From Myxococcales bacterium (GTDB taxonomy: Bacteria; Myxococcota_A; Polyangia; Haliangiales; Haliangiaceae): a stretch of DNA of 64,000 nucleotides. Every line of letters starts with the position of its first letter. Within the stretch, counting starts at the first letter, position 1. A program made the position numbers and the translations under genes. Positions 1 through 64,000 of this stretch are shown here, one piece after another. The DNA lies in the NCBI GenBank assembly GCA_028287135.1, contig JAQBQE010000007.1, positions 1-64,000 on the forward strand, given 5' to 3'. A model generated the notes under the pieces. It saw only the letters and a program-made list of their open reading frames with translations, was not told where the DNA came from and made no database searches.

Positions 1-2
1 AG

Positions 3-1400
3 ATGCAGAGCCCGGATGCCATCGCGGAGCTGGCTTCGATCTGGAAGCGCTACGAAGGGGATCAGGACGGCGCGCTGCGCGCGATCACCGAGACCGCTGC
101 GAAGGCCCTGAAGACCGCGCGGGCCAGCGTGTGGCTGCTCAACGAGGAGCAGACCGAGATCACGTGCGTGGATCTCTACGAGATGGCGGAGCACCGGCAC
201 ACGAGCGGCGTCGTGCTGCGAGCGGTGGAGTTCCCGGAGTACTTCAAGGCGCTCCTGACCGAGGAGACGATCGCGGCGGATGACGCGCACAGGGATCCGC
301 GGACCTCGGAGTTCTCCGCGTCGTACCTCGGACCGCTGAGCATCGGCTCGCTGCTCGATGCGCCGATCCGCACCGGCTTGCGACTGGTCGGCGTGCTGTG
401 TCACGAGCACATCGGCAACGCTCGCGCGTGGAGCGTGGGCGAACAGAAGGACGCCGCCTTTCTCGCGAGCCTCGCCAGCCTGACGCTCGAGCTGCGCAAC
501 CGCGCCAAGCGCGAGGCGTTGCTCGAGGCCACGTTGCAATCGACCGGCGAAGGCATCCTTGCGTGGGATGACGAGCGTGTGCTCGCGTTCAATCAGCGGT
601 TCCTCGACATGTGGCAGCTCGATGCCAAGTCGATGCGGTCGTTCCCGGCGGTCCGGAACTACATCACGAGCAAGACCGGGCTCAGCGGCATGATCGGCGC
701 GGCGAACGAGGCGTTTCAGGCAGCCGACTCGGAGAGCATCGAGGTGCTCGAGCTCGACGACGGCCGCGTGTTCGAGCGCTCGAACCGACCGCAGCTGATG
801 GGCAAGGAGGTCGTCGGCCGCGTGTGGTGCTTCCGCGACATCACGGCGCAGCGTCGTCTGATGGCCGGGCTCCAGGCGAGCGAGGAGAAGATGCGGGACC
901 TCGCGATCCGTGACGGGCTGACCGGCCTGTTCAATCGCCGGCACATCCTCGAGCTGCTCGCGGATGCGATCACGCGCTCCGTCGCGGCGGGAGAGCGGCT
1001 GTGCATCGGGCTCGTGGATCTCGACTTCTTCAAGAAGGTCAACGACGAGCTCGGGCACCTGGTCGGCGACGCGGTCCTCCGCGACTTCGCGAAGCAGCTG
1101 ACCCAGCGGTTCCGCTCGAGCGACTACCTCGGGCGCTACGGCGGCGAGGAGTTCCTCATCGTGTTGCGCAATGCCAACTCCGAGGCGGCGCACCGGATCT
1201 TCGAGGGCTTCCGTGCCGGGTTTCGCGATCGCGAGTTCGGCGACCTGCCGAAGTACACGTTCAGTGCCGGGATCGCGGAGCTCGGGCTCGACGGTAGCGA
1301 TCCGATCGAGCTGTTATCGCGCGCCGATGTGCGGCTCTACGAGGCCAAGCGACAAGGCCGCGATCGCACGGTCTCCGGGGCGAGTGAAGCTCCGGCCTAG
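3..1400 (+). CDS. GAF-PAS-GGDEF diguanylate cyclase (5' end possibly outside window)
   Basis: Probable diguanylate cyclase making cyclic di-GMP from GTP. A GAF-like sensor occupies about residues 10-165, a PAS-like domain about 175-290 (it ends in the typical WCFRDIT segment) and a GGDEF domain about 300-460. The catalytic loop reads GGEEF at residues 380-384, an active variant. RSSD at 371-374 lies five residues upstream and matches the RxxD inhibitory I-site, so product inhibition is likely. No transmembrane segment is visible, so it should be cytosolic and sense a ligand through GAF/PAS. The ATG is two bases from the window edge, so a longer N-terminus cannot be excluded. It converges on the minus-strand receiver gene, sharing four bases at the stop codons. 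Confidence 0.88.
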   Translation: MQSPDAIAELASIWKRYEGDQDGALRAITETAAKALKTARASVWLLNEEQTEITCVDLYEMAEHRHTSGVVLRAVEFPEYFKALLTEETIAADDAHRDPRTSEFSASYLGPLSIGSLLDAPIRTGLRLVGVLCHEHIGNARAWSVGEQKDAAFLASLASLTLELRNRAKREALLEATLQSTGEGILAWDDERVLAFNQRFLDMWQLDAKSMRSFPAVRNYITSKTGLSGMIGAANEAFQAADSESIEVLELDDGRVFERSNRPQLMGKEVVGRVWCFRDITAQRRLMAGLQASEEKMRDLAIRDGLTGLFNRRHILELLADAITRSVAAGERLCIGLVDLDFFKKVNDELGHLVGDAVLRDFAKQLTQRFRSSDYLGRYGGEEFLIVLRNANSEAAHRIFEGFRAGFRDREFGDLPKYTFSAGIAELGLDGSDPIELLSRADVRLYEAKRQGRDRTVSGASEAPA

Positions 1401-2185
1401 CGCTGCTTCTCGACGAAGTTCGTCAGGTCGACGTCGGTCGCTTCGAGCAACGTGTCGCCCGGGATCTCGGCGCCGCCGCTCGCGCCGTCACGGGCGAACA
1501 CGAGGATCGGCATCTCGTCGAGCTCCTTGGCGGAGCGCAGGTCACGGACGACGTCGTTGACACCATCGGACTTGAGATCGAGCAGGATCGCCCGTGGCCG
1601 GAGCGCACGCGCGAGTCGCGAGATCTGGACCAGGGCGCGCGTCATCGACACCACGGTGTACCCGCGCGCGGACAGCAGCATGTCGAGCTGCTGCAGGCGT
1701 CCGCGATCGTGCTCGACGATCAGCACGACGCCGCGATCGGGCTCGAGGGCCGTGACCGGCGGGGTCGAGACGAACGGCAGCGGTTGCGTGATGCTCCGGT
1801 TCGCGTCGCGCGACCGGTACACGGCGAGCGCGACCTTGTTGAGCAGCTCGTCGACGTTGAACGGCTTCTCGACCACCTCGCTGGCTCCGAGGGTGGCGAG
1901 GTTGACGTTGAGGCCGTGGACGGCCGTCATGATCAGCACGGGTACGTGCGCGAACGCAGGGACCTCGCGGAGTGCCTGGAGGAACTGCCGACCGTTCATC
2001 CCCGGCATCATCAGGTCGAGGAGAATCGCGTCGGGGCGCGCGGCCTGAACGCGCTCGAGCGCACTCTCGCCGTCCACCGCGAGGTCGACGACATACCCCT
2101 CGTCGGTGAGTACCTGCCCGAGGGTCTCGCGGACCATGGGCTCATCGTCGACGACGAGAACACGTCCTTCTTTCGCAGCCGCCAT
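1397..2185 (-). CDS. Tandem two-receiver response regulator
   Basis: A 262-residue protein with two CheY-like receiver domains and no output domain. Receiver 1 (about 8-125) has the acidic pair D13/D14, phospho-acceptor D57 in ILLDLMMPG and conserved K107 in the EKPF motif, so it should be phosphorylatable. Receiver 2 (about 152-260) keeps a candidate D203 in ILLDLKSDG. However, its acidic pocket reads EHD, the usual Thr/Ser is Ala in LVFARDG, and no conserved Lys is evident, so it is probably degenerate. It is likely a phosphorelay intermediate or protein-interaction regulator. It converges on the diguanylate cyclase and diverges from the gene at 2237. Confidence 0.85.
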   Translation of the reverse strand: MAAAKEGRVLVVDDEPMVRETLGQVLTDEGYVVDLAVDGESALERVQAARPDAILLDLMMPGMNGRQFLQALREVPAFAHVPVLIMTAVHGLNVNLATLGASEVVEKPFNVDELLNKVALAVYRSRDANRSITQPLPFVSTPPVTALEPDRGVVLIVEHDRGRLQQLDMLLSARGYTVVSMTRALVQISRLARALRPRAILLDLKSDGVNDVVRDLRSAKELDEMPILVFARDGASGGAEIPGDTLLEATDVDLTNFVEKQR

Positions 2186-2236
2186 TGCTGCGCGGAGCGT
2201 AGCATCCCCACCGAGACGGGGTTACCATCGGAGCCG

Positions 2237-2707
2237 ATGTCGACGACGCCGCCGCTGGCGAAGGCCTACGAGGGGCTGCGTCCCAAGGTCTTGATGCGCT
2301 TGCTGGAGCTACGCTCGACCCTGGATCCCTCGCTGGGCCGGCTCGACGATGCGACCGCTCGTGCCCAGATCGGCGCCGTGCTCGACCACCTCGGTAACTT
2401 CATCGCTACCGGTGATCTCGGCCTGCATCGCGCGTTTCTCCATACGTTCCTTGCCATGCGCGCCGCGGAGGCCCAGAGCCCGGCCTCCGTGCTGGGGATG
2501 CTGGTGGCGATCGGTGATACGGCGGCGCAGGTCGCCCAGGACGAGGGCGCCGGGACCACGCTCGGCGCGGAGCTCACGCTGCTGCTGACCCGGGTCACGG
2601 CGAGCACCGCACGGGCGGTCAACGATCTGATCGCCGACGAGCTCGCGCGTCGCCTCGGTCAGTGGAACCAGCTCTCGGATCGAGAGCACGCGGACAAGCG
2701 CACGTGA
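2237..2707 (+). CDS. Hypothetical helical protein, first gene of PP2C operon
   Basis: A 156-residue, mostly alpha-helical cytosolic protein rich in Leu and Ala, with no motif I recognise. The ATG at 2237 is chosen because the upstream part of the open frame is antisense to the receiver gene and contains no credible start signal. Its TGA overlaps the GTG of the phosphatase gene in a GTGA junction, so the two are translationally coupled. Being coupled to a PP2C phosphatase and a coiled-coil protein suggests a role in the same signalling module. That role is inference from context only. Confidence 0.7.
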   Translation: MSTTPPLAKAYEGLRPKVLMRLLELRSTLDPSLGRLDDATARAQIGAVLDHLGNFIATGDLGLHRAFLHTFLAMRAAEAQSPASVLGMLVAIGDTAAQVAQDEGAGTTLGAELTLLLTRVTASTARAVNDLIADELARRLGQWNQLSDREHADKRT

Positions 2708-4557
2708 GCACGGCGACGCCGCCCACGGGCGTTCGCGTCGCCGGCGACACCAACGTCGGCAAGGTACGCACGTCCAACGAGGATTCGATGATCGTCGACG
2801 CGGCGCGCGGGCTCTACGTCGTGCTCGACGGCATGGGCGGCGCGAATGCCGGTGACATCGCATCGCAGACCGCGCGGGACGCGATCCTCAGCTTCGTCGC
2901 GCACAAGCGCACCACAATGGAGCCGACGTCGCTGATGGAGGCGGCGATCCAGTCCGGTTCGGCCGCGGTGTTCGGTGCGGCGCAAGCGCACAAGGAACGC
3001 CACGGCATGGGGACCACCGTCGTCGCCTGCCTGGTCGTCGACGCCAAGCGCGCGGTGGTGGCGCACGTCGGTGACAGCCGCGCGTACTTGCTCCGTCAGG
3101 GTCGGCTGCAGACCCTGACGCGCGACCACACGATCGTCGAGGAGCTCGTCGATCGCGGGTTGTTGTCCCCCGACGAGGCCGAGCGTCATCCGTACAAGAA
3201 CGTGCTGTCGCGCAACCTCGGCTCACGCGCGGAGACGCGCGTCGACGTCCTCGAGATCGAGCTCAAGCCAGGCGACCGCGTGCTGCTGTGCTCCGATGGC
3301 CTGTACGGCTATGCGTCTGCCGAGGGCATCCAGTACATCCTGGGCTCGGGCGACGCCCCGGAGCACGTGGCGCGCGATCTGATCGAGCTCGCGCTGCGCG
3401 GTGGCGGCGGCGACAACGTCACGACGATCGTGATCGAGGCACCGCAGCCGGTCGCGACCACGACGCAGCTCGTGAAGACCAGTGGTGCGGTCGCGTGGTG
3501 GCAGCATCGCCAGCGCTTCCTCCACGTCGCGAAGGAGCGCGGGATCGCGCGCAATCCGATCGTCCGCGGTCTCGAGCCGAACGAGGCGCTCGAGCTCGTC
3601 GGGCTGAGCCTGTGTCAGGCGATCTTCCATGACCTCGAGAAGTCGACGGGCGTGAACGTGTGGACGTTCGCGCAGAACCTCGCCGGCGGCTGGTTCGAGC
3701 GAGGTGGTGAGTGGGCCCCGCTGCGCGGGATGATGGACATCCTCGGTGAGAGCTCGCGGGTCGTGGTCGACGAGATCCGGACCTCCGACTCCGAGCTCGG
3801 CTTCCTGCTCGACGTCGCGGTCAGCCGCGCCCTGGTGGTCGCCGAGCTCGCGCTCGGAGGCTTGCTCGCGGAGCGCCTCCGCCAGGTCGATAGCGACCTG
3901 ATCGAGCTCCACACCGCCCAGCAGACAGCGATCGAGGCGTCCTCGTCGGACTCGCTCGAGGACACCGGCGAGCGCTGGATCGATCGGCCGACGATCCCGT
4001 TCATGCGCCCCGATCGTCCGGTCACCAACCCCGGCGAGTCCGCCGAGGTGATGAGCGCGCTCGAGAAGACGCTGACGATCGCGCGTGCACGTACGGCACC
4101 GCGCGCCGAGCTCGTGAAGCAGGTGCTGACCTCGCTCGAGGCGATCGTCGCGGACAGTGCCGGCAACTTCGCTGCCTCGGTGCTCACGGCGCGCGAGCTC
4201 TACGGGGTCCGCACGGTCGACGATGCCGGGATCATGCCGCTGTTCGACGCGCTCGATCATGCACGCATCCTGACTGCATCCAGCGTCCATCAGATCCAGG
4301 CGACGGACGCGGTCCGCGCGCGCGTGCTGCGCGTGATCAGCGCGGCGCACCAGCGCCTGGTCGGCGCGTCGACGGGACTCGTGCTCGAGGCCGCCGCGCC
4401 GCACAGCGACAAGCTGCGCGAGGCACAGGCCGTCACGTCCGAGCTCCGCGATCAGGTCGCGAAGGCCGAGCGCAAGCGCGCCGACCTCGAGCGGCGGTTC
4501 GCGACGAACGCAGACCCGAGCCTGCCGTGGGGATCCCGCGGCACGACGGAGTGGTGA
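2704..4557 (+). CDS. PP2C-family Ser/Thr phosphatase with long C-terminal extension
   Basis: A 617-residue protein. The N-terminal 10-242 region is a PP2C phosphatase (metal-dependent dephosphorylation of Ser/Thr). SNED at 24-27, DGMGG at 42-46, GMGTT, GDSRAYLL, the SDG of LLCSDGLYGY and GGGDN with D237/N238 are all intact, so it should be active. Residues 243-617 form a large, mostly helical region with no family I can name, about twice the size of a stand-alone enzyme of this type. The GTG start overlaps the preceding TGA (GTGA). The downstream gene follows within a few bases. Likely substrates are proteins phosphorylated by Hanks-type kinases such as the one at 37960, but no direct link is visible. 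Confidence 0.87.
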   Translation: MSTATPPTGVRVAGDTNVGKVRTSNEDSMIVDAARGLYVVLDGMGGANAGDIASQTARDAILSFVAHKRTTMEPTSLMEAAIQSGSAAVFGAAQAHKERHGMGTTVVACLVVDAKRAVVAHVGDSRAYLLRQGRLQTLTRDHTIVEELVDRGLLSPDEAERHPYKNVLSRNLGSRAETRVDVLEIELKPGDRVLLCSDGLYGYASAEGIQYILGSGDAPEHVARDLIELALRGGGGDNVTTIVIEAPQPVATTTQLVKTSGAVAWWQHRQRFLHVAKERGIARNPIVRGLEPNEALELVGLSLCQAIFHDLEKSTGVNVWTFAQNLAGGWFERGGEWAPLRGMMDILGESSRVVVDEIRTSDSELGFLLDVAVSRALVVAELALGGLLAERLRQVDSDLIELHTAQQTAIEASSSDSLEDTGERWIDRPTIPFMRPDRPVTNPGESAEVMSALEKTLTIARARTAPRAELVKQVLTSLEAIVADSAGNFAASVLTARELYGVRTVDDAGIMPLFDALDHARILTASSVHQIQATDAVRARVLRVISAAHQRLVGASTGLVLEAAAPHSDKLREAQAVTSELRDQVAKAERKRADLERRFATNADPSLPWGSRGTTEW

Positions 4558-4559
4558 GC

Positions 4560-5057
4560 ATGGGCGAAGAGACCGATCTCGTCGAAGCTGTCAGCGTCCT
4601 GCGCGACGAGGTCCTCGAGACCGCGGAGCATGGGGATCGCGAACCGCCGGGCACCGAGGTGTTCGACGCGCTGCTGCGTGCCCTCTCGATCGGGGGCGAG
4701 TCCGTGCCCGGCCTCGATGCGACCCTTCACGAGTCGGTCTCCCGCCGGCTCGCGTGGGGCGACAGCGAGGAGGTCGTGCTGTCGGACGCGGAGATGGTGT
4801 TCGATCGGCTGATGATCGCCGTCGAGCGCGCGTTCCGCGATCCCACCGACCAGATGGTCGTGATCGAGGCAGCGACCCAGGTCGCGGTCACCGTCGCGCG
4901 CGTCGTCTCGCTCGCCGCGGTCTCGCGCGCCACCCGCGATCGTGCGGCGCGGATGCGCGAGGAGATGTCACAGCGTCAGCTCCAGGACGTGCTGGAGAAG
5001 CAGAAGGCGAACATCGCCCACCTCGAGCACGATCTGAAGTCCGGCGGCTTTCGCTGA
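4560..5057 (+). CDS. Hypothetical protein with C-terminal coiled coil, third gene of PP2C operon
   Basis: A 165-residue soluble protein. The middle is hydrophobic-helical and the last about 35 residues (RMREEMSQRQLQDVLEKQ onward) form a charged coiled coil. ATG 4560 is preferred because GGAG at 4548-4551 sits eight bases upstream. A GTG at 4554 that overlaps the previous TGA is the alternative and would add two residues. It is the last gene of the three-gene phosphatase operon and converges with the membrane protein gene at 5059. Function unknown. Confidence 0.68.
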   Translation: MGEETDLVEAVSVLRDEVLETAEHGDREPPGTEVFDALLRALSIGGESVPGLDATLHESVSRRLAWGDSEEVVLSDAEMVFDRLMIAVERAFRDPTDQMVVIEAATQVAVTVARVVSLAAVSRATRDRAARMREEMSQRQLQDVLEKQKANIAHLEHDLKSGGFR

Positions 5058-5058
5058 C

Positions 5059-5751
5059 TCAGTACTTCGGCGGCGGGAACGCGTAGCGACCGCTGGCCAT
5101 CGCGGTGTTCACCTCGGGCAGCACCTCGTGCCGCGCGCGAACGATCGTGCTCTCGACCTCGCTCTTGTAGAGGAACACGCGCACGAAGCAGCCGACCGCG
5201 AGCAGCGCCATGATGAACGGGATCACCGGAAACCCGTCGCCGGTGAGCCCGAGGACGAAGCCACCGCCGGCGGCCATCAGCGCGAGCTTGCCCTTGCCGA
5301 TCAGGGCGCCCCAGCGCGCGGCGATCGCCGTCCCCGTCCCGTCATACGACGGCACGGTCATCGAGCTCAGGATCGCCGGATCCGTGGTCCCGCCCATCGC
5401 GCCCATCTTCATCGCCGCGCCGATCGCCTCGCCGAACGTCCCCTCCATGCCCTTGGCGACCATCTCCGCCTGGTTGGGATTGGTGCGCAGGAGGTTGATC
5501 AGCGACAGCCGCGCCGCCGGGTACGACAGCCCGCCGAACGTCTTGGTCACCGAGATCAGCAGGAGACCGAGGCCGACCGCGCCGAGCACGTAGCTGCCCA
5601 CGGTCTTCAGCGTGCTGCCGGTGGACTCCGGCTTCTTCTCGACCGGGGCGCCTTCCTCGGTGGTGTCCTCGGCCTGCGCTGAGGCGAGCTCGACGGTGGC
5701 GAACAGCGTCGCGATGCCGAACACGAGTGCTGCGGCGTGGATCCGTCTCAT
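5059..5751 (-). CDS. Exported or membrane protein of unknown function
   Basis: A 230-residue protein with an N-terminal signal sequence (hydrophobic about residues 6-24, ASAQA cleavage-like site). An acidic low-complexity linker follows, then hydrophobic segments at about 50-67 and 155-192, suggesting two or three membrane spans and a central soluble loop. No known family recognised. Its ATG overlaps the TGA of the upstream PilZ-like gene (ATGA, four bases), so the pair form a minus-strand operon and may work together at the envelope. Confidence 0.7.
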   Translation of the reverse strand: MRRIHAAALVFGIATLFATVELASAQAEDTTEEGAPVEKKPESTGSTLKTVGSYVLGAVGLGLLLISVTKTFGGLSYPAARLSLINLLRTNPNQAEMVAKGMEGTFGEAIGAAMKMGAMGGTTDPAILSSMTVPSYDGTGTAIAARWGALIGKGKLALMAAGGGFVLGLTGDGFPVIPFIMALLAVGCFVRVFLYKSEVESTIVRARHEVLPEVNTAMASGRYAFPPPKY

Positions 5752-6431
5752 GGCGCCCCTGGGGCTGGGATATCTGCGGTGATCGCGTCGAGCAGTGCTG
5801 CGAGTCCGTCGTCGCGCTCGACGAACCGGTGGACCAGCGGGTTCGCGCCCTTGCCGATGCCGCGGACGATCCGGCGAGCGAGGGGCTGTGCCTTGCGGAT
5901 GCCTTCCATGATCGGGGTCAGGCGGGGATCGGCGGCATCGAGCTCGGCGATCACCGCATCGAGCTCGATCTTGTGGCTGATCACTTCCTGGACACTGTCG
6001 CTGTCGGTCGCGAACAGCACGTCCCAGCCGCTGGTGACGTAGAGCGCCATCGCCCCGCGCTGGCGGTGGTCATCACCGACGACGAGCACCCGGAACCGTT
6101 TGCCGGGCTTCTCCGACGGCAACGCCTCGCGCGCGGCGGCGGCGACCAGCGCGCGCCACTCGAGCGGCGGTTCGATGAGCAGGATGCCCAGCGTCCAGCT
6201 CGGCGCCATCGCTTCGCGCACGACGTCGCCGATCACCTCGAGGGCGGTGCCGCTCGCGGGATCGAACACCGAGACCGAGATCCGCGTCCCGAGCGGAAAC
6301 CACGCGGCGGTGTCGAGGCACAGCCCGACCTCGGAGACATCGCGCGTCCGGCAGACAGCCGTCTCGCCGCCGAGCAGAGCCTGGGCCCTGACGGCGATGT
6401 CGAAGCGATACCGAGGAGCGCGGCGCGACAA
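5748..6431 (-). CDS. PilZ-domain protein with degenerate receiver-like C-terminus
   Basis: About 227 residues. The N-terminal region begins with SRRAPRYRF, matching the RxxxR motif of PilZ c-di-GMP-binding domains, followed by the beta-barrel pattern (RDVSEVGLCLDT resembles the D/NxSxxG element). The C-terminal about 105-225 starts FRVLVVGDDHRQRGAM and looks like a receiver domain, with an ELDAAD region where the phospho-acceptor would lie. The start is uncertain: no in-frame ATG precedes the PilZ motif, and TTG at 6431 is the closest plausible codon. It is probably a c-di-GMP effector, consistent with the cyclase nearby. Confidence 0.72.
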   Translation of the reverse strand: MSRRAPRYRFDIAVRAQALLGGETAVCRTRDVSEVGLCLDTAAWFPLGTRISVSVFDPASGTALEVIGDVVREAMAPSWTLGILLIEPPLEWRALVAAAAREALPSEKPGKRFRVLVVGDDHRQRGAMALYVTSGWDVLFATDSDSVQEVISHKIELDAVIAELDAADPRLTPIMEGIRKAQPLARRIVRGIGKGANPLVHRFVERDDGLAALLDAITADIPAPGAP

Positions 6432-6525
6432 TCGAGTCTCATCTTGCCACAGCCGTCCACGTCCGTGGGCGTGACCGGTACGTCGTGGTTGACCACGTAC
6501 CCGTCCCCGCGCCACCCTTCGGCAC
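6432..6525. promoter_or_regulatory. Divergent promoter region with imperfect inverted repeat
   Basis: This 94-base gap separates the minus-strand PilZ gene from the plus-strand gene at 6526. It must carry the promoters of both transcription units. Around 6479-6500 lies an imperfect inverted repeat, with GTACG...CGTGG on one side and CCACG...TAC on the other. It could bind a dimeric regulator. No clear -35/-10 pair could be assigned by eye. Confidence 0.35.
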
Positions 6526-6987
6526 ATGAGCATCGCTGCCCGGTCGGTCGCCTGCGCACTCGTCTTCGTGTGCTCGTCGCGGGTGGCCTCGGCGGACAAG
6601 GACATCTCGTTCGAGAGCAAGGGCGAACGCTCGACGACCACGCGGATCCTGCTCGGTAGTCTGCTCGGTGCAGGTGTGATCGCGGGCGGGTTGGGGGTGT
6701 ACTGGCACCTCGATTCGAAGTCCGCGTCGGACGACGTCGGAGCGGTCACGTTCACCGGCAAGGCGTGGACCGCCGAGGATGTCGCGCTCGTCGACCAGGC
6801 GGATCGCTCGCGGACCCGCGCGGCGGTCGCGTACGGGATCGGCGGCGCGCTCGTGCTCGGCGCGATCATCGCCTTCATCGCGACCGACCCACCGACCGAG
6901 ACCGTCGTGATCACGCCGAGACGGGGGACCCCGACGCTGACTCCCACCGACGGCGGCGCGACCCTCGGCGGGACGTGGAGCTTCTGA
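6526..6987 (+). CDS. Secreted or inner-membrane hypothetical protein
   Basis: A 153-residue protein with an N-terminal signal peptide (SVACALVFVCSSRVASA, cleavage near residue 23). Two hydrophobic spans follow, at about 42-60 and 99-116, and then a short Pro/Thr-rich tail. No family recognised. The small two-helix plan resembles accessory envelope proteins found beside lipoproteins in myxobacteria. Its TGA overlaps the ATG of the next gene (TGATG), so the two are co-translated. Confidence 0.7.
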   Translation: MSIAARSVACALVFVCSSRVASADKDISFESKGERSTTTRILLGSLLGAGVIAGGLGVYWHLDSKSASDDVGAVTFTGKAWTAEDVALVDQADRSRTRAAVAYGIGGALVLGAIIAFIATDPPTETVVITPRRGTPTLTPTDGGATLGGTWSF

Positions 6988-7577
6988 TGCGGCTCGCAGG
7001 CCTCCTCGCCGTCGTGCTCGCCGCCTGTACCCCCGAGATCGCGCCCGGCGCGTACCTGTGCGGTCCGGACCAGGCGTGCCCCGATGACCTCGCGTGCGAT
7101 GGGGCGAGCCACATCTGCGTGCTGCCGAGCCAGGTCACTGCGTTCGCGTGCGCAGCGGGGACCGAGGCCGAGCCGAACAACGGCCTCGCGACGGCGCAGC
7201 CACTGCGCACGTTCGAGTGTGTCTCTCAGCCCGTCGAGCTGGTCGGCTGCGCGGAAGGTGCCGATTCCGAGGACTGGTACCAGTTCGATGTCCCGGCGAC
7301 GTGCACGACGGTCGGCGTCGGCGCTCGCCTGACATTCCCGCTCGCGTTCGAGGTGCTCGGGCTCGAGCTCGTCGGCAACGACGGTGCGACGATCGCGACC
7401 GGCACCGCGTGCCCCAACCAGAGCGCGGAGGATGGCGACGAACAGCGCTGCCTCGAGCAGGCACTCGTCCCCGGCGGCCACTACGCGGTGCGCGTGCTCC
7501 GCTCGGGCGAAGGCTCGTGCGACGGGGCGTGTTCGTACAACCGATACACGCTGAGCGTGCGGCTCGAGACGCCGTAG
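6987..7577 (+). CDS. Lipoprotein with PPC-like (pre-peptidase C-terminal) domain
   Basis: A 196-residue lipoprotein. The lipobox LAAC places the lipidated Cys at residue 14. A short Cys-rich segment (CGPDQACPDDLACDG) follows. AEPNN and the later SEDWYQFDVP signature are typical of PPC-like beta-sandwich domains found on secreted proteins. It should be surface or periplasmic. The start was chosen because it gives a complete signal peptide and overlaps the preceding stop by one base. Function is unknown, and no catalytic domain is present. Confidence 0.78.
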   Translation: MRLAGLLAVVLAACTPEIAPGAYLCGPDQACPDDLACDGASHICVLPSQVTAFACAAGTEAEPNNGLATAQPLRTFECVSQPVELVGCAEGADSEDWYQFDVPATCTTVGVGARLTFPLAFEVLGLELVGNDGATIATGTACPNQSAEDGDEQRCLEQALVPGGHYAVRVLRSGEGSCDGACSYNRYTLSVRLETP

Positions 7578-7603
7578 CCGATTCGCGTTAGCGTCCTCGT
7601 CGG

Positions 7604-9709
7604 GTGTTCGAGCTGACGTGGAGCTGGCTGGCTGCGCCGTACGTCGCGTGCGCGCTGACGATGCTCGTCGTGATCGTGCTGGGGGCGCTGGTTCGTGGCG
7701 ATCGCGTGATGCGGCTCGGTGTGGTCGGAGCTGCGACCACGACGCTTCCGTGGGCCGTGTGCTCAGCGCTCGCGGCGTGCTCGCAGGATCCCGATACCGC
7801 GACGCGCCTGCTGCGGGTCGGCCAGGGCCCGCTCGCGCTGGTCGGGCCGAACCTGTTGCTCGTGCTGCTCGGGGTCAGCGGTCAGCTCGAGCGCCATCGC
7901 TGGGTCGCGCGTGTCGCCGGCATCGTTGGCGTCGGGCTCCTCGCCCTGTGCTGGGGGACGACCTGGACCGTGCCCGGCGTGCAGCGTCTGCCGTCGGGTC
8001 TGCTGTTCATCACCGCGGGTCCGTTGACCGACCTCCATTTCTCGCAGCTCGCGTTGTGGATGATGCTCGGCATCTTCATCGTGCGGCGATCTTCGACGGT
8101 GGGAGAGAAGCGCCGGCTCGTGCGCTACCTGATCGCCGTGCTCGCGCTCGGCACGGTCGGAGCGATCGACATGCTGACCGTGCACGGCGTCTGGGGCGCC
8201 TATCCGATCGCGTGGCTGCCCGCCCTCGTCGCCGGTGTGATCGCGATCTATCTCGTGCACTACACCGATCTCCTCCGTCCGCGCGGCTACGACCGCGGCG
8301 TGATGATCGAAGCCGTGGGCTTCGCGATCGCGGTCGTCGTGATCGGCGTGGCCTCGTTGCTGTTCCGCGGTGCCGATCCGCTGAGCTTCATCCTCATCGC
8401 GGGTGTCGTGTGGGGCGGTTCGCTCGCCGGGAGCTGGGCGATCGCCGAGCAACGCCCGGTGCGCGTCGCCGGTGAGCGTGCGCTCGAGGAGCTCGTCTCC
8501 CGGCTCGCCGACGTTGACGACGAGCGCATCGTTGGAACGCGACTCGCCGAGCTGTGGACCGGCATCGGCGTTCACGTTCGCTCGACCTGGCGCACCGACG
8601 GTGATCTGCTCGTCGACGTCGCGAGTGGCGCGACCCGGCCGCTCGAGCCTGCCGTCGCAAGCTGGCTGGTCGAGCACGCACAACCGATCGCGCCCACCGA
8701 TCTCGCGACGATCAAGCTCGGCCCGGTCCGGCCTGCGCTCGAGCGGCTGGTCACCGCCAACGGCGCATCGCTGATCGTTCCGCTCGTCGACCGTGCGGCG
8801 CTGGTCGGGATCGTGGAGGCGGAGCACGGAGACGCGCTGCGTGAGGAGGAGCGCGGGCTGGTCGTGGAGTCCGCACGCGCCGCGGCACGCGCGTTGACCT
8901 ATGCGGCGCTCGCGCGCGAAGCGGCGAAGGAAGGCGCGACCGCCCGCGAGGTCGAGGTCGCTGAGGCGATGCGCTTGCAGGCCTCGGCGAGCCGCGATGA
9001 CGAGCTCGGTCGATGGACGGTCGCCGCCGAGTACAAGACGGCACCGCGGACGACCGGGGCCGGATGGTCGGCGACGCTGCTCCCCGACGGCCGGCTCGCC
9101 GTGATGGTGACCGAAGCGCAGGCTCATGGGGTCGCGGCGGCGCTCGCCACCGCAGCGCTCACCGGGGCGTTCGCTGCAGCGACCACCGGCTCGGCAACGC
9201 TACAGCTCGACGATCTGGTGGCGAGCCTGCGGGCGAGCACGCAAGGCGTGATGCGTGGCGGTGAGCCGATCGCCGCGTTCGTCGCGCTGCTCGATGCCGA
9301 TCGCCAGACGGTGGCGTGGGCGTGCGCCGGTCACCCGGGTGCGCACATCGTCGGACCGATCGCCTACGATCTCGCCCAGTTTCCGCAAGGCTCGATCTCG
9401 GGACCGCGACCGACATCGATCGCGCTCGGGGGCGGTGGCGCCGCGCTCGGCGCGTTCCTCCCCCAGGCGACGCGCGGTGAGAGTCCCTTGCCTCACGATT
9501 CGCTCCTCGTGATCGCGTCGACCGCCGTGCGAGGCGAGGACGATGCCCGCTGGCAGACCTCGCTGCGCGAGCAAGCGCCCGCCGGGCCGCGGCTGGCGAC
9601 GGTCCTCGTCGACGTCGCCATCCGCCGCGGCGACCTTCACGAGGATTTCTTGGCGGTCGTCATCCGTCAGCGACCGGATCGACGCAGTGGCCCCATCGTC
9701 TCGCGGTAA
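7604..9709 (+). CDS. Multi-pass membrane protein with GAF and degenerate SpoIIE-like domain
   Basis: A 701-residue protein starting at GTG 7604. Residues 1-280 contain about eight hydrophobic spans (a 7TM-type sensor). Residues about 300-445 form a GAF-like domain. Residues about 455-695 have the SpoIIE/PP2C layout found in RsbU-like phosphatases. Metal-site motifs are altered: where active enzymes have GGDWYD this has TGAGWSA, GDVxGHG becomes TEAQAHG, and the terminal DD motif becomes ED in EDFLAVVIR. It is therefore likely catalytically dead or a pseudophosphatase that senses a membrane or redox signal. It is followed 18 bases later by the SPFH pair. Confidence 0.78.
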   Translation: MFELTWSWLAAPYVACALTMLVVIVLGALVRGDRVMRLGVVGAATTTLPWAVCSALAACSQDPDTATRLLRVGQGPLALVGPNLLLVLLGVSGQLERHRWVARVAGIVGVGLLALCWGTTWTVPGVQRLPSGLLFITAGPLTDLHFSQLALWMMLGIFIVRRSSTVGEKRRLVRYLIAVLALGTVGAIDMLTVHGVWGAYPIAWLPALVAGVIAIYLVHYTDLLRPRGYDRGVMIEAVGFAIAVVVIGVASLLFRGADPLSFILIAGVVWGGSLAGSWAIAEQRPVRVAGERALEELVSRLADVDDERIVGTRLAELWTGIGVHVRSTWRTDGDLLVDVASGATRPLEPAVASWLVEHAQPIAPTDLATIKLGPVRPALERLVTANGASLIVPLVDRAALVGIVEAEHGDALREEERGLVVESARAAARALTYAALAREAAKEGATAREVEVAEAMRLQASASRDDELGRWTVAAEYKTAPRTTGAGWSATLLPDGRLAVMVTEAQAHGVAAALATAALTGAFAAATTGSATLQLDDLVASLRASTQGVMRGGEPIAAFVALLDADRQTVAWACAGHPGAHIVGPIAYDLAQFPQGSISGPRPTSIALGGGGAALGAFLPQATRGESPLPHDSLLVIASTAVRGEDDARWQTSLREQAPAGPRLATVLVDVAIRRGDLHEDFLAVVIRQRPDRRSGPIVSR

Positions 9710-9727
9710 CCTGCGCGCGGAGGGTCC

Positions 9728-12036
<2,309 letters not shown>

Positions 12037-12075
12037 CCCTTGACCCGCGAGGCGCGCAGCCCCTACCCTGAGTGA

Positions 12076-12861
12076 GTGGGGGCGCGGGTCGGTCGTGGAA
12101 CGACCGGGACTTTGATCGGTCTCCTCGGGGACCTGCACGATCTCGCGCACACGCCCGCGGATGCGATCGCCGAGCTCGGCAAGGGGCTGTTGCGGAACAT
12201 CGGTGGTGACGCGATCGGCATCGGCGAGGTCCCCGATTTCTCGCCGGGCGTTTCGGCGCCGCTCGTCAACGCGATCGCGATCGGTCTGAAGACGGCGCGT
12301 GAGCTCGAGGTCGCGATCGGCCGCCCGATGACCCAATCGATCGACTGCGATCCGGCGATGGTGCCGCTGCGGAGGCTCACGGCTCGGGCCCGTGGCCGCG
12401 CGACGACGGCCCGCCAGTCCGATCTGATCTCGGCCGCGACGGTCCGGCGCAGCTCCTACCTCGACGAGCTCACACGGATCACCGGGATCCAGGACGTCAT
12501 GTACTCGGCCATCCCGGTCGGTTCGAACGCGCGTGTGGTCAGCGTCGCCCTGTGGCGCGAGCGGGCCCGATCGTTTCGGCTTCGCGATCGCGAGGCGATG
12601 AACACGTTCCATCGCGCGGCCGGCAGTCTGTATCCTCGCCTCGTCGCACGCGTTGGCGAGGTCGTGCATGTCGTGCACGACCTGCGGCCAAGCTTGCGGA
12701 AGACCCTCGACGCCTTGCTCGCGGGCTTGACCGAGAAGGAGATCGCGCACCGGCGCCAGCTCAGCACGCACACCGTGCACGAGTACGTGAAGCTGCTCTA
12801 CACGCGGCTCGGGGTCTCGAGTCGCGCCGAGCTGCTCGCGCTGTTCGTCAAAGCCCCCTGA
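12076..12861 (+). CDS. LuxR-type helix-turn-helix regulator
   Basis: A 261-residue protein. The C-terminal about 205-255 is a LuxR/GerE helix-turn-helix: LLAGLTEKEIAHRRQLSTHT followed by VHEYVKLLYTRLGV. The N-terminal 200 residues form a sensor-like region without a motif I can name. GTG 12076 is the listed start, and GTG 12072 lies in another frame. The gene sits just before the thirteen-gene biosynthetic operon but is separated from it by a strong hairpin. It may regulate that operon in trans, which is an inference from position only. Confidence 0.78.
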   Translation: MGARVGRGTTGTLIGLLGDLHDLAHTPADAIAELGKGLLRNIGGDAIGIGEVPDFSPGVSAPLVNAIAIGLKTARELEVAIGRPMTQSIDCDPAMVPLRRLTARARGRATTARQSDLISAATVRRSSYLDELTRITGIQDVMYSAIPVGSNARVVSVALWRERARSFRLRDREAMNTFHRAAGSLYPRLVARVGEVVHVVHDLRPSLRKTLDALLAGLTEKEIAHRRQLSTHTVHEYVKLLYTRLGVSSRAELLALFVKAP

Positions 12862-12873
12862 ACAGGGGGCTTT
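12850..12873 (+). terminator. Hairpin overlapping the regulator stop codon
   Basis: A perfect 10-base-pair stem (AAAGCCCCCT at 12850-12859, AGGGGGCTTT at 12864-12873) with a GAAC loop. The TGA stop at 12859-12861 lies at the top of the left arm and loop. There is no long T tract beyond TTT. It probably limits read-through from the regulator into the operon at 12912, or acts as an mRNA-stabilising 3' structure. Confidence 0.55.
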
Positions 12874-12911
12874 CGGGGGCCGGGCGCGGCTTGTAGCTTG
12901 CCGCCGCGCGC

Positions 12912-13718
12912 ATGGGGTGGAAGGACTATCGAGGTCGCGCCGTGTTGATCACGGGCGGCACGAAGGGCATTGGCCTGGCGATCGGCCTGGCCTTCGCGCG
13001 GCGTGGTGCTGCCGTGACGTTGACGCAGAAATGGGGCTCCGCGGATGCCGATGCGATCCGCGCGACCTTCGCCGCGGTCGACGCTCCCCAGCCGATGATC
13101 GTCGATGCCGACGTCGCTCACGACGACGATGCCCGCGCGGTGCTCGCCCAGATCCGCGAGCGGCATGATCGTCTCGATGTGTTCGTCTCGAACGTCGCGT
13201 TCGCGCCGGTGGTGAAGAGTCTCGAGGACTACACGCGCCGCGGGCTCGCGACAGCGATCGACTACAGCACGTGGCCGATCGTGGCGTACACGACGGCGAC
13301 CAAGGCGATCTTCGGTCACTACCCGCGTTACGTGGTCGGGTTGTCGTCGGAAGGCGCCGATAGCTATCACGTGCACTACGACGTCATCGGTGCCGCCAAG
13401 GCCGCCCTCGAGACCGTGTGCAGGTATCTCAATCACCGCCTGCGCGGAGAGGGAACCCGGGTCAACGCGGTTCGTACCCGGTTCACGAGCACGGACTCGC
13501 TGCGGGCAACGTTCGGTGACGAGTTCGAGAGCTTCGTCGAGAAGCACGCGCCCGGCACGTTCACCACCCCCGACGAGGTCGCCGAGGCCGTGTTCGGGCT
13601 GTGCTCGGGCCTGATGGATGGGGTCGCCGGGCAGGTCGTCACCGTCGATCGCGGCGGAAACCTGTTCGATAACTTCAGCCGGCTCTACGACACCCGTCAG
13701 CGCGGCACGCTCGGATGA
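12912..13718 (+). CDS. FabI/FabL-like SDR (candidate enoyl-ACP reductase) 1
   Basis: A 268-residue short-chain dehydrogenase/reductase, first gene of the biosynthetic operon. The cofactor motif TGGTKGIG is at 14-21. Instead of the usual YxxxK, the active site is Y156-x6-K163 (YDVIGAAK). That spacing is typical of FabI/FabL enoyl-ACP reductases rather than ketoreductases, and the following AALETVCRYL helix also matches FabL. It is therefore predicted to reduce an enoyl-ACP double bond with NAD(P)H. It ends in a four-base ATGA overlap with a paralogue of the same type. Confidence 0.8.
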   Translation: MGWKDYRGRAVLITGGTKGIGLAIGLAFARRGAAVTLTQKWGSADADAIRATFAAVDAPQPMIVDADVAHDDDARAVLAQIRERHDRLDVFVSNVAFAPVVKSLEDYTRRGLATAIDYSTWPIVAYTTATKAIFGHYPRYVVGLSSEGADSYHVHYDVIGAAKAALETVCRYLNHRLRGEGTRVNAVRTRFTSTDSLRATFGDEFESFVEKHAPGTFTTPDEVAEAVFGLCSGLMDGVAGQVVTVDRGGNLFDNFSRLYDTRQRGTLG

Positions 13719-14524
13719 AGCCACCTGGTCTGTACGACGGTCGGGTGGTGCTCGTCACCGGCGGGACGAAGGGCATCGGCCTCGCCACGGCGCTCGCGTT
13801 CGCGCAGCACGGCGCGCGCGCCGTGCTCACGCACAAGTGGGGCAGCGCCGATGAAGACGAGCTCCGCGCCCAGTTCCGCGCGCTCGGTGCCCCCGAGCCG
13901 CTGATCCTCGAGGCGGACATCTCGCGCAGCGAGGACACCGACCGCCTGTTCGCACAGATCGCCGAGCGCTGCGGCCGGATCGATGCGTTCATCAGCAACG
14001 CGTCCGCCGCCGTCACCGTGCAGTCGCTCGACGATCTCACGGAGCGGGCGTTCGCAAAGAGCATGCGAGCCACCGCGTGGCCGACCGTGGAGTACACGCT
14101 CGCGGCCAAGAAGCATCTCGGCGCGTTTCCCCGTTACGTGGTGCTGATGTCGTCGGATGGGCCGGATCGGTTCACGCCGGCGTACGACTTCGTCGCGTGT
14201 GGCAAGGCCGCCGCTGAGAGCCTGTGCCGTTATCTCGCGTACCGGCTTCGCGACGAGGACGTCCGCGTCAACGTGATCCGCTCGCGCGCGATCAAGACCG
14301 ACGCCTTCACCGATACGTTCGGGTCGGAGTTCTACGGCTTCCTGCGCAAGCTCGTCCCGGACGAGTGGTTCATGACCGTTGAGGAAGTCGCCGATGCCAC
14401 GTTTGGCCTGTGTAGCGGGATGTTCGACGCGATGACCGGGCAGGTCGTGATGGTCGATCGCGGCAACACGTTCGCGGATGGGATCTCCGTGATCTACGAG
14501 CAGCGCGCGGAGCTCGGGTTGTGA
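13715..14524 (+). CDS. FabI/FabL-like SDR (candidate enoyl-ACP reductase) 2
   Basis: A 269-residue paralogue of the preceding protein. It shares the TGGTKGIG cofactor loop, a WGSAD motif just after the second strand and the FabI/FabL-type Y157-x6-K164 site (YDFVACGK). The two are clearly diverged, so they may act on different enoyl chains (for example straight and beta-branched), or form a heterodimer as described for some SDR pairs. The start ATG overlaps the upstream TGA, and the stop overlaps the next GTG. Confidence 0.8.
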   Translation: MKPPGLYDGRVVLVTGGTKGIGLATALAFAQHGARAVLTHKWGSADEDELRAQFRALGAPEPLILEADISRSEDTDRLFAQIAERCGRIDAFISNASAAVTVQSLDDLTERAFAKSMRATAWPTVEYTLAAKKHLGAFPRYVVLMSSDGPDRFTPAYDFVACGKAAAESLCRYLAYRLRDEDVRVNVIRSRAIKTDAFTDTFGSEFYGFLRKLVPDEWFMTVEEVADATFGLCSGMFDAMTGQVVMVDRGNTFADGISVIYEQRAELGL

Positions 14525-15474
14525 GCACCGCCGTTCTGATGTTCCCCGGGCAGAGCTCGAAGTGTCCGGACATGATCGAGAAGCTCGCCTCGACCTCGCC
14601 CGAGAGTGCGGCGCTCGTTGCGCGGGCGTCGGAGATCCTCGGGCGCGACCTCCTGGCGCACTACGGCGCGACCAACACGGCGATGTTCGCGAGCAACCGC
14701 GATGTCCAGGTCGGCGTGTTCCTCGCCAATCATCTGCACCTCGCCGCGCTCACGCGCGCGGGTGTCGAGGCGGCGTGGTCGGTCGGGCTCAGCCTCGGCG
14801 AGTACAACCACCTCGTCCACATCGGCGCGCTGACGTTCGAGGATGCGCTACCGCTGATCGACGCGCGCGGCCGGCTCTACGAGGACGCGGCGAGCACCGA
14901 GGCCGAGAGCGGCGTCATGGTGTCGGTGTTCCCGGTCGAGGCCGGGCTCGTCGAGCACACGATCACCGCGCTCGGCCTCGGCGGACGCGCGGTGATCGGG
15001 CTCTACAACTCCCCGCGCCAGCAGGTGCTGTCGGGGGAACGCGCAGCGGTCGATCAGGTCATCGCCGCGCTCGAGGCCGAGGTGTTCGTCGATGCCACCG
15101 TGATCGAGCCCCGGATCCCGATGCACGCACCGAGGTTCGCCCCGGTCGGCGAGCGGCTCGGTGCCGTCCTCGCGGATACGCGGCTCACCGTGCCGCGCCT
15201 TCCGTACGTGCCGAACGTGCTCGGAACGGTGCTCGAGGCGGCGACGGTCGGCGACGTCCGGTCGTGCCTGGTGGCTCACGCCTCGCAGTCGGTGCGCTGG
15301 CAGGCGAGCATCGAGGCGCTCGCCGCGCGCGTGTCGGACCCGGTGTTCGTCGAGGTCGGGCCGCGTGCGGTCCTCTACAACATGATCGGCCGCGGATGGA
15401 CGCCAGGACGCCGGGCCAAGACCGACGGCCCCGACCTCGGGGCCATCGCAGCGGAGCTCGAGTATGCAGGCTGA
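14521..15474 (+). CDS. Malonyl-transferase-like acyltransferase (FabD/trans-AT type)
   Basis: A 317-residue acyltransferase of the FabD/AT fold. Q11 is in FPGQSS, and the nucleophile elbow is GLSLGE with S91 (the usual GHSLGE His is Leu). R116 in DARGR sits where FabD binds the malonyl carboxylate, and catalytic H202 is in IPMHAP. It is predicted to load malonyl (possibly acetyl) units from CoA onto the operon's carrier protein. Being free-standing, it would serve in trans. GTG start in a GTGA overlap; 11-base overlap with the dehydratase gene. Confidence 0.82.
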   Translation: MSTAVLMFPGQSSKCPDMIEKLASTSPESAALVARASEILGRDLLAHYGATNTAMFASNRDVQVGVFLANHLHLAALTRAGVEAAWSVGLSLGEYNHLVHIGALTFEDALPLIDARGRLYEDAASTEAESGVMVSVFPVEAGLVEHTITALGLGGRAVIGLYNSPRQQVLSGERAAVDQVIAALEAEVFVDATVIEPRIPMHAPRFAPVGERLGAVLADTRLTVPRLPYVPNVLGTVLEAATVGDVRSCLVAHASQSVRWQASIEALAARVSDPVFVEVGPRAVLYNMIGRGWTPGRRAKTDGPDLGAIAAELEYAG

Positions 15475-15994
15475 CGAGATGGAAGCGATCATGCGGTCGG
15501 CGCGCAAGCGGCCGCTGTTCGTGCCGGCGGCCGACCACCGCGTCGAGCTCGGTCGTCCGGACATCGAGAAGTTGATCCAGCACCGCGATCCGTTCCTGTT
15601 CGTCGATCAGATCACCGCATTCGACCCGGTGGACCTGAAGATCGAGGGCCGGCGACGCGTCGATCCCGCCGATCCGGTGTTCCGCGGCCACTTCCCCGGC
15701 AACCCGATCTATCCCGGCGTGCTCCAGGTCGAGACCATGGGCCAGCTCGGGCTGTGCATCTTCGGGCTCGCGCACGCCGCGCGCGGGACCTCCAGCGATC
15801 AGCCGCAAGCGATCCTCGGGCTCAAGATCCATCACGCGGCATTCCTCGCTCCGGTCCGCGCCGGTGACGAGCTGGTGTCGCTGGCGACCGTCCTCGACTG
15901 GAACGAGTACACCGGCCTGTGCGCCGGCCAGCTCTACTGCAACGACATCGTCTGCTGCACCGCGATCATGGAGGTCTACTTTGTCGACGCCTGA
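15464..15994 (+). CDS. FabZ-like hot-dog 3-hydroxyacyl-ACP dehydratase
   Basis: A 176-residue protein. The core (about 33-172) is a FabA/FabZ hot-dog fold with HRDPFLFVD, then FRGHFPGNPIYPGVLQVE. H76 and E90 correspond to the catalytic His and Glu. It should dehydrate 3-hydroxyacyl-ACP to enoyl-ACP after the ketoreductase. The N-terminus is about 25 residues longer than FabZ. ATG 15464 gives an 11-base overlap with the AT gene, and an in-frame ATG at 15479 is possible. The next gene starts inside its end. Confidence 0.85.
   Translation: MQADEMEAIMRSARKRPLFVPAADHRVELGRPDIEKLIQHRDPFLFVDQITAFDPVDLKIEGRRRVDPADPVFRGHFPGNPIYPGVLQVETMGQLGLCIFGLAHAARGTSSDQPQAILGLKIHHAAFLAPVRAGDELVSLATVLDWNEYTGLCAGQLYCNDIVCCTAIMEVYFVDA
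15970..15983 (+). promoter_or_regulatory. Ribosome-binding site deciding a TTG start
   Basis: GGAGGT at 15970-15975 lies five bases before TTG 15981 and inside the end of the dehydratase gene. No ATG or GTG gives the expected ketosynthase N-terminus (STPERIVITGMS), so this Shine-Dalgarno match supports TTG initiation. Confidence 0.7.
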
Positions 15995-17270
15995 ACGGAT
16001 CGTCATCACGGGAATGTCGATCAACACGCCGCTGGGCGATACGCTCGGAGGCTTCCTCGACAACCTGCTCGTCGGCAAGTCTGCGCTGTCGCGGTGGAAG
16101 AAGATCGATGTCTCCCGCTGCTACTCGAAGGTCGGCGCGGATCTCTCCGACTACGACGTCGATGCGAAGCTGCGCAGGCTCGAGGGCCTGCTGCCGCCCG
16201 AGATCTGGAAGCGCGCGCGCAAGCTGATCTCGAAGAGCCCGTGGACGACGAAGCTGACGATCCTGATGAGCCTCGACGCGTACATGGACGCGCAGATCGC
16301 TCCCGGGACCATCGACATGGACAGCGTCGCGGCGATCGTCGCCGGCCACAACATCAACTTCAACCACCAGTACGAGAACCGGATCCAGTACGTCGAAGAG
16401 CCGGACTACATGGACTCGTTGCTCGCGCTGACCGGGCTCGACACCGACCACGCTGGCTGCGTCTCCGATGCGCTCGGGATCCGGGGCCCGATCTACACGG
16501 TCGGTGCGGCGTGCGCGAGCGGCAACACGGCGCTGCGCTGCGCGATCGACGAGCTGCGCTACCACGACGTCGAGATGGCGATCGTCGTCGGTGCGGTCCT
16601 CGATTTCTCGCCGGTCGAGCTCCACGCGATGGCGCTGATGGGCGCGATCACGTTCCAGAGCTTCAACGATGATCCGGAACAGGCGTGCCGTCCCTACGAC
16701 ACGGCACGCGAGGGCTTCGTGCCTGCGCACGGTGGCGGCGCGATGGTGCTCGAGACCCTCGCGTCGGCGAAGAAGCGTGGTGCGCGGATCTATGCCGAGA
16801 TCCTCGGGGTGGAGGCGGGCTCCGACGCCAATCACCTGCCGCAGCCGTCGGAAGACGGGCAGGCGAGGGTGATGAAGAAGCTGCTCGACAAGTGCGGCAT
16901 CGCGCCCGAGCAGATCGACTACATCAACGCCCACGCGACCTCGACCCCGCTCGGCGACCTCACCGAGCTGCGCTCGATCAAGCGCGTGTTCGGCGACCAT
17001 GCGTACAAGCTCAAGCTCAACGCGACCAAGTCCATGCTCGGTCACACGTGCTGGGCGGCCCCGGTCGTCGAGACCATCGCCTCGGTGTTGCAGATGCGCG
17101 CCGGCAAGCTGCACCCATCGATCAACATCGCCAACCTCGACCCCGAGGTCGATCTCGATATCTGCCGCGGCACCACCGCGGTCGACTGGCCGGTCAAGAT
17201 GCTGATGAAGAACTCGTTCGGCTTCGGTGGCATCAACTGCGTGAGCATCCTCGCGCGCTACGAGGACTAG
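15981..17270 (+). CDS. Beta-ketoacyl synthase (KAS II/FabF-like)
   Basis: A 429-residue condensing enzyme. The nucleophile is C178 in GAACASGN. The histidines lie in NAHATSTPLGD and LGHTCWAAPVVE (after a conserved KSMLGH-type Lys), so the Cys-His-His site is complete. It should carry out decarboxylative Claisen condensation of acyl and malonyl-ACP. Beta-branching systems usually include a KS with Ser in place of Cys that only decarboxylates malonyl-ACP. This one keeps Cys and there is no second KS in the operon. TTG start as argued above; 14-base overlap with the dehydratase. Confidence 0.86.
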   Translation: MSTPERIVITGMSINTPLGDTLGGFLDNLLVGKSALSRWKKIDVSRCYSKVGADLSDYDVDAKLRRLEGLLPPEIWKRARKLISKSPWTTKLTILMSLDAYMDAQIAPGTIDMDSVAAIVAGHNINFNHQYENRIQYVEEPDYMDSLLALTGLDTDHAGCVSDALGIRGPIYTVGAACASGNTALRCAIDELRYHDVEMAIVVGAVLDFSPVELHAMALMGAITFQSFNDDPEQACRPYDTAREGFVPAHGGGAMVLETLASAKKRGARIYAEILGVEAGSDANHLPQPSEDGQARVMKKLLDKCGIAPEQIDYINAHATSTPLGDLTELRSIKRVFGDHAYKLKLNATKSMLGHTCWAAPVVETIASVLQMRAGKLHPSINIANLDPEVDLDICRGTTAVDWPVKMLMKNSFGFGGINCVSILARYED

Positions 17271-17273
17271 CGC

Positions 17274-18014
17274 GTGGTGTTCTTTGTCACCGGAGGTTCG
17301 CGCGGGATCGGCGCCGCGATCGTGCTCGCTGCCGCGCGTGCCGGCCACAGCGTCGCGTTCACCTATGCGACCAACGAGGGCGCAGCCGCCGAGGTTGCAC
17401 GGCAGGCACGCGAGATCGCTCCGACCCAGAAGTTCGTTGCCTACCGGCTCGACGTGCGGCGCTCTGCCGAGGTCGAGGCGGTCGGTGACCGCGTGCTCGA
17501 TGACTTCGAGACCGTCGACGTCCTCGTCGCGAACGCGGGCATCAACAAGAACAACCTCGTCGCCTCGATGTCGGATGAGGAGTGGTCGTCGGTGATCGAG
17601 ACCAACCTCAGCGGCGCGTTCTACGTGTGCCGCCAGTTCCTGCCGACGTTCCTCGCCAATCGTTCGGGCCGGATCATCCTGATCTCGTCGCTCGGCGCCA
17701 CCGGCGTCTCGGGCCAGGCGAACTACTGCGCGAGCAAGGCGGGGCTGCTCGGCCTGTCAGCGACGCTCGCCAAGGAGTACGGGCGCAAGGGCATCACGAG
17801 CAACGTGATCTCCCCCGGCTTCTTCGAGACCGACATGACCCGCGAGGGAATGTCGGCAGCCAACCGCGAGTTCTGGATCAAGTACTGCCCGCTCGGCCGG
17901 CTCGGCGAGCTGCCCGAGATTGCCGAGCTGGTGACGTTCCTCGCGTCGCCGGGCGCCGGCTACATCAACGGCCAGGAGCTCCGGGTCAACGGCGGCCTCG
18001 GGTGGGCTCCGTGA
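17274..18014 (+). CDS. FabG-like 3-ketoacyl-ACP reductase
   Basis: A 246-residue classical SDR. The cofactor loop TGGSRGIG is at 6-13, NAG at 87-89 and the catalytic triad S139, Y151, K155 with standard YxxxK spacing. The C-terminal INGQELRVNGG segment is typical of FabG. Predicted to reduce the 3-ketoacyl-ACP formed by the ketosynthase with NADPH. Only three bases separate it from the ketosynthase stop. The start may be GTG 17274 or 17277. Its stop overlaps the HMG-synthase-like gene (GTGA). Confidence 0.87.
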   Translation: MVFFVTGGSRGIGAAIVLAAARAGHSVAFTYATNEGAAAEVARQAREIAPTQKFVAYRLDVRRSAEVEAVGDRVLDDFETVDVLVANAGINKNNLVASMSDEEWSSVIETNLSGAFYVCRQFLPTFLANRSGRIILISSLGATGVSGQANYCASKAGLLGLSATLAKEYGRKGITSNVISPGFFETDMTREGMSAANREFWIKYCPLGRLGELPEIAELVTFLASPGAGYINGQELRVNGGLGWAP

Positions 18015-19240
18015 CGATCCGCGTCGGGATCGAGAAGCTGCGCGCGTATCCCGGCAGCCTGTCGCTCGCGATGACGGCCCTGTGCGAGGCGCGTGGTCAC
18101 GATCTCGCCGACATCCGCGACGTGATGATGATCGACGAGCGCTCGCTCAACGTGCCGTGGGAGGACCCGGTCACGATGGCGGTCAACGCCGCCGCGCCGA
18201 TGCTGACCGACCGCGACCGCGAGCAGATCGGGCTGTTGATCGTCGCGAGCGAGAGTGGCGTCGACCAGGAGAAGCCGATGAGCACCTGGGTCCAGCGCTA
18301 TCTCGGGCTGCCGTCGCGGGTGCGCAACATCGAGGTCAAGCACGCGTGCTACGGCGCGACGGCCGCGCTCCAGCTCGCAGCGAGCTGGGTCGCCTCCGGT
18401 GTTGCACCCGGCGAGAAGGCACTGATCATCAATACCGACGAGAGCCGGATGCACCTCGGCAAGCCGTGGGAGTTCGTCATGGGCGCCGCGGCGGTCGCGG
18501 TGCTCGTGTCGGCGACGCCGCAGGTGCTCGAGCTCGAGCTCGGTGCGACCGGCGTGTTCACCCACGAGGTCTCGGATCTGACCCGCCCGACGTCGCGGGT
18601 CGAGACCGGCAACAGCGAGACCAGCCTGCTGTCCTATCTCGAGGCGCTCGACGGCGCCTACGACGATTACGTGCGCCGGCGACCGGAGGCGAACGAGCCG
18701 GGATACTTCGCGCGCAGCATCTATCACCTGCCGTTCGGCGGGATGGGCCTCGTCGCGCACCGCGCGGTGCTCCGCCGGTCGGGCGCGTTCACCCGGCAGG
18801 CCGCGCTCGCCGACTTCACGACCAAGACCCTGCCGTCCCTCGCGTACGTGCGGCGGATGGGCGGCACCTACGGCTCGAGCACGTTCCTCGCGCTGATGTC
18901 GCTGATCGACCACGATCCAGCGCTCCGCGCCGGCGACCGGATCGGCATGTTCTCCTACGGCTCGGGCTCGTGTGCGGAGCTGTGGAGCGGCCGGCTCTGC
19001 GCCGAGGCGCGCGATGTGGTGCGCGCCGCCGAGCTCCCCGCGCTCCTCGATGCCCGCCGACCTGTCTCGGTACCGGAGTACGAGGCGGTCGAGACCGCGC
19101 GCACCGATGCCGTCGACCAGGGTGAGCTCACCACCGATCGCCGCGCCCTCGGTGACTGGTACGAGCGCTTCTACGCGGGCCAGAAGCGGCTCGTGTTCGA
19201 CGGCGTGCACGAGTTCTACCGCCGCTACGAGTGGAGCTGA
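18011..19240 (+). CDS. HMG-CoA synthase-like enzyme (HCS, beta-branching type)
   Basis: A 409-residue HMG-CoA synthase-family protein. The catalytic triad is E81 (VASESG), C113 (HACYGATAAL) and H239 (YHLPFGG), almost the same positions as in bacterial MvaS. It adds an acetyl unit to a beta-ketoacyl thioester, giving an HMG-type intermediate. Set between a ketoreductase and two ECH-type genes with a carrier protein downstream, it fits the HCS of beta-branching cassettes (as in myxovirescin, curacin, bacillaene) better than a mevalonate enzyme. GTG start in a GTGA overlap; the stop overlaps the next ATG by one base. Confidence 0.88.
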   Translation: MTIRVGIEKLRAYPGSLSLAMTALCEARGHDLADIRDVMMIDERSLNVPWEDPVTMAVNAAAPMLTDRDREQIGLLIVASESGVDQEKPMSTWVQRYLGLPSRVRNIEVKHACYGATAALQLAASWVASGVAPGEKALIINTDESRMHLGKPWEFVMGAAAVAVLVSATPQVLELELGATGVFTHEVSDLTRPTSRVETGNSETSLLSYLEALDGAYDDYVRRRPEANEPGYFARSIYHLPFGGMGLVAHRAVLRRSGAFTRQAALADFTTKTLPSLAYVRRMGGTYGSSTFLALMSLIDHDPALRAGDRIGMFSYGSGSCAELWSGRLCAEARDVVRAAELPALLDARRPVSVPEYEAVETARTDAVDQGELTTDRRALGDWYERFYAGQKRLVFDGVHEFYRRYEWS

Positions 19241-19932
19241 TGGCGAGCCCGACCGTGATCCCGATCGGCACCCGGCTCGACGAGGCCACCGTGTGTACGA
19301 TCGCCAGGGGCCTCGCCGCGGGAACGACCGCGAGCGTGATCGTGATCGAGGGCGAGCCCGAGCGGTTCTGCCTCGGCATGGACTTCGCGCAGGCGATCGC
19401 CGGACAACCCGCACAGCTCGAGCCGTTCGCGCGGTTGATCGGTTCGCTGCTCCGCTCGCCACGACCGACGCTGGCGGTGATCGACGGTCCCACCCTCGGT
19501 GGTGGCCTCGGGGTCGCGGCCGCGTGCGACTTCGTGCTCGCGACGGAGCGCGCGACGTTCGGGCTTCCCGAGGGGCTGTATGGCCTCGCACCGGCGATCA
19601 TTCGCCCGGCGCTGCTGACCCGGCTGTCCCCGCAGCAGCTGCGGCTGCTCGTGATGACGTGCCACTCGCGTTCGGCCTCCCAGGCCGCTGCGCTCGGGCT
19701 CGTGGACGAGGTCGTCGCGGTCGGTGATCTCGAGCGAGCGCGCCGCAGCGCGATCCGCCGGCTCGCCCGCGTGCGCACCGAGACCGTCGTTGCCTGCCGC
19801 CGGCTCGAACATGGCGAGCTCGACCACCAGCTGAACGCCGGCGTGACCGAGACGGCAGCCGCACTCGCGACCGAGACGGTGGTCGAGGCGCTCCGGGCGT
19901 TCACCGCCGAGGAGCAGCTGCCATGGGTTTGA
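19240..19932 (+). CDS. Enoyl-CoA hydratase family, ECH1-type dehydratase
   Basis: A 230-residue crotonase-fold protein. FCLGMDF at 43-49 and GPTLGGGLGVAAACDF at 83-98 supply the two oxyanion-hole loops. The segment TFGLPEGLYGLAPA resembles PksH/CurE-type ECH1 enzymes, which dehydrate the HMG-ACP intermediate to 3-methylglutaconyl-ACP. It follows the HCS gene directly and precedes the ECH2-type gene, the usual cassette order. ATG 19240 is preferred over GTG 19231 because it forms a TGATG junction. Confidence 0.82.
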   Translation: MASPTVIPIGTRLDEATVCTIARGLAAGTTASVIVIEGEPERFCLGMDFAQAIAGQPAQLEPFARLIGSLLRSPRPTLAVIDGPTLGGGLGVAAACDFVLATERATFGLPEGLYGLAPAIIRPALLTRLSPQQLRLLVMTCHSRSASQAAALGLVDEVVAVGDLERARRSAIRRLARVRTETVVACRRLEHGELDHQLNAGVTETAAALATETVVEALRAFTAEEQLPWV

Positions 19933-20672
19933 CGGATCGCCCCGGGCTGCTCCGTGCGCAGCTCGACGACGGGGTCGCCCTCCTGACGATGGATGACCCG
20001 ACGGATCACAACGCGCTGTCGCACGCGATGGTGAACGCGCTCGGCGATGCGTTCTCGGCGATCGCGCGGGCCGACGACATCGGTGCCGTCGTGCTCGCGG
20101 GCTCATCCGAGATGTTCTCGAGCGGGGCGAGCCGTGGGGTGATCGACGATCTCACGTCGGGGCGGCGCGATTCCTCGGAGCTGCTGTTGCCGCGCTTGCT
20201 GCTCGACTGCCCGGTTCCCTGCCTCGCCGCGATGGCGGGTCATGCGGTGGGCGGCGGGCTCGCGCTCGGCCTCGCCGCGGACTTCGTGCTGCTCGGGCTC
20301 GAGAGCCGGTATTGCCTCAACTTCGTCGACCTCGGCTTCACGCCGGGCATGGGGACGACGCGGCTCCTCGAGCACGTGCTGTCGCCCGCGATCGCCCACG
20401 AGCTGCTGTTCTCGGGCGAAGCGCGCCTCGGTCGCGACTTCGTCGGCAAGAGCGGCATCAACTACATCCTCCCGCGCGCCGAGGTGATGCCGAAGGCACT
20501 CGACCTGGCGGCCCGGATCGCCGAGAAGCCGCGCGCGGTGCTGACCGCGCTCAAGCGGACGCTGTCGATCCGTCGCCGCGAGGCCTTTGAATCCGCGCGC
20601 ACCCTCGAAACCCTGATGCACACGATCTCGTTCGCCCGATGGAACCAGCAGGCACGAAAGCAGGAGTCATGA
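19923..20672 (+). CDS. Enoyl-CoA hydratase family, ECH2-type decarboxylase
   Basis: A 249-residue crotonase-fold protein. FSSGAS at 65-70, AGHAVGGGLALGLAADFVLL around 105-124 and NFVDLGFTPGMGTT at 133-146 are close to the pattern I know from PksI/CurF ECH2 enzymes. These decarboxylate 3-methylglutaconyl-ACP to the beta-methyl enoyl-ACP. Sequence differences from the neighbouring ECH1 are large, so they are functionally distinct paralogues. It overlaps ECH1 by ten bases and the ACP gene by four (ATGA). Confidence 0.84.
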   Translation: MGLTDRPGLLRAQLDDGVALLTMDDPTDHNALSHAMVNALGDAFSAIARADDIGAVVLAGSSEMFSSGASRGVIDDLTSGRRDSSELLLPRLLLDCPVPCLAAMAGHAVGGGLALGLAADFVLLGLESRYCLNFVDLGFTPGMGTTRLLEHVLSPAIAHELLFSGEARLGRDFVGKSGINYILPRAEVMPKALDLAARIAEKPRAVLTALKRTLSIRRREAFESARTLETLMHTISFARWNQQARKQES

Positions 20673-20947
20673 GCAAGGAACACGTCTTTTCGGTCGTGAA
20701 GAAGCACCTGATGCAGACCGTCGATGGTCTCTCTGAGTCCCAGATCACTCTCGACAAGTCGATGAAGGACCTCGGTGCGAACTCGCTCGATATCGTCGAG
20801 ATCGTCTCGGTCTCGATGCGCGAGCTCAAGGTCAAGGTCCCGCGCTCCGAGCTCTCGAAGCTCGCGGACATCGGCGGCCTCGTCGACCTGCTGCATCTGA
20901 TCTCGACGCAGGCGGTGCCGGCCTCCGGTGACGCCAAGCCCACGTGA
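20669..20947 (+). CDS. Acyl carrier protein
   Basis: A 92-residue carrier protein. DLGANSLDIVEIV at 34-46 is the phosphopantetheine attachment site with S39 as acceptor. It would hold the growing chain or the acetyl/malonyl donor for the HCS. It is the only carrier in the operon, whereas beta-branching normally uses a donor and an acceptor ACP. Either it does both jobs or the other partner is the housekeeping ACP. ATG 20669 (ATGA overlap) is chosen over the earlier in-frame ATG inside ECH2. Confidence 0.9.
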   Translation: MSKEHVFSVVKKHLMQTVDGLSESQITLDKSMKDLGANSLDIVEIVSVSMRELKVKVPRSELSKLADIGGLVDLLHLISTQAVPASGDAKPT

Positions 20948-21585
20948 GCCCAGCTCTCGAACCAGGACAGATCCGCCTCGTCTGCGCGCGGATCGATGAC
21001 GTCGTTCGCGGTGCGCTCGTCCTCGACGCCGGTGAACGTGCGCGGGCGGCCGCGATCACGCGTGCCGACGATGCGCGGGCCTTCGTGGCCGCGCGCACGG
21101 TGCTGCGGCGCCTGCTCGGTCACGAGCTCGCGTGCGATGGGGAGTCGATCGAGATCGTCGAGACGGCGTCGGGGAAACCTCGGCTCGCGGGAGTCGGTGA
21201 TCTCGAATTCAACGTGTCCCATGGCGGCGAGCTCGTGGTCGTCGCGCTGGCGCGCGGGCGAGCCGTGGGCGTCGACGTCGAGCCGATGATCGCGAGCCGG
21301 CGTCGGATCGATGACATCTCGGAGCTCTCGCTCGGGCCTCGCGCGCTCGAGCACCTGCGCAGCGTGCCCGCGTCCGAGCGTGGCGCGATGTTCACGCGGT
21401 GGTGGGTGCGTTGCGAGGCGGTGTGCAAGGCAACCGGCGTGGGTCTGATCGTCCCGCTCGAGGACGATGTGCCAGACGGCATCCACGTCGAGGAAATCAG
21501 CGTCGGTCCAGGTCACGCAGCGGCGGTGGCCTGGAGTGGTGGCGCGGCGACGATCGAGATCGAGGACCAAGGAGCCGGATCATGA
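20944..21585 (+). CDS. 4'-phosphopantetheinyl transferase (Sfp-like)
   Basis: A 213-residue protein with GVDVE, the Mg-binding motif of phosphopantetheinyl transferases, and WWVRCEAVCKATG, a variant of the WxxKEAxxK motif with Cys in the first Lys position. LEFNVSHGGELVVVAL is also typical. It should convert the adjacent apo-ACP to holo-ACP using CoA. A dedicated transferase implies that the pathway is not served by the fatty-acid AcpS alone. GTG start and ATGA stop overlaps link it to the ACP and the oxoamine synthase. Confidence 0.85.
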   Translation: MSPALEPGQIRLVCARIDDVVRGALVLDAGERARAAAITRADDARAFVAARTVLRRLLGHELACDGESIEIVETASGKPRLAGVGDLEFNVSHGGELVVVALARGRAVGVDVEPMIASRRRIDDISELSLGPRALEHLRSVPASERGAMFTRWWVRCEAVCKATGVGLIVPLEDDVPDGIHVEEISVGPGHAAAVAWSGGAATIEIEDQGAGS

Positions 21586-22871
21586 AACCGCGGCCTGAGT
21601 ACTACGACTACACGTACGACATGTTCATCGCCAGCATCGATGGCGAGCAGTCCGAGGCGTCTCGCTTCTCGGACTGGATCGACGCCGCCGAGCGCGATGG
21701 CGTCTATGCGTTCGAGGCACCGCGCCTCGAAGGGCAGAAGACGATGGTCCACGCGCGCCGCAACGATGGCACGCCGCTCCATCTCCTCAACTTCTCCTCG
21801 TACAACTACCTCGGCTACGGCATGCACCGCGAGGTGATCGACGCTGCCAAGGCCGCGCTCGATCAGTACGGGCTCGGTGCCTGTAGCTCGCCGGTCCAGG
21901 CCGGCACGAACGAGCTGCACAAGGCGCTCGAGCAGCAGCTGATCGAGTTCGTCGGGCTGCCGGGTCGTGGCGTCTCGTTGTTCTCGTCGGGGTACGCGGT
22001 CAATACCGGCACGATCTCCGCGCTGATGAAGCGCCGGCACCACATCGTGATCGACAAGTCGGCGCACATGTCGATCCTCGAGGGCGCGCAGCTCGCGCGA
22101 TCCAAGGTCCACTACTTCGAGCACAACGACGCGGACCACCTGAAGAAGATCCTCGAGGAGATCGCACCGACCGCGTCGCGGATCCTGGTGTGCACCGAGG
22201 GCGTGTTCAGCGCCGACGGTGACTATGGCGCTCTCGACAAGATCGTCCCGCTCGCGAAGTCGTATGGCGCGCAGGTGCTCGTCGACGAGGCGCACTCGTT
22301 TGGACTGTGCGGCAAGCAGGGTCGCGGTGTCGCCGAGGAGCTCGGCGTCCTCGATCAGGTCGACTACCTGGTCGTGACGTTCTCGAAGGCGCTCGGTGGG
22401 ATCGGCGGTGCCGTGATCACGCGCCACGAGATCGCCCGCTACATCAACTGGTACGCGCGCTGCCGGATGTTCTCGTGCGCTCTCGATCCGGCGGTCACCG
22501 CAGGCGTCACGAAGGCGCTGGAGCTCGCCGGTGGCAGCGATGGCGCGGCTCGGCGCACCCGGCTCCAGCACAACGCCGCCGTCTTGCGCGGTGCGCTCGA
22601 GGGCCACGTGAACACGGGACGGAGCCGGAGCTGGATCGTCCCGGTTATCTACGGCCCCGAGAATCTGAGCATCCCGCTCGCCGACTGGCTGCAGCGCCAC
22701 GGCCTCGACGGCAGCGTGATGTCGTTCCCTGCGGTGCCCGTCAACGAGGCCCGGATCCGTCTGTTCGTCACGTCGGAGCACGACGAGACGCAGCTGCAGC
22801 AGTGCGCGGACATCGTGCGCGGTGCCGCGGTCGAGCTCGAGTTCACGATCACCAAGAAAGGCACACCATGA
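21582..22871 (+). CDS. Alpha-oxoamine synthase (AONS/BioF-like, PLP-dependent)
   Basis: A 429-residue fold-type I PLP enzyme. Cofactor-binding D235 is in DEAHSFG and Schiff-base K269 in FSKALGGIGG. GSSG-type binding residues appear in ACSSPVQAGTNELH. Family members condense an amino acid with an acyl thioester, losing CO2, to give an alpha-aminoketone (BioF, KBL, serine palmitoyltransferase, CqsA). A biotin role is unlikely because no bio genes are present. In this operon it probably releases the ACP-bound chain. The N-terminal about 50 residues are longer than in BioF and could contact the ACP. Confidence 0.88.
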   Translation: MKPRPEYYDYTYDMFIASIDGEQSEASRFSDWIDAAERDGVYAFEAPRLEGQKTMVHARRNDGTPLHLLNFSSYNYLGYGMHREVIDAAKAALDQYGLGACSSPVQAGTNELHKALEQQLIEFVGLPGRGVSLFSSGYAVNTGTISALMKRRHHIVIDKSAHMSILEGAQLARSKVHYFEHNDADHLKKILEEIAPTASRILVCTEGVFSADGDYGALDKIVPLAKSYGAQVLVDEAHSFGLCGKQGRGVAEELGVLDQVDYLVVTFSKALGGIGGAVITRHEIARYINWYARCRMFSCALDPAVTAGVTKALELAGGSDGAARRTRLQHNAAVLRGALEGHVNTGRSRSWIVPVIYGPENLSIPLADWLQRHGLDGSVMSFPAVPVNEARIRLFVTSEHDETQLQQCADIVRGAAVELEFTITKKGTP

Positions 22872-23611
22872 CGACCGCGCTGGATCACGTTGGCAAAGCA
22901 AAGCTCACCCTCAGCTGGCGCGTTCGCAAGCAGGTGATGTTCCTGTACGAGATCGATTCCGATGCGATCGCGGCCCACGTGCCGCCCTCGCTCGAGGCGA
23001 TGGAGGTCCGTCCCGGCGTGTCGCTGATCGCGATCGAGTGTCTGCACTACTACAGCGATCACTTCCGCGAGGGCTATCGCGAGTTTCTCGAGATGGTGCT
23101 CACCGTCGCCGTGCAGCCTGATCTGTCGATCGACATGCCGGTGCCGCGGTTCTGCATGCACGCGATCAGCGTCATCTCGGACTCCCCGGAGTTCGTCGAG
23201 CAGGAGGGCCACTTGCTGTACACGCCCACCGAGCTGGTCCCCGGGCTCCGCATGGAATTCAGCGAGGACGGCGGCGGCGTCGACATCTACGACGGCACCA
23301 CGCCGATGGTGATGTGCCGCAACACGCACCCGAACCCGCCGTACGACCACAAGGTGCTGTGGGGCCAGTACTACACGAACACCAACGGCCTCCAGCAAGG
23401 CATCTGGCGCTGGGAAGGCCAGATGTTCGAGCACATGAAGGCCGGCGACTGGGGCTCGTTTCATCCCCATCCGGTGTTCAAGGGCATCGACCTCAGCCGG
23501 ATCCGCGGGTGCTACCGGCAGATGATGGCGAAGCCGGAGACCGTCACCGACGTCCGCTTCTATCACCTCGGGCTGGTCTCCGACCGCGCGGGCAGTCGGC
23601 GCGGCGAGTAG
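22868..23611 (+). CDS. Acetoacetate decarboxylase-like protein
   Basis: A 247-residue soluble protein, last gene of the operon. It resembles the acetoacetate-decarboxylase-like fold: the N-terminal YEIDSDAIAAHVPPSLEAME segment and the proline- and tyrosine-rich core are suggestive. I could not identify the catalytic Lys with confidence, so decarboxylase activity is unproved. It may instead act as a dehydratase or cyclase tailoring the released product. ATG 22868 overlaps the oxoamine synthase stop (ATGA). Convergent with the GAF gene next to it. Confidence 0.6.
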   Translation: MTTALDHVGKAKLTLSWRVRKQVMFLYEIDSDAIAAHVPPSLEAMEVRPGVSLIAIECLHYYSDHFREGYREFLEMVLTVAVQPDLSIDMPVPRFCMHAISVISDSPEFVEQEGHLLYTPTELVPGLRMEFSEDGGGVDIYDGTTPMVMCRNTHPNPPYDHKVLWGQYYTNTNGLQQGIWRWEGQMFEHMKAGDWGSFHPHPVFKGIDLSRIRGCYRQMMAKPETVTDVRFYHLGLVSDRAGSRRGE

Positions 23612-24190
23612 TCAGCGAAGTAGACGTTCGAACGTCGCGCTCACGCCATGTGCGAGCCCCGCGACCAGCTCGGCCTCGAGCGGCTGGAACGCGGTCGCGC
23701 GGCGGAGCGCGAGGACCGCACGCGCGGGTGCAGGTCCGATCGGGACGAGCAGTGCATTGCCGAGCAGCGCGCGGCGACCGCTGCCGGCGACCTGCGCGAC
23801 CAGCTCGGTGACGTGCTCCGAGCCGATGATGCCGGTCACCGTTCGGGCGAGGCGGCGGGGCCAGTCGAACGCGACGCACAGCGCCTCGGTCGCGCCGGTG
23901 AGGCGGGAAACCTCGCGCTGGAGCCGGAGCGCGGCACCGTCGAACGTGGTCTCCGCGGCGATCGAGACGGCGATCGCCGTCAGCTCGTGCATTGGCGGCA
24001 TCGCGGGCATCGGCTGCTTTGCAGGCAGCGGTGCGAGCGGCCGGACGGGCACGGCGGAGGTCGTGGTTCCAGAGGCGAGCACCCCCGGCCGCGCGGGAAG
24101 CGGGCGGAGAGCAGGCGGCACGGTCCAGATCAGCTCGACGGAGGTCACTGCCTCGGGACGCTGCCGCTTGATCGCGCTCGTCGTTGCCAT
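23612..24190 (-). CDS. GAF-like domain protein
   Basis: About 192 residues. The C-terminal 140 residues look like a GAF domain (helix with MHELTAIAVSIAAETTFDGA, then ALCVAFDWPRRLARTVTGI, and a final amphipathic helix). A Pro/Ala-rich linker precedes it. No output domain is present. The open frame extends to 24325, but that part is Arg-rich and GC-skewed and looks non-coding, so ATG 24190 is used. The function is probably sensing of a small ligand, but the partner is unknown. Confidence 0.55.
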   Translation of the reverse strand: MATTSAIKRQRPEAVTSVELIWTVPPALRPLPARPGVLASGTTTSAVPVRPLAPLPAKQPMPAMPPMHELTAIAVSIAAETTFDGAALRLQREVSRLTGATEALCVAFDWPRRLARTVTGIIGSEHVTELVAQVAGSGRRALLGNALLVPIGPAPARAVLALRRATAFQPLEAELVAGLAHGVSATFERLLR

Positions 24191-24484
24191 GCTCCGAAGG
24201 AGTGCGACCGGTGTGCCAGTGCGCTGACCGCGTCGATCTCCAGGCATGGCGCGATCGGCGACCGCGGTGGCGCGATCGAGCACACGAGTCGTGCACACGC
24301 TTGCACGACCCGGGCATCGGTCCACCGTCCGGGCCCAGTCCCCCTGGGTGAAGGCCGGGGAACGCGCCCCCTGGCTCCCAGGGTGACCTGCCCGGGGCGG
24401 TGCCCGGCGGGCGCCTCATTCCAACAGGCTGTGTGATGGCCGGGGGGCTTGTCCCGGCGCCGGGATCACGGAAAGGTCTGGACG
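24191..24484. other. GC-rich intergenic leader without a gene
   Basis: This 294-base gap lies between the GAF gene and the LVIVD lipoprotein. It is very GC-rich, with several self-complementary runs, for example CCCTGGG near 24343 and CCCAGGG near 24378. These could fold in the 5' leader of the lipoprotein gene. GGAAAGG near 24470-24476 is the likely ribosome-binding site. No open frame in it looks coding and I recognise no riboswitch. Confidence 0.35.
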
Positions 24485-25977
24485 ATGTGGAAGTTGCTCG
24501 GAATCGCAGGGTTTGCCGTGGCCGCCGGTGCCTGCGGAGACAACATCGAGGTCCCGCCGGATGCCCAGGTCGTCCCGCTGGTCAGCCCGCGCTGTGACGA
24601 GGTCCCGGCGCCGGCCTCGCTGTTTGCGACCGCCGCCGACTTCGGTCCGATCACTCCCGGGACGCTCGCGGGCTGGGACCCGGACGGCCGGTGGTTTCTG
24701 ACCGGCGTCCGCGTCGGCGGCGTCTCGAGCTTTCACTTCGAGCGCCGCGGCGACGGCGTGATCGTCGACCGGATCGCGGAGCTTCCCGGGACGATCGACG
24801 ACGACGCGCTGTTCCACCGGCTCCAGTTCGACACCCCGGATGGACCGCTCGTGCTGGCGCGACGTGTCTCCGATCGCCAGCCCGACGGCAGCCTGCGGGC
24901 CGATCGCGCGGTCTGCGAAGGCGCCACCTGCCGCGTGTGCACTGCGCAGCTCGTGCGCGCGACGCGCAACGAGGGCGAGAGCGAGAGCCACAACCTGACG
25001 CTGGTCGGCGAGCTGCTCGGTTCGACCTGGAACGACGGATTCACGTTCAACGTTCGCGTGCTCGGCACGCTCGCGTATCTGATCCGCGAGGACGGCCTTC
25101 ACATCATCGAGACCGCGGATCCCGCGCATCCCGTCGAGGTCGGATCCTGGCGGCGGACCGGCGATGGCTACAGCAACGACGTCAAGCTCGTCGAGGCCAA
25201 CGGCAAGCGCTACGCGCTGATCGCGGACTATCCGACCGACATCGTCGACGTCACCGACCCGACGATGCCGCGCCTGGTCGCGCAGATCCCGGTCGAGGCA
25301 CACACGCTGTTCACCGAGACCCGCGGCGGCAAGCACTACGCGTACTTCGGTGCGTACGACGCCACGACCCCGGTCTATGACGTCACCAATCCCGAGGCAC
25401 CGGTGCGCGTCGGCAAGTTCACCACGCCGGCATCGATCGTCCACGACCTGATGATCGACAACGGCATCGCGTACCTCAACGCGTGGGAAGAGGGGCTCTA
25501 CGTCGTCGACTTCACGACGCCGGCCACGCCGGTCGAGATCGGTCGCTGGCAGAACACCACCGCGGAGTCGAGCCACTCGAGCTGGGCGACCGTCGCAGGT
25601 GGCCGCAAGGTCGCGCTCCATGGTGGCGAGAACTACGGCGCGCATCTCGACATCGTCGATGCCGATCCCGCGTCGGCGACGTTCATGACGCCGATCGGCA
25701 GCTACAAGACGCGCGATCACGTCTCGATCCACAACGTGATGGCGTTCGGCGATCGCGCGTACGTCGCGTACTACCAGGATGGCATCCGCGTCCTCGATCT
25801 CGCCGATCCGACGCGGCCGACCCAGCTCGGCTACTACAACAGCTGGGATCCGCAGGGGGCGGCGTCGGGCAGCGGCTTCTTCGAGGGAGCGGTCGGGCTC
25901 GACGTCGATCGCGCGCGCAAGCTGATCTTCGTCGCGGACTCGCCGCGCGGCCTGCTGATCCTGCGCGACGAGACCCC

Positions 25978-25981
<4 letters not shown>
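24485..25981 (+). CDS. LVIVD-repeat beta-propeller lipoprotein
   Basis: A 498-residue lipoprotein. The signal sequence ends in AAGAC with lipidated C17. Five LVIVD-type blades are visible, recognisable from phrases such as LHIIETADPAHPVEVGSW, IVDVTDPTMPRLV, VYDVTNPEAPVRVGKF, LYVVDFTTPATPVEIGRW and VLDLADPTRPTQLGYY. These propellers occur on cell-surface and choice-of-anchor proteins of unknown function. The start MWKLLGIAG gives a complete signal peptide. Converges with the Hsp70 gene, sharing four bases at the stops. Confidence 0.83.
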
Positions 25982-28818
<2,837 letters not shown>

Positions 28819-28858
28819 TGAGTTGCGTTCCTACCGCATCCGGAGGGTAGGTGCATCC

Positions 28859-30229
28859 TCAGCCGGGAGCGAAGGTCCCGTGGAACGTGATCGGGACGTG
28901 GTGGTCGAGCCAGACCTTCGCGACCGGCCCGTCGGGGATCCGCGCCGCATCGTAGACCGCGACGAAGGCTCGGTCCCTCATGTGACACAGCGAGACCACG
29001 TACCCGTCGACGTACAGCGGCTCGGTGGCTCGCTGATCGGCAGGTAGCTCATGCGCGACGATCTGGCCGCGCGCATCGATCGAGCCGATCGCGGTCAGCT
29101 CGTCGAACACGGCGTAGCTGACGGCATGCTCGCGGCCTTCCTGACCGGGCTGGATCGTGGGGAACTCGCAGGTGCGCTCGACCACCGGCTCCGAGCGGAG
29201 CGTCTTCGCCGCCAGATCGATCGTCGCGCGATGGTAGATGCCTCGATCGAGCACGGCCTGCGTGCTGCCCGAGAGCTGCGCGCCGATGTCGTGGAACGAA
29301 TCGAACGTCGGGTAGCGGACGTAATCGACGACCAGCTCGCCGCCACGGGTGAACGCGTTGGCGAAGTGCCACTGGTAGAACGCGTCGACGGTGAACCGCA
29401 CCGGCTCGTCGGGGCGATCGATCGGCACGCAGATCACCTCGGTGCCGTGCTCGGGCCTCCAGCGGAACATCTTCTCGAAGCCGCCGACCTGCAGCAGCAT
29501 CCGCGGCACGTCGATCCGCACGGGTGAGACGAAGAAGATCAGGTGCGTGTCGGTGGCGATGAAGTCGTGGAGCATCGGCGGACCGGCGAGCTCGATCGCT
29601 CCGAGCTGACGAGCGGAGCCGACGTCGGGCAGCTCGTAGATGTGGATCCGCGTCGTGCGGCCGTACGACAGCCCGAAGTTGTAGATCGCCTTGCGCGACG
29701 CGACGCGGTGCGGGTGCGCCGAGAAGAACGACGTGATCGCGCCGAGGTCGGCCTCGCCGAGCACGGACAGATCCGCGGGATCGAGCTCCGTGGGCTTGCC
29801 CGCCTCCATCAGCGCGAACAGCCGGCCCTGCCAGGTGAAGATGCTCGTGTTCGCGGTGTTCTTGCTGCGACCGCGCAGCGAGCTCGCGAGCCGGCGTGGC
29901 CACGGTGCCGACAGCCCGTACAGCAGCTTGCCAGCGGCACGTTCCTCGACGAGCCCCGTGGTCGCGTGGATCCGAGAAGCACCGACGGCGGTGCCTCCGG
30001 AGATCCGGATCGCGGTCGTCGCGCCATCGGCCTCGAACGGATGCGAGTACCGCTGGCCGAACTGGCCGAACTGACCAGGACCGTTGCGGTACAGCGTGCC
30101 GTGCAGCGAGGCGGGCAGGGTGCCCTCGACCTCGAGCGGCTCGAAGCCGTGCTCGCGCGCCAGGTCCTGCGACCACAGCAGGTGGACAAGGGATGGCTGG
30201 GACACCGGGGCGTTGCGTGCTGCGACCAT
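28859..30229 (-). CDS. Carotenoid cleavage oxygenase-like protein (RPE65/CCD family)
   Basis: A 456-residue protein of the carotenoid/stilbene cleavage dioxygenase family, a seven-bladed propeller with a four-His non-haem iron. Candidate ligands are the His residues in FFSAHPHRV, LHDFIATDTH, FYQWHFAN and the C-terminal TFHGTFAPG. GTLYRNGPGQFG and HPFEADG are family signatures. It would cleave a conjugated polyene with O2. ATG 30229 is used; a longer frame from 30289 would overlap the divergent regulator's start. Probably repressed by the adjacent TetR protein. Confidence 0.86.
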   Translation of the reverse strand: MVAARNAPVSQPSLVHLLWSQDLAREHGFEPLEVEGTLPASLHGTLYRNGPGQFGQFGQRYSHPFEADGATTAIRISGGTAVGASRIHATTGLVEERAAGKLLYGLSAPWPRRLASSLRGRSKNTANTSIFTWQGRLFALMEAGKPTELDPADLSVLGEADLGAITSFFSAHPHRVASRKAIYNFGLSYGRTTRIHIYELPDVGSARQLGAIELAGPPMLHDFIATDTHLIFFVSPVRIDVPRMLLQVGGFEKMFRWRPEHGTEVICVPIDRPDEPVRFTVDAFYQWHFANAFTRGGELVVDYVRYPTFDSFHDIGAQLSGSTQAVLDRGIYHRATIDLAAKTLRSEPVVERTCEFPTIQPGQEGREHAVSYAVFDELTAIGSIDARGQIVAHELPADQRATEPLYVDGYVVSLCHMRDRAFVAVYDAARIPDGPVAKVWLDHHVPITFHGTFAPG

Positions 30230-30289
30230 GTGAACGTTGTAAACATAGACCGCTTGACCGGCAAGCAAAAAAGTGAACAATGTAAACAT
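30228..30289. promoter_or_regulatory. Divergent promoter with paired operator-like repeats
   Basis: Two 17-base repeats, GTGAACGTTGTAAACAT (30230-30246) and GTGAACAATGTAAACAT (30273-30289), match at 15 of 17 positions. Each has partial dyad symmetry (ATGT..AC...GT..ACAT). One abuts the oxygenase start codon, the other covers the TetR TTG start. The arrangement suggests autoregulation and co-regulation by the TetR protein. Confidence 0.6.
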
Positions 30290-30966
30290 TGGCGACCAAG
30301 GCCGCGTACCACCACGGGAACCTCAAGGCTGCGCTGATCACCGCAGCGCTCCGGGAGCTCGCGCACGAGGGTCCCGAGGGGATCTCGCTCCGCGGCGTTG
30401 CCCGGCGGGCGGGTGTGTCGGCGCCTGCGGTGTACCGCCACTTCGAAGACAAGGAAGACCTGCTCGGTGCCGTCGCCGCCGAGTGCGCCGATCGACTCGC
30501 CGATGCGATGGTCGCGGCGGTCGCTGCGGCGCCGGCCGATCCACTCGAGAAGTTCCGGGCCGTCGGTGTCGCGCTCGTGCGATTTGCGGTCGCACACCCC
30601 GAGCACTTCCGCGCGCTATCGATGCCCGGCCTCGCGGACAAGACGCCGCCGGAGCAGCGCGCGAAGCAGCAAGCGTGGGAGCGCGCCCAGATGCAGGGGC
30701 TCGCCGCGGCGCAGGCGGCCGGGATGATCGCGGCGTTCCCGCTCGACGCGCTGATGCTCGCCGCGAACTCGACGATCATGGGACTCGCTCACGCGATCAT
30801 CGAAGGCCGGCTCGGGGAGGTCGACGACGCGCGTGCGACCGAGCTCGCGATCGCGGTGACCGGCGTCCTTGGGCACGGCCTGATGCCGCGCGAGACGCCG
30901 GTCACCGATCCGCGCAAGCCCGACTGCGAACCGACGCCGCCCAGACCGCGCCCACGCAAGCGCTGA
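30289..30966 (+). CDS. TetR-family transcriptional regulator
   Basis: A 225-residue regulator. The N-terminal helix-turn-helix (about 10-60) includes GISLRGVARRAGVSAPAVYR then HFEDKEDLL, the classic TetR pattern. The C-terminal ligand domain is helical and ends in a Pro/Arg-rich tail. Initiation is at TTG 30289, next to an operator-like repeat. It is divergent from the carotenoid oxygenase gene, which is its likely target. The effector is perhaps a carotenoid or apocarotenoid (inference). Confidence 0.86.
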   Translation: MATKAAYHHGNLKAALITAALRELAHEGPEGISLRGVARRAGVSAPAVYRHFEDKEDLLGAVAAECADRLADAMVAAVAAAPADPLEKFRAVGVALVRFAVAHPEHFRALSMPGLADKTPPEQRAKQQAWERAQMQGLAAAQAAGMIAAFPLDALMLAANSTIMGLAHAIIEGRLGEVDDARATELAIAVTGVLGHGLMPRETPVTDPRKPDCEPTPPRPRPRKR

Positions 30967-30987
30967 GCGGTGTGGTCGATGACGTGC

Positions 30988-31233
30988 TCAGGCCTGGACG
31001 GTCTTCGCGCGCTTGCCCGTGGTCTTCCGCTTCCGCTTGCGAGCAGGGGCGGCCTTGGCTGGTTCCTCGGCCTGAGCGAGGACGGGCGCAGGCGCGTCCG
31101 GCACGGCAGCCTCGAGAGGGGCCGACTCCAGCACCGGTTCTGCCTTGGCCTTGGTCTTGGCCTTGGATCCCTTGGCAGCGTAGTAGCCGATCACGGCGAC
31201 GGTTCCAGCAACGAGCTTGTTGATCAGGGACAT
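30988..31233 (-). CDS. Small membrane-anchored protein with basic tail
   Basis: An 81-residue protein. MSLINKLVAGTVAVIGYYAA gives one N-terminal transmembrane helix, followed by an Ala/Glu/Pro linker and a highly basic tail ending in KRKRKTTGKRAKTVQA. The open frame extends upstream, but AAGGAAAG before ATG 31233 supports this start. The tail resembles histone H1-like or nucleic-acid-binding tails and might tether DNA or RNA to the membrane. This is speculative, and no family is recognised. Confidence 0.6.
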   Translation of the reverse strand: MSLINKLVAGTVAVIGYYAAKGSKAKTKAKAEPVLESAPLEAAVPDAPAPVLAQAEEPAKAAPARKRKRKTTGKRAKTVQA

Positions 31234-31420
31234 GAATTCTTTCCTTCGCTCGCAGGTCTTTGCGCGTGGCGTGCCACGCCGACGAGCGAGTGGAACCGCG
31301 GGCATCGATCGAACGCCGCCGTCCCTCCGCGCGCACGTTCCACACGCGAGCGCTTCACGAGCGAGCGGTCCCGCCCATCGGCTCGCACGCTGAAGGAACC
31401 TCGGGTCGTCGACGAGCGAG

Positions 31421-32437
31421 CTAGCGGGTTGCCATGTGGATCACCGTGTTGACTCCGGTCCCGCTGGTCCGCGTGATGTACATCGTGCGGCCATCGGGCG
31501 AGACCCACGGATCCGCGTCGTAGCTGGTGGTCGAGATGAATTCCAGCCGCACCGGCACCCCGAACGCGCCGGTCGGGCTCGAGCGATGCGCCTCGTAGAT
31601 ATCGTAGCTGACGCCACCCTGGAACGGCCGATCGGAGTGGAAGTAGATCGTGAGCGTGTCGGGCGACAGGATCGGATGGCCGTCGATCGACGGCGTGTTG
31701 AGCTCGAGGATCGGCTGCGGCCGTCCCCAGGTGGCCGTCGTCGTCGCTCGCGTCGAGACGTAGAGGTCGTTGTTGATCGTCCCCGCATCGCGGTTCGATC
31801 CGAGCACCGCCATCAACCCATCAGCGGAGACGCTGATGCCGACTTCGTTCCCTGGCGAGTTGAGCTCGACCACGTTGATCGGATCCGACCACGGTGCGGT
31901 GCGCGAGGTCCGGGTCGACATCCAGACGTCGTTCTCGCCGAGCCCGAAGGGACGGGTGCTGACGAAGTAGATCGTGAGGCCATCCGCGGTCAGGTAGGGC
32001 GCTTCGTCGATGACGCCGGGATCGCCCGAGTTGAGGAGATCGGCGGGCATCAAGCCGGACCACGTTGCGCTCGGGCTGGTCCTCGTCGCAAACGCGAGCA
32101 CGTTCCCGAGGTTCACGTAGAGCTCGAGCATGTCGCCGGTCAGCGACGGCTCGTCGGCGCTGCCCGGCTGCAACGGAACCGCGACGGGCGTGGACCACGT
32201 TGTCATCGGGTGCGGCGGGATCACGCTCGCGTCGATCTCCGCGGTGCCGTCCATCGACGCATCGATCGTGGTGCACGGGCCGGTCATCCCGATCGGACGG
32301 CAGACGCCCTGGGTGGCGCACTCGAACCCGTCCGGGCACGCCCCGCCGGCGCTGCACACCAGCTCGCAGTCGCGAAAGCTCGGCGAGTAGCAACCGGCTC
32401 CCAGTGCGAGCGCGACGACCGCGCCCCAGCCGATCAC
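31421..32437 (-). CDS. TolB/PD40-like beta-propeller lipoprotein
   Basis: About 338 residues. The signal ends LALGAGC, a lipobox, then an EGF-like Cys-rich segment (CELVCSAGGACPDGFECATQ) and WD40/PD40-like repeats (for example LTIYFHSDRPFQGG and WVSPDGRTMYITRT) typical of TolB-type propellers. The start is GTG 32437, overlapping the upstream TGA (GTGA), or GTG 32440. It is predicted to be an outer-surface or periplasmic lipoprotein of unknown function. Co-transcribed with the gene at 32434. Confidence 0.75.
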   Translation of the reverse strand: MIGWGAVVALALGAGCYSPSFRDCELVCSAGGACPDGFECATQGVCRPIGMTGPCTTIDASMDGTAEIDASVIPPHPMTTWSTPVAVPLQPGSADEPSLTGDMLELYVNLGNVLAFATRTSPSATWSGLMPADLLNSGDPGVIDEAPYLTADGLTIYFVSTRPFGLGENDVWMSTRTSRTAPWSDPINVVELNSPGNEVGISVSADGLMAVLGSNRDAGTINNDLYVSTRATTTATWGRPQPILELNTPSIDGHPILSPDTLTIYFHSDRPFQGGVSYDIYEAHRSSPTGAFGVPVRLEFISTTSYDADPWVSPDGRTMYITRTSGTGVNTVIHMATR

Positions 32438-32919
32438 CACGAGCGATCTTTCTTCTCGGTGACCTTGGTCGGGATCATCAGCTCCATGAACGCGTCGATG
32501 AATGCGATCGCGTCGGTCTCGACGTTGCCCGTGAGCTTGGGACCGTCGAAGTGCTTCGTGTGCTTGGTCCCGGCGCGCTCGCACACCAGCGTGCGGTCCT
32601 CCTTCTTCGCCAGCACGTAGTCATGCTCGAGCGTGAAGTAGCGCCCGAGCTGCGGGTCGGTCTTGTTCGCAACGATCCCGACGAAGAACGATTCGCCCAT
32701 GTCCTTGGGCGCCGGCAGGTTCAGCACTCCGATCCGGTACGACCCGCGGTCCTGCGAGTACAGAAAGGGCGCGTGCTCGATGTGAGCCTGGGCCCAGACC
32801 GCGTCGAAGAAGAACTTCTCCTTGCGCTCGATCACGCCGACCACCGTCGCCGCGCCCTTGAGCTTGACGAGGTTCGGCAGGAACACACTGGCCAGGGCGT
32901 AGTTCGGAGTCATCGCCAT
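32434..32919 (-). CDS. Conserved hypothetical protein
   Basis: A 161-residue soluble protein with no signal peptide and no motif I can identify. ATG 32919 is chosen, with an in-frame ATG at 32913 as the alternative. It overlaps the downstream lipoprotein gene start by four to seven bases, so they are coupled. The gene lies 16 bases from the end of the BON/SRPBCC gene on the same strand and may be in the same transcript. Confidence 0.6.
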   Translation of the reverse strand: MAMTPNYALASVFLPNLVKLKGAATVVGVIERKEKFFFDAVWAQAHIEHAPFLYSQDRGSYRIGVLNLPAPKDMGESFFVGIVANKTDPQLGRYFTLEHDYVLAKKEDRTLVCERAGTKHTKHFDGPKLTGNVETDAIAFIDAFMELMIPTKVTEKKDRSW

Positions 32920-32935
32920 GACCCCATCGTATCGC

Positions 32936-34069
32936 TTAGTGGGCCAGATCGCGTATCTCGACGCGCTCTCCGTGCGCACGGGTCCGCCCGTCCTCGAGGA
33001 GTGACTTCATGCGGACCAGGTCCTCGTTCATGCGGGCCTTGGGGTCAGAGTGGAGGAGCCGGGCGACGCCGTGGGAGATCAGGCCGCCCGGCGGCCGGTA
33101 GGTCATCCGAAGCTGGACCCGGGTCCCCTCGGGAACGGACTCGAACTTCACGACGCCGGTGTGCTCGATCGGCTGGTTCGGCACGGTCGCCCACGCGATC
33201 ACCTTGAGCCGATCGACGTGCGTCGTGATCGCCTCGAACGTGACCGGCATCCGCCACGGGCCGTCGACGACCCACCGGGACCGCAGCGGATCGTGGTCGA
33301 TGTCGACCTCGACCTCGCGGACGTGCTCCATGAACTTCGGGAAGTTCTCGAACCGCTCCCACAGGTCGAACACGTTCTCGACCGGCGCATGCACCGTGAT
33401 CGTCTTCTCGATCTCGATGCCTTCGCGCCCGATCAGGCGCCGGCCCACCGTGCGCAGCGGCTTGTTGACCCCGGCACGCAGCAGGAGCCCGACCCCGGTC
33501 GCCGCGAGCAGGCTCCCGAGCAGACCGCGACGCTCGAAGCCCCAGCCGACCAGCGCCGAGCCGCCGACGATCGCGACGCCCTGGATCGCGGGTGCCCACT
33601 GTTCGCCGCGCCGCCGCGTCAGCTCGCTCTGCAGAGCCGGCGTGTCGGCGGTGGCGTGACGCTCGAGCTGATCGACGACGTCACGGACCCCAGGAATCGC
33701 GCGCACGCAGCGCATGACCTCGGAGACCTCGCTCTCGAGGACGGGGCCGCTCAGCGTGACCACGTGATCTTCGACGCGGATGTCGATCGCCGATGCATAG
33801 CCGATGACGTGACCGAGGTGCGCTCGGACGCGCTCGGCGATCACGTGATCGCCGGCGTCGGTGCGTGCGGTGCCCTCGAACCGCTCGACGGCGCCGTGGA
33901 TCCGATGCTCGGCATCGCTCGTGGACTTGCCGAGGAATCGTCTGAGGACGCGCGTCAAGTGCGTGCCTTGATCGCGGACCTTCGAGCGACGGATCCGGCC
34001 GTGGCCCGGATCAAAGAAGTACGTGGCGAGGGCGCCTACGAGGACGCCTCGAGGAAAGGATGTGGACAT
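32936..34069 (-). CDS. BON-domain plus SRPBCC (polyketide cyclase-like) protein
   Basis: A 377-residue protein. An N-terminal membrane/linker segment is followed by a BON domain (about 70-140: HVIAERVRAHLG then VRVEDHVVTLSGPV-like strand). A hydrophobic region sits at about 165-205. An SRPBCC/START-like domain occupies about 220-345 (EIEKTITVHAPVENVFDLW is the family opening). BON domains bind membranes and SRPBCC proteins hold hydrophobic ligands, so it may handle a lipid at the envelope. GGAGG about five bases upstream supports ATG 34069. Confidence 0.78.
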   Translation of the reverse strand: MSTSFPRGVLVGALATYFFDPGHGRIRRSKVRDQGTHLTRVLRRFLGKSTSDAEHRIHGAVERFEGTARTDAGDHVIAERVRAHLGHVIGYASAIDIRVEDHVVTLSGPVLESEVSEVMRCVRAIPGVRDVVDQLERHATADTPALQSELTRRRGEQWAPAIQGVAIVGGSALVGWGFERRGLLGSLLAATGVGLLLRAGVNKPLRTVGRRLIGREGIEIEKTITVHAPVENVFDLWERFENFPKFMEHVREVEVDIDHDPLRSRWVVDGPWRMPVTFEAITTHVDRLKVIAWATVPNQPIEHTGVVKFESVPEGTRVQLRMTYRPPGGLISHGVARLLHSDPKARMNEDLVRMKSLLEDGRTRAHGERVEIRDLAH

Positions 34070-34201
34070 GACGCCTCCATGCTCGAACCTGGCAAGCAGC
34101 GCGCCATGCACGACCCCGTCGCGACGCACGGCGCGGCACCCGCACGCACGACGCCAGGGAACGTCTTGGCCGGTGGGCGCGCGGTGCCTCGCGGGCGCGC
34201 G
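34070..34201. other. Intergenic region
   Basis: 132 bases between two minus-strand genes. It must hold the promoter of the BON/SRPBCC gene and any terminator for the Hsp70 operon. I see no gene and no convincing hairpin. Confidence 0.3.
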
Positions 34202-35961
<1,760 letters not shown>

Positions 35962-35965
<4 letters not shown>

Positions 35966-36558
35966 GCGCCGAGCTCCACTTCCGCGGGAGCGATCACGTT
36001 GCGATCGATGCCGTCGGCTAGCGTGGGAAGCTTGGCGTCTACCACGCGCCATCCGTGATGGCGAAGCGTGCCGCGGAACGGGGGCTCGCCCTTGGCCTCG
36101 CCGATCAAGCGAATCTCCGCCGGATCGAAGCCCTTGGGTACCGAGACCTTCGCCTCCTCGGCGCCCGGCATCACCGGCTCGAGCGAGAGGTGCTGCTCGA
36201 GCACCTTGCGACACCCGCGGTGAACGTCACGTGCCGCGGCGCCGATGTCGCCATCGGAGAATCCGTCGAGCGGCTCGCGCAGGAAGTCGACGAGCCGGCC
36301 TTCACGCTGGAGCAGGGCGAGTAGCGCAAGCGCGCCGTCCTTGTGATGCGTCGCCGTCGACACCTTGTCGACGCGTGCGGGGCGCTCGACGATCTTCTCG
36401 ACGACACGCTCGACGACCTTCTCGGTCGGCTTCTCGCTCTCCTGGGGCAGCTGCTTCGGAGGCGTCGTTCCTTCGGGCAGGAACTGCACGGCGTCGGCCG
36501 GGAGCTTCATGCCGAGCAACATCCGCCAGAAGTAGATGAAGGCGAGAAGGGGATGCAT
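35962..36558 (-). CDS. DUF2760-like protein, putative Hsp70 partner
   Basis: A 198-residue protein with a hydrophobic N-terminal start (MHPLLAFIYFWRMLLG) and a Pro/Glu/Lys linker with repeated VVERVVEKIVE. A C-terminal domain (about 75-195) contains the DUF2760 hallmark LLALLQREGRLVDFLREPL, then AARDVHRGCRKVL. The neighbouring Hsp70-like gene overlaps its stop by four bases. It probably works with that chaperone, but the biochemical role is unknown. Confidence 0.8.
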
Positions 36559-36690
36559 CGAGGCGGGTCTACCGCGAAAACCACCTGGATCACCCGGCGC
36601 GGCTCTCGAAAATCTGATGGATTGTCGCGCAAGTCCGCGTGGGTGCTCGTAGGTCTACGTGGCGCAACCCTTGCTCAGGTCCGACGCACC

Positions 36691-37932
36691 ATGCGCCGAT
36701 ATGCCGCCATTCTCCTGTTACTCGCCGGATGCGACCTCTACTTCGGAGGGAGCGGCGATGACGCACCACCTTGCAAGGACATCTATCCCGACTACCCGGA
36801 CGCCGGGGCCGCGTTCGAAGGCCGCGATCCCGAGACCGGCATCTGCTCGACGTTCGGTGGCGGCGGCTGGAACGGCTGCGGTGACTCCTGCGGACCGTGC
36901 GCTGCCACGGAAGGCGGCACCGTCGACGTCGCGCTCGCACCGCTCCCTGACTGGGGCGCTTGCTACAGCTCGTGCAACGAGCTCGACGAGCAGACGTGCC
37001 TCGCGAGCTCCGGATGCTTCGCGACCTATCTGGAGGACGGCTCGCTGCAAGATGCGCCGTCGATCCTCGCGTACAACGGCTGCTTCGCGACCCCGCCCTC
37101 GGGCCCGGTCCAGGGCGGAGGCTGCTACGGTCTTGGCGCGCAGGAATGCTCGCGCCACGACGACTGCTCGCTGCTCTACGACGCGAACAATAGCAACTTC
37201 CAGGGCTATGACTTCACGCGCTGCGCGCCGGAGCCGACGGCCGAGGGCTGCAACCTGGTCGACTGTGGACCGGGGTCGCACTGCGAGGATCAGTGCTACG
37301 CGTGCGACGGCCAGGACGGTCCGTGCCCCGCGGTCTGCACGCCGGTGTGCGTCCCCGACAGCAATGCGTGCGCGGCGACCGACTGTGCCCCTGGCTACGA
37401 CTGTGTCGAGGTCTGCGATGCGATGGACCCGACGAACCCGATGAGCGGCGGCGGGCTGGTCCCCGGCCACTGCTACGGGCAGTGCGTGCCGTCCGGCGGT
37501 GGTGGCGGCAACCCCGGCTCGTGCACCGGTGAAATCGCCTGTGACGCGCTGCCACCCGCGTGCCCCGCGAACACCACGGCGGGTCGCGAGAATGGCTGCT
37601 GGACGGGCTACTGCATCCCGAACACCGCCTGCGGCCCGAACGATCCCGGCTCGTGCACCGGCACGGCGATCTGCGCGACGCCGCCGCCCGCGTGCCCGGC
37701 CGGAACGGTCGCAGGCCTCGGAAATGGCTGCTGGACGGGGTTCTGCATCCCGGCCGACTCGTGCCCCCAGGCCTCCTGCGAGGCGCTGACCACCGAGAAT
37801 GCCTGCGCTAACCGCGCCGACTGCACCTCCGTCTACAGCGGTGGGGACTGCACCTGCACCCCCAACGGCTGTACCTGCAACGACCTCACGTTCGCCCGTT
37901 GTGAGACGTGGGGCACGGTGATGCCGTTCTGA
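36691..37932 (+). CDS. Cys-rich lipoprotein with tandem repeats
   Basis: A 413-residue lipoprotein (lipobox LLAGC, lipidated C14). It holds many Cys residues in EGF-like spacing, suggesting a disulphide-rich surface protein. A tandem pair near residues 285-365 reads GSCTGEIACDALPPACPANT and GSCTGTAICATPPPACPAGT, each followed by NGCWTG-type tails. No enzyme motif. Possibly an adhesin or shield protein, common in large Myxococcota genomes. ATG 36691 gives a full signal peptide. Confidence 0.78.
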   Translation: MRRYAAILLLLAGCDLYFGGSGDDAPPCKDIYPDYPDAGAAFEGRDPETGICSTFGGGGWNGCGDSCGPCAATEGGTVDVALAPLPDWGACYSSCNELDEQTCLASSGCFATYLEDGSLQDAPSILAYNGCFATPPSGPVQGGGCYGLGAQECSRHDDCSLLYDANNSNFQGYDFTRCAPEPTAEGCNLVDCGPGSHCEDQCYACDGQDGPCPAVCTPVCVPDSNACAATDCAPGYDCVEVCDAMDPTNPMSGGGLVPGHCYGQCVPSGGGGGNPGSCTGEIACDALPPACPANTTAGRENGCWTGYCIPNTACGPNDPGSCTGTAICATPPPACPAGTVAGLGNGCWTGFCIPADSCPQASCEALTTENACANRADCTSVYSGGDCTCTPNGCTCNDLTFARCETWGTVMPF

Positions 37933-37959
37933 GCACGCAACCCGCGCTATGATTTTGGT

Positions 37960-39762
37960 GTGGGTGACCGGGTCTTCGACGATGACCGGGCGACGGTCGA
38001 CCTAGGCCCGCGTCCGCTCGAGAACCTCGCGCCCGCCGATGACCTCGGCGGTGACGATGGGGTCGAAGCCACGCATTCGCTCGACAGCGCGCAGCGACAG
38101 CCGCCAGTCGACCCGGTCCACGCGCTGCCGACCCAGCAGCTCGGCAAGCCGAAGTCGACGACGATGACGCGGCTGTCGGAGTCGCGCACGACGGCTTCTC
38201 CGATCGCCGCGATGAAGCTCGACGAGATCGAGCGCACGCGGGTGTTCCTCCGGGTCGCGCTCGCCTGCTGTGTGTTCGGCGCGCTGATCGCGTTGATGAC
38301 GAGCGGCGACCCGGTCGCCCAGCGCGTCGTGGTGATCGGCTCGGCGCTCGGAGCGATCGGATCGCTGTGGATCCTCTCGATCACCCGCGATCACGAGAAC
38401 TACGCCCAGCGTCGCGTCATCGTCCCGGGGATCATGCTCGTGGCGGGCGCGATGTCGGGCGTCTACTACTGGGGCACCGCCTCCCCGGTGGCGGCGATGC
38501 TGGTCTACGGCATCTACTTCTTCAGCCTCGGCGCGAGCCGGATGGCCACCGCCGGCATCTACCTGTTGATCGCGCTGATCCACGGGGTGCTCGGGTTCGG
38601 GATCGCGGCAGGTCTGCTCGTCGATCGCGGCATCATCAGCATGGGGGCGCTGCAGATCCGCGATCAGATGGCGATCGTCCTCATCATCGAGTTCCTCTAC
38701 CTGATCGCATTCGTCACCGCGCGCCAGAGCCAGAAGGTCACGCTCGACGCGATGAGCAGCCTCGAGCTGGCGGTCCGCGGTGTCGCGAACCGCGAAGCGC
38801 TGCTCGCCGAGGCTCGCGCCGAGCTCGACCGCGCGCTCAAGGTCGGCGGGCCGGGCAGGTTCACCGAGCAGGTGGTCGGCACGTTCCGGCTCGGCGTGCT
38901 GATCGGGCGCGGCGGGATGGGCGAGGTCTACGAGGCGCATGGCGTCAGCGACCGGCGCGAGGCCGCGGTCAAGCTGCTGCACCACGGCACGCTCGCCGAT
39001 CCGACCTCGGTGCAGAGGTTCATTCGCGAGGCGCAGACCACGGCAAAGCTCGACTGCCCGTACATCGTGCGGGTGCTCGAGGTCGGCACCACGAGCGGCG
39101 AGATCCCGTTCCTCGCGATGGAGCGGCTGCGCGGTCACGACCTCGCCCATCAGCTGCGCCGCCAGCGTCGGCTCCAGCTCCCCAACGCCCGCACCGTCTG
39201 CGAGCAAGTCGCACTGGGACTCGAAGCAGCGCGCTCCGCCGGCATCGTTCACCGCGATCTCAAGCCCCACAACGTCTTCCTCTCGGAAGTCGGCGGGGTG
39301 CATCGCTGGAAGATCCTCGACTTCGGCGTCAGCAAATCCGGTGGCTCGGGCACGCTGACCCAGGGCCACGTCATCGGCACGCCTGCCTACATGGCGCCCG
39401 AGCAAGCGCGCGGCGAGGACGTCGATCATCGCGCCGATGTGTACTCGCTCGCGGCGATCCTCTACCGATCGATCACGGGGCATCCCGCGTTCACCGGCAA
39501 GGATGTTCCGACGACCCTGTACGAGGTCGTGTACCGGATCCCGACGCAGCCGTCGGTGCTCGCGCCACTTCCGACCGACGTTGACCGCGTGCTCGCGATC
39601 GGACTCGCGAAGGATCCCAAGGATCGCTTCGAGACCGCGCTCGAGCTCGCGGAGTGGTTCGGACTTGCCGTCGAGAGCCGGCTGTCTCCCGAGCAGCGCG
39701 CGCGAGCCGACGAATTGATCGTGCGACAGCCATGGGGGACACGCCCCGCGATCTCGAAGTGA
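37960..39762 (+). CDS. Membrane-anchored Ser/Thr protein kinase (Hanks type)
   Basis: A 600-residue kinase. About five to seven hydrophobic spans at 95-260 are followed by a Ser/Thr kinase domain at about 308-565. GRGGMGEVYEA is the glycine loop (near 316), AVKLL has the ATP lysine near 337, and HRDLKPHN (about 431), DFG (about 454) and GTPAYMAPEQ are all intact, so it should be active. The N-terminal region is acidic and low-complexity. Unlike many bacterial homologues, the membrane part precedes the catalytic domain. GTG start. Confidence 0.88.
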   Translation: MGDRVFDDDRATVDLGPRPLENLAPADDLGGDDGVEATHSLDSAQRQPPVDPVHALPTQQLGKPKSTTMTRLSESRTTASPIAAMKLDEIERTRVFLRVALACCVFGALIALMTSGDPVAQRVVVIGSALGAIGSLWILSITRDHENYAQRRVIVPGIMLVAGAMSGVYYWGTASPVAAMLVYGIYFFSLGASRMATAGIYLLIALIHGVLGFGIAAGLLVDRGIISMGALQIRDQMAIVLIIEFLYLIAFVTARQSQKVTLDAMSSLELAVRGVANREALLAEARAELDRALKVGGPGRFTEQVVGTFRLGVLIGRGGMGEVYEAHGVSDRREAAVKLLHHGTLADPTSVQRFIREAQTTAKLDCPYIVRVLEVGTTSGEIPFLAMERLRGHDLAHQLRRQRRLQLPNARTVCEQVALGLEAARSAGIVHRDLKPHNVFLSEVGGVHRWKILDFGVSKSGGSGTLTQGHVIGTPAYMAPEQARGEDVDHRADVYSLAAILYRSITGHPAFTGKDVPTTLYEVVYRIPTQPSVLAPLPTDVDRVLAIGLAKDPKDRFETALELAEWFGLAVESRLSPEQRARADELIVRQPWGTRPAISK

Positions 39763-39831
39763 CGCTCGCGATCGCAACTGTTCGAATCGACATTGCTCCC
39801 GCAGAGTGGTACCTGTGGATAAGCGTCTCGC

Positions 39832-40956
39832 ATGCAACGTTCTCGGATCCTGATCCTTTGGAACCAGATCGACGACGATGTGTACGCACATTTCCGTCGG
39901 GATGGACGTCGGTCCCCTGATTGGGATCCGACGATCACGATCGAGCCGTGGGAGACCGTCGAGGAGGAGATGCAGCTGATCAAGCGCTCCCTCGAGTCGT
40001 TCGGGCACGAGGTCGCGATGGTCAACATCCGCGACAGCTTCGACACGATGCTCAACGCGCTGCGCGCCGAGAAGCCGGATGTCGTGATGAACCTCGTCGA
40101 GTTCTTCCGCGATGACGCGGAGCTCGAGCACGACGTGCCCGCGCTCTACGAGCTGCTCGGCCTCGAGTACACCGGCAACCGCCCGCTCTCGCTCTCGCTG
40201 TGCCAGAAGAAGCCGCAGGCCAAGGCGCTGCTCGCGGCCCACGGGCTGCCGGTCCCGAGGGGTGTCGTCGTCGACGCCGTCAACAAGGCGCACAACCTTG
40301 GCCTCACGTTTCCCTTGATGGTCAAGCCTGCGTACGACGACGCCTCCGGCGGCATCGATGCGGGCTCGGTCGTCCAGGACGAGGCACAGCTCCTCGTGCG
40401 CGTCGCGAAGATGGTCAACGACCACAAGCAGGCCGCCCTCGTCGAGGAGTACATCGACGGTCGCGAGATCCACTGCGCGATCCTCGGTGACACCGCGCTG
40501 CCGCTCTACGAGATGAGCTTCAAGGGCCACAACGACGACCACGGCAAGCCGCTGCCCCGGATCATCACCTACCGCGCGAAGTGGGATCCCTACAGCCGCG
40601 ATCACCACGCCGTCGAAGGCGTGTGCCCGGTCCCCGACCTCGCGCCCGAGCTCGTCAAGAAGATCCAGGACATCGCGCTACGCGCCTACCGCGCGCTCAG
40701 CTGCCGCGACTACGCGCGCGTCGACATGCGGGTCGATCCGGTGACCCACGAGCCGTACATCCTCGAGGTCAACCCGAACCCCGACCTTGCCGAGAGCTGC
40801 GCGTTCACCGCGAGCGCCTATGCCTCCGGCCGGACCTACGCCCAGATGATCTGCGAGATCATCGAATTCGCCCTCGCTCGCAAGCGCGGCCCGAAGAAGG
40901 CGGTCACCGGCGTCGACGTTCTGCTGCGCGAGTACATGACCAAGAAACAAGCCTGA
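39832..40956 (+). CDS. D-alanine-D-alanine ligase-like ATP-grasp protein
   Basis: A 374-residue ATP-grasp enzyme of the Ddl-like group. The C-terminal EVNPNPDLAES (Mg site) and a typical TFPLMVKPAYDDASGG triphosphate-binding segment are present. The order of domains fits ATP-dependent carboxylate-amine ligases. It lies outside any murein gene context, so it may form an amide in a secondary pathway rather than D-Ala-D-Ala. Immediately downstream is the decayed winged-helix gene, starting at its stop. Confidence 0.82.
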   Translation: MQRSRILILWNQIDDDVYAHFRRDGRRSPDWDPTITIEPWETVEEEMQLIKRSLESFGHEVAMVNIRDSFDTMLNALRAEKPDVVMNLVEFFRDDAELEHDVPALYELLGLEYTGNRPLSLSLCQKKPQAKALLAAHGLPVPRGVVVDAVNKAHNLGLTFPLMVKPAYDDASGGIDAGSVVQDEAQLLVRVAKMVNDHKQAALVEEYIDGREIHCAILGDTALPLYEMSFKGHNDDHGKPLPRIITYRAKWDPYSRDHHAVEGVCPVPDLAPELVKKIQDIALRAYRALSCRDYARVDMRVDPVTHEPYILEVNPNPDLAESCAFTASAYASGRTYAQMICEIIEFALARKRGPKKAVTGVDVLLREYMTKKQA

Positions 40957-41676
40957 GCGTCCTCGGCCTCTCCGATCTCAATCGCGCCACGCTCGCCCGG
41001 CAGCTGCTCCTCGAGCGCTCGCCGCTCACGCCGCTGACCGCGATCGAACGCCTCGCGGGCATGCAGGCCCAGGTGCCGCGCCCGCCGTTCATCGGGCTGT
41101 GGACCCGGCTCGCCACGTTCGAACGCGCCGAGCTCCACCGCCTCCTCACGACCAAGCAGGTCGTCCGCGCGACGATGATGCGCGGCACCCTCCACCTCAT
41201 CACCGGCCACGATCCGCGACGCGCAGGCCTGGTCCGCCCTCAAGAACCTCGCGCCGATCTTCGAGGAGCTCCGCTCCGAGCTCGTCACCTTCCGCGATGA
41301 CGGCGGTCGCGAGCTGTTCGATCTACCCGATGCACCGCGGCCCGCGGGGGACAGGCCCGCGCCGATTCGCTTCCTCCCCGACTTCGACAACCTCGTCCTC
41401 GCCCACGACGATCGCCGCCGCATGATCGACGACGTCCACCGCCCGGCGCTGGTCTCGAAGAACGGCATCGTCTATCCGACGTTCCTCGTCGATGGCCGCG
41501 TCGCGGGGCTGTGGTCGATCACCCGGACCAAGACATCGGCCACCCTCGCACTGAAGCCCTTCCGCCCCGTCGCCCGGCGTCTCCACGCCGAGCTCTCGCA
41601 CGAAGGCGAACGGCTCCTGCGGTTCGTGGAGGACGATGCGACCACCTTCGCGATCACCGGACTCGGGCGCACGTGA
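40953..41676 (+). pseudogene. Winged-helix (AlkZ/YcaQ-like) DNA glycosylase-type gene with internal deletion
   Basis: Two halves of one family are present in different frames. The first (to about 41215) carries AGMQAQVPRPPFIGLWTR and VRATMMRGTLHLITGHD. The second (from about 41215 to 41676) carries RDAQAWSALKNL, then FRDDGGRELFDLPDAP and RFLPDFDNLVLAHDD. These match the N- and C-terminal portions of the HTH_42 winged-helix family, but the middle (some 120-150 residues in full-length members) is missing and the reading frame shifts at the junction. The start would be a CTG at 40953 or has been lost. Interpreted as a deletion relic. Confidence 0.7.
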
Positions 41677-41692
41677 TGCATGACCTCGAGGC

Positions 41693-42193
41693 ATGCGTCG
41701 CGCTGTCGTCGGTCTGACTCTGACCTTGCTCACCCTCACCGCTGCCGCGGATCCGCGGCGCAGCCGGGACTACGATGAGGGCTATCCGCAGTGGGGCACG
41801 TTCCGCGTGCCGGCGGGCGACGGCTACTACCACTCCGATCGCCCGATCTACACCGGCGATCGCGACCGCTACCGCTACCCCGGGAATCCCTACGGCGATC
41901 GCGGACAGCTCGTCCAGATCAGCGGCAACACCCGCGCGTCGGGCCGCAAGCTGTTCGACGTTCGCCAGCCGCTCGACCGCATCATCATCGAAGCGACTGC
42001 AGGCTCGCCGGTGATCCATCGGGTCTCGGTCGAGTACGCCGATCGCAACGTCCAGGACTTCGATCTCCGCGAGCAGCTTCCACCCGGCGGGGCCACCGAG
42101 GTCGATCTTCCCGGGCATCCCATGGTCCACCGCATGGAAGTCGTCACCGACCGTCGCTACGGCGGTGCGTACGTCGTTCTCGGCGCGATCTAG
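41693..42193 (+). CDS. Secreted hypothetical protein
   Basis: A 166-residue protein with a cleavable signal (MRRAVVGLTLTLLTLTAAADP), then a Tyr/Arg/Gly-rich segment and a beta-rich C-terminal domain (RKLFDVRQPLDRIIIEATAG, later VVLGAI). It should be periplasmic or surface. Function unknown. It lies just after the decayed winged-helix gene and ahead of the structured region preceding tRNA-Asn. Confidence 0.7.
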   Translation: MRRAVVGLTLTLLTLTAAADPRRSRDYDEGYPQWGTFRVPAGDGYYHSDRPIYTGDRDRYRYPGNPYGDRGQLVQISGNTRASGRKLFDVRQPLDRIIIEATAGSPVIHRVSVEYADRNVQDFDLREQLPPGGATEVDLPGHPMVHRMEVVTDRRYGGAYVVLGAI

Positions 42194-42239
42194 GCGCGCG
42201 CGCGCCGCCGCGCATCAGGTCTCGGCTCGAAGTACTTCG

Positions 42240-42340
42240 TAGCCTCCGCGAACGGGCTCCAGACCCCCCAAAGGTTCCAGGGGGTGGCCCAGGCCCGCAA
42301 GGCATCGGGGTTCCTCGACGCTGGGCATTCGCGGAGCCTA
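42240..42340 (+). ncRNA. Candidate structured RNA or palindromic element upstream of tRNA-Asn
   Basis: Outer arms TAGCCTCCGCGAA (42240-42252) and TTCGCGGAGCCTA (42328-42340) pair at 12 of 13 positions. Two inner hairpins lie between. The first has GGGC 42254-42257 with GCCC 42287-42290 around ACCCCC 42263-42268 and GGGGGT 42280-42285. The second has GCCC 42293-42296 with GGGC 42323-42326. This gives a three-way junction. No Rfam family recognised; a mobile palindrome is an alternative. Confidence 0.4.
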
Positions 42341-42409
42341 CCGCGGGCGATCCGCCGGGCGGCGCCTTGACGCCCACCGGGGGTCGATGGCATCTATCTG
42401 GCTCCCCAT

Positions 42410-42484
42410 TCCGAAGTAGCTCAGGGGTAGAGCAGGCGGCTGTTAACCGCCGGGTCGGGGGTTCGAAGCCCTCCTTCGGAGCCA
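42410..42484 (+). tRNA. tRNA-Asn (GTT)
   Basis: A complete cloverleaf with encoded CCA: acceptor TCCGAAG/CTTCGGA, D stem GCTC/GAGC, anticodon stem GGCGG/CCGCC with loop CTGTTAA (anticodon GTT at 42442-42444), and T loop TTCGAAG. It decodes AAC and AAT. A strong hairpin follows nine bases after the CCA. Confidence 0.95.
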
Positions 42485-42492
42485 AGGACGAT

Positions 42493-42527
42493 CGATGCCA
42501 GCCCTCACCGGCTGGCATCGTTCGTTT
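42493..42527 (+). terminator. Terminator of tRNA-Asn
   Basis: A perfect 11-base-pair stem: CGATGCCAGCC (42493-42503) and GGCTGGCATCG (42510-42520), six-base loop, then TTCGTTT. It is also positioned to end the convergent minus-strand gene at 42546. Confidence 0.75.
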
Positions 42528-42545
42528 CGGCCGGCCGTGGGCAGG

Positions 42546-43237
42546 TCAGTACGTGCGCAGCACGATCTCCGCATGCACGTGCCGACCGAGCGCGCGGTAG
42601 ATCCCCGCAAAGCACTCGCCGAATGCTCTGTCGGTCGCGCACGCTGCCAGGAGTCTCGGGCCACGGCAAGCGCGAGCCCCGGCACACCTGCTGCTAACCA
42701 GCGCTCGACAGCCGCATGACAGTCCTGCGGTGCCCAGGTCCGCAAGGCGCCGAGCCCCGGGCGCTCGCTGATCGGTTCGTCCGACGCCACGACTCCCATG
42801 GTGTCCGCCGTGTCGTAGCGGATCTGCGCGCGCCGACGAACGCTCGCCGCCTCGCTGGCACTCGAAAGCAGCGCCTCGTCCGCGTCGTCTTCGCCGTGAC
42901 GCCAGAGCGCAGCCCCACCTCTGACCACGTCTAGGAAGGTGCGGACATCCGGCCCGACGAGCTGGACCGTTTCCGGCACTCCGTCCATCGGGTTGATAAA
43001 CACGACGGGGGCCTCGCTGGCGCTCGCGGTGTCGTCGATCCAGAGCGCGTAGTGGCATCCATCGCAGCCAGCGTCGAGAACCGGAAACGCCTCGGGGGGA
43101 ACATTGCCGTATCGCGGTTCCACCGACTCCCCGATCAGGAGCCCGGACCTCCGCCATGTTCCCACTCTCCGGCTTGCCGGAAATGCCTGGTCGAGAGCGC
43201 GCACGGCAGCGCGAACCTCAAGCGACCGATCGAACAC
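42546..43237 (-). pseudogene. SMI1/KNR4 (SUKH)-like protein, frameshifted near its C-terminus
   Basis: The reading frame from GTG 43237 gives SUKH-like features (CHYALWIDDTASASEAPVVF, then a VGPDVRTFLDVVRGGAALW segment). Near 42635-42650 the natural continuation AFGECFAGIYRALGRHVHAE (ending VLRTY, stop at 42546) lies in another frame, while the original frame runs on into Cys- and Arg-rich sequence and the tRNA. A one-base indel best explains this. SUKH proteins act as immunity proteins in toxin systems, but no toxin is visible here. The family assignment is tentative. Confidence 0.5.
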
Positions 43238-43380
43238 ATGATCTCGGAGGATCGTCGCTCGGTCCGAGTCGCACGGAGCGTGGCTGACCAGCGCCTTTCG
43301 GCTCTCGGGCGATGGTCCGACGTGACGCGCGTCGACGTCGGTGGAGCCTACGAGGACGCGGCCCTGGTGGCCGGCTCGAC

Positions 43381-44124
43381 CTAGCGGACAGCCACCACGC
43401 GCACGCTCGGCACCTCGGACGTCTTGATCAACCCGTGCCGTCGCCAGCCCTCGTAGAGCAGCCACGTCTTGGGCAACCACACCACCATCGGCTCGTAGGT
43501 CTCCCGCCACTTCCACATCACCGGACAGTCCTCGAGCTCCTTCCACCCGTTGAACAGCACCCCGGTCGAGAACGGATCGACCTTCCACGTGCGCGCCTCA
43601 CCAACCTGGTCCTCGCGATGCTTGCGCCAGTTGTTCAGCACATACGACAGCGCCCTGCGCGCTTGCCGCGGCGTCTCGATGATCTCCTGGTGATATCGGT
43701 CCTCGAAGACCTGACCCTTCCGCCGCACGCCTGAGCGCTTGGACACCGCCGCATTGATCAGCTTCGCCGCCGAGATCTCGAAGCTCTGCATCCCGCGCGA
43801 CAGCGCCGTCTTGTCGTTCGCCTCGACCAGCAGATGCACGTGCGAGCGCTGGATGCTGACGTGAACGATGTGGAATGCATCGAACTTGGCCGCCGTGATC
43901 GTCGCCCAGCGCACGGCCTTGTAGATGTCGCGCTTGCGCAGGTTGCCGAGCTCGGCCTTCACGCGCAGCACGACGTGCACCGGAAACCGGCCCTTCAACG
44001 TCGGTCGCTTCTTGTGCGGAGATCCGGCTCGCTTGCCCTTCGGTGGCCGGCCCGCGCCCTTGCGCTTGCCGCCATGGCGGAACAGCTCCTGCTGGACGTG
44101 CTTTTTCAGCGGCTGGCGCACCAT
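43381..44124 (-). CDS. REP-associated tyrosine transposase (RAYT), copy 1
   Basis: A 247-residue Y1 transposase of the IS200/TnpA-REP type. The HUH motif is in RSHVHLLVEA and the catalytic Tyr in ALSYVLNNWRKH. A basic N-terminal region (KRKGAGRPPKGKRAG) probably binds DNA. It is closely similar to the copy at 51725, with equal-length flanks. There is no second orf (TnpB), and such genes are usually immobile domesticated transposases linked to palindromic repeats. Start ATG 44124. Confidence 0.85.
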   Translation of the reverse strand: MVRQPLKKHVQQELFRHGGKRKGAGRPPKGKRAGSPHKKRPTLKGRFPVHVVLRVKAELGNLRKRDIYKAVRWATITAAKFDAFHIVHVSIQRSHVHLLVEANDKTALSRGMQSFEISAAKLINAAVSKRSGVRRKGQVFEDRYHQEIIETPRQARRALSYVLNNWRKHREDQVGEARTWKVDPFSTGVLFNGWKELEDCPVMWKWRETYEPMVVWLPKTWLLYEGWRRHGLIKTSEVPSVRVVAVR

Positions 44125-44130
44125 AGCCTT

Positions 44131-44159
44131 TTGGTAGCAACGGAGCGATCGCGAGTCAA
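44131..44159 (-). promoter_or_regulatory. Conserved promoter of RAYT copy 1
   Basis: On the minus strand: -35 TTGACT (44154-44159), 17-base spacer, -10 TACCAA (44131-44136). The same layout is conserved in copy 2. The -10 lies six bases before ATG 44124, so the transcript would start at or next to the start codon (leaderless). Confidence 0.5.
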
Positions 44160-44195
44160 CTTGATTTCGCCGATATAATGAACAGGCAGCCGTGA

Positions 44196-44468
44196 AGACC
44201 AAGCCCGTCTCAAGACTGCAATGGGTCGCCGAAAGGCACCCGGGCGCCGGCACCAAGGACCGAACGGCAGGACGCACTCGCGTTGGCCTCAGAAGCAACT
44301 CGCCGCGTGAACGTTCCGTTTCTGGTGGTCGACCTCGCGCAGGACGCCGCCGGCACGTGGTTGGTCATCGAATGCAACGATGGTCAAGAGAGCGGTTATG
44401 CAGGAGTCTCCGCGATCGGCCTCTGGCAGACGATCATCGAGATCACGAAGCAACGCGATGCATCCTAG
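44196..44468 (+). pseudogene. C-terminal fragment of an ATP-grasp protein
   Basis: About 90 codons open from 44196 (after a TGA at 44193) to the stop at 44468. VNVPFLVVDLAQDAAGTW and LVIECNDGQESGYAG match the final part of ATP-grasp domain proteins, with the terminal metal-binding E/N region. The N-terminal two thirds are absent, and no start or ribosome-binding site is convincing. It lies just beyond the right end of the RAYT unit, so an insertion/deletion there may have removed the rest. Confidence 0.5.
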
Positions 44469-44582
44469 GAGGCCACCCATCAGTAACGCGGGTCCAAGAT
44501 TTGTCGGAGGGTGATCGGTGAGAGCTGCGGATCAGCAGCCGTCTTCGTGTATCGAGTCGAACGAACGCGGTAGATCCGACGG

Positions 44583-44966
44583 ATGGCACGCATCACCGGC
44601 ATCGGCGGAGTGTTCTTCAAGGCGCGCGATCCGAAGGCGCTCGCGGCGTGGTACGCGAAACATCTGGGGCTCGTCGTCGAGGACTTCGGTGGAGCGATCC
44701 TGAAGTGGCCCGAGGACACCGCCGAGGATCGAGGGGTCACGGTGTGGAGTGTCGCGGCGAGCGACTCGACGTGGTTCGACGGACCGCAGATGATCAACTA
44801 TCGCGTCGACGATCTCGACGGGATCATCGCGCAGGCGCGCGAGGGCGGAGCGACGGACGTCAAGGGACCCGAGACGCACGAGAACGGACGGTTCGCGTGG
44901 GTCCTGGATCCCGAGGGCAACAAGGTCGAGCTCTGGGAGCCGAAGCTGTGGCGCGAGAAGGCTTGA
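44583..44966 (+). CDS. VOC-family (glyoxalase-like) protein
   Basis: A 127-residue protein of the vicinal oxygen chelate fold. ITGIGGVFFKARDPKALAAW starts repeat 1, and NYRVDDLDGIIAQAREGGA with FAWVLDPEGNKVELWEP forms repeat 2. E129-type metal residues at the end (KVELWEP) are conserved, but other ligands are uncertain. Such small proteins include bleomycin/glyoxalase-like resistance proteins and epimerases, so the substrate cannot be named. Confidence 0.82.
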   Translation: MARITGIGGVFFKARDPKALAAWYAKHLGLVVEDFGGAILKWPEDTAEDRGVTVWSVAASDSTWFDGPQMINYRVDDLDGIIAQAREGGATDVKGPETHENGRFAWVLDPEGNKVELWEPKLWREKA

Positions 44967-45027
44967 TCGCCCACGGTCGTCCGAGGCAGGTTGACGATTC
45001 GAACGCGGTCGTTGGCGAGTCGGGACA

Positions 45028-45052
45028 AACGCCACGTGCGTTGCGTGGCGTT
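45028..45052. terminator. Hairpin between convergent genes
   Basis: A perfect nine-base-pair stem AACGCCACG (45028-45036) and CGTGGCGTT (45044-45052) with a seven-base loop. It lies between the VOC gene stop and the convergent minus-strand gene at 45082, so it may end both transcripts. T-rich tracts are short. Confidence 0.55.
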
Positions 45053-45081
45053 CGTTTGCCTTCGGCGTGCCTCTCGTCGGT

Positions 45082-45342
45082 TCAGCCCTCGCGATCCTCG
45101 ACGAGAGTTCCGTTCGGGTGGTTTTTGAACGCGGTCAGGCAGTGCCGGCACCGCAGCCGCTCACCCGCCATGCTCCGGTACCACCGGACATAGACGGCGA
45201 CCGGTCCCCTGCTCATGTCCTGATCCGGTGCACCGCAACGCGGACAAGCTCCAGGAAGCTGAGCGCCCAGCGAGTCGCGCAAGAGCGCGAGCGCCATCAC
45301 CACGGTTCCGATGATGAACAGCACCAACCACACCGTCGTCAC
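45082..45342 (-). CDS. Small membrane protein with zinc-ribbon-like motif
   Basis: An 86-residue protein with an N-terminal transmembrane helix (VWLVLFIIGTVVMALALL). A soluble part follows, with CPRCG near residue 33 and CRHC near 65, a four-Cys arrangement like a zinc ribbon. Function unknown. It is transcribed toward the VOC gene, with a terminator hairpin between them. Confidence 0.65.
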   Translation of the reverse strand: MTTVWLVLFIIGTVVMALALLRDSLGAQLPGACPRCGAPDQDMSRGPVAVYVRWYRSMAGERLRCRHCLTAFKNHPNGTLVEDREG

Positions 45343-45551
45343 CTCGTCAGCGTACAGCGCGGGGCAGTCGCGGGGCTCGCGCTAGCTGGACTCTTCGCGG
45401 AGGAAGTGCTGCACGCTCTCGGTGACGATGCGGTGGCAATCCGCCTCGCGAGTGGGTGAGCTCGCCGGCGACCAGCGCCAAGTTCCGCACGGTGCAGTCG
45501 CTTGCGCCACTGCTCTTCAGTCCGCCGCGGTACGATCACGAGGGGGGATCC

Positions 45552-45943
45552 ATGCGCGGCGACGGGAGCTTGCCGACTGTTCACTTCGACCTCCTCGTCG
45601 CGTACGAGGATCGTGACGGGGGCATCCGCCGCATTCCGTTCTCTGATCCCGACCTGGCTCCGCGCTACATGGCGGGTCACGCGCGCGCCTGGCTAGGTGA
45701 CATCTTCTTCGACCATCACCGTCGCGTGGTGATCCCAGACCCGGCGGCGCACCTGGTGGACCCGCCATTTCTGGTGGTGCACTGCTGAGCGCCCCGGAGC
45801 TCAGGATCAGGTCCTGCACGATCACCGCGTTCAGCGACGCCCATGCGGCGATCGCAGCTGCGCAACAGATCATCGATGTCGAGAGCACCGGCGACGACGG
45901 CGCCGAATGGGAGGTCTACTGCGTGCGGGTGACGCAGTCGAGA
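45552..45943 (+). pseudogene. Frameshifted paralogue of the small protein at 62077
   Basis: The first frame (ATG 45552) encodes FDLLVAYEDRDGGIRRIPFS, then ARAWLGDIFFDHHRRVVIP and DPPFLVV before stopping at 45788. The continuation ELRIRSCTITAFSDAHAAIA and GAEWEVYCVRVTQS lies in another frame from about 45780. The intact homologue at 62077 has both parts joined (DPPFLVVFWLRDFELSVSSC then WEVYCLRVTQ). A small indel near 45780 is the simplest explanation. The second frame has no stop until the next gene. Confidence 0.65.
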
Positions 45944-46186
45944 ACGCCGCGCGCGTCGAGCGGGCAAGATCCTCCCGCCTACCGGCGCCCCGACGACGAT
46001 GTCAGCCGGGCGAAACCGGGTGACTACAAGGCAACTCGCAGAACAGACCGTTCCTGCGATGGCACGCACGTGGAATCGCCTTCCATGCGAGCGCCGAGAG
46101 GTAGCTCAGGTCCCGACCGCCTACTGGAACGATGCGTTCGACGTCGCGTGGTTGTAGGGCCGCCCTGCAGGCCGCAACTTGCACGC

Positions 46187-47044
46187 ATGATCATCATCAC
46201 TGGCGCCACCGGCCATCTCGGCAAGCACGTCGTCCAGCAGCTGCTCACCAAGGTTCCGGCTTCGCAGGTCGCGGTCGCGGTTCGCGACGTCGCGAAGGGA
46301 CGCGCAACGTTCACGGGAACCGGCGTCGAGATTCGACACGCCGACTACTCGAAGCCGGAGACGCTCGAGGGCGCGTTCAAGGGTGCGGACAAGGTTCTCC
46401 TGATCTCGTCGAGCGAGGTCGGTCAGCGCGCGACGCAGCACCTCGCCGTCATCGCTGCTGCCCGGCGCGCCGGCGTGAAGCTGCTCGCGTACACCAGCAT
46501 TCTCCACGCGGATCACGCGAAGATCTCCCTCGCGGCCGAGCACAAGGCGACGGAGGAGGCGATCCAGGCGTCCGGGATCCCATACGTGATTCTCCGCAAC
46601 GGCTGGTACACGGAGAACTACACGGAGCATCTCGCGCCCGCGCTCGCACACGGCGCGATTGCGGGTTCAGCACAGGAAGGCAAGATCGCCGCCGCCACGC
46701 GCGCGGACTTTGCCGGTGCGGCGGTGGAGGTCCTCACGGGATCCGGCCACGAGAACAAGATCTACGAGCTGGTGGGCGACACCGCGTTCACCATGGCCGA
46801 GCTCGCCGGCGAGGTTGCCAGGCAATCCGGTAAGCCAGTCGTGTATCAGGACCTTCCTGCCGACGCTTACAAGTCGATGCTGATCTCGGTGGGACTGCCG
46901 GAGCCGGTCGCCGGAATGCTCGCCGATGCCGATCTCGCCATCGCCCGTGGCGAGCTCGTCGACAGCAGCAGCGATCTGCAGAAGCTCCTCGGCAGGCCAA
47001 CGACGTCGCTCAAGGATGCTGTCGCCGCTGGACTTCGCGCCTGA
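46187..47044 (+). CDS. NmrA/QorB-like NAD(P)H-dependent quinone oxidoreductase
   Basis: A 285-residue atypical SDR. IIITGATGHLGKHVVQQL is the nucleotide-binding start (TGATGHLG). VILRNGWYTENY is characteristic of QorB/YtfG and NmrA-like proteins, in place of a classical YxxxK. It probably reduces quinones with NAD(P)H or senses redox ratio. ATG 46187 is used; the open frame extends far upstream into the broken paralogue, but without a credible start. Confidence 0.83.
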   Translation: MIIITGATGHLGKHVVQQLLTKVPASQVAVAVRDVAKGRATFTGTGVEIRHADYSKPETLEGAFKGADKVLLISSSEVGQRATQHLAVIAAARRAGVKLLAYTSILHADHAKISLAAEHKATEEAIQASGIPYVILRNGWYTENYTEHLAPALAHGAIAGSAQEGKIAAATRADFAGAAVEVLTGSGHENKIYELVGDTAFTMAELAGEVARQSGKPVVYQDLPADAYKSMLISVGLPEPVAGMLADADLAIARGELVDSSSDLQKLLGRPTTSLKDAVAAGLRA

Positions 47045-47065
47045 ACGCACGGCAGCCGGTACCAG

Positions 47066-47638
47066 TCACTTGCACGCGGTCTCGGTCACGAACTCTCCCG
47101 TGCCCGACGTGCCATTGAACAATGTGAGGTAGTAGCAGGTCTCCTCGTCCTGGTACTCCCACGACAAGATGCTCTGAGCGGAGCGGGTGCTGACGGGTTT
47201 GCCGAGGGTCTTGTCGAACAGCGTCTGCATGTCGGCGAAGGCGCGCGACGTCCCGGCCTTGGCGACGTCGACCTGCTTCCTGGTGAGCTTGACACCCTTG
47301 CACTCGGGCCCGGTGTAGACGGACGTGGAGACCACGCCATGCCCCTGGGGCGTCGGGATGAGAGTGATCGTGCTGCACGAGAACGTCTTGGAAAGAGGCT
47401 TGGTATCGAAGTACCACTCCTTGATCGTCCCGGTCGTCGTCTTCGGCGCGCCGAGCTTGGCCGTCACCGTCGCTTTGACCTCGTCGAAGAAGCCTTGCTC
47501 CCCGGAGGCTGCGTCGACTTGATCGCGCGTGAGCTTGGACTTCTTGGAAGCTGCCGGTTTCTTGTCCGCGGTGGCCAGGCCGGTGGCCGAGGTGACGAAA
47601 CAGGTGGTGAGCAGGATGGTGGCAAGGGTATGGCGCAA
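47066..47638 (-). CDS. Secreted hypothetical protein
   Basis: A 190-residue protein with an N-terminal signal peptide ([20 protein letters not shown]). It has a Lys-rich segment and a beta-rich domain with four Cys residues in the mature part, for example [11 protein letters not shown] and CYYLTLF. No family recognised. It converges with the quinone oxidoreductase gene, 21 bases apart. Role unknown, likely periplasmic. Confidence 0.7.
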
Positions 47639-47933
47639 GGGATCCTCGAGCGGGTCGGGTTTGGTTTGAGTTGGGAGGAACGAGTCGACGATGGGTCCGG
47701 ACGGTGCAGATTGCTCGCAGTCGCATCATTTCGTGGCCGATCTGGCGAGCGTCGTCGTGTCGATGGTTCATCGTCGGAGATCGAACCTGCGCATACGCCC
47801 CGCACTGGAGTGCGGCGCGATCACATCGGGCGGCTTGTCGCGTGCCCCGGGCGACATTCGCGGCGTCTGCGGATCCACGGTCCGTCGACACGCGATGCGC
47901 GGCTGAGGGTTCGGTGCTTGCACGACGGCCGGC
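47639..47933. other. Intergenic region upstream of the Mo-hydroxylase operon
   Basis: About 295 bases between divergent genes (secreted protein minus, Mo-hydroxylase plus), hence expected to contain both promoters. I found no coding frame with credible content, no clear -35/-10 pair and no riboswitch. Confidence 0.3.
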
Positions 47934-48530
47934 ATGGCCAAGCCCAACCATGGTGTGGAGCGAGCGCGTTCTGGACGGTCCTCGACCCGAGCCCCCGTGA
48001 CACCGCGAGGCGGAACGCAGAAGACCTCGTTCAACGTCAACGGGACGCCGCACGACCTCGACCTGGATACCCGCACGACATTACTCGACGCACTCCGCGA
48101 GCACCTCCATCTGACGGGCACCAAGAAGGGCTGCGATCACGGCCAGTGCGGCGCGTGCACCGTGCTGATCGGAGGGCGACGAATCGTTTCCTGCCTGACG
48201 CTCGCGGTCATGCACGAGGGCGACGACATCACGACGATCGAAGGCCTCGGCCGTCCGGACGCGCTGCATCCGATGCAGGCCGCGTTCGTCGAGCGCGATG
48301 GCTTTCAGTGCGGCTACTGCACCTCGGGGCAGATCTGCTCCGCGATCGGCATGCTCCGGGAAGCGCGCGCGGGCTGGCCGAGTCACGTGACCGAGGACGT
48401 GGCGGCTCCGACGATCGACCTCACCGACGAGGAGCTCCGCGAGCGCATGAGCGGCAACCTGTGCCGCTGCGCCGCGTACCCCAACATCATTGCCGCGATC
48501 CGCGATGCCTCGGGCGGAGATGGCGCATGA
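47934..48530 (+). CDS. paoA: Molybdenum hydroxylase [2Fe-2S] subunit (PaoA-like)
   Basis: A 198-residue subunit. [11 protein letters not shown] with a later ISC-type fourth Cys binds the plant-type [2Fe-2S] cluster. CGYCTSGQ and CRC in [11 protein letters not shown] hold the second cluster next to Moco. It passes electrons from the Mo site to FAD. The N-terminus (about 30 residues) may be overlong: GTG 47997 is a plausible alternative start. It lacks the Tat signal found on some PaoA proteins. First gene of a three-gene operon. Confidence 0.88.
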
Positions 48531-49507
48531 AGGCCTTCACCTACGAGCGAGCGACCGACCTCCGTGCCGCCGTGGCGGCGGCAGCGGCTCCCGGTGCGAA
48601 GTTCATCAGCGGGGGCACGAACCTGCTCGATCTGATGAAGCTCGAGATCGAGCAGCCCACGCACCTCGTCGACATCAGCCGGTTGCCGCTCCAGCGGATC
48701 GAGGCGGTCGGGGAGGGCTTGCGGATCGGCGCGCAGGCCGATAACGCGACGGTGGCGGCCGACGATCGTGTGCGCGCGCGGTATCCGCTGCTCTCGCAAG
48801 CGCTGCTCGCCGGCGCATCGGCGCAGCTCCGCAACATGGCCTCGATCGGCGGCAACCTGCTGCAGCGCACGCGTTGCACGTACTTCTACGACCCCAGCAC
48901 GCCGTGCAACAAGCGCACGCCCGGTGCGGGCTGCTCGGCGCTGGGTGGGCTCAATCGATCGCACGCGATCCTCGGTGCGAGTCCATCGTGCATCGCGACG
49001 CATCCATCCGACATGGCGGTCGCGCTGGTCGCGCTCGACGCGAGGCTCGAGCTCCTCGGCGCGAGCGGCACGACCCGCGAGATCGCGCTGCGCGACTTCC
49101 ACTTGTTGCCTGAGACCACGCCCCACATCGAGACCGTGCTGCTGCCGGGCGAGATGATCACGGCCGTCGTGTTGCCACCGCCGCCCTCGGGTCGACATCG
49201 CTATCGCAAGGTCCGCGATCGCGCGTCGTACGAATTCGCGCTGGTCTCGGTCGCCGCGATCCTCTCGGTGACCGGTTCGAAGATCGAGGGCGCACGGATC
49301 GCGTTTGGCGGCGTCGCGCACAAACCATGGCGATCTCTCGAAGCCGAGGCGGTGCTGCACGGGCGGCCGGCCACGCTCGACACCTATCAGGCCGCCGCCG
49401 ATGCAGCGCTCGCGCAGGCCGTCGGCCGCGGCCACAACGACTTCAAGATCGAGCTCGCCAGGCGAGCTCTCGTGGCCACGCTCGTCGAGCTCGGAGGTGC
49501 GTCGTGA
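48527..49507 (+). CDS. paoB: Molybdenum hydroxylase FAD subunit (PaoB-like)
   Basis: A 326-residue FAD-binding subunit. [14 protein letters not shown] and [17 protein letters not shown] are typical of the FAD domain. An insert with four Cys ([23 protein letters not shown]) matches the extra [4Fe-4S] cluster known from PaoB, an aldehyde oxidoreductase subunit. It takes electrons from the iron-sulphur subunit to FAD. ATGA overlap with paoA and GTGA with paoC. Confidence 0.88.
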
Positions 49508-51660
49508 TCGGCAAGCCGCTGAACCGCATCGACGGTCCGCTCAAGGTCACCGGGCGAGCGGTCTACACCTCCGAGGAATGGGGCGTCGGCCAGCCGCTCT
49601 ACGGCGTCATGGTCGAGGCGACGATCGGGCGAGGTCGGATCACGAGGCTCGACACGTCCCGGGCGGAGGCCGCCCCGGGCGTCCGTGGGGTGATCACGCA
49701 CCGCAATGCACCGCGCCAGCAGCCGCCCGATCCATCGGCGTCGACCTACTCGCGCGCGCTCCCCGTGCTCACCGGGCCCGAGATCCACTACTTCGCCGAG
49801 CCGATCGCACTCGTCGTCGCGACGACGTTCGAACAGGCGCGCGCGGCGGCAAGACTCGTCGAGGTTGCGTACGACGTGATCGAGGGCCGCTATGACCTCG
49901 CCGCGCGCGCGGACCAGACGTTCTCCCCGAAGGACATCCGGGGCTGGTGGCCGACCGACAGCATCATCGGCGACTTCGACGCCGAGCTCGGCAAGGCACC
50001 GCACCAGATCGACGTGACCTACACCGTGCCGTACGAGCTCAGTCTGCCGATGGAGCCGCACTGCTGCCTCGCGGTGTGGAAGCGCGATGCCGTCACGGTC
50101 TACACCAGCACGCAGATCGTCTCCGAGGCGCGGGCGCGGATCGCGGCGACGTTCGGCCTCTCGCTCGACAACGTCCGCGTGGTTGCGCGCTTCATCGGTG
50201 GCGGATTCGGATCCAAGCTCGCCGTTCACGCGGAGACCATGCTCGCGGTGATCGCGGCTCGTCAGCTCCGTCAGCCCGTCAAGGTCGTGGCGACCCGGCA
50301 GCAGGTGTTCCATCTCGCCGGCCACCGCCCCGCCTCGATCCAGCGCATGCGGCTCGGCGCCGCACCCGACGGCCGCCTGATCGCGTTCGGTCACGACACG
50401 ACGCAGAAGGCGTGCCCGACCTCCGACTACATCGAACAGATCGGCGTCACCGGACGCGCCCTCTACGCCGCACCGTTCCGCCGCACCACCCACCGCGCTG
50501 TGGAGCTCGATCTCCCGCCCGCCGAAGACGTGCGCGCCCCCGGGGAGGCGCCCGGGCTCCTCGCGATCGAGTGCGGCATGGACGAGCTCGCCTACGCGCT
50601 CGACATGGATCCGGTCGACCTCCGTCTCACCAACGAACCGGCCACCCACCCCGAGAGCGGGCTTCCGTTCAGCGACCGTCATCTCGTCGAGTGCCTGCGC
50701 GAGGGCGCCAAGCAGTTCGGCTGGGACCGCCGCCCGCAGCGCCCCGCGACCCTGCGCGAGGGTCGCTGGTTGACCGGCTACGGCATGGCGGCCGCGATCC
50801 GCCCCCACTTCCAGGCGGCGAGCTCGGCGGAGGTGCAGCTGCACCCCGATGGCACGGCCACCGTCCGCGCCGACATGACCGATATCGGGACCGGCTCGTA
50901 CACGATCCTCGCCCAGGTCGCGAGCGAGGCGCTCGGTATCCCTGTCGAGCGCGTGCGTGTCGAGCTCGGTGATTCCGCGTTCCCTGCCGGCGCCGGCTCC
51001 GGCGGCTCCTGGGGTGCGACCAACTCCTGCTCGGCGCTCTCGCGCGCGTGCGACGCGCTCCGCGACCAGGTCCTCGCCGCCGTCCCCGACGCCGACCGAT
51101 CGGCCCCGGGCGGGCTCGTCGAGCTCGTCGCGAAGCACTTCCCGGCGGGCGCCTCCGCGACCGGCTCGATTCCGGACATGGACAAGGAACCGAGCTTCGC
51201 GGCGTACTCGCTGGCCAGCTACGGTGCCCACTTCGTCGAGCTCCAGGTCGACGCCGACACCGGCGAGATCCGGCTACGGCGCATGCTGGGTGTGTTCGAT
51301 GCCGGCCGGATCTTCAACGCGAAGACCGCGCGCTCGCAGCTGATCGGCGGGATGATCTGGGGCGTCAGTAACGCGCTGTTCGAGGAAGGATCCATCGACA
51401 CGCGCACCGGCGCCTTCATGAACCGCGACTTCGCGCAGTACCTGATGCCCGTGCACGCCGACATCCCCGCCATCGAGGCGGTGATCCTCGACGGCTTCGA
51501 CACCCGCGCCAACGTGCTCGGAGGAAAGGGCATCGGCGAGCTCGGCATCTGCGGCTCCGGTGCCGCCGTCGCCAACGCGGTCTACAACGCCACCGGCATC
51601 CGCGTCCGCGACTTCCCGATCACCCTCGAGAAGCTTCTGCCGCACCTCCCCAGCCAGTAG
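49504..51660 (+). CDS. paoC: Molybdenum hydroxylase Moco-binding subunit (PaoC-like)
   Basis: A 718-residue catalytic subunit of the xanthine oxidase family. The Moco-binding region contains IGGGFGSK and the catalytic Glu of [13 protein letters not shown]. The family substrate range includes aldehydes and N-heterocycles; the PaoABC set most resembles aldehyde oxidoreductases. A maturation chaperone (PaoD/XdhC-like) is not encoded nearby. GTG start in the GTGA overlap. Confidence 0.87.
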
Positions 51661-51724
51661 GTAGTTGCTGATCCGCGAGCCACGACCTGTGCCCTGGCCC
51701 GCGTCGGCCAGCCCGTCCGGCCCC

Positions 51725-52474
51725 CTAGCGGACAGCTACGACGTGCGCGCTCGGTACTTCCGACGTCTTGATCAGTCCGAAGTTTCGCCAGCCCTCGTAG
51801 AGCAGCCACGTCTTGGGCAACCACACCACCATCGGCTCGTAGGTCTCGCGCCACTTCCACATCACGGGACTGTCCTCGAGCTCCTTCCACCCGTTGAACA
51901 GCACCCCGGTCGAGAACGGATCCACCTTCCACTCGCGGGCTACCCTGACCTGGTCTTCGCGGTGCTTGCGCCAGTTGTTCAGCACGTACGACAGCGCCCT
52001 GCGCGCCTGCCGCGGCGTCTCGATGATCTCCTGGTGATAGCGGTCCTCGAAGACCTGACCCTTCCGCCGCAAGCCTGAGCGCTTCGACACCGCCGCATTG
52101 ATCAGCTTCGCCGCCGAGATCTCGAAGCTCTGCATCCCGCGCGACAGCGCCATCTTGTCCTTCGCCTCGACCAGCAGATGCAAATGCGAGCGCTGGATGC
52201 TGACGTGAACGATGTGGAACGCGTCGAACTTCGCCGCCGTGATCGTCGCCCACCGCACCGCCTTGTAGATGTCGCGCTTGCGAAGGTTGCCTAGCTCGGC
52301 CTTCACGCGCAGCACGACGTGCACTGGAAACCGGCTCTTCAACGTCGGTCGCCTCTTGTGCGGTGATCCGGCGCGCTTGCCCTTCGGTGGCCGGCCCGCG
52401 CCCTTGCGCCTGCCGCCATGCCGGAACAGCTCCTGCTGGACGTGCCTCTTGAGCGGCTTGCGACGCGCGGCCAT
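51725..52474 (-). CDS. REP-associated tyrosine transposase (RAYT), copy 2
   Basis: A 249-residue Y1 transposase almost identical to copy 1 at 43381. HUH in RSHLHLLVEA, catalytic Tyr in ALSYVLNNWRKH. The start differs by two codons (MAARRKPLKRH). The gene ends 65 bases after the Mo-hydroxylase operon, on the opposite strand, and is intact. It is likely able to act on single-stranded hairpin ends. Confidence 0.86.
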   Translation of the reverse strand: MAARRKPLKRHVQQELFRHGGRRKGAGRPPKGKRAGSPHKRRPTLKSRFPVHVVLRVKAELGNLRKRDIYKAVRWATITAAKFDAFHIVHVSIQRSHLHLLVEAKDKMALSRGMQSFEISAAKLINAAVSKRSGLRRKGQVFEDRYHQEIIETPRQARRALSYVLNNWRKHREDQVRVAREWKVDPFSTGVLFNGWKELEDSPVMWKWRETYEPMVVWLPKTWLLYEGWRNFGLIKTSEVPSAHVVAVR

Positions 52475-52480
52475 GAACCT

Positions 52481-52509
52481 TTCGTAGCAAAAGCGATTGC
52501 GCGCGTCAA
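52481..52509 (-). promoter_or_regulatory. Conserved promoter of RAYT copy 2
   Basis: On the minus strand: -35 TTGACG (52504-52509), 17-base spacer, -10 TACGAA (52481-52486), six bases before ATG 52474. Same geometry as copy 1, hence probably leaderless transcription in both. Confidence 0.5.
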
Positions 52510-52528
52510 CTTGATTTCGCCGATATAA

Positions 52529-53152
52529 GTCCATCTGGCGCGGCACGCAACTGCTGCGGTGCCGACCACGTCGCTGGCAACGTGCAGGATTGATCGACGA
52601 GTCGAGCGTTCTTGATCGGAGCAGGGATGGTCCTCTCCGTGATCGTTGGTTACGTTCCAAGAACAGGAACTCGAGGAAGAGGAGCGTAGGAATCGAACCC
52701 CACGCCGCTAAACTACGCGAGGGAGCGCGACGAGAAGGCGCTTCCAGCGTGGTTGGTGACGGGATAGAGGTCTACGACCCAGCGGTTGAATCGCGGCGCA
52801 GGAACGTCGAATCCGTTCTCTGTGATCGAACCAAGAGAACGCGAGCGAGATGGCTGACAACTGGCAGGGATGAGGGCTCGCCTGAGGACAACGGATTCCT
52901 CATTGCAATGCGGGTCTCCCGGGGTTCTATACGGCGGCGGATTGCAGTGCGATGAGGGGACGATCAGGAGCATCGAGCGCGACTCGCCTAGGCTGTCCGC
53001 AGCTGCGCGGCTCGGTGTGACGACCTATGTTTGCGAGACCATCGCCAATGGCAGTCCCAGCGGACACCGCATACGCGTCCGCTTATGAAGATCCTGCGGC
53101 GCTAACAACCTCGGCGCGCATTGCGAAGCCCCCTGCGTCGCATTCTCTCCGG
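52529..53152. other. Gene-poor region with a tRNA-like fragment
   Basis: No open frame here shows credible coding content. Around 52683-52732 the minus strand reads GTGGGGTTCGATTCCTACGC, like the T arm and 3' end of a tRNA. The loop has one extra base and no D or anticodon arm could be folded, so it is a relic or chance match. The base composition is less GC-rich than the flanks, as expected for decayed or acquired DNA. Confidence 0.4.
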
Positions 53153-53941
53153 TCAGATCGCCGCGCACGCCGACACGTCGTTCATCGCATCCGGGTCAGA
53201 CACGACCTTGTTGTACTGCTTCTCGCATGCAGTGAATGTCGGATGGCAACTCTCGACGGCCACACCGTCAGGAGACTTGCCCTTGAAGCATACGGCGCCC
53301 TTGTGCTCAACGCACGGAGTCGCGTCACCGGCAAGAGCGACGATGTCCGCCTGGCGTTTGCTGCAGCCGGCTTGGCTGCGTGCGCAGGCCGAGAGATTGG
53401 CGTCAGCTGGGGCCTCGGTGCAGTAGAAGATTGGGGGCGCCGCCTGCTCCGCTTTCGCCGCCCTCTCCTGCTTCTTCGCCTTTCGCTTGTCGTTCGAGAA
53501 CGCTCGCGAGTCGACCATGCGGTGGATGAAACCCTCTACGGTACCGTTCGTGGTGCAATCGACGACGTGGCTCTTACCGTCGAAGCTCCTGAGCTGTCGA
53601 AACGATGCATTCACCGCGACCTCGCTGCTGCCTTCGTCGCTCTTGACTCGAACGTTGAAGCGCACCGACGTTTGATCCGTCGTCAGCAAGGGTGCATTCC
53701 CGCAGTCGGCGTACTTGTCTTCGATGCGCATCCAGTCGGTAGTGACCAACCCCGAGTCTTTGTCGAGGTTCAGAATCGCCCAGTTGTTCTCCGCGAACAG
53801 GTCGAGCACCGCGGTCCAGGTTGCCTCATAGGAAGCTGCCACGGTGGCCGTCGTGTTCACCGCATGCGTGCTGGGGGCAGTTGCGCTCGCGGCCAGAGCG
53901 GTCGTCAGCACGAGCACCACCAACATTCGGACGTTGTTCAT
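53153..53941 (-). CDS. Exported protein, BamC-like N-terminal domain
   Basis: A 262-residue protein with a signal peptide (MLVVLVLTTALAASATA). The domain after it (YEATWTAVLDLFAENNWAIL, LDKDSGLVTTDW) resembles the BamC/NlpB-type fold found in many Myxococcota exported proteins. The C-terminal half is Cys-rich, with an EGF-like distribution and a Lys/Glu stretch. The nucleotide composition is lower in GC than the average of this window. Function unknown. Confidence 0.6.
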   Translation of the reverse strand: MNNVRMLVVLVLTTALAASATAPSTHAVNTTATVAASYEATWTAVLDLFAENNWAILNLDKDSGLVTTDWMRIEDKYADCGNAPLLTTDQTSVRFNVRVKSDEGSSEVAVNASFRQLRSFDGKSHVVDCTTNGTVEGFIHRMVDSRAFSNDKRKAKKQERAAKAEQAAPPIFYCTEAPADANLSACARSQAGCSKRQADIVALAGDATPCVEHKGAVCFKGKSPDGVAVESCHPTFTACEKQYNKVVSDPDAMNDVSACAAI

Positions 53942-54311
53942 TTCTACCTCGACCTGACTATCGTTTCCGTGTCGGCTTCGTGCCCGAGTTGTCTTCGACG
54001 CACAATGCGGTCGCCTGCAACACGAAGATCAACAGTGCCCGACTTCTAGATGCCGTTCTGGTTGACGTCATCATATGCGCATCGCTTCTAGTAACGGCTC
54101 GGTTGAGCACGGTCACCGCGTCCACAGGCTGGAGCGAATTGCGCCAGCCCGAAGGCGTTGCTCGCCCGGGCGACAAGGCCGCCGCATGGGTCGGACGTTC
54201 GCCACAACGGGATACTCTGCATGGCATGCGCGTCTGCTTCATCGTCGTGCTGGCGATGATCGGAAAGCGACCCCGCGCTGCGACACCGCACGCCGGTCCC
54301 AGGTGAACTCC
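53942..54311. other. Intergenic region between divergent genes
   Basis: 370 bases between the exported protein (minus) and the AgmX/PglI-like gene (plus). It contains both promoters. Possible -35 TTGACG near 54062 with a poor -10. The longer open frames here run through non-coding-looking, Ser/Arg-rich sequence and I do not call a gene. Confidence 0.3.
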
Positions 54312-54968
54312 ATGAACCCAAAGCGGCTCGTAGTCGTCGTTGCAGCGTCGGTACTGGTTGCTGGGCTGTTGCTGGTCCTCCGTCATGGACGCCGTACGCC
54401 TGCGCCCCGTGCGGACATCGTTCCAACGGCTGACGCACTACTCGCAGCTGTTGGCGGCTCGCCGTCTGATCCGCGCACGCGTGCGAGATCCGAGAAGGAC
54501 GCCCGCCGAGCGGTCCTGCTCCAGGCGATACGCAAGCAGGCGGCCCGTCGGAGCGCCGGTAGTGCCGATACCCGACGAGTGGCCCCCGAGCGATCGAACG
54601 CTGCGCTGGAAGGGCAGGGCTCTTCGATCACCGACACCACCCGCGATGAGGCTGCACCGGATCAGGAGTACGTCGGCGAAACGATGCAGTCCCTCGTGCC
54701 GGATGTGATGGCCTGCTATCGCGAGGGCCTTCGTCGGACTCCTGGGCTAGCAGGCCGCGTGGTCGTGAAGTTCACGATCGAGGGAGAGCCCGGCGTGGGT
54801 GGTGTCATCACAGAGAACGCGATCGATACGACCGCGAGTGATCTGCCCGATGAGAGGGTCCGCGAATGCATCGCGGACGCGATGTATGCGCTCGAGATCG
54901 ATCCGCCCTCCCAGGGCGGCGTCGTTCACATCGAATTTCCGTTCACGCTCGCGCCTCCAGAGCACTGA
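54312..54968 (+). CDS. AgmX/PglI C-terminal domain protein
   Basis: A 218-residue protein with an N-terminal membrane anchor (RLVVVVAASVLVAGLLLVL). An Arg/Ala-rich linker follows, then a C-terminal domain (about 120-215) containing VGETMQSLVPDVMACYREGL, VVVKFTIEGEPGVG and a final FPFTLAP. That is the pattern of AgmX/PglI C-terminal domains, a Myxococcota gliding-motility-associated, TonB-like periplasmic module. AGGTGA six bases upstream supports ATG 54312. Predicted periplasmic, possibly a partner of a TonB-like system. Confidence 0.78.
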   Translation: MNPKRLVVVVAASVLVAGLLLVLRHGRRTPAPRADIVPTADALLAAVGGSPSDPRTRARSEKDARRAVLLQAIRKQAARRSAGSADTRRVAPERSNAALEGQGSSITDTTRDEAAPDQEYVGETMQSLVPDVMACYREGLRRTPGLAGRVVVKFTIEGEPGVGGVITENAIDTTASDLPDERVRECIADAMYALEIDPPSQGGVVHIEFPFTLAPPEH

Positions 54969-54999
54969 TCTCACAGATCGCACCCTGATCCGCTGCGTT

Positions 55000-55485
55000 T
55001 CAGCGATCAGCATCAGCCCTGAAGGCAGCTGAGTTTGCCAGCTCGACGACTTCCTCGCGGAACACGGCGAGCTCGACGATGTGGGCCCGGATCGTCTGCA
55101 TCGCCTGCACCTCTGCTTTCAATAGCCGGTGCATACCGTCCAGAATGATCAGCTGGTCGCGCCGCAGAACATGGATCGGGAAACGTAAGTCGGAGTCGCT
55201 GGTTCGTTGCCAGTGTCTCGCGAACCTTTCGGGCTGCTGTCTCACCTGGTTGGGGCTCAACGAGAAGTGCGGTTCTTCGGGGCCACTGCGCCAGCACGGC
55301 ATATTTAGCTGCCACCGCAGCTCGTCGACCTCGATCGCGACTGCCGGCGACACCAGTGCGTGCATTCGCACCCGATCCCACGACACGTTCGGAACGACGG
55401 ACCTCAGTGCGGGCGGAACCGCGTGCCACAGGGCGAACGGGTTGGCGTGGCGGAAGGCGTCCATCTCGTCGGCTTCGTCGCTCAT
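55000..55485 (-). CDS. ParB/Srx-like nuclease-fold protein
   Basis: A 161-residue protein. PIHVLRRDQLIILDGMHRLL resembles the GxHR motif of ParB-like N-terminal domains, which bind CTP/ATP or nucleic acids. No DNA-binding helix-turn-helix is visible. Its ATG overlaps the stop of the sigma-factor fusion (ATGA), so the two are co-expressed and possibly act together. The family match is by pattern only. Confidence 0.6.
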   Translation of the reverse strand: MSDEADEMDAFRHANPFALWHAVPPALRSVVPNVSWDRVRMHALVSPAVAIEVDELRWQLNMPCWRSGPEEPHFSLSPNQVRQQPERFARHWQRTSDSDLRFPIHVLRRDQLIILDGMHRLLKAEVQAMQTIRAHIVELAVFREEVVELANSAAFRADADR

Positions 55486-58400
55486 TCGATCATGACCGTG
55501 GCGATCTTCACGCGCTGATACACGTCGTCACGAGCAGCTGCAGGCGCATCGGTGATCGGCATGTTCTTCCAGTTGGGTGCGAATCCTGTGAAGAACCCCG
55601 TCCACACGTCGTAGCGCCCGCTGGGCGAATAGTCGGTCTTCTCGATCCGGGCTGTGAAGCGGTCGGCCACGTACTGGCCCGGTCGCCACGTCGTCATCTG
55701 GCAGCGACCAGCGGTCGGCTCGTGGTCTGCGCGACCGGCTCGGGTCGCCCCATCGAAATGCACGAACACCTTCCACGGCTGATCGATCGGCGCCAGGACC
55801 CGGTAGTAGAGCGTCATGTCGAAGGCCGTTCCGAATGCGACGCGAGCGGGGATATCCCAACCGATCAGCTGCACACGCTGATCCCAGATCAGCGGGCGGT
55901 CAGAACGAGCGCGCATGGACGTCGGCTCGCTCGCGAGGATGGCCGTTCGGAGGGAATCACCCTCGGAGGTCAGTCGAGGATCGCGGCAGAGCGCTCGATC
56001 GACGACGAGGCGAAGGTTGCCGGCTCCCGCGCTGACACCCTGTTGAATCGTGCGAAAGCCATCGCCCGTGCGTGCCTCCAAGGAGTAGGTGCCCCGCGCG
56101 AGACCAGCGATTCGAAACCTTCCGTCGAGGTCTGTTGCCGTGCTCGGAGAAGCATCGAACCAGTTCGGCTCGTACGCGTCGTTCCCCCACGCACGCAGAC
56201 GCGCGTCGGAGACCGGTACGCCAGACGCGTCCACGACGGTGCCTCTGATCTCCACACGCTCTGGGTTGACCACCAGGCGAACATTTTCGAGCCGGCTGTT
56301 GCCGTCGGTAAGCCTCAAGACCGGCGGCGGCTGTGAGAACTCAAACGGTACGGATTGTCCCGGTCCAGCAAACACCGCGACCTCGTAGGTGCCGTCGATC
56401 ATGCTGGCGCACTCGAACCGTCCGTTCGCATCCGAGACGCACCTGCTCTGATTCGCGTATTTCGAGGACGAGAGCTCGATGTGAGCTGCCTCCACCGGGG
56501 TGCCCTTCGCGTCCACCACAACTCCGGCCACTCGTGCGCCCGATCGCAGTTCGATGTCGAGCTCGCGCGGTTCGCCTGGGGTGATCGTGAACTCGACGTC
56601 GTGGGCCGCTGCGCCGACGACAACATCATCCGCGAATGCACCGTAGGACCCTGGTTCCAGTCCATCGAGGACGTATCGGCCTGTGCTGTCCGCTGCCGTG
56701 CAGACGTTTGGCCCGCGATCACGTCCTGCACAGATGCGCGCAGCGGGCACGGCCGAACCTCGCCACCGCACCATGCCGCTGACTCGTCCGAGTTGTTCGA
56801 CCTCGATCGTGACCTGGTTCTCGCCGGCGTTGACGACCAAGCTCTCAGGCGCGCGAACGCGATAGGGTCTCGCGACGAAGGAGATGGTGCCGAGCGGCAC
56901 GCGATCAAGAATGAAGGTGCCGTCGCTCTGGCTACGTGCAGCATCCGCATCGCCCCTCGCGACACCGATGCGTGCGCCCGCCACGCCGACCCCGTTCTTC
57001 ACGACCCGTCCACGGACAATCCCCGAGGGCACCATGAGCAGATCGATGGTTCGGGTCCCGCCCGACGCGACGGAGACGACAAGCGGTGATGCTGTGCTCG
57101 CATGGCCACCGCCGCCGATTCGATGCTGTCCACCGGCAACCCCCTCGAACCGAAAGCGCCCGTCGATGTCGGTGGCCACCATGAGGCGTGCAGTTTGCTC
57201 GGCCTCTCTCCGGGTATCGGTGTCGGCTCGCTCGATCCAGATGCGTGCGTTCGCGATCGGCTCACCGTTCGCGGTGTGAGCACGCCCGTCGACCACCGCC
57301 TCGGGCGTGAGCACGAAGTCATGGCGCTCTCGTCCAGCGAGTCCGACATCGATCATCAGCGAACCAAAGCCGGGCGCACGAAGGACGACCCGCAGTTGCT
57401 CTGGTGAGCTCCCGACCTGACGCATGCATACCTCGTACGATCCCGTGGCATCCGTCGTCGTGCCGATCACGTCTTCACGCAGCATCTCCGCGTTCGCGAT
57501 CGGAGTGCCCGCCGCGTCGGTCACGGTGCCGTAGAGGGACGCCGTGCAGGGCCGCAACGTGAGCTCGAGCGCGTCCGGCTGTGCTGTGGGATCGCGAAGA
57601 TCGATGTGTTCTACCGCCGCGAGCAGTCCCGGTGCTGCGGCGCCCACGTCGCTCTCTCGCGCAGGTTGAATACCGAAGTCGAACCGGCCGTCGTCGCCCG
57701 TGCGCCGCTCCAGCACGGGCGCCATGCCCGTGCGTGCAGCGTCGCTCGTGAGTCGAACCACCGATCCGGTGACTGGCTTGCCCGCCGCAACGACGATCCC
57801 CGCCACTCGTCGCGAGGGCGCTCCTGTCTGTGCAATCCAGCCCGTCCCGTCCTGGCTCGGGTGAAGCATGGCTTGAGCTGGCGGAGGGACTGAATCGGCT
57901 AGCAACGCGGCAGTGACTCTGGCGGCCGGCCGCTCTTCAGCTCGGCTCGACCCGTTAGCCGCGACAAGGAAGACCACCGCGAGCGCTATGAGCGCGAACA
58001 CGACGAGCGGAACCGCAAGAGGTGGGGCGGGGCGGCGAGCGAGCGGTGCGAACGCCACGATCCACGATCGACGGTCGCCGCGATGGATGCTGTCGAGCCG
58101 AACCCGCAACCGGTCAAGACCTTCGTGAAGGCGTGAGCGAACGGTACCGGCCGGAATCCCGAGCCGTCGCGCGATCGCTGCAGGGGAGAGGCCTTCCTCG
58201 TATCTCAACAGGATCGTCGTTCGGTAGGATTCCTCCAGCTCGGCAACCAGGCGCGACAATAGGTGCTGCGTCTCGTGTCGTTCGAGAAGATCCTCCGGGG
58301 ACGACGCCGTCTGCTCGGCAACGGCGGCCATCGACAGTTCGCGAGCGGCGCGATGCTTCTCCGTTCTCCAACGGAAGCGCGCGACGTTGGTGATCACGCG

Positions 58401-58583
58401 GCGGAGCCACGGACGGGCTGGTCTATTCAGGTCTGGCGGTTGCCGGAGGGCGGCGAGCCAGGTGTCTTGAACGAGCTCGTCGGCCGCAGCCTCATCGCGG
58501 ACGAGGCTATAAGCCAGCCGCCTCAGCCAGGCTGCATGTTCAAGCAGCTTCTCAGGGTCATGCATCCGGTTCGGAGGAGCCAT
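55482..58583 (-). CDS. ECF sigma factor fused to a membrane helix and carboxypeptidase-regulatory-like repeats
   Basis: A 1033-residue fusion. Residues 1-80 form a sigma-2 region (AYSLVRDEAAADELVQDTWL). Residues 105-165 form a sigma-4 helix-turn-helix (LRYEEGLSPAAIARRLGIPA). A single transmembrane helix sits at about 187-209. After it comes a large exported part made of about seven carboxypeptidase regulatory-like beta domains (repeated G-V-x-G-A-x-V and DGRFRFEGVAGG-type motifs). An anti-sigma gene is absent. The membrane tether suggests that the sigma moiety is controlled by the extracytoplasmic part, for example by proteolysis. Confidence 0.82.
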   Translation of the reverse strand: MAPPNRMHDPEKLLEHAAWLRRLAYSLVRDEAAADELVQDTWLAALRQPPDLNRPARPWLRRVITNVARFRWRTEKHRAARELSMAAVAEQTASSPEDLLERHETQHLLSRLVAELEESYRTTILLRYEEGLSPAAIARRLGIPAGTVRSRLHEGLDRLRVRLDSIHRGDRRSWIVAFAPLARRPAPPLAVPLVVFALIALAVVFLVAANGSSRAEERPAARVTAALLADSVPPPAQAMLHPSQDGTGWIAQTGAPSRRVAGIVVAAGKPVTGSVVRLTSDAARTGMAPVLERRTGDDGRFDFGIQPARESDVGAAAPGLLAAVEHIDLRDPTAQPDALELTLRPCTASLYGTVTDAAGTPIANAEMLREDVIGTTTDATGSYEVCMRQVGSSPEQLRVVLRAPGFGSLMIDVGLAGRERHDFVLTPEAVVDGRAHTANGEPIANARIWIERADTDTRREAEQTARLMVATDIDGRFRFEGVAGGQHRIGGGGHASTASPLVVSVASGGTRTIDLLMVPSGIVRGRVVKNGVGVAGARIGVARGDADAARSQSDGTFILDRVPLGTISFVARPYRVRAPESLVVNAGENQVTIEVEQLGRVSGMVRWRGSAVPAARICAGRDRGPNVCTAADSTGRYVLDGLEPGSYGAFADDVVVGAAAHDVEFTITPGEPRELDIELRSGARVAGVVVDAKGTPVEAAHIELSSSKYANQSRCVSDANGRFECASMIDGTYEVAVFAGPGQSVPFEFSQPPPVLRLTDGNSRLENVRLVVNPERVEIRGTVVDASGVPVSDARLRAWGNDAYEPNWFDASPSTATDLDGRFRIAGLARGTYSLEARTGDGFRTIQQGVSAGAGNLRLVVDRALCRDPRLTSEGDSLRTAILASEPTSMRARSDRPLIWDQRVQLIGWDIPARVAFGTAFDMTLYYRVLAPIDQPWKVFVHFDGATRAGRADHEPTAGRCQMTTWRPGQYVADRFTARIEKTDYSPSGRYDVWTGFFTGFAPNWKNMPITDAPAAARDDVYQRVKIATVMIE

Positions 58584-58877
58584 CGAACCTTACATGCAGC
58601 GGAGCGCACTTCGTTCGCACAAAGTTCGAAGATCAGCGTGTTGCTCGTCTCAGGGTGAAATCGACGCTCGAGCTCCGCGGTGCATCGATCGAGCAGAACG
58701 CTCCAGCGACATCGATCCTGAAGTCGGTAACTGCACCGCATCTCGCAGTTGTCGTCGCAGCTCTGGCCTGCGGTCGGCATCGGCTTCACATCTGCGCCAT
58801 GATCTCGGCGTCGGTGCAGCACTGAAGGAGTGCGGTGGCGCGATCGCCTCACGCACTCTCACCGAGGGCGACCGCGC
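58584..58877. other. Intergenic region between two minus-strand genes
   Basis: 294 bases between the sigma fusion and the receiver gene. A Cys-rich open frame (58523-58852, minus) overlaps the sigma start. It lacks a recognisable family and I do not call it. The promoter of the sigma fusion is presumably here. No hairpin noted. Confidence 0.3.
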
Positions 58878-59261
58878 TTACACGGGTAGTTGCTGGATCC
58901 TCGAGCGTTCGATCTCGGCGAGCAGCAACTCGAAGTCACACGGCTTGCGAAGCGCGAACGCCAGGCCGTGCCGGAGCGCTTGCGACGTGCTCACCGGCGA
59001 GCCGCTCAGCAATCCCACGCGCGCCGGTCGCGCGTGCTCCACGAGCTGTGCGATGTCGCGCCAGCTTCGCTCGTGATCGGACGCGTTCTTGTGGAGGGTC
59101 AGGTCGGCGACCACGATCTCGAACTGCTCCGACGTCAGCTTTGCATGAGCTTCCTCGACCGATGTGGCCGTGCTCACCTCGAAGCCACGCATCCTCAACA
59201 GCAGCGTCACGGCGATCAGCGTGTCTGGATGATCTTCGACGAACAGCAATCGACGCATCAC
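58878..59261 (-). CDS. Single-domain response regulator
   Basis: A 127-residue receiver. Acidic residues E9/D10, phospho-acceptor D53 (VVADLTL), Ser in LLSGSP and K106 in ALRKPCDF. A stand-alone receiver, so it likely acts through protein binding or a phosphorelay. It lacks an adjacent histidine kinase. Confidence 0.82.
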   Translation of the reverse strand: MMRRLLFVEDHPDTLIAVTLLLRMRGFEVSTATSVEEAHAKLTSEQFEIVVADLTLHKNASDHERSWRDIAQLVEHARPARVGLLSGSPVSTSQALRHGLAFALRKPCDFELLLAEIERSRIQQLPV

Positions 59262-59389
59262 GGGCGAAACCTATCTTGCTTCGGCGTCACGACGGTGTGT
59301 TTTGGCGCCGTCGTGCCTGGTGCTTTTTGCGACACGACGCTCCGTAGATCACGGTATGGGCGGACGCGCGCCTGTCGTCTACGTTCGCC

Positions 59390-59689
59390 GTGATGGCACA
59401 AGAGGAGTGCTGCAGGCGGGAACAGCTATGCGCGCCGTGCCTCGAAGAGAGCTATGCGGATCTCGCTGGTCTCGCCGCGTCACTGGGGGCTCGATGGGCT
59501 GGGCAGCTGTCGCGTGTCTACAAGGGACCGCTGCCCTTCGAGCGGTTCACGGCGCTGGCGATTCTGAAAGCGGCCGTGCTCGCCGACGATCAGCGGTTGA
59601 TCACGCGTCTTGCTCGCGACTTCCTCGAGGCAGCTCGCAGCGAATGGCGCCGAACCTACGAGAGCCCGCTCCGACGCAGGACCGCGTAG
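59390..59689 (+). CDS. Small hypothetical protein
   Basis: A 99-residue protein with a Cys cluster at its N-terminus (CCRREQLCAPC) and a helical C-terminal part. The Cys spacing might bind a metal. No family recognised. It converges with the phosphoesterase gene with one base between their ends. The start may be ATG 59393 as well, one codon downstream. Confidence 0.55.
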   Translation: MMAQEECCRREQLCAPCLEESYADLAGLAASLGARWAGQLSRVYKGPLPFERFTALAILKAAVLADDQRLITRLARDFLEAARSEWRRTYESPLRRRTA

Positions 59690-59690
59690 C

Positions 59691-60566
59691 TCAGGTCTCG
59701 CCGCCGAGCTCGATGACGAGGATGTCTGGATCTGCGTTGAGGCGGAGCGCCACCTCGGTGCCGCCGATGCCGCGACTCACGATCAGCGTGCGATCGTTTG
59801 TCAGATCATAGCGGCCGTGCGCGTGCTTGCGCGACAGCGGGCCGGGCACCAGGATCGGAATGCCGCCGGGGAGCGCGATGTGGCCGCCGTGGGTGTGACC
59901 GCACATCGCGAGCTCGAACGGCTGATCCCCGAGGTGGAGCATGGCCTCGGGCGCGTGCGTGAGGACGACGCGGACGCGATCGTCGGGGGTAAACACCGGC
60001 AGCGTGGGAACGAGCCCCGTCCATGGATCATCGAGGCCCGCGATCGTCACGTGGGCAAACGGAGCGGGTAGCACCACCCGCTCGTTGACGAGGATGCGAG
60101 CGCCGCCGCGACCGAGCGCGGTCACGATCGCGGCATCGTCCGCCCACAGATCGTGATTACCGAGGACACCGAACATCCCGAGCGGAGGCTTCAGGCGGCG
60201 CAGTCGCTGCTCGATCCACGGGATGTACTCGGCCGACAGGAACACGTAGTCCCCGCCCAGCAGGATCACGTCTGCGTGGGTCGTCGCGAGCAGGTCGAAC
60301 GCCTCGTCGAGCAAGCTCGGGTGCGTCGTCGGCCCGGCGTGGAGGTCCGACGCGAACGCGATGCGCAGCGGCCGCACCGTCGATGGCCAGCGCGCGGTGG
60401 TGATCCGATGGTGACGGATCTGGACGCGCCGCTGCATGCCGAGTGCGCGAACCATCCGCGCGGGCCAGTGGCCGCGGTAGGCGAGGCCGAGCGCCCACTC
60501 GACGGCGTGCCGTGCCGAGCTGTAGTGCGTTCCACGTCCGGCGAGCGGCACCGGAACACCGTACAC
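59691..60566 (-). CDS. Calcineurin-like metallophosphoesterase
   Basis: A 291-residue protein with all dimetal motifs: DLHAG, GGDYVF, GNHDLW, THAP and GHTHGGH. It belongs to the YkuE/UDP-2,3-diacylglucosamine-hydrolase-like group of the superfamily. The N-terminal about 70 residues are membrane-proximal and basic. GTG 60566 is used because no ATG lies near the domain start. Exact substrate unknown. Confidence 0.83.
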   Translation of the reverse strand: MYGVPVPLAGRGTHYSSARHAVEWALGLAYRGHWPARMVRALGMQRRVQIRHHRITTARWPSTVRPLRIAFASDLHAGPTTHPSLLDEAFDLLATTHADVILLGGDYVFLSAEYIPWIEQRLRRLKPPLGMFGVLGNHDLWADDAAIVTALGRGGARILVNERVVLPAPFAHVTIAGLDDPWTGLVPTLPVFTPDDRVRVVLTHAPEAMLHLGDQPFELAMCGHTHGGHIALPGGIPILVPGPLSRKHAHGRYDLTNDRTLIVSRGIGGTEVALRLNADPDILVIELGGET

Positions 60567-60843
60567 GATGCGGTCCCCCGAGCGGGGACTCGCGCTAGCG
60601 AAGCTCTTCGCGGAGAAAACGTCTGTGGCCTCTCGGTTCCGAGAGCTGTCCGCGCCCGGCTCGTCAGCATTGACGCGCTTCGATCCGTAAGCGCAGCGAC
60701 GCGAATGAGGCTTACCAGCGATGCGGTTCGTATCGGCTGATACGCAGCACCACGTCGCATAACGTTGCGCGAAGACTCGCGTTGACTGCCTACACGGGAC
60801 GCTGTTACCCGTGATCTCGAAACTCATCACCGAGGTACCAACG
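60567..60843. other. Intergenic region between divergent genes
   Basis: 277 bases. A possible promoter for the plus-strand fusion gene is TTGACT (near 60782) followed 17 bases later by TTACCC, a weak match. A small hairpin, CACGGG...CCCGTG, lies around 60794-60812. No gene called. Confidence 0.3.
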
Positions 60844-62037
60844 ATGTCGACGCTTCGTGCGCATGACGTGACGGTGGGCGTGGAAGGTTCGATGCTGGTC
60901 GAGCTGCGCGTGCTCCGCGACGAGCACCCGCTGTGGCACAACCGCCTGTTTCAGGCGTTCGAGACGGGCAGTCTCGATCGACGCGACCTGCAATACATCT
61001 TCTCGCAGTATCAGGCCTACTCGCGAAGCTTCACTCGCTTCATCTCGGCGGTGATGGCGAACTGCGACAGCGACCTGTGGCGTGCGCGGCTGTCCGCGAA
61101 CCTGTGGGAGGAAGGCGGCGGCTGCGAGCCCGCGCTCCGTCATGCAGAGATCTTCCGCCGCTTTCTGCGCGAGGCGCTCGACGTCCCAGCGCCCGAGGAC
61201 ACGGTGTTCGACGCGTTCACGCAGCACTTCGTGCGCGAGTACCTGGTCGCGTGCCTCGGCAACGACGCGCTCGCCGGCAGCGCGTTCCTGTCGCTCGGTA
61301 CCGAAGGCATCGTTCCGCGGATGTACCAGGTGTTCGTCACCGGCCTCCGCAAGGCGGGGTTTCGCGACGATCAGCTCGAGTTCTTCCATCTCCACATCGC
61401 GTGCGATGACGACCACGCGGAGACTCTCGAGCAGATGATGCTGTCGTACTCCAGCGAGCCACGCTGGTTCGACGCCTGCAAGCGCGCGATGACGCACGCG
61501 CTCGACCTCCGGCTCGAGTTCTTCGAGCGCATGGTCGAGGAGCTGCAGCGGCGCCGGTTCGGCGCAACGGTCGCACGCATCAACGATGGGGTGTCGCTGT
61601 GCTCGCTGACGGCGAGCGCGACCGACCTCCGCCACCGAGCCGAGGACGCCACGCCCGCGCTGTACACGAACGCGGTCGAGTCGACGGGCGTCGACTTCAC
61701 GGTCACGCGGATCCCGCTCCAGGCGGAGGTGCTCGATCCGCGGCGCGTCGTGATCCCGCCCGGCAAGTCCAACGAACGCCACCGCCACGCGCACGAGACG
61801 TTCATCCACATCCTCGCCGGCACCGGGAGGGTCGAGATCGATGCGCAGGCCGTGGAGGTGAAAACCGGCGACAGTGTCCTCGTACCGCGCTGGGCGCTGC
61901 ACCAGACGACGAACACCGGGAGCTCGCAGCTCGAGTTTCTCGCGGTCACTGACTACCAGCTGACCAAGCGAGCGTATCTCGGCGATGCCAAGGCGTACCG
62001 GCTCGACGAGTCTGCGAATCTCCATCGCGGCGAGTGA
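60844..62037 (+). CDS. Heme-oxygenase-like diiron oxidase fused to a cupin
   Basis: A 397-residue fusion. Residues 15-240 match the iron-containing redox enzyme family (TenA/HDO fold): E89/E90 and H100 (LWEEGGGC...LRH), E154 (LGTEG) and HLHIACDDDH at 182-191 are candidate iron ligands. Residues about 285-380 form a cupin with H313, H315, H317, E318, H322 and H353 (HRHAHETFIH, then PRWALHQ). Relatives include fatty-acid decarboxylase-type and N-oxygenase enzymes. GAGG eight bases upstream supports ATG 60844. Confidence 0.8.
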   Translation: MSTLRAHDVTVGVEGSMLVELRVLRDEHPLWHNRLFQAFETGSLDRRDLQYIFSQYQAYSRSFTRFISAVMANCDSDLWRARLSANLWEEGGGCEPALRHAEIFRRFLREALDVPAPEDTVFDAFTQHFVREYLVACLGNDALAGSAFLSLGTEGIVPRMYQVFVTGLRKAGFRDDQLEFFHLHIACDDDHAETLEQMMLSYSSEPRWFDACKRAMTHALDLRLEFFERMVEELQRRRFGATVARINDGVSLCSLTASATDLRHRAEDATPALYTNAVESTGVDFTVTRIPLQAEVLDPRRVVIPPGKSNERHRHAHETFIHILAGTGRVEIDAQAVEVKTGDSVLVPRWALHQTTNTGSSQLEFLAVTDYQLTKRAYLGDAKAYRLDESANLHRGE

Positions 62038-62076
62038 GGCGAGCTCTGCTCGCCGCGTGTGGGGTAGCCTTCGACC

Positions 62077-62448
62077 GTGCCCCACGACCTGCTGGTCGCG
62101 TACGAAGATCGTCACGGACGAGGCGGCCGCCTCGTGTTCTCCGATCCCGAGCTGGCGTCCCGGTATCTGGAAGGTCACGCCAACGCCTGGCTCGGTGACA
62201 TCGTCTTCGACCATCTCCGAGGCGTCGTGATCCCGAACCCCGAGGCGCGCGCGGTCGATCCGCCGTTTCTGGTCGTGTTCTGGCTACGAGACTTCGAGCT
62301 CTCCGTGAGCTCCTGCACGATCACCGCCTACCAGGATGCGGGGTCAGCGATCGCGGCCGCTCAGGAGATCGTCGAGCAGGAACGGAGCAGCCACGGAGCC
62401 GACTGGGAGGTCTACTGCCTGCGCGTCACGCAGGCGAGCGAGCGGTAA
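62077..62448 (+). CDS. Small conserved protein of unknown function
   Basis: A 123-residue soluble protein from GTG 62077. Its N-terminal DLLVAYEDRHGRGGRLVFSD and the C-terminal WEVYCLRVTQ motif are shared with the broken copy at 45552. Two paralogues in one window suggest a lineage-specific family. No domain recognised. Confidence 0.7.
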   Translation: MPHDLLVAYEDRHGRGGRLVFSDPELASRYLEGHANAWLGDIVFDHLRGVVIPNPEARAVDPPFLVVFWLRDFELSVSSCTITAYQDAGSAIAAAQEIVEQERSSHGADWEVYCLRVTQASER

Positions 62449-62646
62449 TGGACCCGATCTATGCGGGCTCGCGCCGCGGGACGCCGAAGTCGCCACGACG
62501 ATCGACGCGCACGTCATCGACGGTATGTCACTGCAAACCACCGTACGTGTACGGTGATCACCCGACGGCTCGATCCAGGAAGATTACCTTGCGATCAAAC
62601 GTCGTCGGTGGCGGAGTGATCCCACTGACGCGGAGACGCACGCTTC

Positions 62647-63285
62647 GTGAGCTGCAGATTGTCTGAACTACACACGCACGTCAGCGGTCAGAGAGTTGCT
62701 TGGCGAGCGCTCATGCTCACCGCCGTGTTGATGTACGTGGAGCGACTCGCACTCGTCATGCGGCTTCACGCCGCCGTTCCGGAGCTGCCCATGCCGGACG
62801 TCATCGAACATGCGTCGGCGGCCGTCGAGGTCGCGACTCCGACCGTGCGGGTCGAGCTGTTGCTCGCGATCGCATACGTCGAGAGTCGCTACGATGTGAC
62901 CGCGACATCGAGGATCGAGGACGGCAAGCGCAAGACCGGGCGTCATCCGTCGACCACGCCTCCACGCCGGCTCGATCGGAAGGGAACCCTGTACTGCGGT
63001 CCACTTCAGACCTACGCGCGATCGTGGGACGCGTGCCTGCAGATGCGAGACACACGGGTCGGCTATGCCGCAGCGGTGACGGAGCTGCAGACCTGGCTGC
63101 GCGATCCCCGGGTCCGCGGTGACATCCGACGCGCACTCGCGGGACACGGCTGCGGCAACCACGGTGTGACCACCGGACGATGCAATCGCTATCCCGAGCG
63201 CGTGCTCGCGATCGAGCGCCGGTTGCTCGAGCCGCGCGGCCCCCGCAAGGCGACCCGCGTTCCGGCCCGGCGAACCGCATCGTGA
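62647..63285 (+). CDS. Lysozyme/SLT-like protein
   Basis: A 212-residue protein with a hydrophobic N-terminal stretch (membrane anchor or signal). A lysozyme-like domain follows, where AIAYVESRYD places the catalytic Glu. The later CGPLQTYARSWDACLQ and GHGCGNHG resemble SLT domains. It may cut peptidoglycan. The gene starts at GTG 62647 or ATG 62713. Confidence 0.65.
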   Translation: MSCRLSELHTHVSGQRVAWRALMLTAVLMYVERLALVMRLHAAVPELPMPDVIEHASAAVEVATPTVRVELLLAIAYVESRYDVTATSRIEDGKRKTGRHPSTTPPRRLDRKGTLYCGPLQTYARSWDACLQMRDTRVGYAAAVTELQTWLRDPRVRGDIRRALAGHGCGNHGVTTGRCNRYPERVLAIERRLLEPRGPRKATRVPARRTAS

Positions 63286-63382
63286 ATCGCGGCGTCGCTC
63301 GGCGTCGTCGAATGCGTCGCGGCGACGGTCCTCGTGGCGCGGTCCTGAGCCATCATGGAACGACCGGGACGTTCGAAGGACG

Positions 63383-64000
63383 ATGGACCTCTATCAGCTC
63401 AAGACGTTCGTCGCGGTTGCTCGCGAACGCAGCATCACGCGGGCGTCGGAGCTCCTGCATCTGAGCCAGCCCGCGGTCAGCGCGCACATCAAGGCCCTCG
63501 AGGACGCGCTCGGAGTGACGTTGTTCGAGCGCACGTCGCGCGGGATGAGCCTGACCCGCGACGGAGAACGACTCCTCGCCAAGGCAGAACGAACGCTCGC
63601 TGCCCATCAGGACCTGATGGACGAGGCAACCCGGATCAAGGGACGGCTCGCTGGAAAGCTCCGGCTTGGCGCAGGCAGCAACGCGAACAGCGACGCGATC
63701 GGCAGGCTGCTGACCAGCCTGTCGGAGCGCTGGCCGGATGTCGAGGTCGATCTCAAGCACGGCACGTCGGCGGAGATCCTCGCCGGCATCCGTAACGGCG
63801 GCCTCGACGCCGGGTTCTACAACGAGGCCGGCGAGCCCGATCCCGCGCTCGCCACCTTCGAGGTGTCCCGGTTCACCGCGTACCTCGCGGCACCTCCGGG
63901 CCTGGTGACGGTGGCTGATCCGCTGGACTGGCAGGCGCTCGCCGAGCTGCCGTGGATCTATCCCACCGCGAGCGCGTGCTGTGGGAGGACCGCGGAGAGC
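63383..64000 (+). CDS. LysR-family regulator (3' truncated by window end)
   Basis: 206 codons of a LysR-type regulator. MDLYQLKTFVAVARERSITR, ASELLHLSQPAVSAHIKALE and LFERTSRGMSLT form the winged helix-turn-helix (residues 1-60). The effector-binding domain begins KLRLGAGSNANS. The gene runs off the window with no stop seen. Its target, and whether it regulates the upstream gene, is unknown. Confidence 0.9.
   Translation, partial: MDLYQLKTFVAVARERSITRASELLHLSQPAVSAHIKALEDALGVTLFERTSRGMSLTRDGERLLAKAERTLAAHQDLMDEATRIKGRLAGKLRLGAGSNANSDAIGRLLTSLSERWPDVEVDLKHGTSAEILAGIRNGGLDAGFYNEAGEPDPALATFEVSRFTAYLAAPPGLVTVADPLDWQALAELPWIYPTASACCGRTAES

Follow-up and report, generated by a model that had tools for sequence, protein, structure and literature searches.

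Related Systems

Several described systems resemble parts of the locus reported here. The alternative isovaleryl-CoA pathway of myxobacteria is CoA-bound and uses a mevalonate-type HMG-CoA synthase. It builds a branched C5 starter from acetate units via HMG and 3-methylglutaconyl thioesters, as the present locus may, but the window (the whole stretch of 64,000 nucleotides that was analyzed, from a Myxococcales bacterium) encodes a PKS-type HCS and a pair of ECH enzymes. In HCS cassettes, the active cysteine of the decarboxylating ketosynthase (KS) is replaced, by serine in PksF. The bacillaene (PksF-I and AcpK; PMC7501309, in part) and curacin (CurD and CurF) systems contain HCS, ECH1, and ECH2 of the same kinds as the window, with matching catalytic residues. 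In contrast to both, the window has no modular PKS or modular acceptor ACP, its KS retains the cysteine, and its operon has its own ketoreductase (KR), dehydratase (DH), reductases, and acyltransferase (AT), with release predicted to be by an alpha-oxoamine synthase (AONS). Polyketide-type chain building is likewise combined with an AONS in PfSgaAB of Pseudomonas fluorescens MYb115. PfSgaAB, however, is one iterative type I PKS for which no beta-branching is reported in the part of PMC12134224 consulted, whereas the window encodes discrete enzymes together with HCS, ECH1, and ECH2. Escherichia coli BL21 and Caulobacter carry the ceramide genes acpR-spt-epi(CerR)-aca(bCerS) (PMC9386255 and PMC11087976, each in part). 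The likeness here lies in an AONS with an ACP partner and in CerS- and CerR-like genes beside related clusters. The acyl chain would be built within the cluster, whereas theirs is loaded by AasR (parts of PMC9386255 and PMC11087976); the window also shows no CerS or CerR, and its AONS falls outside the clade of two SPT references. No description of this gene set was found in open-access PMC (listed titles and abstract openings), a scope outside which most subscription papers lie. The operon probably encodes a discrete, ACP-bound beta-branching synthase that feeds an AONS to give a methyl-branched aminoketone or sphingoid-type base.

Organization of the Operon

The operon occupies positions 12912–23611 and consists of 13 genes, all on the + strand, with 11 of the 12 junctions overlapping. 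Domain and profile models detected no modular PKS or NRPS among the 13 operon genes and no modular PKS among seven scanned flanking proteins. This arrangement had been described in an earlier note made from the sequence, and it was confirmed by the ORF coordinates and the domain searches. The genes, with the one directly upstream, are as follows.

12076..12861, +, LuxR-type regulator directly upstream of the operon (PF00196)
12912..13718, +, SDR1, candidate FabL-like enoyl-ACP reductase (PF13561; FabL and other SDR models below cut-off; Y-x6-K at 156)
13715..14524, +, SDR2, second FabL-like reductase (SDR models and motif)
14521..15474, +, free AT (PF00698; TIGR03131 and TIGR00128 below cut-off; GLSLGE Ser91, Arg116, His202)
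15464..15994, +, FabZ-like DH (PF07977; FabZ models below cut-off; GHFPG motif)
15981..17270, +, KS with TTG start (PF00109, PF02801; best model PRK07103, below cut-off; Cys178-His318-His355)
17274..18014, +, FabG-like KR (PF13561, PF00106; FabG models below cut-off)
18011..19240, +, HCS of the HMG-ACP-synthase type (Glu81-Cys113-His239; best PDB match CurD; tree)
19240..19932, +, ECH1, PksH-like dehydratase (Asp48 and Glu111 aligned with PksH Asp68 and Glu137)
19923..20672, +, ECH2, PksI/CurF-like decarboxylase (PRK07110, 241.5 bits, cut-off 215; His233; CurF and PksI best PDB matches)
20669..20947, +, acyl carrier protein (ACP) with GANSLD (PF00550; best model PRK07117, 65.2 bits, cut-off 79)
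20944..21585, +, phosphopantetheinyl transferase (PPTase; PF01648, PF22624)
21582..22871, +, AONS of the type A lineage (PF00155; BioF, KBL, and SPT models below cut-off; conserved PLP-enzyme motifs; trees)
22868..23611, +, ADC-fold protein without a conserved lysine (fold match; alignment of homologues)

The LuxR-type protein is a possible regulator of the operon; no homologue of its gene was found in the related loci searched. The operon region yielded no promoter-like sites and three terminator-like sites, against 2.6 in shuffled sequence. Nothing in the base composition pointed to foreign DNA.

Beta-Branching Enzymes

Among solved structures, the window HCS matched CurD best (271.7 bits), followed by PksG (248.3) and the HMG-CoA synthase of Myxococcus xanthus (193.5), and it keeps Glu81-Cys113-His239. 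In the HCS tree, which alone included the 3.7-kb fragment L006, 16 cluster HCS formed a single clade (support 100/100) joined to CurD and PksG (100/99) and separate from 11 mevalonate-type sequences, nine of which were labelled by similarity and tree and only one (L058) compared with solved structures. ECH2 has the catalytic His233 and CurF and PksI as its best PDB matches. PksH is among the two best solved-structure matches of ECH1. The catalytic residues of PksH are Asp68 and Glu137 (PMC7501309, in part); their equivalents, Asp48 and Glu111, are present in the window, and the Asp is Ser in the relative L013. HCS, ECH1, and ECH2 are, on these trees and matches, of the beta-branching kind. The earlier note had asked whether they might fall among mevalonate or leucine-degradation enzymes; they do not, and such an origin is rejected on the trees and best matches. 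The corresponding explanation, that the three form a CoA-bound side branch of mevalonate or leucine-degradation metabolism like the alternative isovaleryl-CoA route, has in its favor a similar chemistry and the occurrence of that route in myxobacteria, but the HCS tree, the best matches, and the score of ECH2 above the PRK07110 cut-off make it highly improbable.

The top model for the window ACP, scoring below its cut-off, is PRK07117, which we take to describe AcpK-type donor ACPs. Every cluster KS whose sequence extends to the active cysteine (14 in all) retains it; L011 is broken there. A single KS and a single ACP must serve both elongation and the acetyl-donor role, which is a burden on the pathway model.

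Distribution of the Cluster

Of the 377 genomes sampled from the phylum, 12 have the cluster. A locus survey found 15 clusters, the window included (the contigs of L009 and L010 proved to be those of L044 and L045, with equal lengths and matches, and were counted once), and the order DH-KS-KR-HCS recurs in all 15; an additional gene-order count covered 12 hand-entered loci. L011 is frame-broken in DH and KS and its ECH2 was partly read, so that its pieces were kept separate and it was omitted from the core tree. The cluster-type HCS was found in none of three same-genus and four same-family genomes, a patchy distribution. All 15 clusters have two SDR reductases, which form one polypeptide in L048–L050; distinct roles for SDR1 and SDR2 were considered and dropped, the tree giving no clean separation. 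An ACP is present in 14 of the 15 and was not found in L046 by tblastn or motif. In L014, ACP and AONS are fused in 541 amino acids with no stop. The PPTase and the ADC-like gene vary among relatives.

An AONS of one wider clade, comprising types A and B, adjoins 10 of the 15 clusters. No AONS of either type was seen alongside L007, L008, L011, L046, and L051, the last of which sits at a contig end. L011 has only an AONS of another kind (type C), on the opposite strand. Type C, found also elsewhere in G231 and G335, was rejected as cluster-linked: 48 of the 377 genomes have relatives of it, and 46 of these lack the cluster. The co-conservation of the operon with AONS and ACP proposed in the earlier note is borne out for ACP and, at 10 of 15 loci, for the wider-clade AONS; it fails for the exact 13-gene set and involves two AONS lineages, neither of which was seen at five loci. 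Downstream of L007 and L008 there is a 340-aa ORF that appears esterase-like by eye. This ORF, and the lack of an AONS in the examined flanks of L007, L008, and L046, would fit a cluster whose only output is branched fatty acids or some other acyl product, with AONS as an incidental neighbor. That explanation is quite unlikely given the AONS beside 10 of the 15 clusters, its translational overlap in the window, and its fusion to ACP in L014.

Ceramide-Type Genes and the ADC-Fold Protein

A CerS-like gene adjoins five related clusters and a CerR-like reductase adjoins four, being 32–34% identical to YghO and 26–29% identical to the epimerase of E. coli BL21, respectively. The CerS search covered 26 selected genomes and the CerR search five genomes and the cluster loci; at the thresholds used, neither had a match in the genome of the window (59.5% complete), G362, or G351. 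Some type B relatives probably continue to ceramides, and the window itself shows no sign of such a continuation. The aminoketone or sphingoid-like base hypothesized in the earlier note gains from these neighbors in relatives. In G042, a contig other than that of the cluster carries an additional AONS together with CerS and CerR, and a role in sphingolipid synthesis is thus not required of its type A cluster.

Acetoacetate decarboxylase (ADC) uses a Schiff-base lysine in catalysis. The ADC-like protein of the window matches the ADC fold, with 8–17% identity to members of the superfamily (ADC, MppR, and aldolase-dehydratase), and no lysine is invariant across four homologues. The ADC likeness named in the earlier note stands, but a decarboxylase function is disfavored because no lysine is invariant. 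The protein had no match in plasmids. The four genomes (of 377) that encode it are exactly those that encode the type A AONS.

Proposed Pathway

From the protein families, the active-site residues, the co-conservation, and the ACP-AONS fusion in one relative, we infer the following order of steps, with ACP as the acyl donor. AT would load malonyl onto ACP, and KS would decarboxylate and condense it. In one or more rounds, HCS would add acetyl to the beta-ketoacyl-ACP, ECH1 dehydrate, and ECH2 decarboxylate the product. One SDR would reduce the beta-methyl enoyl-ACP, and the remaining rounds would use KR, DH, and an SDR. AONS would then condense the acyl-ACP with an amino acid, with loss of CO2, to an alpha-aminoketone of the 3-ketosphinganine type, much as in the reaction that opens sphingolipid synthesis. 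The ADC-fold protein may modify this product or cyclize it. Three bacterial SPTs are known to favor acyl-ACP (PMC9386255, in part).

The likeliest site of the branch is the starter, of isovaleryl type and giving an iso-branched chain, an assignment that on its own is tentative. Methylation inside the chain or at several beta positions (isoprenoid-like), with AONS release kept, is suggested by the action of modular HCS cassettes on growing chains (PMC7501309, in part) and by the two SDR reductases of all 15 clusters, fused in three. Sequences, however, say nothing on substrate length; we hold in-chain methylation to be unlikely. A short-chain route, in which isovaleryl- or 3-methylcrotonyl-ACP is joined directly to an amino acid to give a small aminoketone that dimerizes to a pyrazine or is cyclized by the ADC-fold protein, would be served by an enzyme set sufficient for a C5 unit and by an ADC-fold partner that accompanies type A only. 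A KR, a DH, and two reductases are more than it needs, however, and some relatives have ceramide-type genes, whose substrates in the work cited above are long-chain bases; its probability is low. The preferred reading, a branched chain released by AONS, is supported in part: neither of the tests set by the earlier note (enzyme kinship and co-conservation) went against it. Support is only partial because the 13-gene set varies, no lysine is conserved in the ADC-like protein, starter and in-chain branching are not separated, and CerS and CerR have no match in the genome of the window.

It is plausible, though short of probable, that a new kind of lipid pathway is present, in which HCS beta-branching and discrete FAS-like enzymes give sphingoid bases with methyl branches (and ceramides in some of the type B relatives), whereas the type A branch of the window, whose ADC-fold partner has lost the lysine, sends the same chain toward a different aminoketone product. 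If so, HCS-dependent beta-branching would be a lipid-building step as well as a decoration of modular PKS antibiotics, and the methyl branches of some aminoketones or sphingoid bases of Myxococcota would derive from acetate, not leucine. Alongside PfSgaAB, with its iterative type I PKS, the cluster would also be a second genomic route to polyketide-type aminolipids, and it would offer a testable gene set and a small soluble system of discrete enzymes for rebuilding beta-branching.

Lineages of the AONS

The type A AONS occurs in four of 377 genomes, all four carrying the cluster. With the window excluded, all three type A genomes are within the 11 cluster genomes of 376, a chance of 1.9e-5 assuming independent genomes. 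Types A and B do not group with known SPTs in a tree in which only two SPT references were used, so that kinship does not point to serine. BioF-like and some KBL-like rows were dropped from the two later AONS trees, and L090 also from the final one. An early tree placed A and B in a clade peculiar to the clusters (98/93). The enlarged sequence set rejects that clade (p-AU 0.0007) because the AONS of 14 genomes without a cluster-type HCS are sister to type B, to which they are 46–51% identical. In the six of 14 neighborhoods read, these sister AONS adjoin ACP and CerS-like genes, or a PKS. The core tree puts the window core with cores that have a type B AONS or none (99/99), though its AONS is type A; a topology uniting the four type A cores has a p-AU of 0.037. 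Either exchange, or an ancestor that had both types followed by differential loss, may account for this mismatch. One genome, G057, carries both a type A and a type B AONS.

Operon organization

The beta-branching genes of the window form one compact operon:

12912-23611, + strand, 13-gene operon, in order SDR1, SDR2, AT, DH, KS, KR, HCS, ECH1, ECH2, ACP, PPTase, AONS (alpha-oxoamine synthase) and ADC-like (acetoacetate-decarboxylase fold)

The earlier note had claimed 13 one-strand genes with 11 of 12 junctions overlapping, and this was borne out; overlaps are 1 to 14 nt, and the sole non-overlapping junction (KS/KR) has a gap of 3 nt. Pfam assigned families to 12 of the 13 genes; the remaining gene had no match. 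A perfect 11-bp inverted repeat (12850-12873) spans the stop codon of an upstream LuxR-type gene, and SDR1 starts 38 nt on. The repeat, a candidate terminator or operator, received no call in the pattern scan. Upstream of the LuxR-type gene, at 7604-12036, the gene of a SpoIIE-like protein precedes a pair of overlapping SPFH/Band 7 genes.

Enzymes of the beta-branching type

Among solved structures, HCS scored 271.7 bits against CurD, 248.3 against PksG and 193.5 against the top mevalonate-type enzyme. The order was reversed for a control HMG-CoA synthase from the same phylum (L058; Myxococcus xanthus enzyme 380.2 bits, CurD 213.4). In a tree of 32 sequences, 16 cluster HCS formed a single clade (100/100) united with PksG, CurD and three other cassette HCS (100/99). 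Placement among mevalonate enzymes, against which the assignment had been checked, was not seen; 11 mevalonate-type sequences stand separately (100/99). ECH2 exceeded the PRK07110 cut-off, with CurF and PksI as top solved-structure matches; the top model for ECH1, PRK07112, fell under its cut-off, and PksH was the second solved-structure match. HCS keeps Glu-Cys-His. Aligned to the catalytic residues of PksH and PksI given in PMC7501309, ECH1 has Asp48 and Glu111 and ECH2 has His233; a single relative, L013, has Ser in place of the ECH1 Asp.

The AT Ser, Arg and His, the ACP Ser and the DH His are all present in the window. Both SDR1 and SDR2 contain Y-x6-K, the spacing typical of FabI/FabL. 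Classical HCS cassettes use a decarboxylating KS without the active cysteine; the window KS differs in retaining it, within a full Cys-His-His set.

Conservation of the cluster

Cluster-type HCS (at least 46% identity) occurred in 12 of 377 genomes sampled from the phylum, counting the window's, and was absent from 3/3 same-genus and 4/4 same-family genomes in that search. A scan of genome contigs added three clusters (L007, L008, L011) and one fragment. DH-KS-KR-HCS are adjacent and in the same order in all 15 clusters, followed by ECH1-ECH2 in 14. Two SDRs occur in 15/15, as a single reading frame in L048-L050, and ACP in 14/15; it was looked for in L046 and not found. The operon of G196 is split, with AT, ECH1 and ECH2 on contig C188 (L112) and the other genes on C308 (L045). 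At another locus (L054:9348-15205), HCS-ECH1-KR-ECH2-SDR-ACP-KS precede type I PKS frames, possibly a link between modular cassettes and discrete clusters.

AONS partners and relatives

AONS of type A or B, the two lineages beside clusters, adjoins 10 of 15 clusters (the window, L012, L013, L014, L044, L045, L047-L050). None was found near L007, L008 or L046 within the available flank, and no type A/B enzyme at L011 (a different kind, opposite strand) or L051 (contig end). ACP and AONS are fused in L014 as one 541-residue frame. The closest type B AONS (at least 55%) came from six genomes, all with the cluster; the next closest (46-51%) came from 14 genomes of a single family, none with cluster-type HCS. 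Types A, B and these HCS-free relatives form a single clade (99/98), outside which the two SPT (serine palmitoyltransferase) references used fall.

Six of the 14 HCS-free neighbourhoods were examined. In three, AONS is accompanied by ACP and a GNAT-like protein, and in two of these three by an epimerase-type protein as well. In the others (L148, L151, L152) the PKS frames include a KS and come with KR, a cluster-like SDR and DH, and two of these loci gave an ACP match; a Pfam scan of L148 and L152 gave AMP-ligase and ACP domains in both and AT in L152. These three include AONS and lack HCS, and represent a putative PKS-type aminolipid locus of the same phylum. L153:7416-13711 holds a 1077-aa AMP-ligase-ACP-AONS fusion, with a sulfotransferase, an epimerase and a weak ADC-like homologue as neighbours.

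Ceramide-type neighbours

Next to HCS-free AONS, the GNAT-like proteins share 36-41% identity with Escherichia coli BL21 YghO and the epimerase-type proteins 28% with its epimerase, described in PMC9386255 as the acyltransferase and dehydrogenase/epimerase of dihydroceramide synthesis (CerS and CerR). In five genomes, all from a single family and three from a single genus, the cluster has a CerS-like gene at a distance of 0.2-2.2 kb; this gene is divergent in G231, G221, G367 and G353, where a CerR-like gene follows, and shares the cluster's strand in G364, where none does. CerS lies away from the cluster in G196, G335 and G042, and CerR in G057 and G042; in G042, CerS and CerR sit with a separate AONS on contig C16. 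CerS was not found in the window's genome (59.5% complete; the window is its contig C55), G351, G362 or G057, nor CerR in the first three.

Proposed pathway and product

Enzyme families, residues, co-conservation, the ACP-AONS fusion in one relative and neighbouring genes suggest the following route. AT would load malonyl, and KS decarboxylation would give acetyl-ACP; acetoacetyl-ACP would pass through HMG-ACP, 3-methylglutaconyl-ACP and 3-methylcrotonyl-ACP to isovaleryl-ACP, which would then be elongated. Decarboxylative condensation of the chain with an amino acid would be the last step; PMC9386255 reports that three bacterial SPTs prefer acyl-ACP. The predicted product is limited to a sphingoid-type aminoketone, not a ceramide, because the A/B AONS clade excludes the two SPT references, the window's genome yielded no CerS or CerR, and G042 has its separate AONS, CerS and CerR on C16.

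Both halves are known separately, as HCS cassettes of modular PKSs and as AONS-released polyketide sphingolipids, the latter already described for PfSgaAB (PMC12134224). Titles and abstract openings of open-access literature yielded nothing combining HCS cassettes with AONS release. The combination is of interest because its predictions are clear and testable.

Evolution of the release enzyme

The window AONS is type A (100/100), and its core (KS, KR, HCS, DH) joins cores with type B or no AONS (99/99). A single clade for the four type A cores was disfavoured (p-AU 0.037). Both types occur on contig C116 of G057 (L014, L113), as ACP-fused type A plus type B. The AONS was either exchanged or differentially lost.
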